Below the pieces are notes generated by a model. It saw only the letters and a list, made by a program, of their open reading frames with translations. It searched no databases and was not told the origin of the DNA. Position numbers and translations under genes: made by a program. From Streptomyces sp. cg36 (GTDB lineage Bacteria > Actinomycetota > Actinomycetes > Streptomycetales > Streptomycetaceae), in the NCBI RefSeq assembly GCF_041080675.1, contig NZ_CP163520.1, positions 7,407,501-7,471,500 on the forward strand: a stretch of DNA of 64,000 nucleotides, given 5' to 3'. Shown here piece after piece: positions 1 through 64,000 of this stretch. Positions within the stretch are counted from its first letter, which is position 1. The number at the start of each line of letters is the position of its first letter.

Positions 1-1
1 C

Positions 2-115
2 GGCACCGCCGCGGTCTGCCTGGTCGCCGGAGTCTGCTGCCTGCTCACGGCGCTGGTGGCCCTCTTCACCCCGGTACGCACGCCCCGCCCCGAACGGTCC
101 GGCAGCCCGGCCTGA
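2..115 (+). CDS. C-terminal end of a membrane protein (partial, possibly an MFS transporter)
   Basis: The window opens inside a reading frame that ends at a TGA at 113-115. The 37 visible residues form one strongly hydrophobic helix (AVCLVAGVCCLLTALVALF) followed by a short basic, proline-rich tail (TPVRTPRPERSGSPA). This is the pattern of the last transmembrane segment and cytoplasmic tail of a multi-pass transporter, and MFS drug exporters often end this way, but the family cannot be fixed from so little. The start lies outside the window. Confidence 0.55.
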   Translation, partial: GTAAVCLVAGVCCLLTALVALFTPVRTPRPERSGSPA

Positions 116-286
116 CGGCGCGGGGCGGCGCGGGGCGGCGCGGTGACCCCGCGCCGGGACCCGATGCCCTCGGCCTTGACGGTTCGTCACGGCCTTCCTA
201 GTGTTTGCTGCTGCTCAGTTGAGTTTGTTTGTGATCGAAAATGTGCGTGCATGTCATCATTTCCGTCCAGGGAGGGCCGCACCACG

Positions 287-2719
287 ATGAGATCAATTCC
301 CCGCGCCCTGCTCGCGGTTCTGCTCCTCTGCCTCTCGCTGACCGCCGTGCCGCAGGCGTCCGCCTCCGTACCGTCCGCCGCCCCGGCCGCCACCACCGCG
401 ATCACCGTGGACGGCACGTCCCCCGGCCGCACCTTCGACGGCGTGGGCGCGATCAGCGGAGGCGGCGGCAACACCCGGCTGCTGGCGGACTACCCCGAGC
501 CACAGCGCGGCCAGATCCTCGACTACCTGTTCACGCCCGGATACGGCGCGGCCCTCCAGATCCTCAAGGTGGAGATCGGCGGCGACACCAACTCCACGGA
601 CGGCGCGGAGTCCTCGATCGAGCACACCCGCGGCACCGTCGACTGCGACAGCGGCTACGAGTGGTGGCTGATGGAGCAGGCCAAGGCCCGCAACCCCGGC
701 ATCAAGCTGGCCGCGCTGTCCTGGGGAGCGCCCGGCTGGATCGGCAACGGCAACTTCTGGTCCCAGGACACCATCGACTACCTCATGACCTGGCTGGGTT
801 GCGCCCAGCGGCACCACCTCACCATCGACTACCTCGGCGGCTGGAACGAGCGCGGATACAACGCGGACTGGTACAAGAACCTCCACGCCACCCTCGCCGC
901 CAAGGGGTACGCCACCAAGGTCGTCGGCGCCGACGACGGCTGGCAGATCGCGACCGCCATGCGCGCCGACAGCGCGCTCGACTCGGCCGTGGACATCGTC
1001 GGCGCGCACTACCCGTGCGGGTACATGTCCGCCATGACCAGCTGCTCGACCACCCCGGACGCCCTCGCCACCGGAAAGCAGCTGTGGGCGAGCGAGAACG
1101 GCTCCGAGGACGCGGCCACCGGCGCCGTGCCGATGGCCCGGGCCATCAACCGCGGCTACCTCGACGCCAGGATGACGGCGTACATCAACTGGCCCGTGGC
1201 CGCCGCGCTCTACCCCAACCTGTCGTTCAACAGCATGGGTCTGGTGACGGCCAACCAGCCCTGGTCGGGCGCGTACAGCGTGGACCGCAGCGCCTGGGCG
1301 ACCGCGCAGACCACCCAGTTCACGGCCCCCGGCTGGAAGTACCTGGACACCGCCTCCGGCTACCTCGCGGGCAACCGGGCCAACGGCAGTTACGTGAGCT
1401 ACGCCGCGCCCGGCAAGGCCGCCTGGTCCACCGTCTTCGAGACCATGGACGCGACCGCCGCCCAGACCGTCACCCTCAAGGTCGCGGGCGGTCTGCCGGC
1501 GGGCACCCCGCACGTCTGGTCCACCGACTTCTCCAGCGACAGCGCCACCGCCCACCTGGTGCCGGGACCCGACCTCACCGCGACCTCGGGCACGTACCAG
1601 CTCACCCTGCGGCCCGGCCGCATCTACACCGTCACCACCACGACTGGCCAGGGCGCGGGCACCGTCACCTCCCCGCAGCGCGCCCCGCTCGCCCTGCCCT
1701 ACCGGGACACGCTGGCCGGCACGGGCACCGGGCGGGAGGCGCGCTACGCCGCCACCATGAACGGCGCCTTCGAAACCGCGCCGTGCGCGGGCGGACGCAC
1801 CGGCCGCTGCCTGCGCCAGCAGGCACCCACCATCCCCATCCGCTGGACCGACGAGTCGTCGCCGCAGCCGTACACCCTGCTGGGAGACGTGAACTGGGGC
1901 AACTACACGGTCAGTTCGGACGCCCTGCTGGAGCGGTCCGGCGCGGTCGAACTGCTCGGCCGGGTCGGTACGCAAGGGCGCAACAACAACGGGCTCAACG
2001 CCTACCACCTGCGCGTCGCGGACACGGGCACCTGGTCACTGCTGCGCACCGACACCGCCTGGTCGTACACCACCCTCGCCGGGGGCACGGTGGCCGCGCC
2101 CGGGGTGAACACCTGGCACAACCTGGCCCTCGCCTTCGACGGCGCCACCATCACCGCCGCGCTCGACGGCACCACCCTCGCCACCGTCACCGACGACAGC
2201 TACGGCGCGGGCCAGGTCGGTCTCGGCACGGCGGGCCACTACGGGGCGCAGTTCGCCAACCTGAGCGTCACCCCCGGGCCGACGGCGCCGCTCGACGGTA
2301 CGTACCAGCTGGTCAACGCACACAGCGGCCAGCTCCTCGACGCCTCCCAGCAGGGCACGTCCGACGGCACACCGCTCATCCAGTGGCCGGGCAACGGCGG
2401 CGCCAACCAGCGGTGGCGCCTCGCCGCCACCGGCGACGGCTACTACACCGTCACCGGCGTCGGCAGCGGGCGGAACGTGAACGTGCCCGACCGCAGTGTC
2501 GTCCCCGGCGTCCAGCTCGCCCTCAAGAGCGCCGACGGCGGCACCAACCAGCAGTGGCGCGTCACCCCCGGCGACCACGGCTGCTACACCCTGGAATCCC
2601 GTCTCGACGGCCACCTCATGGACGTCAGCGGGGCGTCGCCCACCATGGGCGCCCAGGTGATCCAGTGGCCGGCCAACGGCGGCGCCAATCAGTGCTGGAA
2701 GCTGGTCAAGACCGGCTGA
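287..2719 (+). CDS. Secreted GH59-type galactosidase (galactocerebrosidase-like) with C-terminal ricin/CBM13 lectin domain
   Basis: An 810-residue exported glycoside hydrolase. Residues 1-27 are a Sec signal peptide. The catalytic part (about 38-480) opens with TFDGVGAISGGGGNTRLL and carries LGGWNERG (Glu188, proposed acid/base) and LWASENGSED (Glu270, proposed nucleophile), the GH59 galactosylceramidase pattern; GH59 enzymes cleave terminal beta-galactosyl bonds by a retaining mechanism. A beta-sandwich (about 490-675) follows, as in GALC, then a ricin-type beta-trefoil (about 680-810) with repeats ending QRW, QQW and QCW, expected to bind galactose-type sugars. The ATG at 287 was preferred to the longer frame from 143 because a GGAGGG Shine-Dalgarno precedes it and the signal peptide starts there. 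The natural substrate is not evident; a galactolipid or galactan are both possible. Transcribed alone, with a strong hairpin downstream. Confidence 0.85.
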   Translation: MRSIPRALLAVLLLCLSLTAVPQASASVPSAAPAATTAITVDGTSPGRTFDGVGAISGGGGNTRLLADYPEPQRGQILDYLFTPGYGAALQILKVEIGGDTNSTDGAESSIEHTRGTVDCDSGYEWWLMEQAKARNPGIKLAALSWGAPGWIGNGNFWSQDTIDYLMTWLGCAQRHHLTIDYLGGWNERGYNADWYKNLHATLAAKGYATKVVGADDGWQIATAMRADSALDSAVDIVGAHYPCGYMSAMTSCSTTPDALATGKQLWASENGSEDAATGAVPMARAINRGYLDARMTAYINWPVAAALYPNLSFNSMGLVTANQPWSGAYSVDRSAWATAQTTQFTAPGWKYLDTASGYLAGNRANGSYVSYAAPGKAAWSTVFETMDATAAQTVTLKVAGGLPAGTPHVWSTDFSSDSATAHLVPGPDLTATSGTYQLTLRPGRIYTVTTTTGQGAGTVTSPQRAPLALPYRDTLAGTGTGREARYAATMNGAFETAPCAGGRTGRCLRQQAPTIPIRWTDESSPQPYTLLGDVNWGNYTVSSDALLERSGAVELLGRVGTQGRNNNGLNAYHLRVADTGTWSLLRTDTAWSYTTLAGGTVAAPGVNTWHNLALAFDGATITAALDGTTLATVTDDSYGAGQVGLGTAGHYGAQFANLSVTPGPTAPLDGTYQLVNAHSGQLLDASQQGTSDGTPLIQWPGNGGANQRWRLAATGDGYYTVTGVGSGRNVNVPDRSVVPGVQLALKSADGGTNQQWRVTPGDHGCYTLESRLDGHLMDVSGASPTMGAQVIQWPANGGANQCWKLVKTG

Positions 2720-2739
2720 CGGCGCGCTCCACCCCTCAC

Positions 2740-2777
2740 GGTCCGGGGCCCGAGCCGCGCGGCTCGCGCCCCGGACC
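2740..2777 (+). terminator. Hairpin terminator after the GH59 gene
   Basis: Arms GGTCCGGGGC (2740-2749) and GCCCCGGACC (2768-2777) pair perfectly and enclose a second perfect dyad, CGAGCCGC/GCGGCTCG (2751-2766), giving an 18-bp stem with one C-C mismatch. There is no T-run, which is common for Streptomyces terminators. Confidence 0.7.
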
Positions 2778-2913
2778 GGCGGCGCGCGGCCCACCCGCCA
2801 GCGCCCCTCCCCGGTACGGCACGGCCCCGGTGCACGGCCGCACGTGTACCCCCACGGCGTCCTGGGCAACAGATGAGAGCGTCGGGACCGTGACCAGGGG
2901 AGGTGTCGCACAC

Positions 2914-3021
2914 ATGGCGATGGGTGATCCGGCGGAGGATGCTCCGCGCGTCCTCCACCGGGCGACGCGCGAGGAGGGAACCCGCCGTGCGCCCGGGAGA
3001 CGGGCGGGAGCCTTCGCATGA
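2914..3021 (+). CDS. Small ORF (35 aa) translationally coupled to the ANTAR-GAF gene
   Basis: A 35-codon frame (MAMGDPAEDAPRVL... ending RRAGAFA) starts at an ATG preceded by GGGGAGG about 11 nt upstream and ends at a TGA overlapping the ATG of the next gene in the ATGA arrangement. It is Arg/Ala-rich without domain or signal. Its position suggests either a short leader peptide controlling translation of the regulator or an unannotated small protein. The homology evidence is nil; support rests on the ribosome-binding site and the stop-start overlap. Confidence 0.35.
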   Translation: MAMGDPAEDAPRVLHRATREEGTRRAPGRRAGAFA

Positions 3022-3914
3022 CGGGCGAGGCGGGCCACAGACCCGACGAGGTGCCGCGGAGCGACGACGTCCGCTCCGATGCGGCGCGGCTGCGCGAGGA
3101 AGTCGGACATCTGCGGGCGCAGCTGCGGAGCAAGCCCGTCATCTCGTACGCCCAGGGGCTGCTGCAGGAACGGTACGGGCTGGCCGACGCGGAGACCGCG
3201 TTCACCCTGCTGCGGCAGTCCTCGCAGCGGTTCAACATCAAACTGCGGGTGCTGGCCGAGGCGGTCGTCCGGGCGCCCCGCCCGGAGAGCCCCAAGGGAC
3301 TGTGGTTCCCGGGGCGCGTACGGCAGGCGCCGCCGTCGCTGGACGTGCTCGGGCTGGCGGACGCCGACCACGTCAACCGGAGCGAGGTGCTGGCCGCGGT
3401 GCTCTCGCAGGCCCTCGTCATCACGGGGACCGGCATGGGCAACGTACAGACGGCGGACCGCGACGCACACGGTCTGCGCATCGAGCGGCACGTCGGACTC
3501 AGCGAGGACTTCGTCAGCTTCTTCGCCTTCGTGGGGGAGAGCGGTACGTCCTGTGCCCGAGCGGCGCGAGACCTGGAGCAGACGACCGTGCACGACGTCG
3601 CCACCGACCCGGTGTTCACCCCGTCGGCGCGGCACGCCATCCTCGCGGCGGGCAGTCGCGCCTGCCACAGCGTGCCGCTGGTGGACGAAGAGGGCGCCTG
3701 CAAGGGCATCGTCTCCGCGCACCTGGAACGCCCCACCCCCGACCTCCACCCCGCCCAGCTCAAGGCGCTGGGCGCGACGGGTCAGCAGGTGGGCCGCTGG
3801 CTGACCTGGCACGAGCGGACCGTCGTCCTGGACGCCCTGGAACACCTCCACGCCACGGGCCGCCTCACCGGCACCCCGCACCCGCCGCCGCAGCGGCGTC
3901 GGCAGCTGGAGTGA
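3018..3914 (+). CDS. ANTAR-GAF domain regulator (putative RNA-binding antiterminator)
   Basis: A 298-residue cytoplasmic protein. A coiled stretch (20-35) leads into an ANTAR domain at about 36-86 (SKPVISYAQGLLQERYGLADAETAFTLLRQSSQRFNIKLRVLAEAVV), with the conserved small-residue/Gly and aromatic positions of three-helix ANTAR bundles that bind paired hairpins in nascent RNA. A GAF sensor fold follows at about 115-280 (SVPLVDEEGACKGIVSAHLERP is a typical GAF strand pattern). The ANTAR-first order is the reverse of the more usual GAF-ANTAR layout. GGGAG at 3006-3010 supports the ATG at 3018, which overlaps the stop of the upstream small ORF. No two-hairpin antitermination target was recognised in the adjacent leaders, so its target is unknown. 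Confidence 0.8.
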   Translation: MTGEAGHRPDEVPRSDDVRSDAARLREEVGHLRAQLRSKPVISYAQGLLQERYGLADAETAFTLLRQSSQRFNIKLRVLAEAVVRAPRPESPKGLWFPGRVRQAPPSLDVLGLADADHVNRSEVLAAVLSQALVITGTGMGNVQTADRDAHGLRIERHVGLSEDFVSFFAFVGESGTSCARAARDLEQTTVHDVATDPVFTPSARHAILAAGSRACHSVPLVDEEGACKGIVSAHLERPTPDLHPAQLKALGATGQQVGRWLTWHERTVVLDALEHLHATGRLTGTPHPPPQRRRQLE

Positions 3915-4011
3915 CAACTCACCGACGCCTTCGCCCCGCAGGCCTGCCGAACGCAGGGGGCGGGTAGCCGGTGCGGAGGTTGATAAACCCCTCGGGTCGC
4001 GGGCCCCTGCC

Positions 4012-5376
4012 TCACTTCGGTGGCGTCGCGCGTGGACGGCACGTCATCATCAGTCGGCCCGGGCCCAGGGTGCCGCGTGCCTGGATGCGGAGGGTGGCGT
4101 CGGGGTCGGGGCGCAGGCTCCAGCGGGACGAGACCGTGGCCAGGGCCATCGCCATCTCGATCAGGGCGAACTGGTCGCCGATGCACTTGCGGTTGCCGCC
4201 GCCGAACGGGACATGGGCGCCGCGCGGGACGTTGTCGTCGGACGGCGGGAGCCAGCGGTCGGGGTCGAAGCGTTCCGGGTCGGGGAACAGGTCGGGGCGG
4301 TGCTGGAGGAGGTAGGCGCTGTAGAGGAGCGCGGTGCCGGCGGGCAGCGGGTGACCGGCGAGCGTGGTGTCGGTCGTGGTGACCCGGGTGAAGAACCATC
4401 CCGGCGGATACATCCGCAGCACTTCGCTGATCACGCGCTGGGTGTAAGGGAGTTGATCGAGATCGGCGGGGGTGGCGGTGCGGCCCGCCAGGGTCCCGTC
4501 CACCTCGGCCTGGACCCGCTTCTCGGCCTCGGGGTGCTGGCTGAGCAGCCAGAACGCGAACGACAGTGTGTTGGCGGTGGTTTCGAATCCGGCGCCGATC
4601 ATCACCATGAGCTGATCGCGTACGTCCTTGTCGGACATCGGCTCGCCGGTGTCGTCGTCGTGGGCCGCGAGCAGCATGGAGACCAGGTCGTCGCCCTCGG
4701 GCCGGGCGCGGCGCTCGGCGATGATGCCGTCGATGGCGCGGTGCAGCCGGGTGCAGGCGCGCCGGTAGCGGCGGTTGCCGGCGGTGGGCAGCCGGTACAG
4801 CGGTCCGAGCGGCAGCATCACCCGCTGGTAGATGCCGTCGATGACGAGGTGCAGGCTCTCCTGCACCTCGGCCACCGCCGAGTCCTCCGCCTCCGCCGCG
4901 AGCACGCTGCGGGTGACGATCCGCAGGGTCAGATTGGTCAGCGACTCGCTGACGTCCAGCCGCGTCCCCGGCCGCCAGCGGGCGGTCATCCGGTCGATCT
5001 CCTCGCCCATCACCCGCGCGTACCCCTGGATCCGGTCCGCCTGGAACGCGGGCTGCATCTGGCGGCGCTGCCAGCGGTGTTCGCGCCATCCGGCCATCGG
5101 CAGACTGCTGCCGAACAGAACACGCGCCTTGTCGAAGAACGGCCCGCCCTTGTCGAACGTCCGCGAGTCCGTGAGCATCTGGTGGGCCGCGTCCGGATGG
5201 CAGACGACATACGCCTGGGCCGGGCCCATCCCGATCCGTACGAGGTCGCCGTGGGCCGGGAGCGAGGAGAGGAACTCCAGTGGCCGGGCGTGGAGCTGCC
5301 AGGCGTGACCGAGGACCGGCAGCCCGCCGGGGGCCACTGCGGCACGTGCGGTGCGCGGCGACGGGGTCGTGGTCAT
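4012..5376 (-). CDS. Cytochrome P450 monooxygenase
   Basis: A 454-residue soluble class I bacterial P450. Diagnostic motifs: I-helix AGFETT (262-267, oxygen activation), K-helix EVLR (318-321) and the heme loop FGGGNRKCIG (391-400) with proximal ligand Cys398. FDPDRWLPP is the PERF-type region. The FGGGxRxCIG loop and EVLRMYPPGW stretch resemble actinobacterial terpene/fatty-acid type P450s such as the pentalenene oxygenase group, but no terpene synthase, ferredoxin or reductase gene is adjacent, so the substrate is unknown. Start chosen at 5376 because GGAGG lies about 10 nt upstream; an out-of-frame ATG at 5384 and a long upstream extension lack support. Convergent with the ANTAR-GAF gene and divergent from the aldo/keto reductase. 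Confidence 0.9.
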   Translation of the reverse strand: MTTTPSPRTARAAVAPGGLPVLGHAWQLHARPLEFLSSLPAHGDLVRIGMGPAQAYVVCHPDAAHQMLTDSRTFDKGGPFFDKARVLFGSSLPMAGWREHRWQRRQMQPAFQADRIQGYARVMGEEIDRMTARWRPGTRLDVSESLTNLTLRIVTRSVLAAEAEDSAVAEVQESLHLVIDGIYQRVMLPLGPLYRLPTAGNRRYRRACTRLHRAIDGIIAERRARPEGDDLVSMLLAAHDDDTGEPMSDKDVRDQLMVMIGAGFETTANTLSFAFWLLSQHPEAEKRVQAEVDGTLAGRTATPADLDQLPYTQRVISEVLRMYPPGWFFTRVTTTDTTLAGHPLPAGTALLYSAYLLQHRPDLFPDPERFDPDRWLPPSDDNVPRGAHVPFGGGNRKCIGDQFALIEMAMALATVSSRWSLRPDPDATLRIQARGTLGPGRLMMTCRPRATPPK

Positions 5377-5855
5377 GACGTCATTGCCTCCGGGGGAATC
5401 GTGCCGGGCCGTGTGTTCCCGGCACCCGGGCACTTCGTGTGATTGCGCGTTGCCCGGCCGGCTCGTCCACGATCCGGCCGTCGTGCGGAAATCGGTCGCG
5501 CACGCGTCGCCCCCGCGTGCGACAGCCTCCCGACCATCCTTCCTCGGTGCCCCCGGCACGGAAACGGCGCACAGCGGCCCGCGAGGGGCGCAACGGGGCG
5601 TGTCGGTGGGTGCGTCGCCCGCTCCGCGATGCGCCTGCGCGGAGCCGTCGCGCCGCCCCTCGGTGCGGGTGTCGGCTCCCCGAGTCGGCTTGCCTGGAGT
5701 GCACTTGAACCCTCTAGCGTGGTCGCCACGACGGTGACCGGCGGCTCGCCCGTACGGAATCCGTCGGCAGATCCCCGCGCGTCCGCACCGCCGGACGCCG
5801 GGAACGACTCTCTCGTGGGTGCCCACCGGGCGCCGGAAGGGCGCTGAACGCCATC
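5377..5855. other. 479-bp divergent intergenic region between P450 and aldo/keto reductase
   Basis: No convincing gene was found here. The part near 5690-5720 carries a MerR-type promoter for the rightward gene (listed separately). The left part must hold the P450 promoter, but no clear -35/-10 pair was recognised. A leftward frame through the region continues the P450 frame but has no ribosome-binding site and a low-complexity Arg/Gly composition. Confidence 0.5.
5690..5720 (+). promoter_or_regulatory. MerR-type promoter with 19-bp spacer upstream of aldo/keto reductase
   Basis: A TTGCCT (5690-5695) and TAGCGT (5715-5720) pair is separated by 19 bp instead of 17, and the spacer contains the dyad AGTGCACT (5698-5705). 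Over-long spacers with an internal dyad are the hallmark of promoters untwisted by MerR-family activators. No MerR gene is in the window. A similar element precedes the deleted aldo/keto reductase near 61020. Confidence 0.5.
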
Positions 5856-6905
5856 ATGAGCAACTCCATCGACATCCAAGAGATCCGCAAGGTCGAGCTC
5901 GGCACCGGTGGCCCCCTCGTCGGAGTGCAGGGCTTCGGGGCCATGGGCATCAGCACCGCCTACGGCCGGACCGACGACGCCGCGGCCCGCGACACCCTGG
6001 CGGCCACCGTCGAGGCGGGCGTGACCCTCATCGACACCGCCGACATGTACGGCGCCGGTGCCAACGAGGAATTCCTCGCCCCGTTCGTCGCCGCGCACCG
6101 CGACGAGATCACCCTGGCCACCAAGTTCGCCTTCGAATTCCGCGCCGACGACCCGACCCACCGGGCCATCAACAACGACCCGGCCTACATCAGGCGGGCC
6201 GCCGAGGACAGCCTGCGCCGTCTCGGCGTCGAGGTCATCGACCTCTACTACATGCACCGCCGCGACCCCGCCGTCCCGCTCGCCGAATCCGTCGGCGCCA
6301 TGGCCGAACTGGTACGGGAGGGCAAGGTCAGGCACCTCGGCCTCAGCGAGGTGACCGGCGCCGAACTGCGCGAGGCGCACGCCGTGCACCCCATCACGGC
6401 CATCCAGTCGGAGTGGTCCCTGTTCAGCCGGGACGTGGAGCGCGACGTGGTCGGCACGGCCGCCGAGCTCGGGGTCGCGTTCGTCCCGTACTCGCCGCTC
6501 GGACGGGGCTTCCTGGCAGGTTCCTTCACGGACGCGGCCAAGGAACTCTCCGGCGGTGACTTCCGGCAGTCCCAGCCGCGCTTCTCCGGCGACAACGCCA
6601 GGACGAACGCGGCTCTCCTCGCCCCCCTGCACAAGATCGCGTCCGACCACGGCGTCACCGCGGCCCAGGTCGCCCTGGCCTGGGTCCACCGGCGGGCCGA
6701 GGAGCACGGCCTGGCCGTCGTGCCGATCCCCGGAACCCGCAAGCGCGCACGCCTCCTTGAGAACGCCGCGGCCACCCGGATCACGCTCACCCCCGAGGAG
6801 CTGGCGCTCCTGGAGCCGATCGGCGGCCAGGTGGCGGGCGACCGTTACGCGGACATGTCCCTCACCTCGGCGGGCCGGGAGGAAGAAGAGCGGTCCGCGC
6901 GCTGA
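5856..6905 (+). CDS. Aldo/keto reductase
   Basis: A 349-residue cytoplasmic NADPH-dependent oxidoreductase of the (beta/alpha)8 AKR superfamily. Catalytic tetrad visible: Asp and Tyr in DTADMYGAG, Lys in TKFAF, His in YYMHRRD. The cofactor loop near the end reads VVPIPGTRKRARLLENAAA, typical of AKR13/YakC-like enzymes. The ATG at 5856 follows a GC-rich leader; in-frame upstream alternatives lack homology. The C-terminus (TSAGREEEERSAR) is slightly longer than usual. The MerR-like promoter about 135 nt upstream suggests induction by a small molecule or redox stress. Substrate unknown; such genes in Streptomyces usually reduce aldehydes or ketones of xenobiotic or stress origin. Confidence 0.85.
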   Translation: MSNSIDIQEIRKVELGTGGPLVGVQGFGAMGISTAYGRTDDAAARDTLAATVEAGVTLIDTADMYGAGANEEFLAPFVAAHRDEITLATKFAFEFRADDPTHRAINNDPAYIRRAAEDSLRRLGVEVIDLYYMHRRDPAVPLAESVGAMAELVREGKVRHLGLSEVTGAELREAHAVHPITAIQSEWSLFSRDVERDVVGTAAELGVAFVPYSPLGRGFLAGSFTDAAKELSGGDFRQSQPRFSGDNARTNAALLAPLHKIASDHGVTAAQVALAWVHRRAEEHGLAVVPIPGTRKRARLLENAAATRITLTPEELALLEPIGGQVAGDRYADMSLTSAGREEEERSAR

Positions 6906-6924
6906 ACCGGAGCCGAGCCGGGGC

Positions 6925-7036
6925 GCGTCCTTCGGATCCTGTCGGCTTCCGTCCCGCCGCGCCGTCGCGGTGGGACCGAATCCCGCGCCCCAGGCAGGAT
7001 CCGAAGGACACGCCCCAGGCAGGATCCGAAAGACGC
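6925..7036. terminator. Three-copy repeat element forming alternative terminator hairpins
   Basis: Between two convergent genes, GCGTCCTTCGGATCCTG (6925-6941) is followed by two tandem reverse-complement copies, CAGGATCCGAAGGAC (6995-7009) and CAGGATCCGAAAGACGC (7020-7036), spaced exactly 25 bp. The first copy can pair with either of the other two, giving two mutually exclusive long-loop stems about 15-17 bp long. The location favours bidirectional termination. Confidence 0.6.
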
Positions 7037-7046
7037 ACCCCAGGGC

Positions 7047-9839
7047 TCAGACGGTCGCCAACAGCACCTCCAGCGCGTTCGCCGTCTCCGGGTGACGGCC
7101 GAGCAGCGGTACGCCCCCGGGTGCCGGCGCCTCCCACGCGTCCCCGCATCCCAGCAGGTCCGCCAGCGCGTCGCACGCCGTGGGATGCGCGGCGAGCAGT
7201 GCGAGCCCCGGGGCGTCGGAGGCGGGCCGCGCGGTGGAGGTGCCCGCCGTGAGCGGCTGGGCCCGCCACGGCGGCACCCACGCGTCCAGTGCCGCCAGTC
7301 GGCCGGGATAGATCCGCCCGGCCTCCCGGATCAGGAGCGGAGCCAGCTCCGCGCCGCCCGCGCGCAGCGTGGTGATCAGGGTCGGCAGCCAGGGCAGGAG
7401 GACCGGGTCCGGCAGTCGGCCGAAGGCGTTCGACACCGCCTCGACCACGAAGTCCGTGAGGCCCGGCACCGGCTCCAGGGCCTGCACGAAACCGCTGAGA
7501 TAGCGCGGATAGGCGGGCAGCACCATCGGATTGGCCAGCAGCTCGTCGCACCGCTCGCGCAGCTCGGCGCGGGAGACCCGGCCGAGCTGGGTCTGGGCGG
7601 CCCAGAGCAGCGCCGTCTTCGACGGGTCGTCCGGATGCGACTGGGCGACCGCCAGCTCCAGCTGGGTGCGGTCGCAGCCGAGCGACAGCGCCAGGCCCTC
7701 CATGCTGAACAGGAAGCCCAGCATCGCCGCCACCTGGCGGACCGTGGCGTCCTCGTCGGTGAACGCCGTCGGCAGCAGCGTGCAGTAGTGCGCGTAACCG
7801 GTCTTGACGAAGGACTCGATCCACGGCGGCAGCAACGGCTCACTGGTGCGGTAGTACGCCAGCAGTCGGCGCACCCGGCGCAGCACCTCGGGGGCGCCGT
7901 CCACACCGCGTTCGGCCGAGAGGACCTCCAGCGCGCGCGTGCCGAGTTCGTCGGAGAGACGGCGGCTGCGCAGATACAGGGTCGCGTCCTCGACGGCTTC
8001 GAGGACGGTCGCCGCCGTGGCCTGTGGTGCGTACGCCGTGCGGCGCAGGCGCTGCTCCAGGACCTGCTCGATGCTCACCCCCTCGTACCCCAGCTCGATG
8101 AGCGCCCGTTGATGGGTGCCGAGCGCCAGGTCCCAGGACTCCTGGATCGGCTGCTCGCCCAGCTTCCGCTCGCCCATGATCGGGCGCGCGGCGCCCTGCG
8201 GCATCAGATGGCGCAGCATCCACAGGACGTCGGAGCAGCGCCCCAGCTCCGGCCGCCCCGCCACATCCAGCAGCGCGCGCTGCACACCGCGCTGCTGGAG
8301 CTTGAGGCCGAGCGGGGCGAGCCGGTCGTGGACGTCCCGGGCCAGGGGCGGCAGGGCGTCGTAGCCGACCTGGCCGATCCGGTCGCCGCCCATCATGATC
8401 TCCACCAGGCGGCGCACATCGCGCCGGCCCGGCACGGAGTCCTTCTCGATGCAGGTGACGGCCGCGTCCTGGAAGTCGTACGGCGTGGGCCTGGCCCGGT
8501 CGCGCATCCCGGCCAGCAGGATCGACGTCTCGAACACGGCGATGGCGTCGGCGGTGGAGGCCAGATAACCGTTGCGCCGTGCGGCCCGCACGATCTCCAC
8601 CGACCAGCCGAGCAGTTCGGCCTCGTCGAGCGGGTCCAGCACGGGCGGCCGGTGCAGGAAGCCCGTCAGCCTGTCCGAGGGGGCCGCCGGTGGCGCTGCC
8701 GGGGGCATCGCCCTGGCCGCGCCCTTCTTGGCGCTCGGCTTCTTCGCGCCCGCCTGCCCCGCCAGCCGGTACGGCTCGACCCGGGTGCGCCGCAGGTTCT
8801 TCGCCCAGAGCGTCGCGGCGATCGACACCGAACCCCCGGCCAGTCCGAACTGGGCCTCGATCGCCGCATGGCTGGAGGGGATCAGACCGTGCTGCCACTT
8901 GGTGGCGGTGCGCGGGCCGATCTCGTACGTGTCGCTGCCCCCGACCCCGAACTCCGCGACCCGGCTGGCCGCGTGGAAGGCGCCGCACACGTAGAGGCAG
9001 TCGGCGGGGTCCGCGCCGCTCGCCGCGAGATGCTCGCGCATCCTGGTCCACATGTAGCGCTCGCGGTCCTCGTCCACCCGTACCCGGTGGCTGTCGCCGG
9101 GTGCGAGATGCCGGAAGAGGCTGCCGATCAGGAGCATGACCTGGCGGTAGGTGTCGTGGTCGCTGTCGCCCAGGGGCAGTTCGACGTACTGGTGCCACCA
9201 CTCCGACCAGTGCCGCACCTTGCCGTGCCGCAGCAGGTGCTCCTCCAGTTCGGCGAAGCGCGGGCGCAGGTCGCCGATCTCCACACCGACCGCGTCACCG
9301 TGCAGCGCGGCCTCCTCCTCGGCGGGCGGCGCGTCCGGACCGGCCGGCTCGGGGGAGTGCGCGGCGCGCTCGTCCCACTGGAAGACGTGGTCGGAGGAAC
9401 GGTCGACCAGGACCAGTTCGACCCCCGGGGTGTCCAGGGCGTACGCGATCGCCTGGTACTCCGCCGACGCCTCGGTGATCGGCGCGACCACGGAGAGCGG
9501 CGACCAGTCGGCCGGGAAGCCGTCGACCTCGGTCGCGAACGCCTGGACCGCCACCGGCAGTCGGCAGTTGCGCAGTTCGGTCAGGAGCGGCGCCATGTCC
9601 TCGCACAGCTCCAGATAGACCACCTTGGGCCGCTTCTCGCGCAGCCTGCGCGCCATCGCTAGCGCCGAGGCGGGCGAGTGGTGGCAGACGGGGAAGATCT
9701 CCAGCGGCTCGCGCACCGCCCGGTCGACGTCCTCGACGATGCCCAGGAGGATGCCCTCCAGGGCGTCGGGCCCGTCCGCGAACGCCGTCGCGGCCTGCTG
9801 CAACTGGCCGCGCAGCGCGTCGAAGGTCTCGTCCCGCAT
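7047..9839 (-). CDS. DUF5682 family protein, last gene of the SWIM-vWA-MoxR cassette
   Basis: A 930-residue cytoplasmic protein of the uncharacterised DUF5682 family. The N-terminal third holds the conserved block: IFPVCHHSPASALAMARRL (His53-His54), VVYLELCEDM (Glu77/Glu80), LVDRSSD and CGAFHAASR, a pattern of buried His and Glu residues resembling TraB/ChaN/Tiki-type putative metal hydrolases (inference). A disordered Ala/Pro/Lys linker (around 365-390) separates it from a long helical C-terminal region without recognisable motifs. The ATG at 9839 has AGGAG 5 nt upstream; an upstream ATG at 9902 overlaps the MoxR stop as ATGA but has no ribosome-binding site and adds 21 unconserved residues. 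It sits directly behind the MoxR gene, so the two are probably translated from one message. Biochemical function unknown. Confidence 0.8.
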   Translation of the reverse strand: MRDETFDALRGQLQQAATAFADGPDALEGILLGIVEDVDRAVREPLEIFPVCHHSPASALAMARRLREKRPKVVYLELCEDMAPLLTELRNCRLPVAVQAFATEVDGFPADWSPLSVVAPITEASAEYQAIAYALDTPGVELVLVDRSSDHVFQWDERAAHSPEPAGPDAPPAEEEAALHGDAVGVEIGDLRPRFAELEEHLLRHGKVRHWSEWWHQYVELPLGDSDHDTYRQVMLLIGSLFRHLAPGDSHRVRVDEDRERYMWTRMREHLAASGADPADCLYVCGAFHAASRVAEFGVGGSDTYEIGPRTATKWQHGLIPSSHAAIEAQFGLAGGSVSIAATLWAKNLRRTRVEPYRLAGQAGAKKPSAKKGAARAMPPAAPPAAPSDRLTGFLHRPPVLDPLDEAELLGWSVEIVRAARRNGYLASTADAIAVFETSILLAGMRDRARPTPYDFQDAAVTCIEKDSVPGRRDVRRLVEIMMGGDRIGQVGYDALPPLARDVHDRLAPLGLKLQQRGVQRALLDVAGRPELGRCSDVLWMLRHLMPQGAARPIMGERKLGEQPIQESWDLALGTHQRALIELGYEGVSIEQVLEQRLRRTAYAPQATAATVLEAVEDATLYLRSRRLSDELGTRALEVLSAERGVDGAPEVLRRVRRLLAYYRTSEPLLPPWIESFVKTGYAHYCTLLPTAFTDEDATVRQVAAMLGFLFSMEGLALSLGCDRTQLELAVAQSHPDDPSKTALLWAAQTQLGRVSRAELRERCDELLANPMVLPAYPRYLSGFVQALEPVPGLTDFVVEAVSNAFGRLPDPVLLPWLPTLITTLRAGGAELAPLLIREAGRIYPGRLAALDAWVPPWRAQPLTAGTSTARPASDAPGLALLAAHPTACDALADLLGCGDAWEAPAPGGVPLLGRHPETANALEVLLATV

Positions 9840-9898
9840 GGTGCTCCTCTCGTGTGTTCCGCCGCCGTCCCGCAGCGCGGCCGGATGGTCCGCGCCGC

Positions 9899-11020
9899 TC
9901 ATGACAGGGTGGCGATCGCGTCGCGTCCGGCCTCCAGGAACTCCGGCCAGGCGCCGCCCTCTTCCTTGCCGCGCGGCTCGACGACCCCGTGCAGATACTT
10001 GTTGAGGATCGCCAGGTCCTCGGGCTCGCGGCGGGCCAGCGAGCCGACGAGCGAGGTGGCCAGGGTGTGGGCGGTGAGGGCGCGCTCGCCGAAGAAGTTG
10101 CTGTGCAGGATGGCGTCTTCGAGTACGCCGATCTGCTCGGCGGTGGACAGCGCGGACTCCAGCTTCTCGTCGTCGCTGCCCGCCGCTGCCGCCGAGGCAC
10201 GCAGATCGGCGAAGCTCTGGAGCAGCACGTCGAGGAGCGTCGGCGGCACGTCCAGCTCGATCTGGTGGCGGCGCAGGAGCTCCTCGGTGCGGAAGCGGAC
10301 GATCTCGGCCTCGCTCTTCTTGTTCGTCACCACCGGGATGCGGACGAAGTTGAAGCGGCGCTTGAGCGCCGAGGACAGGTCGTTGACGCCCCGGTCGCGG
10401 CTGTTGGCGGTCGCGATGATGGAGAAACCGGGCTGGGCGAAGACGATGTTGTCGTTGCCGTCGCTGTTCAGCTCGGGGACCGAGATGTACTTCTCGGACA
10501 GGATCGAGATCAGCGCGTCCTGGACGTCGCTGGTGGAACGGGTGAGTTCCTCGAAGCGGCCGATGGCGCCGGTCTCCATCGCGGTCATGATGGGGGAGGG
10601 GATCATCGACTCCCGCGACTGGCCCTTGGCGATGACCATGGACACGTTCCAGGAGTACTTGATGTGGTCCTCGGTGGTGCCCGCCGTGCCCTGCACCACC
10701 AGGGTGGAGTTGCGGGAGATCGCGGCGGAGAGCAGCTCGGCGAGCCAGCTCTTGCCGGTGCCGGGGTCACCGATCAGCAGCAGACCGCGGTCGGAGGCCA
10801 GGGTGACGATGGAGCGCTCGACGAAGCTCCGGTCGCCGAACCACTTCTGTGAGACCTCCCGGTCCAGGCCGTCGGCCCGCTCGGAGCCGAGGATGAACAG
10901 CCGGACCATCTTGGGCGACAGACGCCAGGAGAACGGCTTGGGGCCGTCGTCGATGGACTCCAGCCAGTCCAGCTCTTCGGCGTACTTCAGTTCGGCGGGG
11001 GCGCGCAGCAGGTCGGACAT
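9899..11020 (-). CDS. MoxR-family AAA+ ATPase
   Basis: A 373-residue AAA+ protein of the MoxR clade, which acts with vWA partners as chaperone-like remodelling machines. Walker A GDPGTGKS is at 84-91; the Walker B position reads GRFEELTR (154-161); sensor 1 is IIATANSRDRG with Asn206; the arginine-finger/second region KRRFNFVRIP follows. The ATG at 11020 begins the homologous N-terminus (MSDLLRAPAELKYAEEL), preceded by only a weak AAGG. It lies between the vWA gene (185-bp gap) and the DUF5682 gene, all on one strand. A long frame running through from 13303 is only a GC-driven extension. Cellular target unknown. Confidence 0.85.
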   Translation of the reverse strand: MSDLLRAPAELKYAEELDWLESIDDGPKPFSWRLSPKMVRLFILGSERADGLDREVSQKWFGDRSFVERSIVTLASDRGLLLIGDPGTGKSWLAELLSAAISRNSTLVVQGTAGTTEDHIKYSWNVSMVIAKGQSRESMIPSPIMTAMETGAIGRFEELTRSTSDVQDALISILSEKYISVPELNSDGNDNIVFAQPGFSIIATANSRDRGVNDLSSALKRRFNFVRIPVVTNKKSEAEIVRFRTEELLRRHQIELDVPPTLLDVLLQSFADLRASAAAAGSDDEKLESALSTAEQIGVLEDAILHSNFFGERALTAHTLATSLVGSLARREPEDLAILNKYLHGVVEPRGKEEGGAWPEFLEAGRDAIATLS

Positions 11021-11172
11021 GGCGAAGCCTTTCTGGGCGTGACAAAGGGAGGGAGGAGTGAACGAGGAGCGAAAAAGGAGGAGCGAGAGGCGCGGATGAG
11101 GTCTGGCGGTGAGCCGGAGCAGACGTGCCGCCGGGCGGGCGCACCGCTCCGATGGCGTACGTGGCCGGGCTC

Positions 11173-11192
11173 GCGGGGCCGCGATGCCCCGC
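11173..11192 (-). terminator. Small hairpin in the gap between vWA and MoxR genes
   Basis: Arms GCGGGGC (11173-11179) and GCCCCGC (11186-11192) with a 6-nt loop begin 13 nt after the vWA stop on the minus strand. It could attenuate read-through, so MoxR-DUF5682 may have its own promoter in the 185-bp gap; no promoter was recognised. Confidence 0.35.
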
Positions 11193-11205
11193 CCGCTGTG
11201 TCCCG

Positions 11206-12693
11206 CTAGGCCAGGAACGTCTTGAGCTCGGTGACGAGCTTGCGGATGTGCCCGGAGAGGACCGGTGTGCCGAGGTCCTTGAAGCGCTCGCGGAACCACG
11301 GGTTGACGCTGCCGCGCCCGGAGCTGGTCACCGAGCCGACCGGTATGAACTTGGCGCCGGAGCGGTGGATGGCGGCCATGCTCGCGAAGAGCGGTTCGGT
11401 CTGCCACTCGTAGAAGTCGGAGATCCACACCACGACGGTGTTGCGGGGCTCGGCGATCTTCGGTTGGGCCAGCGCCATGGCCACCGTGCCGTCCGTGCCG
11501 CCGCCCAGATTGGTGCGGAGCAGGGTTTCGAAGGGGTCGTGCACCCATGGTGTCAGGTCGAGCGCCTGGGTGTCGTAGGCGATCAGATGGACGTCCACCT
11601 TGGGCAGTCCCGCGAAGATCGAAGCCAGGATCGTGCAGTTGACCATCGAGTCGACCATCGAACCCGACTGGTCCACGACGACGATCAGCCGCTGGGGCGT
11701 CGTCTTGCGCGCCGTGTGCCGGTAGTAGAGGCGGTCGACGTACAGACGCTCCTCCTCCGGGCTCCAGTTGGTGAGGTTCTTCCAGATCGTGCGGTCGAGA
11801 TCGAGGTTGCGGTACACCCGCTTGGGCGGCACCGACCGGTCCAGCGCGCCTACGGTGGCCTTCTCCACCTGGGTGCGCAGCACCTCGGCGACCTCGTCCA
11901 CGAATCGGCGGATCAGGGCCTTGGCGTTGGCCAGGGCCACGCCCGAGAGGTTGTTCTTGTCCCGCAGCAACTGCTCGATCAGCGACATGCTCGGGGTGAG
12001 CCGGGCGGCGAGCTGGGGGTCGGCGAGCACCTCGCGCAGATGCATCCGCTTGATCAGGTCCGCCTCGATGGAGCCCAGCTCCGGGCCGATCGACGGGATG
12101 AGCCGGCTCAGGTCCGGCGCCGGGCCGCGCCCGCCGGTTCCGGTCGGGCTGACGCCCCCGCCGCTCGCCCCCGCGCCCGTACCCGCTCCCCGGCCGCCGC
12201 GCAGCTCGCCGGGCCGGCAGCCCAGCGCGCGCTCCAGCCAGCCCGCGTCCGACTGCCAGCGGGCGAGCTGTCCGGCGCTGACATTGCCGCTGCCGGAGGC
12301 GAAGACATTGAGCAGTACCTTCGACACCAGGGCCGCGCGCCGCACCTCCTCGGCCCGGTCGCGTCCGCCCTCCTCGCCGTCCCCCTCCGCCGGGGAAGCC
12401 GGTGTCATCAGACCGTCGAACTCGGCGGCCAGCTCCGGATGGCGCTGCACGATCGAGTCGATGGACGCCTGCGGGTCGAGCAGCGCGGTGGGCAGGCCCA
12501 TGTCCTCGACGACGGCGAGGCCGGCCGCTTCGAGGGCGGGCTGCTCCTCTTGGTCGAAGAGGCGGGCCAACAGCCGCCAGTACAGGGCCTGTCGGCGGTT
12601 GGCGTGGGGATCGGCCTCGGGGACACGGACGCTGGGGCCGCCGTCGATCGACGGCTCCGGCACGGCCGTCCGTCCGGTGGTGGTGTCGGTCAT
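11206..12693 (-). CDS. vWA domain protein of the MoxR cassette
   Basis: A 495-residue cytoplasmic protein. The helical N-terminal half (30-330) includes a Gly-rich disordered linker at about 163-192. The von Willebrand A domain occupies about 333-480 with a complete MIDAS: DQSGSM (Asp341, Ser343, Ser345), GGGTDG supplying the Thr, and WISDFYEW supplying the Asp. An intact MIDAS implies metal-dependent ligand binding, the usual arrangement for vWA partners of MoxR ATPases. The ATG at 12693 overlaps the stop of the upstream SWIM gene by 4 nt (ATGA), indicating translational coupling. No signal peptide or membrane segment. Confidence 0.85.
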   Translation of the reverse strand: MTDTTTGRTAVPEPSIDGGPSVRVPEADPHANRRQALYWRLLARLFDQEEQPALEAAGLAVVEDMGLPTALLDPQASIDSIVQRHPELAAEFDGLMTPASPAEGDGEEGGRDRAEEVRRAALVSKVLLNVFASGSGNVSAGQLARWQSDAGWLERALGCRPGELRGGRGAGTGAGASGGGVSPTGTGGRGPAPDLSRLIPSIGPELGSIEADLIKRMHLREVLADPQLAARLTPSMSLIEQLLRDKNNLSGVALANAKALIRRFVDEVAEVLRTQVEKATVGALDRSVPPKRVYRNLDLDRTIWKNLTNWSPEEERLYVDRLYYRHTARKTTPQRLIVVVDQSGSMVDSMVNCTILASIFAGLPKVDVHLIAYDTQALDLTPWVHDPFETLLRTNLGGGTDGTVAMALAQPKIAEPRNTVVVWISDFYEWQTEPLFASMAAIHRSGAKFIPVGSVTSSGRGSVNPWFRERFKDLGTPVLSGHIRKLVTELKTFLA

Positions 12694-14672
12694 TTCCGCA
12701 GCAGCCTTCCCGCTCGCTCCCGCAGGACGGCCACGGCGTCGGTGGCCGCCTTCTCGGCCTTGACTCCCGCCTTGTCGGTGGTGCCCCCGGCCCAGGCCGC
12801 CGCGTGCACGGCGACGGGCTTCTTCCGTACGGTCGTCTCGACGGCCAGGGGCTGGAGGCAGTACGTGCCCGCGTCCCAGCGGAGCAGGCCGATGCACGCG
12901 CCGGACGCCGCGACCGTCTTCGGCGTGAGCGGGCCCGCCGTCGGGATCCGGTCGGTGTCGACCAGGAGGGGACGGCCGGTGACGGTGAAGCGCAGGGTCT
13001 CCTCGCCCGGGGCGGCACCGTCGGTGTGTCCCTCCGCCACCTCGACCGCGTACCCCTCCAGGAAGACCGGTACCGCGATGCGTGCCGGGTGCCGGTCCAG
13101 CGGCGCGGTGGCCGCGTCCGTGGCGGCCGGCAGGGCGACGCGCGCGGTGGCGAAGGCGTCGGCGGGCTCGCCGGGGCGGGCCAGTTCGTCGCTCCAGAGC
13201 AGGTCGCCCCCGTCGGTGAGGGGCATGCCGAGGAGGTGCATCGAGCGGCCTTCGGCGACGGCCGAGAGCAGCGACATGTGGGGGCGCAGCAGCTGCCAGA
13301 CACCGGCCCCCACCGCCGTGTCGGGTTTGGGGACGGAGACGCTCGCGCGCACCAGACGCGGCGCGGACCCGTCGGCGGGCTCGAACACCGCGTGCACCTG
13401 GGCCTGCGCGGCGGTGGCGTGCTCCTGGAGATCGACGGCGAGCGGGAGGAGGCGCCCGGTGGCGGTGGTGTGCGCGCCCGCGCCCAGAGCGCCGGGCAGT
13501 GTCAGGATCACGGCCCGCGCCCACAGATCGCCCCAGCGGCGGGCCGGCACCCGCTCCAGGGCCGCACCCGGGCAGGAGGCGGCGAGCTCGTTGGAGAACC
13601 CGTCGAGCAGGGTGGAGAGGCGGCGCAGGGCCGGGTCCGGGAGCATCGCGGAGACGATCTGCGCGGCGCCGGAGACCACGTCGTGGTCGATGCCCTGCCA
13701 GCCCGCCCGTGCGAGGTCGCAGAGCCAGGCGCGGGCGGCGGCGAGGAGGTTGGCGGACCGGTCGTCGGCGGTCGTCGGCGGCGTGTCCGTACCGCGTGTG
13801 CGGCCGGTGAACTCGTCGAGGCGGCCGACCACGGCGTCGTGGATGGAGCCGAGCAGCGCGGTGCGGGCGGCGGCGAGCAGCACGAAGTGGTCCTCGACCG
13901 CGGCGCCCGCCGCCGCCTTCTCGGCCGCCTCGGCGACCCGGGACGCCAGCGGCGTGCCCGCGACGGCCCGGGCGAACTCCGACAGGTCGGCGGCCTGGGC
14001 GGGTTGGGGGCGCAGCAGCCCCGACACGAGCGCCCGGTCGAAGGCGTTGACCGCCGCCAGCGCTTCGGTGAGTCCGTCGACGGGGTCGCGGAACGCATCG
14101 GCGCTCGCACCCGGACCCGGGTCGCTTGAACCCGGCTCACTCGCATCCGGTTCGCCCGAAGGCGCCGGTGCGGTCACCGCCCTGGTCGGCGGGAACCAGT
14201 GCATCTCGGGCAACGGCGAGGTGGTCGGAGGCAGTTCGAGATACGAGAGATGGCGCAGGAACCGGCTGAAGACCGGTGCGGCGGCGGTGGTGTCGCCCTG
14301 CTCCGGCCAGGCGGCGGCCATCGTCTGTGCGATGCCCTGGGCGTCCGCCGCCTCGGGTGCGGTCTCGACGCGCAGATAGCGGGCGACGCGTTCGGCGCCG
14401 TACTGGAGGACGGCCTCGGTGATGAGTGCGCGGATGTGGTTGCAGAAACCGCCCCGAGCACCGCCGCAGGGACGGTTGTTGTTGGTGCTGCAGGTGAACG
14501 CGTAGCTGCCGGCCGCGACCGACGAGACGTAGACGCGCTCGATGTCGGAGCCGCTGGACACCACGCCCTGGAGGCGTCCGTCGGCCAGTTCCACGAAGGG
14601 GACCTTGGCCAGCTTGCGCGGTCGCGCGGGCGTCGTCACCCGCGCCGTGCTCGACCTCTCCCAGTCGGACAA
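12690..14672 (-). CDS. SWIM-like zinc finger protein, first gene of the MoxR-vWA cassette
   Basis: A 660-residue protein whose N-terminus carries a variant SWIM zinc site: Cys61, Cys69, Cys77 and His79 in CSTNNNRPC...FCNHIRALI. SWIM domains chelate zinc and bind nucleic acid or protein. The rest (about 150-660) is alpha/beta and helical with no catalytic motif recognised, plus a Ser/Gly/Pro-rich linker near 180-200. The probable start is a TTG at 14672 (MSDWERSSTARVTTPARP) with AGGAG about 9 nt upstream; the ATG at 14708 has no ribosome-binding site. Its stop overlaps the vWA start. As first gene it probably sets expression of the four-gene unit; the 228-bp region upstream is shared with the divergent propeller gene. 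Confidence 0.75.
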   Translation of the reverse strand: MSDWERSSTARVTTPARPRKLAKVPFVELADGRLQGVVSSGSDIERVYVSSVAAGSYAFTCSTNNNRPCGGARGGFCNHIRALITEAVLQYGAERVARYLRVETAPEAADAQGIAQTMAAAWPEQGDTTAAAPVFSRFLRHLSYLELPPTTSPLPEMHWFPPTRAVTAPAPSGEPDASEPGSSDPGPGASADAFRDPVDGLTEALAAVNAFDRALVSGLLRPQPAQAADLSEFARAVAGTPLASRVAEAAEKAAAGAAVEDHFVLLAAARTALLGSIHDAVVGRLDEFTGRTRGTDTPPTTADDRSANLLAAARAWLCDLARAGWQGIDHDVVSGAAQIVSAMLPDPALRRLSTLLDGFSNELAASCPGAALERVPARRWGDLWARAVILTLPGALGAGAHTTATGRLLPLAVDLQEHATAAQAQVHAVFEPADGSAPRLVRASVSVPKPDTAVGAGVWQLLRPHMSLLSAVAEGRSMHLLGMPLTDGGDLLWSDELARPGEPADAFATARVALPAATDAATAPLDRHPARIAVPVFLEGYAVEVAEGHTDGAAPGEETLRFTVTGRPLLVDTDRIPTAGPLTPKTVAASGACIGLLRWDAGTYCLQPLAVETTVRKKPVAVHAAAWAGGTTDKAGVKAEKAATDAVAVLRERAGRLLRK

Positions 14673-14900
14673 CGCACCATCTCCTAAGCAACGAAAAGGG
14701 AGACCCACGCCAGAGCGGCGGGGACATCAACGAACTTACTGGCGACCACTGACAACGCCCGGCCGACCGCGTTCCGCCGCGGTCCAGCGCGAGTGGACCG
14801 GCGCTCCGGGGCGGCCGGATAAGCCTGGTCCAGGGCGTCCCGGCAGGCGCGGGCGAGCCCCGCGGACCCGTACGGACCAGCGCACCACGGAGGTTGTCCC

Positions 14901-15860
14901 ATGCCCGGATCCCCCACTCGCAGGAATCTGCTCGCGGCGGGCGCGGCGGTGGGCGCCGCCGCGTTCGTCTCCCCGCTGCCCGGGGGCGCGTCCGGTGTCG
15001 CGCACGCCGCCGGACGCACCTGGCCGACCCGGTTCGCGCTCCCGAACGGCTTTCGCCCCGAAGGGATCGCCATCGGGCACGAGCCGTACGCGTACCTCGG
15101 CTCGCTCGCCACGGGGGACATCCTCCGCATCTCCCTGGCCACGGGGCGGGGGCGGGTGATCAGCAAGGGGCTCGGGCCGGAGCACGGCAGCGGCGGGCTC
15201 AAGCCGGACGGCCGGGGACGGCTGTTCGTCAGCGGCGGCACGGAGATCCGCGTGATCGACATCCGCACCGGCGCCATCACCCACACGTTTCCGGTGGACA
15301 TGCCGACCGCCATGGTCAACGACGTCGTGCTCACCCCGACCGCCGCGTGGTTCACCGACTCCTTCAACGCCCAGCTCTACAAGGTGCCGCTCGGCCGGAC
15401 CGGTGAGCCGCTGGGCATGGAGAAGGTGCCCCTGACGGGAGAGTGGGTGCAGGGCGCCTCCTGGACGGCCAACGGCATCGTCCGCACGCCCGACGGCAGC
15501 GCGCTGCTCGTCGCCAACAACGTGATCGACGGCGGGGGAGTGATGCGGGTCGACCCGCGCACCGGCGTCGCCCGCCGGGTCGACCTCGGCGGGCTCGAAC
15601 TCCCCAGTGGTGACGGCCTGTTGCTCCTCGGAACCACGCTCTACGCCGTCCAGAACCAGCACAACGCCATCGAGGTGATCCGGCTGGACGCGACGGGCAC
15701 GCGCGGCACCGCGACCGGGCGCATCACCGATCCCCGGTTCCGGATCCCGACCACCGTGGCGGTGTGGGGCGACCGGCTCTACCTGCCCAACGCCCGCATG
15801 GATATCACGCCGACCCCGGACACGGAGTACGACGCGGTGGCGGTGGACCGGCCCCACTGA
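14901..15860 (+). CDS. Tat-exported SMP-30/gluconolactonase-like beta-propeller protein
   Basis: A 319-residue exported protein. Residues 1-37 form a twin-arginine signal (TRRNLLAAGAAVGAAAFVSPLPGG...AHAAG). The mature part is a six-bladed beta-propeller of the SMP-30/gluconolaconase-like type, with repeated NGFRPEGIAIG, GGLKPDGRGRLFVSGG, NGIVRTPDGSALLVANN and GDRLYLPN strands. Family members are lactonases or sugar-binding propellers; the substrate cannot be read from the sequence. GGAGG at 14889-14893 supports the ATG at 14901. It is divergent from the SWIM gene with a 228-bp gap. Likely a folded, cofactor- or metal-containing protein since it uses the Tat route (inference). Confidence 0.75.
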   Translation: MPGSPTRRNLLAAGAAVGAAAFVSPLPGGASGVAHAAGRTWPTRFALPNGFRPEGIAIGHEPYAYLGSLATGDILRISLATGRGRVISKGLGPEHGSGGLKPDGRGRLFVSGGTEIRVIDIRTGAITHTFPVDMPTAMVNDVVLTPTAAWFTDSFNAQLYKVPLGRTGEPLGMEKVPLTGEWVQGASWTANGIVRTPDGSALLVANNVIDGGGVMRVDPRTGVARRVDLGGLELPSGDGLLLLGTTLYAVQNQHNAIEVIRLDATGTRGTATGRITDPRFRIPTTVAVWGDRLYLPNARMDITPTPDTEYDAVAVDRPH

Positions 15861-15899
15861 GCCTGTCGGCGCGGGGCGCCGCGATGTTACTGTCCAGCC

Positions 15900-16298
15900 A
15901 TGTCCAAGGCCGAGATCGACAAGGTGACCGCCGAGTTCTTCGGTGCGTTCGACAACCGGGGCGGCAAGGTCGCCGACGTGGGCCGGATCCGTCGGCTGAT
16001 GCTGCCGGGCGGGGTGATCGTGTCGACCGGTCCGTCCTTCGCGGCCTACACCGTGGAGGAGTTCATCGAGCCCCGGGAGCGGTGGCTGGCCGACGGGCGG
16101 CTGGTGGAGTTCTCGGAGTGGGAGACGTCCGAACGGACCGAGATCGTGGGTGACATCGCGTCCAGGTTCGGTGAGTACCGCAAGTCGGGGATCCTCGACG
16201 GCGAGCCGTTCGAGGGCGGTGGGACCAAGACCATCCAGTTCGTCCGCACCTCGGAAGGTTGGCGCATCACCGCGTTCTCCTGGTACGACGAGCCCTGA
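15900..16298 (+). CDS. NTF2-like/DUF4440-type small protein
   Basis: A 132-residue cytoplasmic protein with the cone-shaped NTF2-like pattern: N-terminal helix (SKAEIDKVTAEFFGAFDNR), a conserved RIRRLMLPGGVIVSTG turn, and a closing strand pair with KTIQFVRTSEGWRITAFSWYDE. Such folds serve as ketosteroid isomerase-like enzymes, polyketide cyclases or detoxification proteins. No catalytic Asp pair was assigned. It starts 39 nt after the propeller gene and could be co-transcribed with it. The frame downstream is occupied by an acetyltransferase remnant. Confidence 0.65.
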   Translation: MSKAEIDKVTAEFFGAFDNRGGKVADVGRIRRLMLPGGVIVSTGPSFAAYTVEEFIEPRERWLADGRLVEFSEWETSERTEIVGDIASRFGEYRKSGILDGEPFEGGGTKTIQFVRTSEGWRITAFSWYDEP

Positions 16299-16311
16299 CG
16301 GCGAAGGCACC

Positions 16312-16533
16312 CCGGCCCCCGGCCCATGGCCCTACTCGGTGCTGGACGCCGTGAGCGCCGAGGTGATCGGGTGCGTGTACATCTACCCGTCCCGCACGGA
16401 CACGGCGGTCACCGATGTGAGCTCCTGGGTCCGTGCCGACCGCGCCGACCTCGGCGTACCCCTCTACCGGGCCGTCAGTGACTGGCTCGGCGCGGAGTGG
16501 CCCTTCGAGAAGGTCAACTACGTGCCCCGCTGA
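16312..16533 (+). pseudogene. C-terminal remnant of a GNAT N-acetyltransferase
   Basis: The 74 codons reading PYSVLDAVSAEVIGCVYIYPSRTD...SSWVRADRADLGVPLYRAVSDWLGAEWPFEKVNYVPR match the second half of Streptomyces GNAT proteins (the VIGCVYIYP strand, SWVRADRADLD loop and final AVSDWL...Y-P-R). The first half with most of the acetyl-CoA fold is absent; the frame upstream instead runs through the NTF2-like gene in a shifted frame. No plausible start or ribosome-binding site precedes it, so it is called a deletion remnant. Confidence 0.65.
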
Positions 16534-16555
16534 TCGGTCGCGGGCGCGAACCGAC

Positions 16556-16591
16556 AAGGGTGGTGGCACCGGCCCCGGTGCCACCACCCTT
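16556..16591. terminator. Strong bidirectional terminator hairpin
   Basis: Perfect 17-bp arms AAGGGTGGTGGCACCGG (16556-16572) and CCGGTGCCACCACCCTT (16575-16591) lie between the convergent acetyltransferase remnant and the FBP-domain gene. Confidence 0.85.
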
Positions 16592-16599
16592 GCGTTTGG

Positions 16600-17091
16600 T
16601 CATTCGGTCACCTTGGAGAAGAACGCGGCGACGTTCGTGACCGTTCGCTCCACCTTCTCCTCCAGGGTCAGCGACTCCTGGAGCCGCCCGCCCATGCCCG
16701 CGTCGCGCTTGCCGCGTACGTAGAGCGAACAGGCGAGGTCGGTGCAGATGTAGGCGCCCACGGAGTTCCCCTGCTGCCCCGCCTTGCCCGCCTTCGGGGC
16801 GACCATCAGGGAGACTCCGCCGGTGTGCGTGGTCAGGCACATCGAGCACATGCTGCGACGCAGGCTGCCGGAGCCGCCGCTGGACGAGCGGAGCGCGAGG
16901 CCCTTCGGGCGGCCGTCCAGCTCGATCACCAGGTAGGCCCGGTCGGGGGCCCCTGGATCTCGCCAGCCGAAGAAGTCCAGGTCGTCCCATGGCCGGTCGG
17001 CCAGGTCGCGCGGGACGGAGAGGCGCTTGGCCTCACCCTTGGTGCAGTTCACGAAAGCGGCGCGGATCTCTTGCTCAGTCAGTGGCTTCAT
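16600..17091 (-). CDS. FBP-domain (FusB-type treble-clef zinc finger) protein
   Basis: A 163-residue cytoplasmic protein. The N-terminal helix (MKPLTEQEIRAAFVNCTKGEAKRLSVP) and LDFFGWRDP strand are characteristic of FBP domains, and the C-terminal half holds a four-cysteine treble clef: CSMC in RRSMCSMCLTTHTGGVSLMVAP and CTDLAC in GAYICTDLACSLYVRGK. Related FusB proteins bind EF-G and free ribosomes stalled by fusidic acid; in actinobacteria the role is inferred as elongation factor G binding. Divergent from the TetR regulator, with a perfect 21-bp operator-like dyad 16 nt upstream of its start, so it is likely controlled by that regulator. Confidence 0.8.
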   Translation of the reverse strand: MKPLTEQEIRAAFVNCTKGEAKRLSVPRDLADRPWDDLDFFGWRDPGAPDRAYLVIELDGRPKGLALRSSSGGSGSLRRSMCSMCLTTHTGGVSLMVAPKAGKAGQQGNSVGAYICTDLACSLYVRGKRDAGMGGRLQESLTLEEKVERTVTNVAAFFSKVTE

Positions 17092-17106
17092 GAGTCACAC
17101 AGTAAG

Positions 17107-17127
17107 TTGCCTAAAAGCTTTAGGCAA
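17107..17127. promoter_or_regulatory. Candidate TetR operator between FBP-domain gene and tetR-type gene
   Basis: TTGCCTAAA and TTTAGGCAA form a perfect 9-bp inverted repeat around AGC, in an AT-rich island between two divergent starts (17091 and 17163). Size, symmetry and position fit a TetR dimer site controlling both genes. Confidence 0.75.
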
Positions 17128-17162
17128 ATGCATAATGATTTCAGGAAACAGGGAGGCAGGGC

Positions 17163-17735
17163 ATGGCGCGAGCAGGGCTGAGTGCGGAACGGCTGACCAG
17201 GGCCGGAGCGGAGATGGCCGACGAGGTCGGCTTCGAGCAGGTGACCGTGTCGGCGCTCGCGAGGCGCTTCGACGTCAAGGTCGCGAGCCTCTACTCGCAC
17301 GTGAAGAACTCGCACGACCTCAAGACGAGGATCGCGCTGCTCGCCCTGGAGGAGATGGCCGACCAGGCCGCCGCGGCGCTGGCGGGCAGGGCAGGCAAGG
17401 ACGCGCTGATCGCCTTCGCGAACGTCTACCGCGACTACGCCCACGCGCACCCCGGCCGTTTCACCGCGTCCCGCTTCCGCCTCGACCCGGAGGCCGCCGC
17501 GGCCGGCGCGGGGGCCCGGCACGCGGGGATGACCCGGGCGGTCCTGCGCGGGTACGACCTGGCGGAGCCGTACCAGACCCATGCGGTACGGCTGCTGGGC
17601 AGCGTCTTCAGCGGGTTCGTGGTGCTGGAGGAGGCAGGTGGGTTCAGCCACAGCGCGCCCCCCTCGCAGGAGAGCTGGGAGGAGATCCTCGACGGCCTGC
17701 ACGCGCTGCTCAGCAGCTGGCCCGGCGCGTCCTGA
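17163..17735 (+). CDS. TetR/AcrR family transcriptional regulator
   Basis: A 190-residue regulator. The N-terminal HTH (about 8-54) reads LSAERLTRAGAEMADEVGFEQVTVSALARRFDVKVASLYSHVKNSHDLKTRI, with the TetR recognition helix VKVASLYSHVKN. The C-terminal ligand domain contains the WHG-type segment VLRGYDLAEPYQTHAVRLLGSVFSGFVVLEEAGGF. GGGAGG at 17151-17156 sets the ATG at 17163. It is divergent from the FBP gene over a perfect inverted repeat, so autoregulation and repression of that gene are likely. The SGNH hydrolase gene starts 107 nt downstream on the same strand and may belong to its regulon. Confidence 0.85.
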   Translation: MARAGLSAERLTRAGAEMADEVGFEQVTVSALARRFDVKVASLYSHVKNSHDLKTRIALLALEEMADQAAAALAGRAGKDALIAFANVYRDYAHAHPGRFTASRFRLDPEAAAAGAGARHAGMTRAVLRGYDLAEPYQTHAVRLLGSVFSGFVVLEEAGGFSHSAPPSQESWEEILDGLHALLSSWPGAS

Positions 17736-17841
17736 GCGCACCCGCACCCCGTGCCGCCCGGCCCCATGCGCGTATGTGCATAGCCCGACCGGTCGAAACC
17801 CGAACACCACAAGTCCGAGCGAACGAAAGCCCCGCGAAGCC

Positions 17842-19020
17842 ATGAGCACCGAGCAGCACTGGATCACCACCCCCCTCACCGAGGAGCTCGTACGCGGCGC
17901 CCTCGATCTGGAGCGGACCGAGCGCGGTCTGCTGCCGCACCGGCTGCCCGCGTGGGCGCGGGCGCAGTGCGCCGACGGCCAGCTGGCGATGGCGGAGTCC
18001 CAGCCCTCCGGGGTCCGGCTGGTCTTCCGTACCGCCGCCACCGCCGTGGAGCTCGACGTCGTCGCCACCAAGCGGGTCTACGAGGGTGCGCCGGCGCGGC
18101 CGGACGGCATGTACGACCTGGTGGTCGACGGCCGTTTCGCGGCGCGGGCCGGGGTGACCGACGGCGATGTGGTGACCATCGACATGGCCGCCGGTTCCGT
18201 ACGGATGAACCCCGGTCCGGTGCGGACCCTGCGGTTCACGGGGCTGGCCGGCCAGGACAAGCGGGTCGAGATCTGGCTGCCGCACAACGAGACGACCCGG
18301 CTGGTCGCCCTGCGCACCGACGCCCCCGTGGCCGCCGCGCCGCAGGACGGCAAGCGGGTGTGGCTGCACCACGGCAGCTCCATCAGCCACGGCTCCAACG
18401 CGGCCCACCCGACGGCCATCTGGCCCGCCCTGGCCTCGGCGCGGGGCGGGGTGGAGCTGGTCAACCTCGGGTTCGGCGGGAGCGCGCTGCTCGATCCGTT
18501 CACCGCGCGGACGATGCGGGACACCCCGGCGGACCTGCTCAGCGTCAAGGTCGGGCTCAACCTCGTCAACACCGATCTGATGCGGCTGCGCGCGTTCGGC
18601 CCGGCCGTCCACGGGTTCCTGGACACCATCCGCGACGGCCACCCCACCGCGCCGCTGCTCGTGGTCTCCCCGATCTACTGCGCCATCCACGAGCACACGC
18701 CCGGCCCCTCCGCGGTGGACCCGAGCGGGATGGCGACCGGTCGGCTGAGCTTCACCGCCACCGGCGACCCCGCGCGGACCGCCGAGGGGCAACTCACCCT
18801 CACCGTGATCCGCGACGCCCTCTCCCGCATCGTCGAGCAGCGCGCCGCCGACGACCCGAACCTGCACTACCTCGACGGCCGCGAACTGTACGGGGAGGCG
18901 GACTACGCCGAACTGCCGCTCCCCGACGAGCTGCACCCCGACGCGGCCACGCACGCCCGCATGGGCGGGCGGTTCGCGGCGCTGGCCTTCGGATCCGGCG
19001 GGCCGTTCGGCGGGGTGTGA
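17842..19020 (+). CDS. SGNH/GDSL-type esterase or hydrolase
   Basis: A 392-residue protein without signal peptide. The N-terminal half (1-165) is a beta-sandwich/jelly-roll-like region often found before SGNH domains. The hydrolase domain starts at about 172 with VWLHHGSSISHGSN, where the SxS turn supplies the nucleophile and oxyanion Ser, continues with NLGFGGSALLDPFTARTMRD (Gly and Arg of block II/III), KVGLNLVN (block III Asn) and ends with LPDELHPDA (catalytic Asp-x-x-His). Activity is probably removal of an acyl or acetyl group from a carbohydrate or small molecule; substrate unknown. The ATG at 17842 was chosen because the homologous N-terminus (MSTEQHWITTPLTEELVRGALDLERTERGLLPHRLP) begins there. 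Confidence 0.75.
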   Translation: MSTEQHWITTPLTEELVRGALDLERTERGLLPHRLPAWARAQCADGQLAMAESQPSGVRLVFRTAATAVELDVVATKRVYEGAPARPDGMYDLVVDGRFAARAGVTDGDVVTIDMAAGSVRMNPGPVRTLRFTGLAGQDKRVEIWLPHNETTRLVALRTDAPVAAAPQDGKRVWLHHGSSISHGSNAAHPTAIWPALASARGGVELVNLGFGGSALLDPFTARTMRDTPADLLSVKVGLNLVNTDLMRLRAFGPAVHGFLDTIRDGHPTAPLLVVSPIYCAIHEHTPGPSAVDPSGMATGRLSFTATGDPARTAEGQLTLTVIRDALSRIVEQRAADDPNLHYLDGRELYGEADYAELPLPDELHPDAATHARMGGRFAALAFGSGGPFGGV

Positions 19021-19382
19021 GGGGGTGGTGGGCGGCAGCCTCCCGACAGGCCCCGGGGCGCACCTGCTCACAGCGGGAGGATCCGGAGAGCAGCAGTGGC
19101 CGTTCCTCGCGTGGGCCGAGGAGGAACCGCTGCCCACCCTGCGCGAACTCTGAACGTTCGCTCACCAGCGGGCCCGGGTCCCGGCCCGGCCCCTGCCCGC
19201 GCCGACCGCGTCTCACCCCGAGCCCGGCTCCGGGGCGCGGACGGCGTTTATTGGCCGTTGGAAGTGCCGTAAACACCAAGAAACAGCAGCAAACCACCAC
19301 AGGTTTCGACGAGAAATGGTCATGCCAAACTAGCGCTGTTCCGATCGTGGAAGCACCGAATCGTGCAGAGGGAGCGGCGTCG
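19021..19382 (+). other. 362-bp intergenic region before the phage-type propeller gene
   Basis: The first 130 nt can be read from a GTG at 19027 to a TGA at 19151-19153 as a short protein-like stretch ending WPFLAWAEEEPLPTLREL, which may be the tail of a lost gene (low confidence). The right part, about 19245-19380, is unusually AT-rich for this chromosome and is the likely promoter and leader of the downstream gene. No -35/-10 pair is claimed. Confidence 0.4.
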
Positions 19383-20651
19383 TTGAGCGTCACCATTGAA
19401 GGACAGATAGACATCGCGGGGCCGGTGGGCAAGCTCCTCCACCGGCGTCCGCTCAAGAACGGCACCGTGATGCAGTCGTTCGGCATCGAGCCGGTCTCCG
19501 GCGACATCTACGTGCTCCAGCTGATGGAGGGGGGCATCACCCTCAGCGGGGAGTCCGGCCCGGTCGCCTACGCCGACCGCAACGCCCACGGCGACATGTG
19601 CGTCACCCGGCTCAACCGGTCCGGGGCCGTCACCGGATACATGTATCTGCGCGGCTTCGGCCACGGTGTGAACATCGGCGTCGAGAACCGCGGCGGTGTC
19701 ATCCGCCTGTGGACCGAGACGGCCTCCCAGCCCAACTCCAAGAACGAGGGCTTCGGGACCGCGATCACCAACTTCGAGTTCCGCTCCGGCACGGTCCTGG
19801 ACCACGGGTCCTCGCTGCACACCCCGCCCTACCGGCCCACCCCGGACGCGCTGTTCGCCACCCCCACCATCGACCGCAGCGCCAACGAGCTGGTGATCCG
19901 CTTCTACTCGGGCGGCGCCACGCACTTCGAGCGGTACGACCTGACCAAGGCGGCGGCGGGTGTCTTCGAGCCGCTCCAGCGGGTGGAGCAGCCCGCCGGC
20001 CTGGGCGTCTTCCAGGGGTACGCGTCCCACAACGGCGTGCTGTACCTGCTCAACGGCGAGTACCTGAGCGCCACCAACCCGGCGCCGGGCAACACGTACA
20101 TCACCGCGCTCCAGTGGTCCACCGGCACGGTCCTGGACCACCAGCACATCACGGCCGCGCCGGGACTGGAGTACCGCGAACCCGAGGGCATGACGGTGGA
20201 CGTGCGCGGTGGGGTGACGTATCTGCACTTCGGCTTCGCCTGCGAGGACCCGGGGCCGCGCACCTGCACCTTGATGACGCTCTCCGGCGCGCCCGAGACC
20301 GACGGCGTCAAGGTCCTCACGGACTGGCTGCCCATCAGCCTCGCCTCCGGCGTCACGGCCGACCAGAACGCCCCCCGGGGTCGGCTCATCAGCCTGGGCG
20401 GCACGACGACGCTGCAGCTCAGCGGCGGTATCAAGGGTTCGTTCGACGGTGACACCGTCATCGGGACGCTGCCCGACGCACTCACCCCCACGATGGTGGC
20501 CCGCGCCAACGTCCCCAGGAACAACAACAGCGGGGTCTGCGTCGCCCGCGTCGAGGCCGACACCGACCGCGAGCTGCGGCTGTACGGCGGACGCACCGGC
20601 AATGCCGTCACCTGGGCGCAGCTCGACAGCTTCAGTGCCGTCTGGCGCTGA
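19383..20651 (+). CDS. Phage receptor-binding/TagC-like beta-propeller protein
   Basis: A 422-residue protein resembling the P68 receptor-binding/TagC-type propeller family known from phage baseplates and Bacillus TagC. Start of similarity: TIEGQIDIAGPVGKLLHRRPLKNGTVMQSFGIEPVSGDIYVLQL; then GDMCVTRLNRSGAVTGYMYLRGFGHGVNIGVENRG and blades to about 345 (GLEYREPEGMTVDVRGG). A separate C-terminal module (about 350-422) ends RNNNSGVCVARVEADTDRELRLYGGRTGNAVTWAQLDSFSAVWR and recurs in the next gene. The start is taken as TTG at 19383 with GGGAG upstream; no ATG fits. No signal peptide is seen, and no phage structural or lysis gene is adjacent, so it is a domesticated or orphan tail-type protein; its binding target is presumably a cell-surface polymer (inference). 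Confidence 0.65.
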   Translation: MSVTIEGQIDIAGPVGKLLHRRPLKNGTVMQSFGIEPVSGDIYVLQLMEGGITLSGESGPVAYADRNAHGDMCVTRLNRSGAVTGYMYLRGFGHGVNIGVENRGGVIRLWTETASQPNSKNEGFGTAITNFEFRSGTVLDHGSSLHTPPYRPTPDALFATPTIDRSANELVIRFYSGGATHFERYDLTKAAAGVFEPLQRVEQPAGLGVFQGYASHNGVLYLLNGEYLSATNPAPGNTYITALQWSTGTVLDHQHITAAPGLEYREPEGMTVDVRGGVTYLHFGFACEDPGPRTCTLMTLSGAPETDGVKVLTDWLPISLASGVTADQNAPRGRLISLGGTTTLQLSGGIKGSFDGDTVIGTLPDALTPTMVARANVPRNNNSGVCVARVEADTDRELRLYGGRTGNAVTWAQLDSFSAVWR

Positions 20652-20736
20652 CCCCCGCGCCGCTGCCGCCCGTCCGCCAGTCCCACCCCGTACCGCGCAC
20701 ACCGCGCGTGCTGTTCCAGCAAGGAGATCCACGACC

Positions 20737-21192
20737 ATGTCCCACAACCGCCGCAGCATCCTCGGCGCCGCGCTCGGTCTGCCCGCCGTCGTCGCCCTCG
20801 GCAACCTCGCCGCCGCCGCGCCCGCAGCCGCCGCCCCCGGCGGCGTGGACGCGGGGGACTGGGCCGACCTGGTCCTCGAACCCGGGATCACCGCCCAGGC
20901 GGGCGCGACCCCGCAGGTCCGTCTGGTCACCATCGCGGGCACCGCGTTCCTCCAGGCCCGTGGCGCCATCACGTGCAACATGACGGCCGACACCAAGATC
21001 GCCGCGCTGCCCGCCGCGATGGCCCGGCCGACCTGGTACGTCCGGGCGACCGCCCCGCGCAACAACAGCCAGGGCATCAACTCCTGCCGTTTCGAGGTGA
21101 ATTCCTCCGGCTCGGTGACCATCTACGGCGCCAACACCGGCAACGCCATCACCTGGGTGCAGTTCGACTCGGTCCAGACCATCTGGCGCTAG
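20737..21192 (+). CDS. Small Tat-exported protein sharing the C-terminal module of the upstream propeller
   Basis: A 151-residue exported protein. Residues 1-33 are a Tat signal (SHNRRSILGAALGLPAVVALGNLAAAAPAAAA). The mature 118 residues contain a beta-rich module whose last 50 residues (YVRATAPRNNSQGINSCRFEVNSSGSVTIYGANTGNAITWVQFDSVQTIWR) align with the end of the upstream gene product at roughly 45 percent identity by eye. AAGGAG at 20721-20726 supports the ATG. It lies 85 nt behind the propeller gene, so the two are likely co-expressed, and a strong terminator follows. Function unknown; a secreted ligand-binding or tail-fibre-type module is the best guess. Confidence 0.7.
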   Translation: MSHNRRSILGAALGLPAVVALGNLAAAAPAAAAPGGVDAGDWADLVLEPGITAQAGATPQVRLVTIAGTAFLQARGAITCNMTADTKIAALPAAMARPTWYVRATAPRNNSQGINSCRFEVNSSGSVTIYGANTGNAITWVQFDSVQTIWR

Positions 21193-21231
21193 TCCGCCGC
21201 CAGTTGCTCCGCCTTCTCGCGAGGCGCCGAT

Positions 21232-21266
21232 GGCCCCGGATCCGTACGGACGGATCCGGGGCCTTT
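21232..21266 (+). terminator. Rho-independent terminator
   Basis: Perfect 14-bp stem, GGCCCCGGATCCGT (21232-21245) and ACGGATCCGGGGCC (21250-21263), loop ACGG, followed by TTT. It ends the propeller/small exported protein transcript. Confidence 0.9.
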
Positions 21267-21465
21267 CGCCGTCCGGATACTTTACTCGGCCCTGATGGCA
21301 TGCCCTGGTCAAATCTGCCAGGCTTTCCGGCAGCCGCCGCAGCCCGGCCGCAAGGGTGCGGCGGCGGCACACCGAGCGTTTGGTCCACGGCCGCCCCCGG
21401 CGCACCCAGCCGTCCGGGTGGTCACCGAGGAGGCCGGAATCCCGGCCGCGTCAAAGGAGTTCCGT

Positions 21466-23334
21466 GTGAGACCCACCCCCCACCAGGCTCACAAGGCCGT
21501 CGCAGCGGGCGTGTTCGCCATCGCTGCGGTGGCCGCCCTCTCGCTCCCGGGCACCGCGGCGGCAGCCGCCCCGCACCCGTCGGCGAAGGCCGACGCCTGC
21601 ACCCCGGCCCAGGTCGTCGCCAACGGCGACTTCGAGAGCGGGACTTCGCCCTGGAGCCAGTCCCAGACGAGCGTGATCACCAGCCGGGCCGGACAGTCCG
21701 CCCACGGCGGCAGCTCGTACGCCTGGCTGGACGGCACGGGCCGGACGCACACCGACACCCTCTCCCAGAGCGTGACGATCCCCTCCGGATGCAGCAGCGC
21801 CACCCTCACCTACTGGCTGCACATCGACACCGCCGAGACGACGTCGTCCACGCAGTACGACAAACTCACGGCGAAGATCGGCAGCACCACGCTGGCCACG
21901 TACTCCAACCTCGACAAGAACACCGGATACGTCCAGAAGTCGCTCGACGTGTCCGCGTACGCGGGCCAGACCGTGAACCTCGCCTTCACCGGCACCGAGG
22001 ACTCCAGCCTGCAGACCAGCTTCGTGCTGGACGACATCGCCCTCAACACCTCGGGCGGCACGACCCCGCCCGGCGACTCCACCCGTACGCCCGCCGCGCC
22101 CTCGTACACCGTCAACCTCACCAGTGACACGAGCGGTTCGGTCTGGAACGGCCACGAGAGCGCCACCTTCACCAACGCCTCGGCCACCCCGCTCAGCGAG
22201 GTGTACCTGCGGCTGTGGGACAACTACCACGGCACCTGCTCGGCCATGCCGATCACCGTCACCAACGTCACCGGCGGCACCGCGGGCGCCCTCTCGGTGG
22301 GCTGCACCGCGCTGCAGGTCTCGCTGCCGGCCCCGCTCGCCCAGGGCCAGAGCGCCACGATCGGCTTCGACCTCGGCATCACCGTGCCCAGCGGCGCCGA
22401 CCGCTTCGGCCACGACGGGGCGTTCAACAACATCGGCAACGCCCTGCCCGTCCTGGCCGTCAAGGACGGTTCCGGCTGGCACCTCGACCCTTACACCAAC
22501 AATGGCGAGTCGTTCTACTCCCTGGCCGCCGACTTCAAGGTGACCCTGGACCATCCGACCTCGCTGCTGGTGCCCGCCACCGGCACCTCGGTGGACACCC
22601 CCGGATCCAGCGGCCGTACCGTCACCACCGCCACCGCGTCCAAGGTCCGCGACTTCGCCTGGGCGGCCGGGCCGTTCAGCAAGATCTCCGGCACCTCACC
22701 GGCCGGCACCGCGATCAACATCTACTCGGTCTCGGGCATCAGCTCCTCCGACGCCCAGTCGATGCTGGCCACCGCCAAGAGCGCGGTCGACACCCATGCG
22801 GCGCGCTTCGGGGCCTACCCGTACGGCGAGCTGGACGCGGTGATCGACAACAACTACTGGTTCGGCGGCATGGAGTACCCCGGTTTCGTCCTCGACCTGG
22901 TCAGCACCACCGCGCTCACCCATGAGATCGGCCACCAGTGGTTCTACGGGATCGTCGGCGACGACGAGTACAACAGCCCGTGGCTGGACGAGGCGTTCAC
23001 CGACTACGCCACCGACCTGGCACAGAACAAGACCGGCACCGGCTGCTGGAACAGCGTCTCCTGGGCCTCCTCGGCCGAGAAGATCACCAACTCCATGGCC
23101 TACTGGGACGCCCACTCCTCGCGCTACTCCACCGTCGTCTACGGCTACGGCAAGTGCGCCCTGCACGACCTGCGGCGCGTCCTCGGCGACACCGTGATGG
23201 CCAAGGTCCTCAAGGACTACGCCACTTCGCACTGGTACGGGGTGTCCACCACGGCCGAGTTCAAGGCCGCGGCCCAGGCGGCCACGACCACGGACCTGAC
23301 GTCGTTCTGGACCCAGCACCGCATCGACGGCTGA
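21466..23334 (+). CDS. Secreted M1-family zinc metallopeptidase with N-terminal carbohydrate-binding-like domain
   Basis: A 622-residue exported peptidase. Residues 1-40 are a Sec signal (GVFAIAAVAALSLPGTAAAAA). A jelly-roll domain (about 45-200) opens NGDFESGTSPWSQ, a CBM-like or P-domain-like fold. The M1 part (about 210-622) has HEIGHQW at 486-492 and a third ligand Glu509 in WLDEAF, the exact HExxH-18-E spacing of gluzincins, and the exopeptidase motif appears as GGMEYPG in place of canonical GAMEN. This suggests an extracellular aminopeptidase of the actinobacterial type. Start is GTG at 21466 with AAAGGAG 6 nt upstream. Convergent with the methyltransferase; a hairpin separates them. 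Confidence 0.85.
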   Translation: MRPTPHQAHKAVAAGVFAIAAVAALSLPGTAAAAAPHPSAKADACTPAQVVANGDFESGTSPWSQSQTSVITSRAGQSAHGGSSYAWLDGTGRTHTDTLSQSVTIPSGCSSATLTYWLHIDTAETTSSTQYDKLTAKIGSTTLATYSNLDKNTGYVQKSLDVSAYAGQTVNLAFTGTEDSSLQTSFVLDDIALNTSGGTTPPGDSTRTPAAPSYTVNLTSDTSGSVWNGHESATFTNASATPLSEVYLRLWDNYHGTCSAMPITVTNVTGGTAGALSVGCTALQVSLPAPLAQGQSATIGFDLGITVPSGADRFGHDGAFNNIGNALPVLAVKDGSGWHLDPYTNNGESFYSLAADFKVTLDHPTSLLVPATGTSVDTPGSSGRTVTTATASKVRDFAWAAGPFSKISGTSPAGTAINIYSVSGISSSDAQSMLATAKSAVDTHAARFGAYPYGELDAVIDNNYWFGGMEYPGFVLDLVSTTALTHEIGHQWFYGIVGDDEYNSPWLDEAFTDYATDLAQNKTGTGCWNSVSWASSAEKITNSMAYWDAHSSRYSTVVYGYGKCALHDLRRVLGDTVMAKVLKDYATSHWYGVSTTAEFKAAAQAATTTDLTSFWTQHRIDG

Positions 23335-23358
23335 CGCCGCCGCGCGGACCGGATCGGA

Positions 23359-23392
23359 CGGGGTGCCTGGTCGACAGCGGCCGGGCACCCCG
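23359..23392. terminator. Bidirectional hairpin terminator between M1 peptidase and methyltransferase
   Basis: Arms CGGGGTGCC and GGCACCCCG, extended inward by three more pairs (one G-U), form a 12-bp stem with a 10-nt loop between convergent genes. Confidence 0.7.
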
Positions 23393-23425
23393 GCTCCGGC
23401 GCCCCCGCGCTCCGGATCGCCCCTC

Positions 23426-24184
23426 CTACCGGGGAGGCGCGGTGAAGCGCAGGGGCGCCGGGCGTTGTACGCGAGGGGCGGGGGACGCCGGGGTGAAGGG
23501 TTTGGAGAAGAGGGCCAGCAGGCCCGGATGGACCACGCACAAGGGCATGCGGCCCGTCTCCGCCGCGGCCGCGCGCAGCCGCTCGTCCGCCGCCAGGCGG
23601 TCGGCGCCGACGTACAGATACGCGTTCTGCGCGTACCACGGCTCGATCTCCGGGTCGTCCCACAGCCGGGCGCGCAGACAGTCGACGAGCTCGTACCCCC
23701 AGCGGGCGAAGTGGTCGCGCCAGTAGTTCGGCCACTGTTCGTTGCGGTGGTCGCTGCCCGTCTGGCCGGGGACCGCGGCCGAGAAGAGCACCACGTCGGA
23801 CAGGGCGCACAGGTCGGCCACCAGGGAGCCCGCGCGCTCCGGGTCCAGGTGCTCGGCCGCCTCCAGCGACATGGCGAGGTCGAAGCGGCGGCCGTCCAAC
23901 CGCAGCGGGCGGCCGAGGTCGTGCCGGTGGAAGCACTCGGCGGGAATGCGCAGGGCGTCCTGTGCGACCCAGTCGCCGTCGACCCCGAGGACCGTCTCGG
24001 CGCCGAGCCTGCCGGCGGCGGCCAGCCACGACCCCGTACCGCAGCCCAGGTCGACCACGCTCGACGGCCGGATCAGGTCGAACACCAGTGGAAGCACCCG
24101 CTCGGCGGACCTCGCCGAGCCGTCCTGCTGGCTCTCGTAGAACCACGCGCCGTACGCGTCGCTGCGGTCCTGGGGATTCGGCAT
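23426..24184 (-). CDS. SAM-dependent methyltransferase (class I)
   Basis: A 252-residue cytoplasmic protein. The Rossmann SAM-binding motif is VVDLGCGTGSWL, followed by an acidic end of strand 2 (VLGVDGDW) and the motif II/III region FDLAMSLEAAEHLDPERAGSLVADL. The layout resembles methyltransferases acting on small molecules or sugars (FkbM/type 11/12). Substrate not evident. The ATG at 24184 is preceded by GAGGTG; the upstream in-frame ATG at 24247 has none. It follows the MarR-type gene on the same strand with a 124-bp gap, so co-regulation is possible but unproven. Confidence 0.75.
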   Translation of the reverse strand: MPNPQDRSDAYGAWFYESQQDGSARSAERVLPLVFDLIRPSSVVDLGCGTGSWLAAAGRLGAETVLGVDGDWVAQDALRIPAECFHRHDLGRPLRLDGRRFDLAMSLEAAEHLDPERAGSLVADLCALSDVVLFSAAVPGQTGSDHRNEQWPNYWRDHFARWGYELVDCLRARLWDDPEIEPWYAQNAYLYVGADRLAADERLRAAAAETGRMPLCVVHPGLLALFSKPFTPASPAPRVQRPAPLRFTAPPR

Positions 24185-24308
24185 CCGCGTCACCTCGAAG
24201 CTCGCTGGTCCACCGTCCGGTGATCGACAGCGACGACGGTCGCACATCGCCCCTGCGGCCGTGGCGTGCCACGCCCGCAGGGGGGTGAAAGCGTGACGGC
24301 GGGCGATG

Positions 24309-24869
24309 TCACGTCCGTCCGCCGGGCCGGCGCGCGGCGGAGGCGGCGCGGTCGGGATCCACCAGGCCGGGCGCGGCCTCGGCGATCCGCTGCCGCATCG
24401 GCCGCTGCCGCAGGGCGGCGAACGCCTCGTCGAGCAGCCGGCTCAGCGGGAACGACAGCTCCGCCTCGAACTCCGTGGACGCGGCCGTGGTCGCGGCCCA
24501 CTCCGCGTCCAGCGTCGGCACGAGTGCCTCGGCCTTCATCGTGAGACGGACGATCCGCCGGCGTTGGTCCTGCCCGCCGCCGAGCGCGACGAGGCCCTCC
24601 TTGGCCATCTGGGCGACGGTCTGGCTCGCCGCCGAGTGGGTGACCCCGGTGACGGCGGCCAGCTCGCGGATGGAGCTCGGGCCGTCCGCCACGAGGGCGC
24701 GTACGACCGGCGCGAAGCGGGGGCGGAAGCCGGTCAGGCCGAGATCCCGGTAGACGGCGGCGACGTCTCCGTCCAGGAGCTCCAGGAGGAGGCGCAGCCG
24801 CGTCCCGAGCAGCTCGGGACCGGGTCCCGTGGGGGAGTCGGCGGCGGGGTTGCTGTGCTTGCGAGTCAC
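24309..24869 (-). CDS. MarR family transcriptional regulator
   Basis: A 186-residue winged-helix regulator. The HTH and wing are at about 60-115: SSIRELAAVTGVTHSAASQTVAQMAKEGLVALGGGQDQRRRIVRLT, with helices before and after forming the dimer interface. Start is GTG at 24869; there is no Shine-Dalgarno, and the perfect palindrome ends only 9 nt upstream, so a leaderless transcript is likely if the TTAGATT next to it is the -10 box (inference). Divergent from the prolyl aminopeptidase-like gene. MarR proteins usually repress the divergent gene and themselves, released by phenolic or small-molecule ligands. Confidence 0.85.
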   Translation of the reverse strand: MTRKHSNPAADSPTGPGPELLGTRLRLLLELLDGDVAAVYRDLGLTGFRPRFAPVVRALVADGPSSIRELAAVTGVTHSAASQTVAQMAKEGLVALGGGQDQRRRIVRLTMKAEALVPTLDAEWAATTAASTEFEAELSFPLSRLLDEAFAALRQRPMRQRIAEAAPGLVDPDRAASAARRPGGRT

Positions 24870-24877
24870 ATGGATTA

Positions 24878-24908
24878 ATCTAACAGCACTGTGACAGTGC
24901 TGTTAGAT
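24878..24908. promoter_or_regulatory. Perfect 31-bp palindrome, candidate MarR operator
   Basis: ATCTAACAGCACTGT (24878-24892) and its exact complement ACAGTGCTGTTAGAT (24894-24908) flank a single central G between the divergent MarR-type gene and prolyl aminopeptidase-type gene. A 15-bp perfect half-site is longer than usual for MarR operators and overlaps the likely promoters of both genes. Confidence 0.85.
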
Positions 24909-24958
24909 CTCATTCCCTGGGTCCCGGACCCGGCCATCCCCGTGAGGAGACTTCGGCC

Positions 24959-25921
24959 TTGAGCGAGCTCCATCCCCCGATCGAGCCCTACGACCACGGC
25001 ATGCTCGACGTCGGCGACGGCAACCTCGTGCACTGGGAGGTGTGCGGCAACCCGCGGGGGAAACCCGCGCTGGTCGTGCACGGCGGCCCCGGGTCGGGGT
25101 GCGGCCCCCGGGCGCGGGAGCACTTCGATCCGACGCGGTACCGCGTGGTCCTCTTCGACCAGCGCGGCTGCGGCCGGAGCACCCCGCACGCGAGCGACCC
25201 CGCGACCGACATGCGGCACAACACCACCGGCCATCTGATCGCCGACATGGAACGCCTGCGCGAGCACCTGGGGATCGAGCGGTGGCTGCTGTACGGCGGC
25301 TCGTGGGGCTCCACACTGCTGCTGGCCTACGCCGAACAGCACCCGGAGCGGGTGACGGAGATCGTCGTCGCCAGTGTCACTACCACCCGGCGCTCGGAGA
25401 TCGACTGGCTCTACCGGGGAGTGGGCCGCTTCTTCCCGCGGGAGTGGGAACGCTTCCTCGCCGGTGCCCCAGGCACACCCCGCGACGGCGATGTCGTGGG
25501 AGCGTACGCGCGGTTGACGGAGCACCCCGACGCCGCCGTCCGGGAGCAGGCCACGGCGGACTGGTGCGCCTGGGAGGACGCGGTGCTGTCCGGCGAGACG
25601 GAAGTCGCCCCACGGCCGTTCGGCGGTCGGCCCCCGGCCGCCCGGCTCGCCCTGGTGCGCATCTGCGCCCACTACTTCTCCCACGGGGCCTGGCTGGAGG
25701 AAGGCGCGCTGCTGCGCGACGCCCACCGGCTCGCGGGCATCCCGGGCGTCCTCGTCCACGGGCGGCTCGACATGAGCGGCCCCCTCGACACCGCCTGGGA
25801 ACTCGCGCGCGCCTGGCCCGACGCGGAGCTGATCGTCGTGGAGGGAGCGGGGCATCTGGGCGGGACGGAGACCCAGGGGCACCTGCTCGCGGCCCTCGAC
25901 CGGTTCGCGGCCGTGGGGTGA
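24959..25921 (+). CDS. pip: Prolyl aminopeptidase / alpha-beta hydrolase (S33)
   Basis: A 320-residue cytoplasmic peptidase S33. Motifs in order: oxyanion HGGPGSGCGPR, nucleophile elbow GGSWGSTL, catalytic Asp in HGRLDMSGP and His in EGAGHLG. The N-terminus LHPPIEPYDHGMLDVGDGNLVHWEVCGNPRGKPALVVHGGPG is that of proline iminopeptidases, which remove N-terminal proline from peptides. Start is TTG at 24959 with GAGGAGA upstream. It is shorter than or equal to classic enzymes and complete. Divergent from a MarR regulator over a perfect palindrome, hence probably derepressed by a ligand; some such enzymes act on aromatic esters rather than peptides, so the physiological substrate is open. Confidence 0.8.
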   Translation: MSELHPPIEPYDHGMLDVGDGNLVHWEVCGNPRGKPALVVHGGPGSGCGPRAREHFDPTRYRVVLFDQRGCGRSTPHASDPATDMRHNTTGHLIADMERLREHLGIERWLLYGGSWGSTLLLAYAEQHPERVTEIVVASVTTTRRSEIDWLYRGVGRFFPREWERFLAGAPGTPRDGDVVGAYARLTEHPDAAVREQATADWCAWEDAVLSGETEVAPRPFGGRPPAARLALVRICAHYFSHGAWLEEGALLRDAHRLAGIPGVLVHGRLDMSGPLDTAWELARAWPDAELIVVEGAGHLGGTETQGHLLAALDRFAAVG

Positions 25922-26076
25922 GCGCCGGGCGCGCGCCCGGACCGGACGCGCTCCGACGGCCCGGCCCCCGGCCTACGCACAAAGGACCATTTCCCGCCCG
26001 CCGCCGTGTGCGGACCGCCCGCGCACGGACAATGAGGGCTGGGTGAGCGGGGGTCGGGCAGCGGAGGGGCGGCTGC

Positions 26077-29000
26077 GTGGGGGAGCATGAGCGGGGTGAG
26101 TCGCGGGCGCTCGCCGTAGTGCGTCGGCATCTGGCGGCGGTCGACGCGAGCGGTGATCCGGCGCGACTGTTCGCGCCCGAGGTGGCCGCCGATGTCGAGC
26201 GTCTCGAAAGGGAGTTGAGCGAACGACTCACGCTCGACCGTTCGCTCGCCCTCGGGTGGGTCGCCCTGCATCGCTCGCGCGCCGCGCACGGCGAGGCGGC
26301 CACCGCCCACCGGATGAGGGCGCTGTGGTTCCTGCTTCCGCCGTTCCTGGTGGGGGAGGGGGCGGTACCGGCCGAGGCGATGCCCGCCGAACTCCTCCCG
26401 GAGCTGGCGGGCGTGGCCGTCACTCCGGCGATGAGGATGCTGCGTGAGGCGGGCGAGGACGGGACGGTGGAGAGCGCCGGGCGCGCCCTGTGGGCCTGGA
26501 TGCGGATCGTCTCGTGCATCGGGCCGCAGGACGCCGCGGGCATCGGCGCGCTCGCCAATCTCAGCGTGGCCATGCGGCTGTTGGGTGAGCGGGGCGCCGG
26601 TGCGCACTATCTGGAGAAGGCCGTGGTGGTGTCCCGCGAGGCCGCGACGCGCCTGGCGGCCGACGACCCCCGGCTCCCGGACGCCCTGGGCATCGTGGCG
26701 AGCTCCTGGTGGTCCTGGTACGAGGACTCGGGCAAGGCCGAGCACCTGGACGAAGCGGTGCGGGCGGCGGTGGACGGCGCACGGGCCGGCGGGCCCGGCA
26801 TCGGCGCGCACCCGGACCGGGTGCGCCTCGCGTCGACCGTCCTGTACCGGCGTTTCCGCAGTGCGGGCGCTGTCTCCGATCTCGAAGAGTCGATCAGTTG
26901 GTCACGACGGCTGATCGAAACGACTGATGTGGCGCGCGCGGGCGACGTGACGGGTGCGGCACGGGCGAGCGACCTGGCTGATGCTGCTCGGACGGCTGAT
27001 GTGGTTGGTGCCGCACGGGCGAGCGCCGCGACCGATGCCGTACGGGCGGACCACCTGTCCGATGCCGCACGGGCGGACCACGTGACTGAAGGAGCTCCGG
27101 CGAAGGGCGCGGCTGAAGGTGCTCCGGTGACCGAAGTGACCGACGCGGCTGACGCGGCCGACGCCATCGACCCGGATCCGCCCTCCGAGGTGTACGATCC
27201 CTCGTTCGCCCGGGACCTGGGCGTGCTCGGCGAGCGGCTGAGCGAATACGCCGAACTCGCCGGTGACACACACGCGTTGGACGAGGCCGCCGAGCTGGCC
27301 CGCCGCACCGTCACCGTGGCGGCCGACGACGATCTGGAAGCCCGGCTCGCCGCGGCCGGCATCTGGCACACCGTCTTCGGCAGAACCGCCGACCGCGCGG
27401 CCCTGGACCGTTCACGGGCGCTCGGTGTGTCCAGTGCCCGCGCGCTCGCGCCCGAACACGCGGACCGGGCACGCCACTTGAGCAACAACGCGCTGACCCT
27501 GATCCTCGCCCACGAGAACTCCGGCGTCCCGGCCGACCTGGACGAGGCCCTCGCGCTCGGCGAGGAAGCACTGGCCTGCGCGCCCCCGGGCCACCGTGAC
27601 CGGGACGCCGCCCTGAACGCCGTCAGCGGCGGGCTCGCCCAGCGCTACCGGCGCGACAGCGACCTCGCGGACCTCGACCGGGCGATCGCCCTCGGCCGTG
27701 AGCTGACGCGCGCCCCCGGAGCCCGGCCCGCCACCATGGGCCTGTGCAACCTCAGCACTCTGCTGCGTACGCGGTTCGTGCGCACCGGCGACGCGGCGGA
27801 CATCGCGCAGGCCGTCGAGGCGGCCCGGGCGGCGCTGGACTCCGCGCGGGACCGGCGTCTGCGGGCCCGGTCCCAGGAGCAGCTCGCGCTCTGCCTGGTC
27901 CGGCGCTTCGCCGCCGGGGGATCACCGGCCGACCTGGACGCGGCCGTCGAACTGGGCCGTGAGGCCCTCGCCGGAATGCCGCGGGACCGGCCCGACTGGG
28001 TCACGCTCCTCGCCAACCATTCCCTGGCCCTCCTCACCCGGTACGAGCACACCGGCGCGCTCGAAGACATCGACGCGTGCCTCGCGGCCATCCGGGGCGC
28101 GAGCCGACGGCTGGACCCCGGCCATCCGGGGCTGGCCGATCTGCTCAACAACGAGGGGTACGCGCTGCTCACCCGCCACTACCGCACCCGATCGGCGGAC
28201 GAGCTGGACGAGGCCGTCGCCTGCGGTCGCCGTGCGGTGGCCCTCACCTCGGCCGGTGCCGTGCGGCTGCCGGGCACGCTCTCCAACCTCGCGCTCGCGC
28301 TGCGCACCCGCTTCGCCCTCGGGGCCGACCCGGCCGATCTCGCCGAGGCGATCGCCGTCGGCCGTCGCGCGGTGGAGGCGACGGCCGCCGGTTCTCCCGC
28401 CCGCGCCCAGCACCTCAACAACCTCGGCTACGCGCTGATGGCGCGGTCGGCGCCGGACGCCCCGGCCGACGAAGCCGCGGGGCGCGACTTTGGCGAGGAG
28501 GAGGCGGCGGACGGAGGCGCCGCGCTCGACGAAGCCGCACAGGTCTTCCAGGAGGTCCTGGAGCTGGTGCCGCCCGGCGCCGCCGCGCGCACCTACCCCC
28601 TGATGAACCTGGGGCAGATCCTGGCCGCCAGGAGCTTGGCGGCGGGCCCAGTCGCGGCCGGATCCCGTGAGGAGGAGCGGGACCCGGCGGCACGGCGGTC
28701 ACGGCAGGGGGCGTCCGACGCGTTCGCCGAGGCGTTCGCGCTGACCGGGGCGCCGCCCCGCCGACGGATCACGGCAGCACGGGCCGCCGCCCAACTGCTG
28801 GCCGGGGAAAGGCCGTACGAGGCCGCAGGGCTTCTCGCCGCCGCCGTGGACCTGCTGCCCGCGCTGACCCCGCGCATGCTGGCCCGGGGCGATCAGCAGA
28901 GCCTGCTGGGGACGTGCTTCGAGCTGGCGGCCGACGCCGCCGCACTCGCGCTCGTATCCGAGGGCGGTCCCGACGTCGGTCCCGCGCGAGCGGAGCCCGG

Positions 29001-30435
29001 TCCGCCCGAGCAAGCGGCGGCGCGCGCCCTGCGGCTGCTGGAGTCGGGGCGTGGCCTGATGCTCGGTCAGGCCCTGGACACCCGCGGCGACATCACCGAA
29101 CTGCGCCACCAACACCCCGACCTGGCGGCCGACTTCCTCACCGTGCGGCGGCGGCTCAACTCCGCGTCCGGGGACGCGCCCGGCGGCTGGGCCCCGGCCG
29201 AACCGTGGCAGCCCGCCACCGAGGCGCGGCGCGACCTGGCCGCCGAGTTCACCGCCGTGCTGGAGCGGATCCGTGCCCGATCCGGCTTCGGCCGCTTCCT
29301 GTTGCCGCCGCTCCTGCCCGAGCTCCTCGCCCAGGCGGAACACGGCCCGGTCGTGGTGATCGCGGTGAGCGGCCACGGCAGCCACGCCCTCCTGGTCCGC
29401 CCCGACGGCGTGGGCGCGCTGCCGCTGCCCGCCCTGGACCGGGACGCGGTGCGGCGCAGGGCGGCCGGGTTCGCGGCGGCCCGCCGGGCCGCGACCAGCA
29501 CCTCGCCCGACCGGCGCGAACGCGGGGTGGGCTTCCTCAACGCCACCTTGGAGTGGCTGTGGGACGCGGCTGGCGAACCGGTCCTGAACGAGCTCGGTCT
29601 GACCGCGCCCCCACCGCCCGGGCAAGCCCCGCCCCGGGTGTGGTGGAGCCCCGGCGGACTGCTGGGGCTGCTCCCGCTGCACGCCGCCGGACACCACCGG
29701 CACCCGGGCCCCGGCGCCGGGCGGACGGTCATGGACCGGGTGGTCTCCTCGTACACCCCCACCCTGCGCGCCCTGCGCCACGCACGGCGGCCCCTGCCGC
29801 CGGACCCGTCCGGGCGCGGGCTGGTCGTGGCGATGCCGCTGACGCCCGGCGCGAGCCCGCTGCCGTACACCGCGGAGGAGGAGTCGAGCGTGCGCGCGCA
29901 CCTGCCGCGCGCCCGGGTCCTCACGGCGGCGGGACCGGTGGAGGGGCGGGCCGAGGAACCGGCGGCGGCCGTACGCGAGGCCGTGCTTGGCGCGCTCGCC
30001 GACTGCTCCCTGGCGCACTTCGCCTGCCACGCCGTGAGCGACCCGGCCGACCCCTCCCGCAGCGCCCTGCTGCTGGAGGACGCGCCCCTCACCGTGGCGA
30101 GCCTGGCCGAACTCGACCTGGACGGCGCCCGGTTGGCCTATCTGTCGGCGTGCAGCACGGCGACCACCGGAGCACCCGTCCTCGGCGACGAGTTCGTCAA
30201 CCTGGCGACGGCCTTCCACCTCGCCGGGTTCCGCAGCGTCATCGCGACGCTCTGGCCCGTCTACGACCGCTCCGCGGCGGATCTCGCCCAGCTCTTCTAC
30301 GCGGCCCTCGACGGCCCGGCGGGACCGGACCCGGACCGGGCGGCACGGGCCCTGCACCACGCAGTCCGGCAGCTGCGCGACCTGGTGCCCGACCGCCCCG
30401 ACGTATGGGCGGCCCACCTGCACTCCGGCGCGTAG
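26077..30435 (+). CDS. Large CHAT-domain protein with TPR-like region
   Basis: A 1452-residue cytoplasmic protein. Residues 1-1000 are TPR/SEL-like helical repeats (recurring LDEAVxxGRRAVALT..., NNLGYALMAR, DLDEALALGEEALA). The C-terminal CHAT domain (about 1090-1452) is a caspase-like fold, with His1318 in SLAHFACHAVSDPADPSRSALLLED and Cys1359 in LAYLSACSTATTG as the catalytic dyad, followed by LGDEFVNLATAFHLAGFRSVIATLWPVYD. CHAT proteins are proteases in conflict and cell-death systems, often activated by their TPR or partner domains. Start is GTG at 26077 after GGAGG. Residues 284-364 are a nine-copy 9-residue repeat of different base composition (listed separately). No obvious substrate or sensor gene lies next to it. 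Confidence 0.85.
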   Translation: MGEHERGESRALAVVRRHLAAVDASGDPARLFAPEVAADVERLERELSERLTLDRSLALGWVALHRSRAAHGEAATAHRMRALWFLLPPFLVGEGAVPAEAMPAELLPELAGVAVTPAMRMLREAGEDGTVESAGRALWAWMRIVSCIGPQDAAGIGALANLSVAMRLLGERGAGAHYLEKAVVVSREAATRLAADDPRLPDALGIVASSWWSWYEDSGKAEHLDEAVRAAVDGARAGGPGIGAHPDRVRLASTVLYRRFRSAGAVSDLEESISWSRRLIETTDVARAGDVTGAARASDLADAARTADVVGAARASAATDAVRADHLSDAARADHVTEGAPAKGAAEGAPVTEVTDAADAADAIDPDPPSEVYDPSFARDLGVLGERLSEYAELAGDTHALDEAAELARRTVTVAADDDLEARLAAAGIWHTVFGRTADRAALDRSRALGVSSARALAPEHADRARHLSNNALTLILAHENSGVPADLDEALALGEEALACAPPGHRDRDAALNAVSGGLAQRYRRDSDLADLDRAIALGRELTRAPGARPATMGLCNLSTLLRTRFVRTGDAADIAQAVEAARAALDSARDRRLRARSQEQLALCLVRRFAAGGSPADLDAAVELGREALAGMPRDRPDWVTLLANHSLALLTRYEHTGALEDIDACLAAIRGASRRLDPGHPGLADLLNNEGYALLTRHYRTRSADELDEAVACGRRAVALTSAGAVRLPGTLSNLALALRTRFALGADPADLAEAIAVGRRAVEATAAGSPARAQHLNNLGYALMARSAPDAPADEAAGRDFGEEEAADGGAALDEAAQVFQEVLELVPPGAAARTYPLMNLGQILAARSLAAGPVAAGSREEERDPAARRSRQGASDAFAEAFALTGAPPRRRITAARAAAQLLAGERPYEAAGLLAAAVDLLPALTPRMLARGDQQSLLGTCFELAADAAALALVSEGGPDVGPARAEPGPPEQAAARALRLLESGRGLMLGQALDTRGDITELRHQHPDLAADFLTVRRRLNSASGDAPGGWAPAEPWQPATEARRDLAAEFTAVLERIRARSGFGRFLLPPLLPELLAQAEHGPVVVIAVSGHGSHALLVRPDGVGALPLPALDRDAVRRRAAGFAAARRAATSTSPDRRERGVGFLNATLEWLWDAAGEPVLNELGLTAPPPPGQAPPRVWWSPGGLLGLLPLHAAGHHRHPGPGAGRTVMDRVVSSYTPTLRALRHARRPLPPDPSGRGLVVAMPLTPGASPLPYTAEEESSVRAHLPRARVLTAAGPVEGRAEEPAAAVREAVLGALADCSLAHFACHAVSDPADPSRSALLLEDAPLTVASLAELDLDGARLAYLSACSTATTGAPVLGDEFVNLATAFHLAGFRSVIATLWPVYDRSAADLAQLFYAALDGPAGPDPDRAARALHHAVRQLRDLVPDRPDVWAAHLHSGA
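26926..27168 (+). repeat. Coding minisatellite, nine copies of a 27-bp (9-residue) unit
   Basis: Residues 284-364 of the CHAT protein break exactly into nine 9-residue units: DVARAGDVT, GAARASDLA, DAARTADVV, GAARASAAT, DAVRADHLS, DAARADHVT, EGAPAKGAA, EGAPVTEVT, DAADAADAI. Consensus is [DG]AARA[SD]-x-[LV]-[TA]. Codons here use far more T in third positions (GAT, GCT, GGT) than the surrounding gene, marking it as a later insertion or expansion between two TPR blocks. Confidence 0.9.
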
Positions 30436-30674
30436 GAGGGGGCCGGGCGGGGTGTGCGCGCAGCGGTGTTCCGGGGCTCCGGGACACGGATGATCAAGGT
30501 TGTTCCGGACCCTTGCTTTCACCTCGGCGTCGGCTTACCTTCATACACCGGCCGCCCGCGCGCCGACCTCCGGGGCGCACACTGGCGCACACCCGTCGCG
30601 CAGACGATCAGGCTGATCGTGGGCCGCCGGGGCCGTCACACCCCCCACCCCTTCGCTCAAGGATGCAAGGCACC

Positions 30675-31364
30675 GTGCCCGAACCCGTCACCCTGCGCGG
30701 CCGCACCCTGCGGCTGGAGCCGCTCGGCGAACACCACGTCGAGGGCCTGGCCGCGGCTGCCGCCGAGGACCGCGACAGCTATGGTTTCACGCCCGTTCCC
30801 AGCGGGCTCGCGGCGACCGAGCGGTATGTCGCCGACGCGCTGGCGGCCCGCGCGGCCGGACGCGCGGTGCCGTTCGCCACGGTGCGGAGTGCGGACGGCA
30901 CGGTCGTCGGCTCCACCCGCTTCTGCGAACTGGACTACTGGGAGGGGCCGGTGCCCTGGCCCCCGGCCCCCCGCGGCCCCCTCGGCCCGGTGCTCACCGC
31001 CGTTCCCGACGCGGCGGAGATCGGCGGCACCTGGCTGTCCGCCCGCGCCCAGGGCACCGGCATCAACACCGAGGCGAAACTGCTGATGCTGCGGCACGCC
31101 TTCGAGACCTGGGGCGTGCGCCGGGTGTCGCTGCGCGCCGACGCCCGCAACCTGCGCTCGCGCGCGGCGATCGAGCGTCTCGGCGCCACCCTCGACGGCG
31201 TCCACCGCGCCCACTCGCGCGGCCTGGACGGCATGGTCCGGGGGACCGCGTTCTACTCGATCCTCGACGAGGAGTGGCCCCGGGTGCGGGACCTCCTGGA
31301 ACAGCGGACGGCGGCCCGGCCGCACGCGAGGAGCGCCCACCCGCGCCCGCTCGTCCCGGCCTGA
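30675..31364 (+). CDS. GNAT family N-acetyltransferase
   Basis: A 229-residue RimJ/RimL-type acetyltransferase. N-terminal VTLRGRTLRLEPLGEHHVEGL, then the variable central part, the acetyl-CoA pyrophosphate loop region SARAQGTGINTEAKLLMLRHAFE and RVSLRADARNLRSRAAIERLGATLDG, which is the characteristic RimJ/L C-terminal strand-helix. It probably acetylates an N-terminus or a small amine; substrate unknown. GTG at 30675 with AAGG 7 nt upstream is preferred; ATG at 30663 is possible and adds four residues. About 240 nt separate it from the CHAT gene, and the intervening sequence shows no other gene. Confidence 0.8.
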   Translation: MPEPVTLRGRTLRLEPLGEHHVEGLAAAAAEDRDSYGFTPVPSGLAATERYVADALAARAAGRAVPFATVRSADGTVVGSTRFCELDYWEGPVPWPPAPRGPLGPVLTAVPDAAEIGGTWLSARAQGTGINTEAKLLMLRHAFETWGVRRVSLRADARNLRSRAAIERLGATLDGVHRAHSRGLDGMVRGTAFYSILDEEWPRVRDLLEQRTAARPHARSAHPRPLVPA

Positions 31365-31553
31365 CCCGCCGTGCAAGGCCGCCCAGCCTCCCCGCCACCA
31401 ACCGGACGGCGGGGAGGAGGCGATCGGCGGCGCGGGTCAGGCCGCGCCGACGGCGGTGGAGAGCCGCACGCCGCCCCAACCCCCACCCGGGGGAATTCAC
31501 CCTTTCCGCCCACAGCGGATGCCGTCGCCGAAGCCCCGGTTTGGGATGGACGG

Positions 31554-33872
31554 GTGCCTCCCTCGCAGACCAGCCCGCCGTCGAACGGCGAACCGCACCG
31601 CTCCGCCCCACCCCCCAAAGGGTGGCTCGGGCGCCTGGGCCACTGGTGTGCCCGGCACTTCGTCGTGGTCATCGTGGTGTGGCTGCTCGGCCTCGGCGGT
31701 GTGCTGGGTTTGGAGCGGGCCTTCGGCGGCGAGTACTCCGACGACTTCTCCATCCCGTCCAGCCAGTCCCAGGACGGCGTCGACGTGCTGCGGGCCCATG
31801 ACCCGGCGGCGGGCGGCTACAGCGGCCAAGTGGTGCTGTACGACGCCTCCCGGCCCCTGACGGAACTGGGCGACCAGGTGGGCCAGGCGGTCGGCGCGCT
31901 CAAGGCGCTCCCGCACGTCCTGGCCGTGCAGAACCCGCTGCCGGCGCCGGGCACACCGCCGCCCCCGTCGAGCGGGCCGAACACCGGACCGCTCTCCAGT
32001 GACGGCAGGACGGCCTACATCACCGTACGGTTCGACGTCCCGCCCGCCACCCTCGGCGACTCCTACCTCGACGGCGTCGACCGGGCCGTGGCACCGGTGC
32101 GGGCGGCCGGGGCGCAGGTGGAGTACGGCGGGCCGCTGGGCGAACTCGCCCGGCCCGCGCCGAACGACCGCACGAGCGAGCTGATCGGCTTCGGGGTGGC
32201 CGTCGTGGTCCTGCTGATCGGCTTCGGCAGCCTCCTGGGCGCCCTGCTGCCGCTCGTGACGGCGCTGATCGGGGTGGTCCTCGGCCTCGGCGCGCTGGCG
32301 CTGCTGGCCGCCGCGTTCACCTTCGCCACCGTCTCGCCGACGCTGGCCACGATGATCGGCCTCGGCGTGGGCATCGACTACGCCCTGTTCCTCATCACCC
32401 GCCACCGGCAGCAGATCATGGACGGCATGCACCCGGCCGACAGCGCGGCCCGCGCCGTGGCCACCAGCGGCCGGGCGGTCGTCGTGTCCGGCTGCACGGT
32501 CATCGTCGCGCTGCTCGGACTGTGGGTGTGCGGTGTGTCGTTCATCGGCAAGCTGGGTGTGGCGGCGGCGGTCACGGTGGTCTCCGCGGTGCTGGGCGCG
32601 CTCACGCTCGTCCCGGCGCTGCTCGGGCTCATCGGTACGCGGATCGACGCGCTGCGGGTGCGGACCCCGGTGGCGGAAGGGGACGACGGGGCGGCGGCCG
32701 GGCAGGGCGAGGAGGTCCGTGGCGGAGGCCGCGAGCCCGGGTTCTGGCACCGGTACGCGCGACGGGTCGAGCACCGGCCGTGGTGGTTCCTGACCGCCGG
32801 TGTCGTCGCGGTGGCCGTCCTCGCCGTTCCGCTGCTCTTCATCCGCCTCGGCCACATCGGCGACGGCGCCGACCCCGAGAGCTTCACCGACCGCCGCGCC
32901 TACGACCTCACCGCGCGGGCCTTCGGGGCCGGGGCCAACGGCCCGCTCACCGTCGTCATCGACCAGAGCCACGTCCCGGCCGCCGACCGGTCCGCGCTCG
33001 CCACGAAGGCCGCGCAGGCCCTGTCGGATCCGCCCGGCGCGGCGAGCGCGACGCCGCTGCGGCCGACGTCCGACGGCGACGTACTCGTCGCCACCGTCGT
33101 CCCGGCGGGCGCGCCCCAGGACGCCTCGACGACGTCGCTGGTCAACCGACTCAAGAACGACACCCTGCCCGCCGTCGTCGCCGGCACGGCGGCCCACGGC
33201 TACGTCACCGGCACGACCGCCGCGCAGGTCGACTTCGTCGACATCCTCTCCGCACGCCTGCCGCTGATCATCGCGACCGTGGTGGCGCTGGCCTTCCTCA
33301 TCATCCTGGTGGTGTTCCGGGGCGTGGTGGTGGCCCTGAAGGCGGCGGCCCTCAACGTCCTGTCCATCGGCGCTTCCTACGGTGTGGTCGTCGCCGTGTT
33401 CCAGTGGGGCTGGGGCGGCCCCGCGCTGGGCGTGGCGGGAAAGGTGCCCATCGAGAGCTATGTGCCGATGATGATGTTCGCCATCGTCTTCGGCCTGAGC
33501 ATGGACTACGAGATCTTCCTGCTCTCCCGCATCCACGAGGCGTGGCTGCGCACCTCGGACGCGCGCCAGAGCGTCGCCCACGCCCTGGAGATCACCGCAC
33601 GCGTCATCACGTGCGCCGCGCTCATCATGGTCAGCGTCTTCGCGGCGTTCATCGTCAGCGACAACATCGTGGTGAAGATGCTGGCGGTGGGCCTGGCTGT
33701 GAGCGTGCTGATCGACGCCACCGTGGTCCGCCTCCTCCTGGTCCCCGCGGTGATGACCCTGCTGGGCACATCGGCCTGGCGGACCCCGGGCTGGCTGGAC
33801 CGCCTGCTGCCGCACGTGGACGCGGAGGGCGAGGGGACGGCGGGACCGGGGACTGGGGAAGGCCGGGCGTGA
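31554..33872 (+). CDS. MMPL/RND-type membrane exporter
   Basis: A 772-residue inner-membrane protein with the duplicated MMPL topology: TM1 at about 29-50 (HFVVVIVVWLLGLGGVLGL), an extracytoplasmic domain, TMs 2-6 (ELIGFGVAVVVLLIGFGSLLGALLPLVTALIGVVLGLG... IGLGVGIDYALFLITRHR), then TM7 (WWFLTAGVVAVAVLAVPLLF), a second loop and TMs 8-12 with FGLSMDYEIFLLSRIHE. The two GxDYxxF-type helices are the proton-relay pattern of the family. Members export lipids, siderophores or antibiotics; cargo unknown. The GTG at 31554 (MPPSQTSPPSNG) is preferred to an unsupported GTG at 31371. Transcribed alone, ending at a hairpin. Confidence 0.8.
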   Translation: MPPSQTSPPSNGEPHRSAPPPKGWLGRLGHWCARHFVVVIVVWLLGLGGVLGLERAFGGEYSDDFSIPSSQSQDGVDVLRAHDPAAGGYSGQVVLYDASRPLTELGDQVGQAVGALKALPHVLAVQNPLPAPGTPPPPSSGPNTGPLSSDGRTAYITVRFDVPPATLGDSYLDGVDRAVAPVRAAGAQVEYGGPLGELARPAPNDRTSELIGFGVAVVVLLIGFGSLLGALLPLVTALIGVVLGLGALALLAAAFTFATVSPTLATMIGLGVGIDYALFLITRHRQQIMDGMHPADSAARAVATSGRAVVVSGCTVIVALLGLWVCGVSFIGKLGVAAAVTVVSAVLGALTLVPALLGLIGTRIDALRVRTPVAEGDDGAAAGQGEEVRGGGREPGFWHRYARRVEHRPWWFLTAGVVAVAVLAVPLLFIRLGHIGDGADPESFTDRRAYDLTARAFGAGANGPLTVVIDQSHVPAADRSALATKAAQALSDPPGAASATPLRPTSDGDVLVATVVPAGAPQDASTTSLVNRLKNDTLPAVVAGTAAHGYVTGTTAAQVDFVDILSARLPLIIATVVALAFLIILVVFRGVVVALKAAALNVLSIGASYGVVVAVFQWGWGGPALGVAGKVPIESYVPMMMFAIVFGLSMDYEIFLLSRIHEAWLRTSDARQSVAHALEITARVITCAALIMVSVFAAFIVSDNIVVKMLAVGLAVSVLIDATVVRLLLVPAVMTLLGTSAWRTPGWLDRLLPHVDAEGEGTAGPGTGEGRA

Positions 33873-33901
33873 GCCGCGGCGAGGAGCCGGAGGACCGCCA
33901 G

Positions 33902-33952
33902 TGCCCGTGCGCGGGGCGGGGCACGTGGGTGCTCCCGTCCCGCACACGGGCA
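33902..33952. terminator. Bidirectional hairpin terminator
   Basis: TGCCCGTG-C-GCGGG (33902-33915) and CCCGC-A-CACGGGCA (33939-33952) form a 13-bp stem with one mismatch between the convergent MMPL exporter and ABC importer operon. Confidence 0.75.
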
Positions 33953-33971
33953 GGTTGACGCGCCGGACGAG

Positions 33972-34957
33972 TTACGCCGCCTCCGGGAAGTGGCAGGCCG
34001 TCTCGTGGGGTTCGCGTGGGGTGGTGATGCGCAGCAGTGGTTGTTCCGTGCGGCAGATCGGCTGGGCCTTGGGGCAGCGGGGGTGGAAGGTGCAGCCCGG
34101 TGGGGGTGCGGCGGGGCTCGGGGGGTCGCCCAGGAGCGTGATGCGTTCGCGGGCCCGCTCGGCCGTCGGGTCGGGCAGGGGGACCGCGGAGAGCAGGGCG
34201 CGGGTGTAGGGGTGGGCGGGGGCCGCGTACACCCGTTCCTTCGGGCCGATCTCGACGATCCGGCCCAGGTACATGACGGCGACGCGGTCGCAGACGCGTT
34301 TGACCACCGACAGGTCGTGGGCGATGAAGAGGTAGGCGAGGCCCAGTTCGCGCTGGAGGCGTTCCATGAGGTTGACGATCTGGGCCTGGACGGAGACGTC
34401 GAGCGCGGATACCGGTTCGTCGGCGATGACCAGGCGGGGGCCGGTGGCCAGGGCGCGGGCGATGCCGATGCGCTGCGCCTGCCCGCCGGAGAACTCGTGC
34501 GGGTAGCGGTCTATGTGTTCGGGGATGAGCCCGACCAGCTCCATCAGCTCGGCGGCCCGGCGCCGCGCGTCGGCCGCCGACGTGCCCTGCACCAGCAGGG
34601 GGTCGGAGATGATCCGGGCGACGGTCTGGCGGGGGTTGAGCGAGGAGTGCGGGTCCTGGAAGACCATCTGTATCTCGCGGCGCAGGGGTTTGAGTTCGCG
34701 CTGCGGGAGGTGGCTGATGTCCCGGCCGTCGTAGGAGACGGTTCCGCCGGAGGGTTCCAGGAGGCGCACGATGGTGCGGCCCGTGGTGGACTTGCCGCAG
34801 CCGGACTCCCCGACGAGGCCGAGCGTCTCACCGGGTGCGACGTCGAAGCTGACGCCGTCGACCGCGCGGACGGGTGCGGCGCCCCGGCGCCGGGCCGGAT
34901 ACACCTTGGTCATGTGCCTTACGGACAGCAGTGGTTGGGGCGGTGTGGTCGTCCGGT

Positions 34958-34961
<4 letters not shown>
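33972..34961 (-). CDS. Peptide-type ABC transporter ATP-binding protein (second, OppF/DppF)
   Basis: A 329-residue ATPase. Walker A GESGCGKS, Q-loop FQDPHSSL, signature FSGGQAQR, Walker B LVIADEPVSALD and the H-loop AHDLSVV are all present, and the C-terminal oligopeptide transporter tail (CTFHPRCP) has the cysteine motif of DppF/OppF. It starts at 34961 overlapping the previous ATPase stop (ATGA), so it is the last gene of the five-gene importer operon. Together with the OppD-type subunit it powers import of peptides delivered by the lipoprotein receptor encoded at the operon head. Confidence 0.9.
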
Positions 34962-36027
<1,066 letters not shown>

Positions 36028-36028
<1 letters not shown>

Positions 36029-37014
36029 CAGTACCTCACTCGCGGATCGACGACGGCGTAGAGCAGGTCGACCGCCAGGTTGGCGACGACGATGAAGGTG
36101 GCGGCGAGGAGGGTGACGCCGAGGATGACCGGCTGGTCGCCGGTGGACAGCGCCCCGTAGAAGAGCCGCCCGATGCCCGGCAGTCCGAAGATGGACTCGG
36201 TGATCACGGCGCCCGCGAGCAGCCCGCCGAGGTCCATGCCGAAAAGGGTCAGGATGGGGGTCATGCCCGCCCGCAGCCCGTGCTTGACGACGACCGTACG
36301 GCGGGGCAGCCCCTTGGCGCGGGCGGTGCGGATGTACGGCTCCGCCATGGTCTCGATCATCGAACTGCGGCTCTGGCGGGCGTACATGGCCGCGTACAGG
36401 ATCGCCAGCGCGAGCCAGGGCAGCAGCAGGTTGGAGGCCCAGTGGACCGGGTCCGAGCCGAACGGCACGTACTGCGGATAGGGCAGCAGCCCGGCCGTGC
36501 GGATCAGACCGTAGATCAGCATCATCGAGGTGAAATAGACGGGCAGGGAGGCGGCGGCGACCGCGCCGACCATCAGGACCCGGTCGGTGAGGGTGTCCTT
36601 GCGCAGTGCGGCCGTGACCCCGGCGGACAGCCCGAGCACCAGCCACAGCACCGCCGAGCCGAGCGCGAGCGAGGCGGAGACGGGGAGGCGGTCCATCAGC
36701 AGGCCCCACACCGACTCGCTGTTCTCGTACGAGTAGCCGAGGCAGGGGAAGTCGCAGTGCAGCGCGTACTGGCCGGTGCCCATGGTGCGGCCGGTGAAGA
36801 TGCCGCAGACGAAGTCCCAGAACTGCTTCCAGACCGGCTGGTCCAGGCCCATGTGGGCGCGGATCGCCGCCAGTCGTTCGACGCTGCACGACTTGCCGCA
36901 GGCCGCGGCGGCCGGGTCGGAGGGCAGTACGTAGAAGATGGTGAAGGTGACGGCGGCGATCGCGATCAGGACGCCGGTCACGCCGAGCAGTCTGCGCCCG
37001 ATGTAGAGGGTCAT
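36028..37014 (-). CDS. ABC transporter permease, OppB/DppB type
   Basis: A 328-residue inner-membrane protein with six predicted helices: TM1 LLGVTGVLIAIAAVTFTIFYVLP, a long periplasmic loop with two Cys-containing segments (CGKSC, CDFPC) and then five more helices. The EAA cytoplasmic loop reads ...EPYIRTARAKGLPRRTVVVKHGLRAGMTPIL, the BPD transport signature contacting the ATPase. The start at 37014 overlaps the preceding stop by 1 nt. The two CxxxC-type pairs in the loop are less usual and could form disulfides. Confidence 0.88.
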
Positions 37015-37952
37015 CAGCGGCTTCCCCTCGGGTCGAGGATGTCCCGCAGCGCGTCGCCGAGCAGGGTGAAGGCGAGGACGGTGAGGAAGAGGCAGGTGCT
37101 CGGGACGATGAAGTACATGGGGTCGGTGTCGTAGAAGGCGACGCTCTCGGCGATCATCTGGCCCCAGGACGGCGTGGGCGGACGCACTCCCACCCCGAGG
37201 TAGCTCAGGGCCGCCTCGGTGGCGATCATGCCGGGGACGATCAGGGTGGTGTACGCGATGACGGGCCCGGCGACGCCCGGCAGGATGTCCCGGGTGAGGA
37301 TCCGCCAGGGGCCCGCGCCGTTGACGCGGGCCGCGTCCACGTATTCGCGGTGCTTGAGCGAGAGCGTCTGGCCGCGCACGATCCGGGCGATGCCGGGCCA
37401 GCCGAACAGGCCGATCACGGCGGTCATGAGCAGGATCCGGTTGACGTCCTTGGCCACCGACATCATCGCGATCATGAAGATGAGGGAGGGGAAGGACATG
37501 GTGAGGTCCATCAGCCTGCTGAGCACGGCGTCGGTGCGCCCGCCGAAGTAGCCGGCCGCGACTCCGGCCGCGGTGCCCGCGACCACCACGATCGCGGTCG
37601 CGGTGAAGGCGATCAGGAGCGAGACCTGGGCGCCGTGCACCGTCCGGGCGAACAGATCGCGTCCGGTGACGGGTTCGACGCCCAGCCAGTGGTCGGCGGA
37701 GACACCGCCGAGGGCGCCCAGCGGCTTCCCGCCGAGATAGGGGTCGACGGCCGTCTTGTCGAACTCGTCGGGCGACCAGCCGCCGAGCCTGCTGAGCAGG
37801 GGAGCGCCGGCGGCCATCACGACGAAGAGCACGACGACGGCGAGGGAGATCTTGACGGAGAGGCGGCGGCGCAGCTCCGCGCGGGCCAGCTGCCAGGGGC
37901 CGCGGCCCGCGGCGGGCGCCGGGGCCGGGGCGGCGGCGAGGGTGGTGGTCAT
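37014..37952 (-). CDS. ABC transporter permease, OppC/DppC type
   Basis: A 312-residue inner-membrane protein, six helices, beginning ISLAVVVLFVVMAAGAPLLSRLG. The OppC N-terminal domain segment (DPYLGGKPLGALGGVSADHWLGVEPVTGRDLFARTVHGAQVSLLIAF) is canonical, and the EAA loop is KHREYVDAARVNGAGPWRILTRDILPGVAGPV. The ATG at 37952 follows the receptor gene closely (15 nt after its stop). A long GC-driven frame extending to 39824 overlaps the receptor gene and is not coding. Confidence 0.88.
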   Translation of the reverse strand: MTTTLAAAPAPAPAAGRGPWQLARAELRRRLSVKISLAVVVLFVVMAAGAPLLSRLGGWSPDEFDKTAVDPYLGGKPLGALGGVSADHWLGVEPVTGRDLFARTVHGAQVSLLIAFTATAIVVVAGTAAGVAAGYFGGRTDAVLSRLMDLTMSFPSLIFMIAMMSVAKDVNRILLMTAVIGLFGWPGIARIVRGQTLSLKHREYVDAARVNGAGPWRILTRDILPGVAGPVIAYTTLIVPGMIATEAALSYLGVGVRPPTPSWGQMIAESVAFYDTDPMYFIVPSTCLFLTVLAFTLLGDALRDILDPRGSR

Positions 37953-37966
37953 GGTCGGACGGTCCC

Positions 37967-39718
37967 TCAGCCCTGGCTCTTCGACGGGTCCTTGAGGCCG
38001 ACGGTCGCGTAGTCGAGCTGACCGCCGAACGAGGTCTGGCCGTAGGCGCCCGCGATGTTGTCGCCGAGCACCAGCGGCCAGCGGCGCACCAGGACCGGCA
38101 CGGCCGGGGCCTTGGCGAGGATCTCGCCGTCCAGCTGCTGCCAGGCGGTGTTGGCCTGCTTGGCGTCGGTCAGCGCGGAGATCTCGTCCATCCGCTTCAT
38201 GGTCGCGTCGTCGCGGAAGAGCGAGTGGTTGCCGGAGTTGCCCTTCTCCTTGATGTAACGGCCGTCGAAGACGAACGGCAGGAAGGTGGAGCCGGAGGGG
38301 TAGTCGGGGCACCAGCCCGTGTAGACGAGGTCGGTGCGGTTCTTGGTGTCGCCGATCGTCGCGTAGAACGCGGACGGGTCGACGGTCTCGATGGTGACCT
38401 TGATCCCGGCCTTGCCGAGCGCCTGCTGGATCGCCTCGGCGCGGCCCTTGTCGCCGGTGGAGACGGTCATCCGGGTGCTGAACCCGTCCTTCTTGCCGGC
38501 CTCCTTGAGGAGTTGGCGGGCCTTGTCCGGGTCGCCGGAGGCCGGGATCTCGAGGGTGTCGGGCTGCTTGCCGTCGAAGAGGGTGGCGGGCATGTACGCG
38601 GTGGAGAGGTCGTTGAAGGCGGGGCCGCCGGAGGCGGTGAGCACCGAGTCCTTGTCGAGGGCGTACTCCACGGCCTGACGGACCTTCACGTCGTTGAACG
38701 GGGCCCGCCCGGTGTGCATCTGGACCATGTCCGTGCAGTTGGTGGACTCGGCGATCAGCCGCTTGCGGATCTCGGCGCTCGGCAGGACCTTGGCCGCGCT
38801 CTCCGGGCGCAGCGCACCCCAGGAGACGGCGGAGGCGTCGGCGCCCTGGGAGGCGATCAGCCGGTCGTCGATCTGGTTGGCCTTGAGCCCCATGGTGACC
38901 ACGAGCCTGTCCGGGTACGCCTTGCGCACCGGGTCGGTGGCGGCGTCCCAGTGCGCGTTGCGCACGAGCACCAGCTTCTTGCCGCGCTGGTACGAGTCGA
39001 TCTTGTACGGGCCGGAGGAGAACGGCCGGTTGTCGTACTGCGGCCCGTTGTCCCGCTTCTGCGGGACCGGGGCGAAGGTCGGCATCACGGTCGCGTTGGG
39101 GAACTCCGCGAAGGGTTTGCGCAGTTCGAAGACGATCGTGTGGTCGTCGGGGGTCTTGATCGAGTCGAGGTGCTTGCCCTGGGCCGGGCCCTGGTAGCCC
39201 TCGGCGCCCGCCAGGTAGCGGGCCGCGTAGTCGGCGCCGCCGGGCAGGTCGGGGGAGAAGGACCGCTCCACGTTGTACTTGACGTCCCCCGAGGTCACCG
39301 GGGTGCCGTCCTCGTATTTGACGCCCTGCTTGAGGCGGAAGGTCCAGGTCTTCGCGCCGTTGGAGGAGGTGCCGAGGTCGGTGGCGAGGTCCGGGACGAG
39401 CGTGCTGCCGCCGGTGCCGGGGGCCGCCTTGTAGGTGACCAGGGTGCGGTAGAGCAGCCGGGTGCCGAAGTCCATGTCGTTCATGACCCAGTTGCGGGCG
39501 GGGTCGAGGTGGGTGAAGTCCTGGTTGGACAGGACGGTCAGGGTGCCGCCCCGCTCGGGCGTGCCGCCGACGACGGTGCCCGCGTTGGCGGTCGCCGGGT
39601 TCTTGCCGCCCGCGCCCCGGCCGTCGGCGGAGTGCTTGGTGTCGGAGCAGCCGACCGCCCCGAGGGCGAGTGAGGTCACCAGGGCGGTGGCGAGGGCGGT
39701 GAGGGTGCGGTTGTTCAT
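37967..39718 (-). CDS. ABC transporter substrate-binding lipoprotein, family 5 (peptide/opine/nickel type)
   Basis: A 583-residue lipoprotein, the receptor of the importer. Signal peptide ends in a lipobox LGAVGC with the acylated Cys at 24. SBP family 5 features: RGGTLTVLSNQDFTHLDPARNWVMNDMDFGTRLLYRTLVTY, PDLATDLGTSSNGAKTWTFRLKQGVKYEDGTPVTSGDVKYNVERSF, and DDHTIVFELRKPFAEFP. Its divergent neighbours (lyase, aldehyde dehydrogenase, prolyl aminopeptidase) suggest its ligand is a proline- or hydroxyproline-containing peptide (inference). An operator-like site lies about 70-90 nt upstream of its start and matches one at the divergent lyase gene. Confidence 0.88.
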   Translation of the reverse strand: MNNRTLTALATALVTSLALGAVGCSDTKHSADGRGAGGKNPATANAGTVVGGTPERGGTLTVLSNQDFTHLDPARNWVMNDMDFGTRLLYRTLVTYKAAPGTGGSTLVPDLATDLGTSSNGAKTWTFRLKQGVKYEDGTPVTSGDVKYNVERSFSPDLPGGADYAARYLAGAEGYQGPAQGKHLDSIKTPDDHTIVFELRKPFAEFPNATVMPTFAPVPQKRDNGPQYDNRPFSSGPYKIDSYQRGKKLVLVRNAHWDAATDPVRKAYPDRLVVTMGLKANQIDDRLIASQGADASAVSWGALRPESAAKVLPSAEIRKRLIAESTNCTDMVQMHTGRAPFNDVKVRQAVEYALDKDSVLTASGGPAFNDLSTAYMPATLFDGKQPDTLEIPASGDPDKARQLLKEAGKKDGFSTRMTVSTGDKGRAEAIQQALGKAGIKVTIETVDPSAFYATIGDTKNRTDLVYTGWCPDYPSGSTFLPFVFDGRYIKEKGNSGNHSLFRDDATMKRMDEISALTDAKQANTAWQQLDGEILAKAPAVPVLVRRWPLVLGDNIAGAYGQTSFGGQLDYATVGLKDPSKSQG

Positions 39719-39786
39719 CAGTGGTCACTCCGAGAGCGCGAGAGCAGTCCGGCAGCCGGATGCGGCTGGAATGTGACCGGTAACAT

Positions 39787-39805
39787 AGTAATGTGAAATT
39801 GCACT
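39787..39805. promoter_or_regulatory. Candidate operator A (importer side)
   Basis: AGTAAT, spacer GTGAA, then ATTGCACT. Halves are the same two half-sites found in site B, in reversed order around the same GTGAA spacer. About 70-90 nt upstream of the receptor gene start. Confidence 0.6.
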
Positions 39806-39932
39806 GACAACCCATCGGCTGCACCTTTACCTACTCGTGTCCGAGTCGCCCGCGCCCGGCGGCCGTCGGCCTCCCGGGCCCCGCGTCCGAACCGGATCCT
39901 CCGAATCTCCGCGGGGAACCCTTGGCGGCGTA

Positions 39933-39953
39933 AGTGCAATGTGAAATATTACT
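39933..39953. promoter_or_regulatory. Candidate operator B (lyase side)
   Basis: AGTGCAAT, spacer GTGAA, then ATATTACT. The core TGCAATGTGAAATATTAC (39935-39952) is matched at 16 of 18 positions by site C before the racemase gene at 48671-48688. Confidence 0.65.
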
Positions 39954-40025
39954 GCCGCCGGAAAGGGTGCGGGGCGCCCCGCGACCACCGATGCGATGTC
40001 ACACCACGACGAGAGGTTCATCGAG

Positions 40026-40931
40026 ATGACCACCACCTGGAATCCCGCCCGGCCCTGGCGCGGCATCATGGTCGCCACCACGCTCCCCCTGCGCGACGAC
40101 CTGTCCGTCGACTACGACGGCTACGCCGAGCACGTCCGCTGGCTGATCGAGAGCGGGTGCGACGGCGTCGTGCCCAACGGCTCCCTCGGCGAGTACCAGA
40201 CGCTCAGCGACGAGGAGCGCGCCCGCGTCGTCCAAGTGGCCGTCGAGGCCGCCGGTGACGGCGCCCGGGTGATGCCCGGCGTCGCCGCGTACGGCAGCGG
40301 CGAGGCGCGCCGCTGGGCCGAGCAGGCCGCCGAGGCGGGCGCGGGCTCGGTCCTGCTGCTGCCGCCCAACGCCTACCGCGCCGACGAGGCGGCCGTGCGC
40401 GCCCACTACGCCGAGGTCGCCCGCGCCGGTGTCCCCGTCGTCGCGTACAACAACCCCATCGACACCAAGGTGGACCTCACCCCGCGCCTGCTCGCCGTGC
40501 TGCACCAGGAGAGCGGCGTCGTCGCGGTGAAGGAGTTCAGCGGCGATGTGCGCCGGGCCTACGAGATCGCCGAACTCGCCCCGGAACTCGACCTGTTGAT
40601 CGGCGCCGACGACGTACTCCTCGAACTCGCCCTGGCCGGCGCGGTCGGGTGGGTCGCGGGGTACCCCAACGCCTTCCCCGCCTCGTGCGCCGAGCTCTAC
40701 CACGCCGCCGTCGCGGGCGACCTGGCCACCGCCCGCCCGCTCTACAAATCCCTGCACTCGCTGCTGCGCTGGGACTCCAAGACCGAGTTCGTGCAGGCCA
40801 TCAAGGCGTCGATGGACATCGTCGGCAGGCGCGGCGGCCCGGTCCGTCCGCCGCGCCTGCCGCTGACGGGCGCGACCGAGGCGGGGGTGCGTCTGGCCAC
40901 GGAGAAGGCCGCCGCCGACGGCCACCGCTGA
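40026..40931 (+). CDS. DHDPS-family lyase, likely 1-pyrroline-4-hydroxy-2-carboxylate deaminase
   Basis: A 301-residue TIM-barrel class I lyase/hydratase. Schiff-base Lys169 in GVVAVKEFSGD, Tyr141 in AYNNP, and the substrate loop GSLGEYQTLSDEER where DHDPS has GTTGE. The combination with an aldehyde dehydrogenase and a racemase fits deamination of the hydroxyproline intermediate to 2-oxoglutarate semialdehyde rather than lysine synthesis (inference). The ATG at 40026 (GAGAGG upstream) is preferred to 39996, which lacks a ribosome-binding site. Operator-like site B lies 73-93 nt upstream. Confidence 0.8.
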   Translation: MTTTWNPARPWRGIMVATTLPLRDDLSVDYDGYAEHVRWLIESGCDGVVPNGSLGEYQTLSDEERARVVQVAVEAAGDGARVMPGVAAYGSGEARRWAEQAAEAGAGSVLLLPPNAYRADEAAVRAHYAEVARAGVPVVAYNNPIDTKVDLTPRLLAVLHQESGVVAVKEFSGDVRRAYEIAELAPELDLLIGADDVLLELALAGAVGWVAGYPNAFPASCAELYHAAVAGDLATARPLYKSLHSLLRWDSKTEFVQAIKASMDIVGRRGGPVRPPRLPLTGATEAGVRLATEKAAADGHR

Positions 40932-41026
40932 CTCCCGCCCGCACCCGAGCCACCGGCCCACCGCCGGGGCGGTCCCGCCCGGGCCGCCCCCTCTCGACCC
41001 CTACGCGCCTTCCGGAGGCACCCGCC

Positions 41027-42409
41027 ATGGCCGCTGACACCACCACCGTCATCTCCCGCAACCCCGCCGACCCCGCCGACGTCCTGGTCCACCTTCCGGC
41101 CCCCGGGGCCGACGTCACCGCCCGGACCGTGGCCGACGCGCGCGCCGCCCAGCCCGGCTGGCTGGGCGGCGGGGCCGCCGCCCGGGCCGCCGCGCTCGGC
41201 GCGGTCGCGGACGCCGTCGGGGCCGCCGCCGACGAACTGGCCGCGCTCGCCGTGCGCGAGGTGGGCAAACCGGTCGGGGAGGCCCGCGCGGAGGTGGCGC
41301 GGACGGCGGCGATCTGGCGCTACTACGCCCAGGCCCCCTACGAGGCCGCGGGCGCCGTCCACGAACCGGCCGCCGGGACCGGCCTGCTGCTCACCCGCCG
41401 CAGGCCGCACGGTGTGGCCGGGCTCATCACCCCCTGGAACTTCCCCTTCGCCATTCCGAGCTGGAAGGCCGCACCGGCGCTCGCCGTGGGCAACGCCGTC
41501 GTCCTCAAGCCCGCCCCGGAGGCGACGGCCTGCGCCCAGCGGCTGGCCGAGATCATTCAACTGGCCCTGCCCGAAGGGGTGTTCACCGTGACGCCCGGCG
41601 GCGCCGTCGAGGGCGACGCGCTGGTGGCCACCGCCGACGTCGTCTCGTTCACCGGGTCGACCGCCGTGGGCCGGGCCGTCGCACGGGCCGCCGCCGAGCG
41701 GGGCGTTCCCGTTCAGGCCGAGATGGGCGGCCTCAACGCCGCGATCGTGCTGCCGGACGCCGACATCGCCGGGGCCGCGGCCCACATCGCCGCCGCGGTC
41801 GCCGGATACGCGGGCCAGAAGTGCACCGCCACCAGCCGGGTGATCGCCGTCGGCGCGGCCCTGGACCCGCTGCGCGAGGCGCTCGCGGAGGCGCTGCGGG
41901 CCGTGCCGGTGGGCGATCCGGCCGCGGCGCACACCGTCTGCGGCCCGCTCATCGGCGAACGCGCCCGCGAGACGGTGCGCGCCGCGTCCCGCGGACTGCC
42001 GGTGCTGGCCGAGGCCACCGCCCCCGAGGGGCCGGGCTGGTACGCGGCCCCGACCCTGGTCGAGAAGGTCCCCGCGGACCACGCGCTGCTGCGCCAGGAG
42101 GTGTTCGGCCCGGTCGCCGCCCTGCTGCCCGCCGCCGACCTCGCCGAGGCGGTACGGATCACCAACGCGGTGCCGTACGGCCTGGTCACCTCGGTCCACA
42201 CCGCCGACCTGGACACCGCCCTCGGCGGGCTCGACGGCCTCGACACCGGGATGATCCGGGTCAACGCGCCCTCCACCGGCGTCGACTTCCACCTGCCGTT
42301 CGGCGGCACCAAGGCGTCCAGCCACGGCCCGCGCGAACAGGGCCGGGCGGCCCTGGAGTTCTACACCTCCAGCCGCACCTACACCCTGTCGCCCGCGCGC
42401 CCGGCCTGA
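41027..42409 (+). CDS. Aldehyde dehydrogenase, probably 2-oxoglutarate semialdehyde dehydrogenase
   Basis: A 460-residue NAD(P)-dependent dehydrogenase. Cofactor and catalytic motifs: [28 protein letters not shown], Glu232 in [10 protein letters not shown], and nucleophile Cys266 in GQKCTATSR, the last being typical of the 2,5-dioxovalerate type. It would turn the product of the upstream lyase into 2-oxoglutarate. GGAGG at 41013-41017 fixes the ATG. The gene starts 95 nt after the lyase gene and 39 nt precede the peptidase gene, consistent with one operon. Confidence 0.85.
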
Positions 42410-42448
42410 CCGTCCGCCGGCGCCGACCCCTCCGGAGCGAAGGCAGCC

Positions 42449-43750
42449 ATGAACCCGGCCCACGCCACCGTCGACCACGTCTTCACCGTCCCCTTGGACC
42501 ACCGCGCCCCGGACGGCCGCACCCTCCAGGTCTTCGCCCGGGAGGTGGCCGACCCCGGCCGCGCCCATGAACGGCTGCCCTGGCTCCTCTACCTCCAGGG
42601 CGGCCCCGGCGGCAAGTCGCCCCGCCCGACCGCGAGTTCACCGGGCTGGCTGTCGCACGCCCTCAAGACGCACCGGGTGCTCCTGCTCGACCAGCGCGGC
42701 ACCGGCCGCTCCACGCCCGTGACGGCGCGGGCCGCCGCACGCTTCGCCTCGCCCACCGCCCTCGCCGAACACCTCTCCCACTTCCGCGCGGACGCCATCG
42801 TCGCGGACGCCGAACTGATCCGCCGCGACCTGTGCGGCGACGAGCCCTGGGAGACGCTCGGCCAGAGCTACGGCGGATTCCTCACCCTCACCTATCTGTC
42901 CCGGGCGCCCGAGGGCCTGCGGGCCTGCTACGTGGCCGGTGGCCTGCCCGGACTCACGGCCACCGCCGACGACGTGTACGCCCGCACCTACCCCCGGGTG
43001 CGCGACCGCGTCCACGCCTTCCACGCCCGCTACCCCGGCGACGCGGAACGTCTGCGCGCGATCGCCGACCGGCTCGCCACCGACAACGTCCGGCTGCCCG
43101 ACGGCGACCGGCTCACCCCGCACCGCCTGCGCACCCTCGGTCTCGCCCTCGGCATGGGCGACGGCTTCGAACGCGTCCACTGGCTGCTGGACGAAGCACT
43201 CGACGCGGAGGGCGAGTTGACCGACACCTTCCTGCACCAGATGGGCGGCCTGACCGGGTTCACCGACAACCCGCTCTTCGCCGTCCTCCAGGAGAGCCTG
43301 TACGGCCAGGGCGGCGCCCCCACCGGCTGGGCCGCCGCCCGCGCGCTGGCCGACTTCCCCGAGTTCAACGCCGAGACCCGGGGGAGCGCGGCCGGGGAGA
43401 AGGGGGACGGCGGTGGTCCGTTCCTGTTCACCGGCGAGATGATGTACCCCTGGATGTTCGAGGAGATCCGCGGCCTGCGGCCGTTCGCCCGGGCAGCCGA
43501 CCTGCTCGCCCGGCGCACCGACTGGCCGCCGCTGTACGACCTGGAGCGCCTGGCCGCCAACCGGGTGCCGCTGGCCGCGGTCGTCTACCACGACGACATG
43601 TACGTGGACGCCGGACTCTCCCTGCGCACCGCCCGCGAGGTCGGGGCCACCCGGGTCTGGGTGACCAACGAATGGGAGCACGACGGGCTCACCGCCTCCG
43701 GCGACCGGGTCCTCGCCCGTCTCATGGACCTGGCCGCGGGCCGCGCCTGA
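42449..43750 (+). CDS. Prolyl aminopeptidase (S33, large type)
   Basis: A 433-residue alpha/beta hydrolase of the larger prolyl aminopeptidase type (compare the 320-residue enzyme at 24959). Oxyanion YLQGGPGGKSP, DQRGTGRSTP, nucleophile Ser140 in GQSYGG, with late Asp and His in VYHDDMYVD and NEWEHDGL. Large-type enzymes can remove N-terminal proline and hydroxyproline from peptides. Placement behind lyase and dehydrogenase genes and beside a peptide importer argues for intracellular release of (hydroxy)proline from imported peptides (inference). The operon ends at a strong hairpin. Confidence 0.8.
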   Translation: MNPAHATVDHVFTVPLDHRAPDGRTLQVFAREVADPGRAHERLPWLLYLQGGPGGKSPRPTASSPGWLSHALKTHRVLLLDQRGTGRSTPVTARAAARFASPTALAEHLSHFRADAIVADAELIRRDLCGDEPWETLGQSYGGFLTLTYLSRAPEGLRACYVAGGLPGLTATADDVYARTYPRVRDRVHAFHARYPGDAERLRAIADRLATDNVRLPDGDRLTPHRLRTLGLALGMGDGFERVHWLLDEALDAEGELTDTFLHQMGGLTGFTDNPLFAVLQESLYGQGGAPTGWAAARALADFPEFNAETRGSAAGEKGDGGGPFLFTGEMMYPWMFEEIRGLRPFARAADLLARRTDWPPLYDLERLAANRVPLAAVVYHDDMYVDAGLSLRTAREVGATRVWVTNEWEHDGLTASGDRVLARLMDLAAGRA

Positions 43751-43763
43751 TCCGCACCCGCCG

Positions 43764-43797
43764 GGCCCCCGTCCGCCCGAGGGAGCGGACGGGGGCC
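43764..43797. terminator. Strong bidirectional terminator
   Basis: Perfect 13-bp arms GGCCCCCGTCCGC (43764-43776) and GCGGACGGGGGCC (43785-43797) with loop CCGAGGGA, between the convergent peptidase and UvrA-like genes. Confidence 0.85.
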
Positions 43798-43803
43798 GTG
43801 CTC

Positions 43804-46188
<2,385 letters not shown>

Positions 46189-46234
46189 GGACTCGGGCTC
46201 CCTCGGTTGGCTGGGGTCGAGCATAGGGAGCGGC

Positions 46235-46286
46235 GCGGGCGGGCGGGGCCGACATGCCGGAGTCCGGCCGGGCCCCGCCCGCCCGC
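46235..46286 (-). terminator. Long-stem terminator after the methyltransferase gene
   Basis: A perfect 16-bp stem, GCGGGCGGGCGGGGCC (46235-46250) with its complement at 46271-46286, loop of 20 nt that itself contains CCGGAGTCCGG. It lies between the methyltransferase stop (46319) and the UvrA-type start (46188), both leftward. Confidence 0.85.
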
Positions 46287-46318
46287 CGCGTGGCCGGCGG
46301 GCGTTTGAGCAGGGTTTC

Positions 46319-47062
46319 TCAGGCGCGGCAGCGCAGCATCTCCAGTGGAGGCTTCGCCAGGGCGTCCGCCCAGAAGTCCGCGCCGAACTCACGGATGCCC
46401 GCGTCGGACACCTGGACGGGCACCCACTCCACGTCGCTGAACCCGGCGGCGCGCAGACACTCCTCGTACACCTCGCGGCGCGGGGCCGTGGCCACGATGC
46501 TGATGGGCTGCGGTTCGAGGAGGGCCGTGACGCGCACCCGCGGCCCGGTCCCGGCCTCCTCGCCGGTGGGCTCGCACCGGAACCCGTACTTCTCCAGGGA
46601 CGGACAGTCGAACCGGTAGTCGGGCTTCTGGGCGAGGACGAAGAACTCCCCGCCCGGCACCAGGTTCCGGTGGATGTTGCGGCACATCCGCTCCATCACC
46701 GCCACGTCCTCGGCGTAGTTGAGGCACTGCACCCCCAGCGCGACGTCGAAGTGCCGCTCCAGCGAAGGCAGTTCGGTGACATCGCCGACCTCGTAGCGCA
46801 CCCCGAGCGGGTCGCGCCGGTCGATGTCCCGTGCGGCGGCGATCATCTCCACGGAGATGTCGACGCCGAAGACGTCGGCGGCGCCGCGCCGCTTGAGCTC
46901 CCTGCTGTAGAAGCCGGTGCCGCACGCCAGGTCCAGTACGGACTTGCCGCGCACGTCCCCGACCATGCCCAGGAAACTCGGCACCTCGCCGTACCGCATC
47001 AGCGGCAGGGACTTGAACCCCTCGAAAGCCTCACCGATCTCGTCGTACTGCTGCACACCCAT
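46319..47062 (-). CDS. SAM-dependent methyltransferase (class I)
   Basis: A 247-residue protein. Motif I VLDLACGTGFYSRELKRRGA, acidic residue after strand 2 in VFGVDISVEMIAAA, VGDVTELPSLERHFDVALGVQCLNYAED, and the type 11 block after it. Similar proteins include toxoflavin synthase-like N-methyltransferases and many Streptomyces natural-product methyltransferases; the substrate cannot be deduced. AAGGGGG upstream supports the ATG at 47062. A long-stem terminator follows, so it is a separate transcript from the UvrA-like gene. 181 nt of gene-free sequence separate it from the aminotransferase gene. Confidence 0.75.
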   Translation of the reverse strand: MGVQQYDEIGEAFEGFKSLPLMRYGEVPSFLGMVGDVRGKSVLDLACGTGFYSRELKRRGAADVFGVDISVEMIAAARDIDRRDPLGVRYEVGDVTELPSLERHFDVALGVQCLNYAEDVAVMERMCRNIHRNLVPGGEFFVLAQKPDYRFDCPSLEKYGFRCEPTGEEAGTGPRVRVTALLEPQPISIVATAPRREVYEECLRAAGFSDVEWVPVQVSDAGIREFGADFWADALAKPPLEMLRCRA

Positions 47063-47243
47063 GTGCGTCCCCCTTCTGTGCGCTCTCCGGTGCGCGCGGA
47101 CGCCGGGCCCGCTCGATCAGCGGTGCCCGGGGTCGCGGCCGTGGCGGAAAGTCTGCTCCGCCCGGTCGCGGACCCCGTATTGGCCGATGGCACAGAGAAG
47201 TTGGGGGCGCTGCCTCGTATCACCCAACAGCGCGCCGGGCCGC

Positions 47244-48383
47244 TCAGCGTCCGTCCAGCAGGGGGCCCAATCCGGCCACCAGACGCTCGTACTCCTCCGG
47301 CCGGTTGTAGATCTGGCCGCAGACGCGGATCCCGCCCCCGCCCGGCCACGCCCAGACCAGGATCCGGCAGCCCAGCCGGGCCGCGATCTCCTCGCGCAGC
47401 GCCGCGGCCTCCTCCTGGGTGCGGGCCAGGCCGGACGGCAGGCGCAGGGCCCGCATGGCCAGGGCCTCGTCGGCGGGCAGGGGCGTCAGACCCGGGAGGC
47501 GGGCGAGGAGCTCGGCGCCGTGGGCGGCCAGGGCGCTGTTGTGGGCCCGTACGCGCTCGGCGCCCAGGTCCGCCAGCAGATCGAGGCCCTCGGGCGCGGC
47601 GAGCCAGCCCGTGTAGTCGGCGGTGGCCCGGTACTCCACCGCGCGTGGGAAACCCCGGTGGTCCTCCCACGACGGTACGGGCGGGCGCACCCGGTCGCGG
47701 TGCGGTGCGGCCACCGCGAGGACGGCGCTGCCCGGCGGCGCGTAACCCCACTTGTGCAGGTTGCCGAACCAGAAGTCGGGCCGTCCGGCCAGCGGGTCGG
47801 CGAGCATGCCGGGCGCGTGCGCTCCGTCGACCACCGTGGTCACGCCCCGCTCCGCCAGCTCGGCGAGCAGCTGGGGACCGGCGATCGGCCGGGCGGTGGG
47901 CGAGCTGATCTGGTCGAGCAGGGCCACCTTCGTGCGCGAGGTGACGGCGGCGAGCACCGCCTTGCGCACCGCGTCCTCGTCGGCCAGGGCCGGGTCGAGC
48001 ACGGCGGTGGTCACCCGGGCCCGGCGGGCCGCCGCCGCGACGACGGTGCCGTAGCCGTGGTCGGTGACCAGGACCTCGTCGTCCGGCTCCAGACGCAGGG
48101 CGTCAAGCGCGAGGTTGGCGCCCTCGGTGGCGTTGGCCGTGAAGGCGATCCCCTCGGGGTCCGCGCCCAGGTGCGCGGCGACGCGGTGGCGGGCCTCGGC
48201 GATCCGGTCGGGGACGCCCAGGAAGAAGGCGTCGGGGTCGGCGTGCGACTCGGCCAGCAGACGGCGGTGGGCCTCGACGACCGGGACCGGTACGGCGCCG
48301 AACGACCCGTGGTTGAGGTGGGCCACCTCCGTGCCGAGCCGGAACAGCTCGGGGCCGCCGGGGAAGGGGGTGGGCGCGCTCAC
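47244..48383 (-). CDS. Class V PLP aminotransferase (isopenicillin N epimerase-like)
   Basis: A 379-residue fold-type I PLP enzyme. N-terminal FRLGTEVAHLNHGSFGAVPVPVVEAHRRLL is the signature of the isopenicillin N epimerase/cysteine desulfurase-like branch; the cofactor Asp/His pair is in VVDGAHAPGM and the PLP lysine in FWFGNLHKWGYAPPG. Start is GTG at 48383 with GGAGG, overlapping the stop of the upstream small gene (GTGA). It is divergent from the racemase gene over operator-like site C, so both could be expressed together. Actual reaction unknown; an amino acid epimerase or lyase acting on a proline-type intermediate is possible. Confidence 0.78.
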   Translation of the reverse strand: MSAPTPFPGGPELFRLGTEVAHLNHGSFGAVPVPVVEAHRRLLAESHADPDAFFLGVPDRIAEARHRVAAHLGADPEGIAFTANATEGANLALDALRLEPDDEVLVTDHGYGTVVAAAARRARVTTAVLDPALADEDAVRKAVLAAVTSRTKVALLDQISSPTARPIAGPQLLAELAERGVTTVVDGAHAPGMLADPLAGRPDFWFGNLHKWGYAPPGSAVLAVAAPHRDRVRPPVPSWEDHRGFPRAVEYRATADYTGWLAAPEGLDLLADLGAERVRAHNSALAAHGAELLARLPGLTPLPADEALAMRALRLPSGLARTQEEAAALREEIAARLGCRILVWAWPGGGGIRVCGQIYNRPEEYERLVAGLGPLLDGR

Positions 48384-48643
48384 CGCACCTCCACGGTGAC
48401 GGTCCGGCCGGGGGCCACCCGGGTGCGTATGCATGTGTAGGTCACACCGTCCACCACCTTGGTCCGCGCCGGGCGGCGCACGCCGTCCACAGTAAGCGCG
48501 GTGTGTGCTCCGGGGAAGCGGGCTTCCCAGGTCCAGGGGGTGGTGCCCGAGGTGGAGGGTAGGGCCGAGCGGTGGGCCCTGTCGTGCCGCAGTGCGAAGG
48601 CGGAGCCGCCGACGCGCAAGTCGTCCGGTCGCAGCCGGTCCAT
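48380..48643 (-). CDS. Small unknown protein (87 aa) coupled to the aminotransferase
   Basis: MDRLRPDDLRVGGSAFALRHDRAHRS... ending VDGVTYTCIRTRVAPGRTVTVEVR. It looks beta-rich, with no metal motif, signal peptide or membrane segment, and is not a ferredoxin-type subunit of hydroxyproline dehydrogenase. AGGGGG upstream supports the ATG at 48643; an in-frame ATG at 48676 is an alternative. Its TGA overlaps the aminotransferase GTG by 4 nt, the main evidence that it is real and co-translated. Function unknown; it may be a partner or assembly factor of that enzyme. Confidence 0.55.
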   Translation of the reverse strand: MDRLRPDDLRVGGSAFALRHDRAHRSALPSTSGTTPWTWEARFPGAHTALTVDGVRRPARTKVVDGVTYTCIRTRVAPGRTVTVEVR

Positions 48644-48668
48644 CCTGTCGTACCCCCTTGGGTCAGCA

Positions 48669-48690
48669 ACTGCCATGTGACATATTACGT
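48669..48690. promoter_or_regulatory. Candidate operator C (racemase / small-gene divergent promoter)
   Basis: The core TGCCATGTGACATATTAC (48671-48688) equals site B core at 16 of 18 positions. It lies 49-68 nt upstream of the racemase start and 26 nt upstream of the small-gene start, in a locally AT-rich stretch. Confidence 0.65.
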
Positions 48691-48738
48691 GTTGCCCGCC
48701 CTCCCCCTGCCCGCCCTCCGCCCGACGAGGTAGCTGCT

Positions 48739-49767
48739 GTGACCGAAGCCGAAGTCCGCACCGTCGACTACCACACCGCCGGAGAGCCCTTCCGGATCGT
48801 CCACGAGGGGCTGCCTCCGGTCCCCGGTGACACCGTCGCCGAGCGGTTTGCCAATGTGGTCGGCGCGGGCGGCACCCCCACCGCGCCCCGGCGCGGCCCG
48901 CTCGACGACATCCGCCGGCTCCTGGTGCGCGAGCCGCGCGGGCACGCCGGGATGTACGGCGGCTTCGTGGTTCCGCCCGACGACGACGGCGCCCACTTCG
49001 GCGTCCTGTTCTGGCACAAGGACGGCTACTCCACCGCCTGCGGACACGGCACCATGGCCCTTGGCGCCTGGGCCGTCGACCAGGGGCTCGTCGCCGCCCC
49101 GGCGGACGGCGCCGCCCAGGTGCGGATCGACGTCCCCTCCGGGCGCGTCACCGCCACGGTGCACCGCGAGGGCGGCCGTACCACCGCCGTGACCTTCCGC
49201 AACGTGCCCGCCCGGGTCACCGCCCGCGCCGTCTCCGTGGCCACCGTCCTCGGCCCCGTCGAGGTCGACCTCGTCCACGCCGGAGCCTGCTACGCCTCCG
49301 TCCCGGCCGACCGGCTCAAACTCACCGTGGAACCGGCCGAGTTGCCCGAGCTCGTCGCGGCCGGACGGGAGATCCGCTCCGCGCTGGCCGGACACCCCGG
49401 GACCGCGCATCCGGACAACCCGCTGCTCTCCGGCGTATACGGAGTGATCTTCCACGAGGAGCTGCCGCACACCGCCGACGGCCCGGCGCAGCGCAACATC
49501 ACGGTCTTCGCCGACGGGCAGTTCGACCGCTCCCCGTGCGGCTCGGGCACCTCCGCCCGGCTCGCCCTGCTCGCCGAGGAAGGCCGCATCGCACCCGGCC
49601 GGACCCTGCGCCACGAGTCGGTCGTGGGCACGGTCTTCCTCGGCCGTACGGTGTCGCACACGCCCGAGGGCACGGTCACCGACATCACCGGCACCGCCTA
49701 CCGCACCGGCGAGCACCGGTTCGTACGGGATCCGCACGACGACCTGGCGGAGGGTTTCCTCTGCTGA
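48739..49767 (+). CDS. Proline racemase family enzyme, probably 4-hydroxyproline 2-epimerase
   Basis: A 342-residue cofactor-independent racemase/epimerase. Both catalytic thiols are present: Cys101 in YSTACGHGTMALG and Cys267 in DRSPCGSGTSARLALL. Retention of both Cys indicates racemisation/epimerisation rather than trans-3-hydroxyproline dehydration, where the first Cys is replaced. The DRSPCGxGTSA block is usual in 4-hydroxyproline epimerases. It would convert trans-4-hydroxy-L-proline to the D-cis isomer, which an FAD oxidase (absent here) would pass to the lyase at 40026. Start is GTG at 48739 with a GAGG upstream. Site C lies in front of it. Confidence 0.85.
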   Translation: MTEAEVRTVDYHTAGEPFRIVHEGLPPVPGDTVAERFANVVGAGGTPTAPRRGPLDDIRRLLVREPRGHAGMYGGFVVPPDDDGAHFGVLFWHKDGYSTACGHGTMALGAWAVDQGLVAAPADGAAQVRIDVPSGRVTATVHREGGRTTAVTFRNVPARVTARAVSVATVLGPVEVDLVHAGACYASVPADRLKLTVEPAELPELVAAGREIRSALAGHPGTAHPDNPLLSGVYGVIFHEELPHTADGPAQRNITVFADGQFDRSPCGSGTSARLALLAEEGRIAPGRTLRHESVVGTVFLGRTVSHTPEGTVTDITGTAYRTGEHRFVRDPHDDLAEGFLC

Positions 49768-49799
49768 CCGCCACGGCGGACCGTCGCTGTCCTTCACCA

Positions 49800-50621
49800 C
49801 TACCGCCCGTGCAGGCGCTCGGTCAGAAAGGCGAGGATCTCGTCCCTCGCCCGCAGGGTGGGGTGTCCGGCCTCGTCGACCAGGTGGGCGGTGACCACGC
49901 TGTGGGGTGTTCCGACCGCCTCGCGGAAGAACGGGGGCGGGTCGGTGCGCGCGCAACCGCCGGGCAGGACACGGCCGTCGAAGGCGTCGCCGAGCAGTGC
50001 CCGGTAGGCGGCGAACCGCGCTCCCGTGCACCAGCGGTCGTTGTCGAAGCGGTAGGCGAGGACCTTCAGGCCGTCGCGTTCGACGCGTTCCCGTACGGCC
50101 CGCGCGTCCTCGTCGCCGAGTTCGAGTCCCCCCGGGTCGTCCAGGGGCAGCGACGGGTGGTTGACGACGGGGGCGACGACGGCCGGTTCCAGCGCCATGG
50201 CGAGGGCGAAGTTGCCGGTGAAGCAGAGCCCCACCGCACCGACGCCCGGGCCGCCGCACGCGGTGTGGGCCAGCCGTGCGAGACCGCGCAGCCAGGCGGT
50301 GACGGGACTGGTGCCGCCCCCTGCGAACGCGCGGAACTCCGCGCTCACACACGCCCGCCGGACCACCTCCACCCCGGCCTCGGCGGTGGGCACCGCGCCG
50401 TCGGCCCCGAAGAGGGAGGGGACGTGCACGGTGAACCCCGCGTCCCGCACCCACCGCGCGAAGCGCAGTACGTCGGGGCTGATGCCCGGCATCTCCGGCA
50501 TCAGCACCACGGCCGGCCCGGAGCCCGCCACGTACACCGTCTTCACCACCCCGTCCACGGACACGCGGCGGCGGGAGAAGTCGGTGATCGGATCGTCGAG
50601 GCGTTCTTCGGCAGCGCACAT
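49800..50621 (-). CDS. Dienelactone hydrolase family protein
   Basis: A 273-residue alpha/beta hydrolase. The nucleophile elbow reads GAVGLCFTGNFALAMA, with the Cys nucleophile of dienelactone hydrolases (GxCxGG type); downstream RFDNDRWC supplies the acid and HLVDEAGHPT the His. DLH enzymes open lactone rings in chloroaromatic or sugar-acid degradation, but many paralogues have unknown substrates. Convergent with the racemase gene after only 32 nt and divergent from the GlxA/AraC regulator. Confidence 0.75.
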   Translation of the reverse strand: MCAAEERLDDPITDFSRRRVSVDGVVKTVYVAGSGPAVVLMPEMPGISPDVLRFARWVRDAGFTVHVPSLFGADGAVPTAEAGVEVVRRACVSAEFRAFAGGGTSPVTAWLRGLARLAHTACGGPGVGAVGLCFTGNFALAMALEPAVVAPVVNHPSLPLDDPGGLELGDEDARAVRERVERDGLKVLAYRFDNDRWCTGARFAAYRALLGDAFDGRVLPGGCARTDPPPFFREAVGTPHSVVTAHLVDEAGHPTLRARDEILAFLTERLHGR

Positions 50622-50738
50622 GGTGACAGAGTGGTCGGCGGACGGGGGCGGCGACGACGGGCGCGATCGCCAGGTCCGGGGGCGATCCCGCCATAGTGGG
50701 TGCGCCGGGAAGGCCCCGGCCGGTCCAGGGTGGAGGAG

Positions 50739-51743
50739 ATGAGCGTGAGCGCACTACGGGTCGCGGTCCTGGCCTATCCGGGCTGCTTCGCCTCCGAAGT
50801 GTTCGGTGTGCCCGACCTGTTGACCATGGCCACGCATGTGGCGGGACCGGACCGGGCGGGATACGAGGTGTCGATCGTCTCGCCCCGCCGGCGCGTCACC
50901 GCGTCGGGCGGCGCGGCGCTGGCGGTCACGCCGCCGCGCGGGACCGACGTCCTGGTCGTGCCCGGCTTCGAGCTCGCGCCCGCCCTCGACGTGGACGCCG
51001 CGCTCGCGGCCCTCGCCCCCGAGGCCGCCGCGATCCGCGCCCACGCGGCGGCGGGCGGCGCGGTCGTCTCGATCTGCGTCGGCGCCTTCCTCCTCGGCGA
51101 GGCCGGTCTGCTCGACGGCCGCCGGGCCACGACCTCCTGGCTGCACGCCGACGAACTGGCCCGGCGCTGCCCGACGGCGCGGGTGCGGCCGGAACACCTC
51201 GTCGTCACCGACAGCGGAGTGACGACGACGGCCGCCTTCAGCGCCATGTACGACTTCGCGCTGGAGCTGATACGCGGGCACAGCGGCACCGGTGTGGCAC
51301 GGACGACGGCACGGGTGGCGCTCCTCGACGACGCCCGCACCTCCCAGGCGCCCTACGTCGACACCGACCTCCTTCCCCGGCCCGGAAACGCCTTCTCCCA
51401 GCGGGTGATGCGCTGGCTCGACCAGCGGCTGGCCGAGCGGTACGACCTCGCCGCGCTCTCCGACGCCTTCCACGTCAGCGCCCGCACCCTGCTGCGCCGC
51501 TTCGCGCGCGAGACGGGCCGCAGCCCGCTCGACCACCTCCACTCCTCGCGGGTGCGCCGGGCCCGCCACCTCCTGGAGACCACGGACCGCACGGTCGCGG
51601 CCATCGCCGCCACCGTCGGCTACCGCGACGCGGGAACGTTCGCCGCCCTCTTCGCCCGGCACACGGGCCAGCGCCCGAGGGACTACCGCGCGGCCTTCCG
51701 CCGCACGCCACCGAGGACGGGACCGGACGTCCGCGAACCGTGA
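50739..51743 (+). CDS. GlxA-type AraC-family transcriptional regulator
   Basis: A 334-residue regulator. The N-terminal DJ-1/PfpI-like amidase-fold domain (about 5-185) includes VLAYPGCFASEVFGVPDLL, VVPGFE and SICVGAFLLGEAGLLDGRRATTSW; this Cys is probably structural. The C-terminal AraC HTH pair (about 235-325) reads RYDLAALSDAFHVSARTLLRRFARETGRSPLDHLHSSRVRRARHLLETTDRTVAAIAATVGYRDAGTFAALFARHTGQRPRDYRAAF. ATG at 50739 and GTG at 50745 are both possible, the latter having better spacing to GGAGG. It probably controls the divergent dienelactone hydrolase gene. Confidence 0.85.
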   Translation: MSVSALRVAVLAYPGCFASEVFGVPDLLTMATHVAGPDRAGYEVSIVSPRRRVTASGGAALAVTPPRGTDVLVVPGFELAPALDVDAALAALAPEAAAIRAHAAAGGAVVSICVGAFLLGEAGLLDGRRATTSWLHADELARRCPTARVRPEHLVVTDSGVTTTAAFSAMYDFALELIRGHSGTGVARTTARVALLDDARTSQAPYVDTDLLPRPGNAFSQRVMRWLDQRLAERYDLAALSDAFHVSARTLLRRFARETGRSPLDHLHSSRVRRARHLLETTDRTVAAIAATVGYRDAGTFAALFARHTGQRPRDYRAAFRRTPPRTGPDVREP

Positions 51744-51777
51744 GAACACCCACGCCCCGGTCCCGCCTCCGCCGCCG

Positions 51778-52125
51778 TCAGCGATGCCCCAGTACGTTGA
51801 CCACCCGGCCGTTGGGGTCGCGGACGAAGAAGCGGCGTACTCCCCACTCCTCGTCCTGGAGCGGGTGCACGATTTCCGCGCCGCCGGCCCGCACCAGTGC
51901 GTAGGCCGCGTCCACGTCGTCCACCTCGATGCTCAGGTCCGGTGCGACGGGTGCGGTCTGGTCGGCGGTCATGATGCTGACCTGGGCTCCGGGCGCGGTG
52001 GGGGAGGCGAGCGTCATGATCCAGCCGTGGTCCATGACCTCCTCGAAACCCAGCAGGCCGTAGAACTCCCGGCTCTCCCTCATCGCCTCGGAGGTGATGT
52101 TGGGTACCACGCGGCGAACGGTCAT
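51778..52125 (-). CDS. VOC (glyoxalase/bleomycin resistance-type) family protein
   Basis: A 115-residue vicinal oxygen chelate protein: VVPNITSEAMRESREFYGLLGFEEVMDHGWIMTLASP, LSIEVDDVDAAYALVRAGGAEIVHPLQDEEWGVRRFFVRDPNGRVVNVLGH. The betaalphabetabetabeta half-repeat pair and final D-P-x-G-R-x-V-N-V-L are family hallmarks. Metal ligands are not all recognisable, so enzymatic function is uncertain; binding of a small molecule is equally possible. ATG at 52125 with GGAG upstream. Encoded just downstream of the ArsR-type regulator on the same strand and convergent with the GlxA gene. Confidence 0.75.
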   Translation of the reverse strand: MTVRRVVPNITSEAMRESREFYGLLGFEEVMDHGWIMTLASPTAPGAQVSIMTADQTAPVAPDLSIEVDDVDAAYALVRAGGAEIVHPLQDEEWGVRRFFVRDPNGRVVNVLGHR

Positions 52126-52173
52126 CGACGACTCCAAGTGCTGGCAGGACGTGGGGCGTTGGGCTCGTGGGTG

Positions 52174-52527
52174 TCAGTGCTCGGCGGCGGGTCCCCTGGT
52201 GTGCCCGGCGACGACCGCGTCCAGCAGGCCGGGGAAGACCGCGTCGAACTCGTCGCGGCGCAGGGCGTTCATCCGGGAGGTGCCGACGTAATACTGGCGG
52301 ATCAGCCCGGCCTCGCGCAGTACGTGGAAGTGGTGCGTGGCCGTGGACCTGGCCACCGGCAGGTCGATCGTGCCGCAGCTGAGGTCCTGGCCGCGGGCGT
52401 GGAGCTCGCTGACGATCAGACGGCGCACGGGATCGACCAGGGCCTCCAGGGCCTGCTGGATCCCGATCGTCCGGACCTCCGGATGGGGCGGGACGCGCCC
52501 CCGGTCGTTCTGCCGCGCCGCTGTCAT
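52174..52527 (-). CDS. ArsR/HTH-20-type transcriptional regulator
   Basis: A 117-residue winged-helix regulator: IGIQQALEALVDPVRRLIVSELHARG, then CGTIDLPVARSTATHHFHVLREAGLIRQYYVGTSRMNALRRDEF. The recognition helix is STATHHFHVLREAGL; no arsenic- or metal-binding CxC motif is seen, so it senses something other than metals, possibly quinone or electrophile stress given its target. ATG at 52527 with GGGAGG upstream. Divergent from a quinone oxidoreductase over a repeat-rich 147-bp region, so repression of that gene is likely. Confidence 0.8.
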   Translation of the reverse strand: MTAARQNDRGRVPPHPEVRTIGIQQALEALVDPVRRLIVSELHARGQDLSCGTIDLPVARSTATHHFHVLREAGLIRQYYVGTSRMNALRRDEFDAVFPGLLDAVVAGHTRGPAAEH

Positions 52528-52552
52528 CGTCCGCGTACCTCCCGCGTCCATC

Positions 52553-52604
52553 GTACGACACCCATCGAAGTTTGACAGGCGTCGAAGTTTGACGTGTGTC
52601 GTAC
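52553..52604. promoter_or_regulatory. Operator region of the ArsR-type regulator
   Basis: GTACGACA (52553-52560) and TGTCGTAC (52597-52604) are an exact inverted pair enclosing two direct copies of TCGAAGTTTGAC (52565-52576 and 52582-52593, 17 bp apart). It lies between divergent starts 52527 and 52675. Confidence 0.7.
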
Positions 52605-52674
52605 TTCGTGTTTGGCTGAGGCGTGCCGGCACGGAACTCCGCGCCGACGTCAACTGCCAAGAGGGGGCGGCGAG

Positions 52675-53676
52675 ATGGCCAGGACAGTGCGGTTCCACGA
52701 GTACGGCGGACCCGAGGTGCTGCGGCTGGAAGAGGTCGAGGTCGGCGCGCCCGGGCCGGGCGAGCTGCTGATCCGGGTCGACGCGATCGGCGTCAACCGC
52801 GCCGAGGCGCTCTTCCGCAGCGGCAACTACATCCAGGCGGCGACGGAGTTCCCCGCGCGCCTCGGCGCCGAGGCGGCCGGGGTGGTCGAGGCGGTCGGCC
52901 CGGAGGTGACCGGGTTCGAGGTCGGCGCGGCGGTGAGCGTCGTGCCCGCGTTCTCGATGAACTCCTACGGGGTCTACGCCGAGCGCGCCGTCGTCCCCGC
53001 GAGCGCGGTCGTGCACCGCCCCGCCTTCCTGGACGCCATCGGCGGCGCGGCGGTGTGGATGCCGTATCTGACGGCGTACGGGGCGCTGGTGGAGGTCGGC
53101 GGGATGACGGCGGGGGACACGGTCGTGCTCACCGCCGCGTCCAGCAGCGTCGGCCTGGCCGCCATCCAGACCGCCCACCGCGTGGGCGCGGTGCCGCTCG
53201 CCACCACCCGCAGCCGGGCCAAGAGGGACGCGCTCCTCAAGGCGGGGGCGGCCGACGTGATCGTCACCGACGAGGAGGACGTCGTCGAGCGGGTGCTCGG
53301 CCTGACGGAGGGCCGGGGCGCCGAGTTCGTCTTCGACGCCGTCGCCGGGCCGGGCGTCCTCGACCTCGCCAAGGTGGTGGCCCCGGGCGGAACGCTCATC
53401 GAGTACGGGGCGCTCAGCGGGCAGGAGACCCCGTACCCCGGGTTCGTGCTCGGGATGCCCGCGCTGAACATGCGTACCTACACCGCCCTGGAGACCACCA
53501 TGGACCCCGAACGGCTGCGCCGGGCCGAGGCGTTCATCAACTCCGGGCTGCGCGGCGGGGCCTTCACGCCCACCGTGGACCGGGTGTTCGGCCTGGACGA
53601 GATCGTGGAGGCCCACCGGTACATGGAGGCGGGCGGTCAGGTCGGGAAGATCGTCGTCACGGTCGACCACCACTGA
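52675..53676 (+). CDS. Zinc-independent quinone oxidoreductase / MDR superfamily alcohol dehydrogenase
   Basis: A 333-residue NADPH-dependent MDR oxidoreductase. VRFHEYGGPEVLRLEEVEVGAPGPGELLIRVDAIGVNRAEALFRSG is the QOR-type N-terminus; the catalytic Cys and structural zinc Cys cluster of classical ADH are absent. Nucleotide-binding AASSSVGLAAIQTAHRVGA and the GAGAADVIV sorting segment follow. Reduces quinones or enoyl/keto compounds. The ATG at 52675 follows GAGGGGG. Expression is probably controlled by the divergent ArsR-type regulator; the pairing is common in actinobacteria. Confidence 0.8.
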   Translation: MARTVRFHEYGGPEVLRLEEVEVGAPGPGELLIRVDAIGVNRAEALFRSGNYIQAATEFPARLGAEAAGVVEAVGPEVTGFEVGAAVSVVPAFSMNSYGVYAERAVVPASAVVHRPAFLDAIGGAAVWMPYLTAYGALVEVGGMTAGDTVVLTAASSSVGLAAIQTAHRVGAVPLATTRSRAKRDALLKAGAADVIVTDEEDVVERVLGLTEGRGAEFVFDAVAGPGVLDLAKVVAPGGTLIEYGALSGQETPYPGFVLGMPALNMRTYTALETTMDPERLRRAEAFINSGLRGGAFTPTVDRVFGLDEIVEAHRYMEAGGQVGKIVVTVDHH

Positions 53677-53790
53677 TACGACCGCGAGACGGTCGGAGGT
53701 GGGCGTGGTGTGTACGGTGTGCGCGGAGTGGGCCTGGCTGCCTGACCGCCTGACCGCGCGTTCGTCTTCGGATGCGTCGCTGGACGGGCC

Positions 53791-54279
53791 CTATGCGGTG
53801 GCGAGTTCCTCGCCGCAGCGGGAGCAGTAGCGGGCGTCCCGCTCCGTCGCCAGACGTCCGCAGTCGGGGCAGACGCGGTCCAGGGCGCAGGGGGCCTCGC
53901 CGCCCTCCTCGACGGGCGCGGGGCCGATCCGCAGGCCGGGGCGGCGCTGGTGGACGGAGAGGTACGCGAGTCCGTGCGGGCCCGCGTGCAGCGCCCGCCG
54001 CGCAGCCTTCGGCAGCCAGGCGACCGACCCCGGCGCCAGCGGCTGCCGTTCCGTGCCGTCACCGAGGTGTCCCTCGCCCTCGACGACGATCAGCAGGACG
54101 TCCAGGGCGTTCTCGACGTGCTCGGGCACGCCCGTACCGGCGGGCAGCCGGACCAGGTTGGCGTCGAGCTGTCGGCCTTCTTCGGCCAGTCTCCACAGCG
54201 CGCCCCCCTGCGCCTGGTCGGCCGCGTCGAGCGTCTCGTGGAGGGCGGCCAGCACTCGGGAGGTCTCGGCGGCTCGCAA
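53791..54279 (-). CDS. Cupin domain protein with C-terminal zinc ribbon
   Basis: A 162-residue protein. The cupin barrel occupies about 30-110 (RLPAGTGVPEHVENALDVLLIVVEGEGHLGDGTERQPLAPGSVAWLPKAARRALHAGPHGLAYLSVH), with histidines that could bind a metal. The C-terminal 40 residues are a zinc ribbon: CPDCGRLATERDARYCSRCGEEL (two CxxC pairs 11 residues apart). Cupin and zinc ribbon in one chain is an unusual pairing. TTG at 54279 with AGGAGA 7 nt upstream is chosen; an ATG at 54339 lacks support. Function unknown. Confidence 0.65.
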   Translation of the reverse strand: MRAAETSRVLAALHETLDAADQAQGGALWRLAEEGRQLDANLVRLPAGTGVPEHVENALDVLLIVVEGEGHLGDGTERQPLAPGSVAWLPKAARRALHAGPHGLAYLSVHQRRPGLRIGPAPVEEGGEAPCALDRVCPDCGRLATERDARYCSRCGEELATA

Positions 54280-54547
54280 CGGTGTCTCCTGGTCGTCCGG
54301 GGCTGAACGCTGACGGCGGCAACGTACCGGATGGGGCACGTCCGCCGTGGTGCATCGCGTTCCGGCGTGCGAGCCCGACGGGTGTGTGGTAGGCCGCTCG
54401 CGCGACCGTGGTGGGGGTGTGGGGGCGGCCTCGTTGCGGACGGTGGCGAAGGACCGGACCGGCCAGGGGACTTGTACACCAGAGTGATAGAAAGAGCCTT
54501 GAGTGGTCGAGGAATAGTGACCTGTAGCGAATTCGGGGGATCTCGCT

Positions 54548-56329
54548 GTGACCCAACCGCCCAGTCAACAGCCGCCCAGCCGGCAGCCGTCCGGTGAGCA
54601 ACCCCCCGGTCAGCAGCCGCCCGGTCAGCACCTGTCCGGACAGCAGCCGCCGCAGCCGTCCGGTCAGCAGTCGCCGCACCAGCCGGTTCCGGGGAATCCG
54701 TACGCCCAGCCAGGTGCCTTCGGCCCGGCGGGGCCGGGGCCCGGCGCGTATCCCGCCCCGCCGGCTCCGGGTTACCCGGCGCGGGCTCCGTACCCGGGCG
54801 GGTACGGTCCGGCCGGCCCGGCGCTGTATCCGCAGGCTCCGCCCACGCAGCCGGGGAACGGCGGCGGACCGCCGTCCCGGCGCAAGCCGCCCGCGATCGT
54901 GGCCGCCGCCGTCGCGGGTCTCCTCGTCGTCGGCGCCGGCGTGTACTTCGCCGTCGACGGCGGCGGCGGTTCCGGCAAGCCCGCGGCGCGGGCGAGCGCG
55001 CCCGCCGCCCCCTCCGCGTCCCCTTCCGTCGACCTCGGTGACGGCTCGGGCAGCGGTGACGGCGGGGCGAGCGGCGGCGACGGGTTCAACGACGGGATCA
55101 GGCCCGGCGAGGCGCGCGTGTGGGTGCGCGAGAACGAGACCCCGCTGACCTCCGGCGGCGGGCGGCAGTTCGGCCCCTGGCTGAGCGGCGGGATCGTCGC
55201 CCGGGCCATGTACAAGGAGGTCACCGGGCACGCGGTGGCGGACGGGGCGCCGAAGTGGAAGGTGGCGCTGGACACTCCGGTGTGCGCCGCCGCGCACGCG
55301 CCGACCGCCGACGGCAAGGTGATCGTCGCGACCCTGGAGAACAACACCGCGCGCGCCCACTGCAAGTACCTCCAGCAGATCGATCTGGCCACCGGCAAGG
55401 CGGGGTGGAAGATCGAGGTGCCGCAGGAGTCCGCGTACGACTCCACCAACGAGTTCCGGCTGGCGGTCACCGGGAACACCGTCGCCGTCGGCCACAGCGC
55501 CTACGCGTCGGGCTTCTCGGTCGCCGACGGCAAGAAGCTCTTCGGCACCTGGAAGACCGACGGCTGCAGCCCGTACACCGTGGGCGGTGGTACGCGGCTG
55601 ATCGACGTGGCCCTGTGCCCCGTCCCCGGTGACGTCTTCAAGACGCGGCAGCTGGTCGAGGAGCTCGACCCGGCCACCGGCAGGTCCAAGTGGAACTACA
55701 AGTACCCGCAGGGGTGGGACGTCGGCCGGGTGTTCTCCACCGAGCCGCTGGTGGTGGCCGCCCGCAACAAGGAGACGAAGGCGTGGAACATCACGTCGTT
55801 CGCACCGGACGGGAAGGTCCGCTGGCAGGTCGAGCCGAAGTTCAGGACCGCCGGTGCGTGCGACGGGACGGGCGACGGCAGTGGCGACCTCCTGGGCTGC
55901 ACCTTCGCGGCGGCCGACAGCGCCACCCTCTACCTCGGCACCGAGGGCACGGGCGGAGCGGTGCTGGGCCAACCCGAGAGCAACGAGGTCGTCGCCCTCG
56001 ACCTGGCCACCGGCAAGGAGAAGTGGCGCACCAAGGCCGCCGACGGCCGGGCGATGAGGCCGCTGGCCGTCGAGGGCGGCAAGGCGGTGGTGTACGTCCA
56101 GCCCGGGCGCGGCCCCGACGACTCGGCCGCGGTCGCCACCATCGCCCCCACCGGAGGCGCGCCGCGGATCGTGCTGCAGAGCCCGGCGGCCTCCGCGGCG
56201 ACGGAACGCGCCTTCTTCCTGAGCCCCCGCCCGCTCTGGTCCGGCGGCCGTTTCTTCCTTCTCAACGGCAGCGTCCAGAGCCCCACGGCCCAGCACAAGG
56301 ACCGTACGCTCCTGTCCTTCGGGAAGTGA
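54548..56329 (+). CDS. Membrane-anchored PQQ-type beta-propeller protein
   Basis: A 593-residue protein in three parts: a disordered proline/glutamine-rich cytoplasmic tail (1-115) with repeated QQPPG-type units, a single transmembrane helix (AIVAAAVAGLLVVGAGVYFAV), a second linker, and an extracytoplasmic PQQ-like propeller (about 235-593) with blades such as QIDLATGKAGWKIEV, ELDPATGRSKWNYKY, ALDLATGKEKWRTKA. GTG at 54548 has a GGGGGA upstream. This architecture recurs in Streptomyces near sensor kinases; it may act as an extracellular sensor or assembly scaffold. Function unproven. Confidence 0.75.
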   Translation: MTQPPSQQPPSRQPSGEQPPGQQPPGQHLSGQQPPQPSGQQSPHQPVPGNPYAQPGAFGPAGPGPGAYPAPPAPGYPARAPYPGGYGPAGPALYPQAPPTQPGNGGGPPSRRKPPAIVAAAVAGLLVVGAGVYFAVDGGGGSGKPAARASAPAAPSASPSVDLGDGSGSGDGGASGGDGFNDGIRPGEARVWVRENETPLTSGGGRQFGPWLSGGIVARAMYKEVTGHAVADGAPKWKVALDTPVCAAAHAPTADGKVIVATLENNTARAHCKYLQQIDLATGKAGWKIEVPQESAYDSTNEFRLAVTGNTVAVGHSAYASGFSVADGKKLFGTWKTDGCSPYTVGGGTRLIDVALCPVPGDVFKTRQLVEELDPATGRSKWNYKYPQGWDVGRVFSTEPLVVAARNKETKAWNITSFAPDGKVRWQVEPKFRTAGACDGTGDGSGDLLGCTFAAADSATLYLGTEGTGGAVLGQPESNEVVALDLATGKEKWRTKAADGRAMRPLAVEGGKAVVYVQPGRGPDDSAAVATIAPTGGAPRIVLQSPAASAATERAFFLSPRPLWSGGRFFLLNGSVQSPTAQHKDRTLLSFGK

Positions 56330-56363
56330 GGGCGCCGCCGGGACGGGCCAAGGAACGCGGGTG

Positions 56364-56388
56364 GCTCCCGGGGGGTCTCCCCGGGAGC
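56364..56388. terminator. Bidirectional hairpin terminator
   Basis: Perfect 10-bp stem GCTCCCGGGG (56364-56373) and CCCCGGGAGC (56379-56388), loop of 5, between convergent propeller and S33 genes. Confidence 0.75.
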
Positions 56389-56486
56389 GCACGCACGGGT
56401 CACCGGTGGGTGTGCCGGTCACAACCGGCCGGTGGCGCCGGGGTGTTGGTCATGACCTGCCCTGTCGTGGTGGTGGCGGGCTCCGG

Positions 56487-58103
56487 TCACAGCCTGCCGT
56501 GCACGGCCTCCGGGTCGCCCGCCGCCACCTTGGCGATGCCCGCCCTGGCGCTCGGCACGGGTTCGACGTAGGCGGGTGCGGGGTCGTCCTCGGGGGCGCA
56601 GGTCTTGGCGGCGAGGCCCTTGCCGGTGGGCAGGGTGCCGTCGCGGAGGTAGTCGACGAAGGTGTCGTCGAGGCAGGCGTTGCCGTGGAAGAGGATCTCG
56701 TGGAAGCTGCCGCCGTTCTGGACGACGAGCTTGGAGCCCGGCAGCGCCTTGTGCATCGCGACCCCGCCGGCGTACGGGGTGGCCGCGTCCTCGGTGGCCT
56801 GGAAGAGCAGCACCGGCGGGAGGCCCTTGCCGGTGATCTTCAGCCGTCCCTGGCCGCCCTGGCCGGGCCAGAACATGCAAGCGGCGTTGTACCACATGTT
56901 GTTGTACGTGTAGAAGGGTGCGACCGCGTTGACCTTGGCCTGGTCCTTCTTCCAGAAGTCCCAGTCCCGGGGCCAGGCGCTCTCGGTGCACTGGAGGGCG
57001 TTGTAGTTGGGGAAGGCGCCGTCGTCGGCGCCGGGTGCGGCGTACCGGTTGTAGGCGATGTTCAGCGGCCGGGTGTCGTGGCGGGTGAGGTAGCCCGAGA
57101 GGACGGTGGCCATCCGGGGCCAGCGCAGGAAGTTGTAGCCGCCGCCGTAGAAGGTGTCCTCGAACTCGGCCGGGCCGATCTTGCCCGGGGCGGGCGCGGC
57201 GGAGACCGGGTCGGTGCGCAGCGCGTCCTCCACCGCGTCGTACTTCTTGATGACGGTGTCGGCGTCGGTGCCCAGGTGGTAGACCGAGTCGGCCTTGGCG
57301 GTCCACTCCGCGAAGGCGCGGAAGCGCCGCTGGTGCTCCTTGTCCTGGAGGACGTTGTGGTCGTACCAGGAGATGGTCGGCCCGACGATGCTGTCCAGGA
57401 CCATCCGGCGCACGTGCGAGGGGTAGAGCTGGCCGTAGGCGGAGCCCAGTGAGGTGCCCCACGAGCCGCCGTAGAAGCTGATCTTCTCGGCGCCGAGCGC
57501 GCGGCGGATGCTCTCCATGTCGCGCGCGCTGTCCACCGTGGTCATGTGCGGCAGCATCCAGCTCCAGTCCGCCGCGCAGTCGGCGGCGTAGGTCGCCGCC
57601 TTGGCCAGCCACGCCTTCTCGGTGCCGTGTCCGACCTGGTAGTCGGGCCGCTCGCCGTCGAAGTAGTGCGCGTCGCACACGACATGGGGTTCGCTGCCGT
57701 TGGTGCCGCGCGGGTCGAAGCCGATCCAGTCGTAGGTGGCGGCGACGTCGGCCGGGATCTGGCCGGAGACGTACGCGGGCATCCACAGTCCGCTGTCGCC
57801 GGGGCCGCCCGGGTTGAGCAGGATCGGGCCCTGCTGGCGGGACTTGGGCGCGGTGGCGGGGAGCCGGTTGAGCTTGACCTTGATCTTCCGGCCGTCCGGC
57901 TTGGCGTAGTCCAGCGGGACGTCGAGCATGGCGCACTGGAGGGCGGGAGTGGTGGTGTCGCCGCAGGGCGTCCAGGCCGGCCGGGACAGGCCGGTGCCGG
58001 GGGAGTCGGCGGTCGTGGAATCGGAGGTGGCGGCGGCCGGTATCGCGCCGCCGATGACGACGGTGGAGACGGCCATGGCCAGCAGTGCCAGTGGTCTTCG
58101 CAT
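56487..58103 (-). CDS. Secreted S33 peptidase (tripeptidyl aminopeptidase type)
   Basis: A 538-residue exported alpha/beta hydrolase. Signal peptide 1-26 (LLAMAVSTVVIGGAIPAAA). Motifs: NPGGPGDSG oxyanion region, FDPRGTNGSEP, nucleophile FYGGSWGTSLGS, then the TAP C-terminal domain with LLFQATEDAATPYAGGVAMHKALPGS (Asp) and GGSFHEILFHGNAC (His/Cys). This is the Streptomyces tripeptidyl aminopeptidase/SlpD family, removing tripeptides from extracellular proteins. GGAGG precedes the ATG at 58103. A dyad (58157-58177) partly resembling the hydroxyproline-locus operators lies 54 nt upstream, so it may belong to that regulon. Confidence 0.82.
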   Translation of the reverse strand: MRRPLALLAMAVSTVVIGGAIPAAATSDSTTADSPGTGLSRPAWTPCGDTTTPALQCAMLDVPLDYAKPDGRKIKVKLNRLPATAPKSRQQGPILLNPGGPGDSGLWMPAYVSGQIPADVAATYDWIGFDPRGTNGSEPHVVCDAHYFDGERPDYQVGHGTEKAWLAKAATYAADCAADWSWMLPHMTTVDSARDMESIRRALGAEKISFYGGSWGTSLGSAYGQLYPSHVRRMVLDSIVGPTISWYDHNVLQDKEHQRRFRAFAEWTAKADSVYHLGTDADTVIKKYDAVEDALRTDPVSAAPAPGKIGPAEFEDTFYGGGYNFLRWPRMATVLSGYLTRHDTRPLNIAYNRYAAPGADDGAFPNYNALQCTESAWPRDWDFWKKDQAKVNAVAPFYTYNNMWYNAACMFWPGQGGQGRLKITGKGLPPVLLFQATEDAATPYAGGVAMHKALPGSKLVVQNGGSFHEILFHGNACLDDTFVDYLRDGTLPTGKGLAAKTCAPEDDPAPAYVEPVPSARAGIAKVAAGDPEAVHGRL

Positions 58104-58156
58104 GTGCCCTCCTTCGTGGTTGCGCGGCTGTGGGCGCAACAGAGTCAGAGGAATCA

Positions 58157-58177
58157 TGTGACATGTGCAATGTCACA
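58157..58177. promoter_or_regulatory. Perfect dyad upstream of the S33 peptidase gene (candidate operator D)
   Basis: TGTGACAT (58157-58164) and ATGTCACA (58170-58177) pair around GTGCA. GTGCAATGT (58165-58173) is identical to part of site B at 39934-39942, and CATGTGACAT also occurs in site C. Confidence 0.55.
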
Positions 58178-58355
58178 GCGCCAAGGTGGCGGGAGTCTTT
58201 GCCCAACCGTGACAGCCTCCCGCGCCCCCGCCGCCGCCCGGCGGGACCAACCGCGCACACGGGGCGATCGCCGCCGTCGCCCCCGAACCCCCACCGAACG
58301 CGCTTCGACGGGCCCCGCTGTCACCCCTCACCTGGACTGCATGATGATGTGCGCC

Positions 58356-60116
58356 ATGTTCAACACTTCCCGGCGTGGCCTGCTCGCCGCCTTCGCGGCC
58401 TCGGCCGCCTCCGTCCCCCTCAGCGGTCTGGCCGCCGCCCCGGCGCGTGCCGCCGGAACCGCCCCCGCCGTCGAGCCCCTCGCGGCCCCGACCGGCCTGG
58501 CCTCGGCCCGCTCCTCGGTGACGCTGCCGCCGCTGAACGCCGCGTACTTCAGCCAGCTGACGCTGAACGCGCCCCTCACCGCCACGGTGGTGGCCGGGGC
58601 CCCCACCCGCACCGAGGTCACCTCGGGCGGCCGGCGCGTCGCCCTGCTGACGCACGGGGCCCGCACCGTCGTCCTGTCAGGCCCGGAGCGTACGTTCACC
58701 GAGAACAAGAAGCCGTTCGTGGACGACTTCAAGCGCACCCTGCCCGACACCTCGCTGCCCGTGGCCGACCGCTCGTACTGGGGCACCTCCCCGGGCGGCG
58801 GCAGCTGGTCCACGCTCGGTCCCGCCGACACCGACTACTCGGTCGTGCCCGGCACCGGTGTCATCAGCCTCACCACCGACTTCGCCAGCCGGCACGCCAC
58901 CCTCCGGGACGGCGAGATCACCGACTTCGACGTGCGCTCGGTCGCCCGCTTCGACAAGGTCCCCACCGGCCAGGCGTGCTCCTACGCCCTGTCCTTCGGC
59001 TACCAGGACACCAGCAACAACTACCGGGCCCGGCTCTCCTTCCTGACCACCGGCGCGGTCGAGCTGCGGGTGGAGAAGGAGGTCGCCGACAAGGTCGACC
59101 CGCTGCCCGGCACGACCGCCCTGACGCTGGCCACCGGCGTGCCCGCGGGCACCGACTGGACGATCCGGGTGCGCCGCGAGGGCTCCCGCGTCCAGGTCAA
59201 GGCATGGCGTTCCGCCTCGGCCGAACCGGCGGCGTGGACGGTCGAGACCAGCGACGCCACCTTCGGCAAGGGCCGGGTCGGCCTGCGCGCGCTGGCCAAC
59301 GACGGCTGCACCAACCTGCCGGTCAAGCTCCTCGTCAGCCGCTACCAGCTGGACGAGTCGACGTGGGCCGCGCCGCCGAGCGTCACGCACGGCGACTGGG
59401 TGCGGGTGCTGCCCGAGCCCTTCGACGGCACCTGGACCCCGGCGCTGGAGCAGACCGTGCGCGGCTGGGCCGGGTCCACGGCGCCGGACGTCCTGGCGTA
59501 CGCGGCGATGTTCCTCGCCGACGGCCCCGCGGTGGTCAGCGGCGCCGGACCGGCCAAGGACAAGCAGGTCCTGGGCGAGGCGGGCTACGGCTACCTGGAC
59601 CCCCAGGGCTACCGGTACGAGGGCGCCGACTTCCACGAGTACATGAACACCGGCTGGACCTTCCCCGACGGCACCTACACCGGCCCGTCGAGCAAGCAGG
59701 TGGGCAACCTCGACTGCTCCGGCTACACGCGCATGGTGTACGGCTACCACATGGGCGTTCCGATGGCCGCGGGCGAGGACACCTCGCACACCCGGCTGCC
59801 GCGCAAGTCGCGGCACATCGTCGACTACGCGCCCGGCGCGCGCATCGACCGGACGGACGGCACCAACCCGCCCGCCGCGGCCCAGCTCCAGCCCGGTGAC
59901 CTGCTGCTGTTCAACGCGGACTCCGGTGACGACAACCCGACCGTCACGGTCGACCACGTCGGCATCTACCTGGGCAAGGACGCGGCCGGCAAGCGCCGCT
60001 TCCTCTCCAGCCGCAAGACGAACAACGGCCCCACCATGGCCGACATCGGCGGCGCCTCGCTGCTGGACGGCACGGGCACGTACGCCACGAAGCTGCACAC
60101 CGTCCACCGCATCTGA
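58356..60116 (+). CDS. Tat-exported NlpC/P60 cell-wall hydrolase
   Basis: A 586-residue exported protein. Residues 1-40 hold a Tat signal (NTSRRGLLAAFAASAASVPLSGLAAAPARA). A central LamG/concanavalin-like domain (about 165-335: FDKVPTGQACSYALSFGYQDTSNNYRARLSF) precedes the NlpC/P60 domain (about 430-586) with nucleophile Cys454 in NLDCSGYTRMVYGYHMG and His534 in VDHVGIYLG. Family members cut peptidoglycan stem peptides. Several in-frame ATGs (58341-58356) are possible; none has a good ribosome-binding site, so the start is uncertain. Gene runs convergently toward a cupin gene. Confidence 0.78.
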   Translation: MFNTSRRGLLAAFAASAASVPLSGLAAAPARAAGTAPAVEPLAAPTGLASARSSVTLPPLNAAYFSQLTLNAPLTATVVAGAPTRTEVTSGGRRVALLTHGARTVVLSGPERTFTENKKPFVDDFKRTLPDTSLPVADRSYWGTSPGGGSWSTLGPADTDYSVVPGTGVISLTTDFASRHATLRDGEITDFDVRSVARFDKVPTGQACSYALSFGYQDTSNNYRARLSFLTTGAVELRVEKEVADKVDPLPGTTALTLATGVPAGTDWTIRVRREGSRVQVKAWRSASAEPAAWTVETSDATFGKGRVGLRALANDGCTNLPVKLLVSRYQLDESTWAAPPSVTHGDWVRVLPEPFDGTWTPALEQTVRGWAGSTAPDVLAYAAMFLADGPAVVSGAGPAKDKQVLGEAGYGYLDPQGYRYEGADFHEYMNTGWTFPDGTYTGPSSKQVGNLDCSGYTRMVYGYHMGVPMAAGEDTSHTRLPRKSRHIVDYAPGARIDRTDGTNPPAAAQLQPGDLLLFNADSGDDNPTVTVDHVGIYLGKDAAGKRRFLSSRKTNNGPTMADIGGASLLDGTGTYATKLHTVHRI

Positions 60117-60154
60117 CGGGCCTCGCGCGTACGCCCTCACGGCAAGGAAGTTGA

Positions 60155-60184
60155 CTCCCCGTCAGTCACGTGCGGGACGGGGAG
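60155..60184. terminator. Hairpin terminator between NlpC/P60 and cupin genes
   Basis: CTCCCCGTC (60155-60163) and GACGGGGAG (60176-60184) form a perfect 9-bp stem with a 12-nt loop between convergent genes. Confidence 0.65.
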
Positions 60185-60206
60185 GTCCAGCTCGGCGCGC
60201 CGCCGG

Positions 60207-60809
60207 TTACGCGGGCTGGTTGCTCTTCTCGTAGAAGCCGGCGTCGTGGATGGGCTCCACGTGGACCGTCTCGCCCTGGGCGACCAGCCACTCCTCGCGC
60301 AGCCGGGCCGCTTCGTCGTCGGCCTGGGAGGCGGGGACGAGGCGGCCGTCCGGGGTGAGGCGCTGCGGGCTGTCGCCGCACGGGCGCCAGTCGAAGCGGG
60401 CGGCGATCTTGAAGAGGTCCTCCTGCGTCAGCGGGCCGCCGTTGTCCTTCTCGGCCTGGAGGGCGGTGGGGTGGTAGTCCTCGTAGCCGCCGGGCATGTG
60501 CAGGGTGAGGAAGTGCGCGCCCTCGCCGGGCGGCGTCGCCCAGGTGTGCCGGGTCCCGCTGGTGATGTGGGCCAGGCCGCGCGGCGGCAGCTCCACGACC
60601 TCGTCGTCCACCTGCACCAGGAGCCTGCCGGAGACGACGAAGTACGTCTCGGTGGACTCGGCGTGGGTGTGCAGCGGCGGCCCCGACCAGGCCGGGCCCT
60701 GGCGGGTCTCGACCCAGGAGGCGGCGCGGCCCGTCATCTTGCTGGAGAGCACGATCTCAAAACCGCGGCGGCCCTCGGGTCGTTCGCCTGGCTGGACGAT
60801 GTAGGTCAT
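60207..60809 (-). CDS. Cupin domain protein
   Basis: A 200-residue cytoplasmic bicupin-like protein; the first cupin barrel is PPLHTHAESTETYFVVSGRLLVQVDDEVVELPPRGLAHITSGTRHTWATP, with the HxH...E...H metal triad. The C-terminal half (EDYHPTALQAEKDNGGPLTQEDLFKIAARFDWRP) is helical. Similar proteins occur as quercetin-type or mannose isomerase-like cupins; substrate unknown. The ATG at 60809 is preferred to an upstream GTG at 60839. It is divergent from the deleted aldo/keto reductase gene over 275 bp. Confidence 0.72.
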   Translation of the reverse strand: MTYIVQPGERPEGRRGFEIVLSSKMTGRAASWVETRQGPAWSGPPLHTHAESTETYFVVSGRLLVQVDDEVVELPPRGLAHITSGTRHTWATPPGEGAHFLTLHMPGGYEDYHPTALQAEKDNGGPLTQEDLFKIAARFDWRPCGDSPQRLTPDGRLVPASQADDEAARLREEWLVAQGETVHVEPIHDAGFYEKSNQPA

Positions 60810-61017
60810 GGAGGCACTCTCTTTCCGCTTGATAACCACTCAAGTTCTGATCTACCGCATCGGGGGCCCGTTCGTCTGCGGGCGGGCGTCCGCAGTCGAA
60901 CGCGGAGGGGCCGCCGCGACGGGTGCGGAAGGCCCTTTGTCCGAAAGGCGAGTTGGTGGCGGGAAAGAGGTTCCGGCGCGGGAACCGCGCGGTCGGCGGG
61001 GCGCTCCCCGACTCGGC

Positions 61018-61048
61018 TTGCGTCGGAGCGCACTCCAGCAACTGGCGT
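61018..61048 (+). promoter_or_regulatory. MerR-type promoter upstream of the deleted aldo/keto reductase
   Basis: TTGCGT (61018-61023) and TGGCGT (61043-61048) lie 19 bp apart with GGAGCGCACTCC in the spacer, the same architecture as the promoter at 5690-5720. The -10 is weaker than usual. Confidence 0.45.
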
Positions 61049-61084
61049 CCTGAACAGATGATCTCGCGTTGAGGAGGCAGCGGC

Positions 61085-61435
61085 ATGGACGCCGTCCCCA
61101 CCCGGAATCTCGGCGGCCTGGCGGTCTCCGCGCAGGGGCTCGGACGCATGGGCATGCGCCACGGCCACGGGGAGTCGGACGACAGGCAGTCCCTCGACCG
61201 CTCGGGCGGGGGCGTGACCACCGGCCGGCTCGCCCTGGCCCGGGTGCAGAACCGGGGCGACGACGTGGTGCCGATCCCCGGCACCCGGCGCACGCGCCGG
61301 CTGGAGGAGGACCTGGCGGCCCTGGAGATCGAGCTGTCCGCCGACGACCTGGCCGCCGTCGAGGCCGCCGCCCCGGCGGAGCGGGTCGCGGGCACGCGTT
61401 ACGACGCGACGAGCCTGACCTTCGTCGACAAGTGA
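61085..61435 (+). pseudogene. Aldo/keto reductase with internal deletion (remnant)
   Basis: The 116-codon frame starts like an aldo/keto reductase (PTRNLGGLAVSAQGLGRMGMRHGHGESDDRQS) and ends like one (ALARVQNRGDDVVPIPGTRRTRRLEEDLAALEIELSADDLAAVEAAAPAERVAGTRYDATSLTFVDK), but the middle of about 200 residues, holding all four catalytic residues (Asp, Tyr, Lys, His), is missing. The deletion is in frame, so a short protein could still be made: GAGGAGG lies upstream. It keeps the cofactor-loop end but should be inactive. Compare the intact gene at 5856. Confidence 0.8.
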
Positions 61436-61464
61436 GGGGGGTCCGGCCGGGCGTCCCCGGCCGG

Positions 61465-61917
61465 CTACGCGGCGCAGAACTCGTTGCCCTCGGGATCCCG
61501 CATGATCCACCAGTGGCCGCCGGGCCCCCGGTCCACCTCGCGCACCCGGGTCGCCCCCAGCTCCTCCAGCCGGGCCACCAGCTCGTCGAGGCCGCCCGGC
61601 GCGCCGTGGACGTCCAGGTGGAGCCGGTTCTTGACGGTCTTGGCCTCGGGCACGTCCTGGAAGAGGATCCGACGGCCGCGGCCGGTGCCGCTGGCCTCGT
61701 CGTACGGGTCGTCGGGGTGGCGCACCGCGGCATAGCCCCGGAAGACCTTGCGGCCGCGGTGCTCGGCCACCGCCTCCGCGCCGAGCTGCCCGGCGGCCAG
61801 CAGCCGTTCGATCAGGGGGGCGGGGTCCTCCACCTCGTACTCCAGGGCCGCGGCCCAGAAGTCCGCCAGGACGGGTGCGTTCGCGCTGTCGACGACCAGC
61901 TTCCAGTGCAGTGCCAT
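61465..61917 (-). CDS. VOC family protein (glyoxalase-like)
   Basis: A 150-residue protein: MALHWKLVVDSANAPVLADFWAAALEYEVEDPAPL, then ILFQDVPEAKTVKNRLHLDVHGAPGGLDELVARLEELGATRVREVDRGPGGHWWIMRDPEGNEFCAA. The N-terminal DSANAPVLADFWAAAL motif and the D-P-E-G-N-E-F-C ending are those of actinobacterial VOC proteins. HLDV and E in the ending supply possible metal ligands. Function unknown. The ATG at 61917 starts the homologous N-terminus; longer frames upstream lack support. Confidence 0.72.
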   Translation of the reverse strand: MALHWKLVVDSANAPVLADFWAAALEYEVEDPAPLIERLLAAGQLGAEAVAEHRGRKVFRGYAAVRHPDDPYDEASGTGRGRRILFQDVPEAKTVKNRLHLDVHGAPGGLDELVARLEELGATRVREVDRGPGGHWWIMRDPEGNEFCAA

Positions 61918-62048
61918 GGGGCCACTTCTACGGCCCGCGCGGACGGGCCCGCAAGCGGGGGCGGAGGGGCGGCGACATGCGATCTTCGTACGTGAGTGCG
62001 AGCCTGGAAGTCGTTCATCCCTCCGAGATCCCCGATGGAGGCCATGTC

Positions 62049-62219
62049 GTGGGCAAGAAACAGACCCGGCAGAACCGCGGCGCCCGCACCGGCGGCCACG
62101 ACCGCAGTACGACGTCCGAGACGAAGGCGCCGATGCAGGCACCCCCGGTGCAGGACGTGGTGCGTCCGGTCCCGCAGGAGGTCTCCCACAAGCAGCCGCG
62201 GAAGTTCGGCCACAACTGA
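62049..62219 (+). CDS. Small basic, disordered protein (56 aa)
   Basis: GKKQTRQNRGARTGGHDRSTTSETKAPMQAPPVQDVVRPVPQEVSHKQPRKFGHN, starting at GTG 62049 with GGAGG 8 nt upstream. It is rich in Lys, Arg, Gln and Pro, without signal peptide, domain or metal motif, and lies between a VOC gene and a serine hydrolase gene. The ribosome-binding site and a clean start are the only support; small basic proteins of this kind are common in Streptomyces but of unknown function. Confidence 0.45.
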   Translation: MGKKQTRQNRGARTGGHDRSTTSETKAPMQAPPVQDVVRPVPQEVSHKQPRKFGHN

Positions 62220-62234
62220 CGCGCCGGTCGCGCG

Positions 62235-62282
62235 ACGGCTCCCGGGAGTGCGGCGGCTGGTCGCCGCCCCGCCGGGAGCCGT
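62235..62282. terminator. Nested hairpin terminator
   Basis: Outer arms ACGGCTCCCGG (62235-62245) and CCGGGAGCCGT (62272-62282) enclose a second GCGGCG/CGCCGC hairpin. Lies between the small basic ORF and the convergent serine hydrolase gene. Confidence 0.7.
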
Positions 62283-62300
62283 GGTCGAGGCGTGTCCGTA

Positions 62301-63524
62301 CTACTTGGCCGGTGACAGCGTGTAGACGTGCTTCGGCGTGACGACGCTCGTGATCGCCCGGCCGACGACGGTGCTCGGCTCGCCGCCCTTGTAGAGGATG
62401 TCCGTGTTGAGCAGCGCGATGACCGTCGCCTTCTGCTCCGGCAGGTACAGGGTGAGGTTCTCGTAGCCCGGCAGTGAGCCGTTGTGGCCGATCCAGCCGT
62501 TCACATCGAAGATGCCGAGGCCGTAGCTCGCGCCGGTGATGCCGGTGGGCAGGACCTTGAGGCGCTGCTTCTGGGTGGCGGGCGAGAGCAGGGTGCCCGT
62601 GGCGAGGTCCTTGGCCCAGTGCTTGAGGTCGTGCAGGTCGGAGATCATGGCCCCGGCCGCCCAGGCCCAGCTGGGGTTCCAGTGGGTGCTGTCGGCGACC
62701 TTCCCGCTGAGCGTCTGGTTGGTGTAGCCGTGGGCGTGCGGGCGGGGGAACTCGGCGCCCTTGGGGAAGAGCGTGCCGTCGAGGTGGCTCGGCCGCAGGA
62801 TCCGGTGCTCGACGACGTCCCGCAGGCTCTTGCCGGTCATCTTCTCGACCACCAGGCCGAGCAGGACGTAGTTGGAGTTCGAGTACTGGAACTTGGTGCC
62901 CGGGGCGGACGTGTTGGAGTGCTTGTAGCCGTAGGCCAGCAGCTCCTGCGGCGTGAAGGCGCGCTGGGGGTTGCTGAGGAGCGCCTTCACGAAGTCGGCG
63001 TCCTCGCTGTACGGGAACAGGCCGCTGCGCATCTCCAGGAGGTGGCGCAGCGTGATGTTCCGGCCGTTGGGCACGCCCTTGACGTACTTCGCGACCGGGT
63101 CGTCCAGGTGTGCCCGGCCGCCGTCGACGAGCTCCAGCAGCGCCGTGGCGGTGAACGTCTTGGTCACGCTGCCGATGCGGATCTTCATGTCGTCGGTCAT
63201 GCGCTCGCCGGTCTTCTTGTCGGCGACGCCGAACGCGCGCACGTAGCTGCCCTTGCCGGGCAGCCAGACACCGACCTGCAGACCGGGGAGGTTCAGCTGC
63301 TTCATGGCCTCCCGCACGGCCTTGTCGAGCTTGGCGCTCAGCTGTGGGCTCAGCTCGTGCCGCGGGAAGTCGTGGTCGTCGTCGCCCCTGGCGGGGGTGG
63401 CGGACACGGGCGGCGCCGCCTGCGCCGGGGCGCCGGCCAGCGGCAGCAGGCCCACGACGGCCAGTGCGGCGGCGGCCAGGGCGCGGGCCGCCGCCGAGCG
63501 GTGGGAAAGGGGGCGTCTTGTCAT
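62301..63524 (-). CDS. Secreted serine hydrolase (class C beta-lactamase / D,D-peptidase type)
   Basis: A 407-residue exported protein. Signal peptide 1-36 (ALAAAALAVVGLLPLAGAPAQA). Catalytic motifs: SVTK (Ser119, Lys122), YSNSNY, and HNG in WIGHNGSLPGYENLTLY. The family includes D-alanyl-D-alanine carboxypeptidases, esterases and class C beta-lactamases; without experiment the activity (peptidoglycan trimming or ester/beta-lactam hydrolysis) cannot be chosen. GAGAGG precedes the ATG at 63524. Divergent from the carboxymuconolactone decarboxylase-family gene. Confidence 0.8.
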   Translation of the reverse strand: MTRRPLSHRSAAARALAAAALAVVGLLPLAGAPAQAAPPVSATPARGDDDHDFPRHELSPQLSAKLDKAVREAMKQLNLPGLQVGVWLPGKGSYVRAFGVADKKTGERMTDDMKIRIGSVTKTFTATALLELVDGGRAHLDDPVAKYVKGVPNGRNITLRHLLEMRSGLFPYSEDADFVKALLSNPQRAFTPQELLAYGYKHSNTSAPGTKFQYSNSNYVLLGLVVEKMTGKSLRDVVEHRILRPSHLDGTLFPKGAEFPRPHAHGYTNQTLSGKVADSTHWNPSWAWAAGAMISDLHDLKHWAKDLATGTLLSPATQKQRLKVLPTGITGASYGLGIFDVNGWIGHNGSLPGYENLTLYLPEQKATVIALLNTDILYKGGEPSTVVGRAITSVVTPKHVYTLSPAK

Positions 63525-63702
63525 GTTCTGGGCCTCTCGTCTCGGTTCGTCTGCCGAGCAGATCGTCCGCGACGAGGAGTCCGCGTCACGCCCGCCGGGG
63601 GCGCGGACGGGGTGAACTTGACGCCGATCCACCCGATCGGCCCTGTACGGGGTGGGGGTGAGGGGTTCGCCGGGGAGGGGCGTTCTCCGTGCCGCTCCTT
63701 GC

Positions 63703-63744
63703 GCTTCTCTTCTCGAAGCGGGATAGTGATTCGAAAAAAGAAGC
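63703..63744. promoter_or_regulatory. Imperfect inverted repeat before the decarboxylase-family gene
   Basis: GCTTCTCTTCTCGAA (63703-63717) and TTCGAAAAAAGAAGC (63730-63744) match at 13 of 15 positions around a 12-nt spacer. Located 27-70 nt upstream of the start at 63771; candidate operator or hairpin in the leader. Confidence 0.4.
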
Positions 63745-63770
63745 ACCCGTCAGGCTTGGAGGGATGCCGC

Positions 63771-64000
63771 ATGCCGCGCATCGATCCGCTCGATCCGCCC
63801 TACCCCGCACCGATCGGCCGGGCTCTGCGCAGATGGATGCCGCCGGGCGCGGCGCACGAGCCGCTCACGCTGTTCCGGGTGCTGCACCGCAACCCTGAGC
63901 TGGCGTCCCGCATGTTCGCGCTCGGCGCGGGGCTGCTCGGGCATGGCCTGCTGCCCGCCGCCGACCGGGAGCTCGTGATCGCCCGTGTCACCGCCCGGGC
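63771..64000 (+). CDS. Carboxymuconolactone decarboxylase family protein (5' part)
   Basis: The window ends 76 codons into this gene. The visible N-terminus (MPRIDPLDPPYPAPIGRALRRWMPPGAAHEPLTLFRVLHRNPELASRMFALGAGLLGHGLLPAADRELVIARVTARA) is typical of CMD/AhpD-like proteins, where the conserved catalytic Cys-x-x-Cys or His region lies further on and is not yet seen. GGAGGG at 63759-63764 fixes the ATG. Peroxidase or decarboxylase activity cannot be decided from this part. Confidence 0.75.
   Translation, partial: MPRIDPLDPPYPAPIGRALRRWMPPGAAHEPLTLFRVLHRNPELASRMFALGAGLLGHGLLPAADRELVIARVTAR

Follow-up and report, generated by a model that had tools for sequence, protein, structure and literature searches.

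MoxR AAA+ ATPases and vWA proteins form pairs that remodel client proteins, and they act together in several described systems. In the model put forward for NorQD, the twisting of a linker allows metal insertion (PMC13036017), and YehL is a named MoxR subfamily (PMC3893208, PMC11432383). Ternary conflict systems combine the MoxR-vWA core with third components of the VMAP, iSTAND, FtsH, and beta-propeller types (PMC7159879). In Deinococcus deserti, the operon ddrTUVWX comprises five genes "of unknown function", with a SWIM gene first and a CoxE-like vWA gene last; four of its genes stand in the table of the most radiation-induced genes, the operon is IrrE/DdrO-dependent and carries an RDRM motif, and, as the table reads, operon and motif are present in four of seven Deinococcus species and absent from D. 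radiodurans (PMC5552922). A DUF4132 gene of D. radiodurans is upregulated on DdrO depletion (PMC8533742). Among the matches listed from the open-licence literature, none addressed the function of yehLMPQ, DUF5682, or DUF5691, and no paper mentioning DUF5682 was found in that literature.

The window, i.e., the whole 64-kb stretch of Streptomyces sp. cg36 DNA analysed here, contains a cassette of SWIM-like, vWA, MoxR, and DUF5682 genes, the coordinates of which are collected in Table 1. A sequence-only reading had described four co-directional genes, and all four were recovered as minus-strand open reading frames (ORFs), together with the ATGA overlap between the SWIM-like gene, whose stop codon ends at 12690, and the vWA gene, which runs from 12693. 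The overlap that it had also placed between MoxR and DUF5682 holds for a DUF5682 start at 9902 (951 aa), whereas in the 930-aa form, which starts at 9839, the two genes stand about 60 bases apart. The spacing between vWA and MoxR is 185 bases. Protein relatives (best 120 of 2,454) are nearly all from Streptomyces by name, with identities of up to 88%, and an Rfam search gave zero matches within the window.

Table 1. Features of the cassette and its upstream region in the window.
Feature	Coordinates	Strand	Details
RecA-NDp (PafBC-type) DNA-damage promoter	14733..14755	-	exact match, 60 bases upstream of the first-gene TTG
SWIM-like fusion gene	12690..14672	-	660 aa; TTG start at 14672 behind GGAG
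Putative zinc-binding motif, SWIM variant	14436..14492	-	C61-x7-C69-x7-C77-x-H79; from sequence
Second part of SWIM-like fusion, about residues 199-660	12693..14078	-	separate gene in most relatives
CoxE-type vWA gene with MIDAS	11206..12693	-	495 aa; PF05762 1.2e-29
MoxR AAA+ ATPase gene, YehL type	9899..11020	-	373 aa; AAA_5 2.7e-37
DUF5682 gene	7047..9902	-	951 aa; 930 aa if start is 9839
DUF5682 N-terminal alpha/beta domain	8805..9839	-	conservation and model; H53 H54, E77, R259 E260, G286-x-x-H289
DUF5682 HEAT-like helical solenoid, residues 589-844	7308..8075	-	model

Pfam hmmscan of the four proteins assigned AAA_5 to the MoxR protein and VWA_CoxE to the vWA protein. The former shares 41% identity with YehL over 342 residues, a similarity that spans the full length, and on these sequence grounds belongs to the YehL subfamily; the latter shares 31% identity with YehP. 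Both motifs previously called complete are indeed so: the Walker A residues are invariant in 8 of 8 MoxR sequences, and the DxSxS and later Asp of the MIDAS are invariant in all 13 vWA sequences aligned, in which the Thr of the GGGT stretch is present in the window protein and replaced by Asn in some relatives.

The first protein carries the residues Cys61, Cys69, Cys77, and His79 as described earlier, and the same C-x7-C-x7-C-x-H pattern recurs in the aligned Streptomyces relatives. This spacing differs from the CxC...CxH of PF04434, and hmmscan returned no Pfam match at E<=1; the protein is therefore termed SWIM-like. Its profile matches the SWIM domains of the type C loci described below (E 3.1e-16), which have the same variant spacing. 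The notion of a nucleic-acid-type zinc module in the unit is supported. What had been read as one SWIM gene retains its zinc motif but is a fusion of two genes that are separate at 68 of the 72 scorable loci. The second part possibly contains two OB folds in residues 398-615. Profile comparison of the corresponding type A second protein detected no relation to DUF5691 (E 0.2); a set made up of type C proteins and YehQ C-termini was matched weakly (E 0.00097 across 281 columns, with controls at 0.2 and 0.25).

The DUF5682 protein scores 95.9 bits against PF18934 in the whole-genome search (cut-off 26), yet has no hmmscan match at E<=1; thus, by its profile score, it is a divergent member of the family. 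The predicted model (mean pLDDT 86.3) consists of an alpha/beta N-terminus followed by a HEAT-type solenoid. In the numbering of the 930-aa form, H53, H54, R259, and G286 are invariant among 59 sequences, E77, D146, E220, and H289 are retained in 58, and E260 is retained in 55; the conservation of the HH and Glu block, on which the sequence-only reading had staked its effector idea, therefore stands. The motif order HH, E, RExxM, GxxH is reminiscent of the TraB/Tiki/ChaN/erythromycin-esterase group. The likeness to these hydrolases that had been suggested did not reach significance in the profile test (E 0.11-0.13, against 0.31-0.63 for unrelated controls), and a Pfam comparison gave only weak echoes.

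Across 149 actinobacterial genomes, in a profile search with a limited number of candidates scored per genome, YehL-type MoxR (E<=1e-30) occurred at 15 places, DUF5682 (E<=1e-8; 16 rows, one locus being split) at 15 loci, and vWA (E<=1e-15) at 15, all in the same 10 genomes and always adjacent. The three families thus stand together at 15 of 15 places, and the repeated adjacency that had been named as a decisive check is present. A wider scan of named genomes with the MoxR alignment confirmed at least 587 stretches, of which the best 80 were kept; near MoxR, DUF5682 was found in 80 of these, vWA in 79, and the SWIM-gene product in 78. One exception lacks both vWA and the SWIM product (L100), and another lacks the SWIM product and starts at a contig edge (L036). 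In three further loci (L041, L083, and L084), only the second part of the SWIM gene lies near MoxR, where the contig starts. MoxR and DUF5682 are mostly contiguous, with an extra ORF between them in two loci (L081 and L105). The four genes are one conserved unit, in agreement with the earlier proposal of a functional unit around the MoxR-vWA pair.

The order SWIM-vWA-MoxR-DUF5682, designated type A, accounts for 70 of the best 80 of at least 587 stretches. Its records are actinobacterial as well as cyanobacterial, myxobacterial/deltaproteobacterial, planctomycete, from Herpetosiphon, and, in one case, proteobacterial, and its proteins are conserved across phyla rather than variable. Within the genus, type A looks accessory; it was assigned by score class to 7 of 37 same-genus genomes, and of the 149 actinobacterial genomes two matched the SWIM-gene profile of type A. 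Type A was also observed on a plasmid, and a MoxR relative in one phage record. Among ORFs within 7 kb of type A loci, no neighbour was convincingly conserved across genera, and several of the top clusters resembled common transporters or shadow ORFs antisense to the SWIM gene. Type B, the E. coli order MoxR-DUF5682-vWA-YehQ, accounts for 5 of the same 80, while type C (L094-L097) has SWIM-domain proteins near MoxR, five of them in tandem in L097. Of three type C SWIM proteins scanned, one lies above the BRCT cut-off and one just below, and two have pentapeptide repeats. BRCT, WGR, and SWIM domains, all of DNA type, recur in the wider family, along with pentapeptide repeats.

The main new result concerns the promoter. 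RecA-NDp promoters follow the consensus tTGTCRgtg-8-TannnT (PMC5656591), are the type used by PafBC (PMC6789036), and were already known in Streptomyces (PMC5087735); in a later S. venezuelae paper, an initial search suggested that the M. smegmatis motif was not conserved there. For PafBC, single-stranded DNA acts as the activator in mycobacterial experiments in vitro (PMC11804915). A search for TTGTCRGTG-N8-TANNNT found a single exact site in the 64-kb window and none in 100 shuffles; the block conserved upstream of the aligned Streptomyces type A loci matches this published promoter. The whole genome contains 32 exact matches, against 0 for the reversed-pattern control, and one of them precedes recA. 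Five of the six downstream ORFs that were family-scanned have families compatible with DNA metabolism (RecA, DNA polymerase III gamma/tau-type, O6-methylguanine methyltransferase, HD phosphohydrolase, and DEAD helicase), and the sixth has none. By eye, some of the other genomic sites precede genes without an evident DNA role. A tandem pair of WYL proteins in this genome is a candidate PafB and PafC. The genome has a second cassette with an exact site in the divergent promoter between SWIM-DUF5691 and MoxR-DUF5682-vWA, so that both of its DUF5682 cassettes carry one.

The association extends to relatives. Upstream DNA was available for 72 type A loci, 64 of them actinobacterial. Of the 72, 27 carry an exact site, 39 a site with at most one mismatch, and 48 a site with at most two, as compared with 2, 3, and 8 among 1,440 windows drawn at random from these loci, where both exact control matches are real promoter sites hit again. 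All 39 loci with at most one mismatch are actinobacterial (39 of 64), and all eight non-actinobacterial loci have at least three mismatches. Throughout 1.43 Mb of 74 relatives (L026-L099), each of the 23 exact sites lies 90-260 bases upstream of the first aligned SWIM residue. In the class formed by L002-L012, 8 of 11 loci have an exact site; two lack the promoter region (L003 and L006), and one has the region with no exact site (L011). A further class (L020, L164-L173, L180, and L183) shows the site in 6 of 13 loci, on the MoxR strand and about 6 kb ahead of that gene, and in L166 a DUF4132 gene comes first after it. Type B stretches carry it in 2 of 11 cases (L018 and L019), directly upstream of a DUF4132 gene; in two others (L062 and L177), the operon head is present with no RecA-NDp site, and in several of the remaining ones the head is cut off. 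Hence, in three cassette classes besides type A, the site stands at the operon head in part of the loci. The window cassette has the upstream promoter expected of a PafBC/RecA-NDp regulon member; its link to DNA damage is well supported at the level of sequence, and it would be induced by DNA damage in this organism.

On a plasmid of D. taeanensis, the genes SWIM-DUF5691-AAA-(small ORF)-DUF5682-vWA lie together, with the AAA protein being of the MoxR type, so that the MoxR, DUF5682, vWA, and SWIM families form one set there as well. The SWIM proteins of this type match that of the second Streptomyces cassette with E 2.1e-52 over 414 columns. An RDRM consensus could be placed in D. taeanensis, just upstream of the SWIM gene, only with mismatches at 5 of 17 positions. 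It is a strong inference, with the D. deserti operon compared by its published description, that ddrTUVWX is the same system as the window cassette. At the stringency used, no LexA boxes were detected before the E. coli genes; the one instance among 12 stretches was an exact LexA box in Clostridium ganghwense, situated 96 bases ahead of a DUF4132 ORF.

A DNA-targeted remodelling machine best accounts for the damage promoter, the recurrent DNA-type domains, and the conserved block that looks catalytic, and we put at roughly 60% the reading in which the cassette is a DNA-damage-inducible operon for a nucleic-acid-targeted MoxR-vWA remodelling machine. Whereas defence, stress, and cofactor insertion had all been left open as roles, DNA-damage stress is now favoured, since both the promoter and the operon published for Deinococcus point to it. 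Upon damage, single-stranded DNA would activate PafBC, which would switch on the operon from the predicted promoter. The SWIM-like domain and the second domain fused to it, perhaps a pair of OB folds, may recognise damaged or single-stranded DNA, or protein on DNA. By family analogy, the vWA protein would couple this recognition to the MoxR ring, which would pull or twist the bound target in the manner of NorQ acting on NorD. The DUF5682 protein, with its HH/E/RExxM/GxxH domain and HEAT-like solenoid, may be the effector or a dedicated client, activated or delivered at the target. The cassette would then encode an energy-driven machine that probably works either on damaged DNA itself or on DNA-bound proteins. 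A more specific version appears improbable at present: a bacterial pathway equivalent to SPRTN/p97 in eukaryotes, in which the SWIM- and OB-like domains would find a DNA-stuck protein, MoxR-vWA would unfold it, and DUF5682 would remove it as a metal-dependent hydrolase or protease. Were this so, yehLMPQ and ddrTUVWX would both belong, as yet uncharacterised, to a single system for clearing DNA-protein crosslinks.

The same components could instead serve metal insertion, with MoxR-vWA maturing DUF5682 or another client as NorQD does for nitric oxide reductase, and damage merely raising the supply of a repair-linked metalloenzyme. The vWA protein is of the CoxE type, and the invariant His/Glu positions of DUF5682 could bind a metal. 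Against this stand a DUF5682 metal site that is itself putative, a cassette devoid of any known metalloenzyme gene, and the fact that NorQD is not known to have a counterpart of the SWIM and second proteins. Although metal insertion is an activity known for MoxR-vWA pairs (PMC13036017), we regard this explanation as rather unlikely. A further alternative is a general stress or cofactor cassette with, for example, CoxDE-like maturation, for which its place in the damage regulon would be incidental to DNA. YehL and CoxE families do act on enzymes elsewhere (PMC3893208, PMC11432383), and molybdate lore attaches to molR/yehF (PMC8533742); nevertheless, the family repeatedly contains BRCT, WGR, and SWIM domains, and damage-type promoters stand under two regulators, PafBC here and DdrO in print, so that this alternative seems very unlikely.

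The cassette might also be a conflict or phage-defence system that responds to damage signals, comparable to those MoxR-vWA ternary systems that carry an effector. This would accord with the existence of such relatives (PMC7159879) and with the patchiness of type A and its occurrence on a plasmid. However, the third component is unlike the four described classes: no VMAP, iSTAND, FtsH, or beta-propeller Pfam family scored above cut-off in the four proteins (bpMoxR, 13.2 bits against a cut-off of 27), and the terms "SWIM" and "yeh" are absent from the main text of PMC7159879. PADLOC gave weak, generic matches only, and the cross-phylum conservation of type A proteins is not what a variable conflict system would display. 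The E. coli relative, moreover, is nearly core, 5,162 of the 5,426 complete genomes having at least 80% of its length, which makes a typical patchy phage-defence island less likely, at least for that branch. Overall, defence appears unlikely.

If the preferred reading, the DNA-damage-inducible remodelling machine, is correct, the range of MoxR-vWA machines, known chiefly from metalloenzyme maturation and conflict systems, would extend to the DNA-damage response, and the Streptomyces cassettes, yehLMPQ, and ddrTUVWX, to which no function is assigned, would become a single system whose role in DNA damage can be tested. Compared with NorQ/NorD and other such pairs, the window has the same AAA+ MoxR with a vWA partner; its partners and regulation differ, and it has no known metalloenzyme client. 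Midasin (Rea1), a AAA+ remodeller with a MIDAS, is a single giant protein working on precursors of the ribosome. Among solved proteins, it is the closest by sequence to the MoxR profile (E 5e-21). The ternary conflict systems likewise add further components to a MoxR-vWA core. The E. coli yehLMPQ cluster comprises the same four families in the order MoxR-DUF5682-vWA-SWIM, behind a WGR gene (yehF), a pseudogene, a DUF4132 gene, and yehK, whereas the window has SWIM-vWA-MoxR-DUF5682, and its DUF5682 and SWIM proteins are very divergent from their E. coli counterparts. The ddrTUVWX operon differs from the window in gene order and in its regulation by IrrE/DdrO, and the ddrTUVWX-type set contains a DUF5691 gene that the window cassette lacks; the second cassette of the Streptomyces genome, which includes DUF5691, is closer to the Deinococcus set.

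Type A cassettes, in the order SWIM-vWA-MoxR-DUF5682, occur on a plasmid as well as beside cassettes of the E. coli order (type B). The copy on p1 of Streptomyces fungicidicus carries an exact RecA-NDp site, i.e., the PafBC-type DNA-damage promoter; this plasmid is large, and the cassette adjoins the genes for an N-6 DNA methylase and for a DNA-binding protein of type IV secretion. In Salinispora pacifica, where both types occur, the type B cassette is headed by a WGR-DUF4132 fusion. The annotation of the Hymenobacter radiodurans stretch is without a vWA gene, and this locus is possibly either a decayed cassette or the product of sequencing errors. The record holding a MoxR relative is 14 kb long, is named Bacteriophage sp., and originates from human faecal samples.

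Coordinates of cassettes and single features in retrieved stretches (L-numbers) and in one phage record
Feature	Stretch or record	Position	Source
Type A cassette with five annotated genes	L193	4566-12025	Streptomyces fungicidicus plasmid p1
One cassette each of types A and B, a few kb between them	L062	6833-21106	Salinispora pacifica
DUF5682, three overlapping annotated pieces	L191	9742-12034	Hymenobacter radiodurans plasmid
Five tandem SWIM-domain proteins	L097	1566-8244	Gemmata sp.
LexA-type box, exact	L104	6771-6784	Clostridium ganghwense
MoxR relative, 42% identical to window MoxR	MT835988.1	12861-13928	Phage record

In all five Gemmata proteins the SWIM domain sits close to the C-terminus, and among those inspected by eye most carry pentapeptide repeats ahead of it; a set of interchangeable recognition parts is possible.

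The box in Clostridium ganghwense, which matches the Gram-positive LexA-type consensus, lies 96 bases upstream of a DUF4132 ORF that belongs to a type B cassette. This hints at a different regulator exerting damage control in another phylum. Across the genome of Streptomyces sp. cg36, 32 RecA-NDp places constitute a candidate PafBC regulon, with sites upstream of recA and of the genes for a DNA polymerase III subunit and an alkyl-DNA methyltransferase. A paper on S. venezuelae, by contrast, reports that the M. smegmatis motif is seemingly not conserved in that species.
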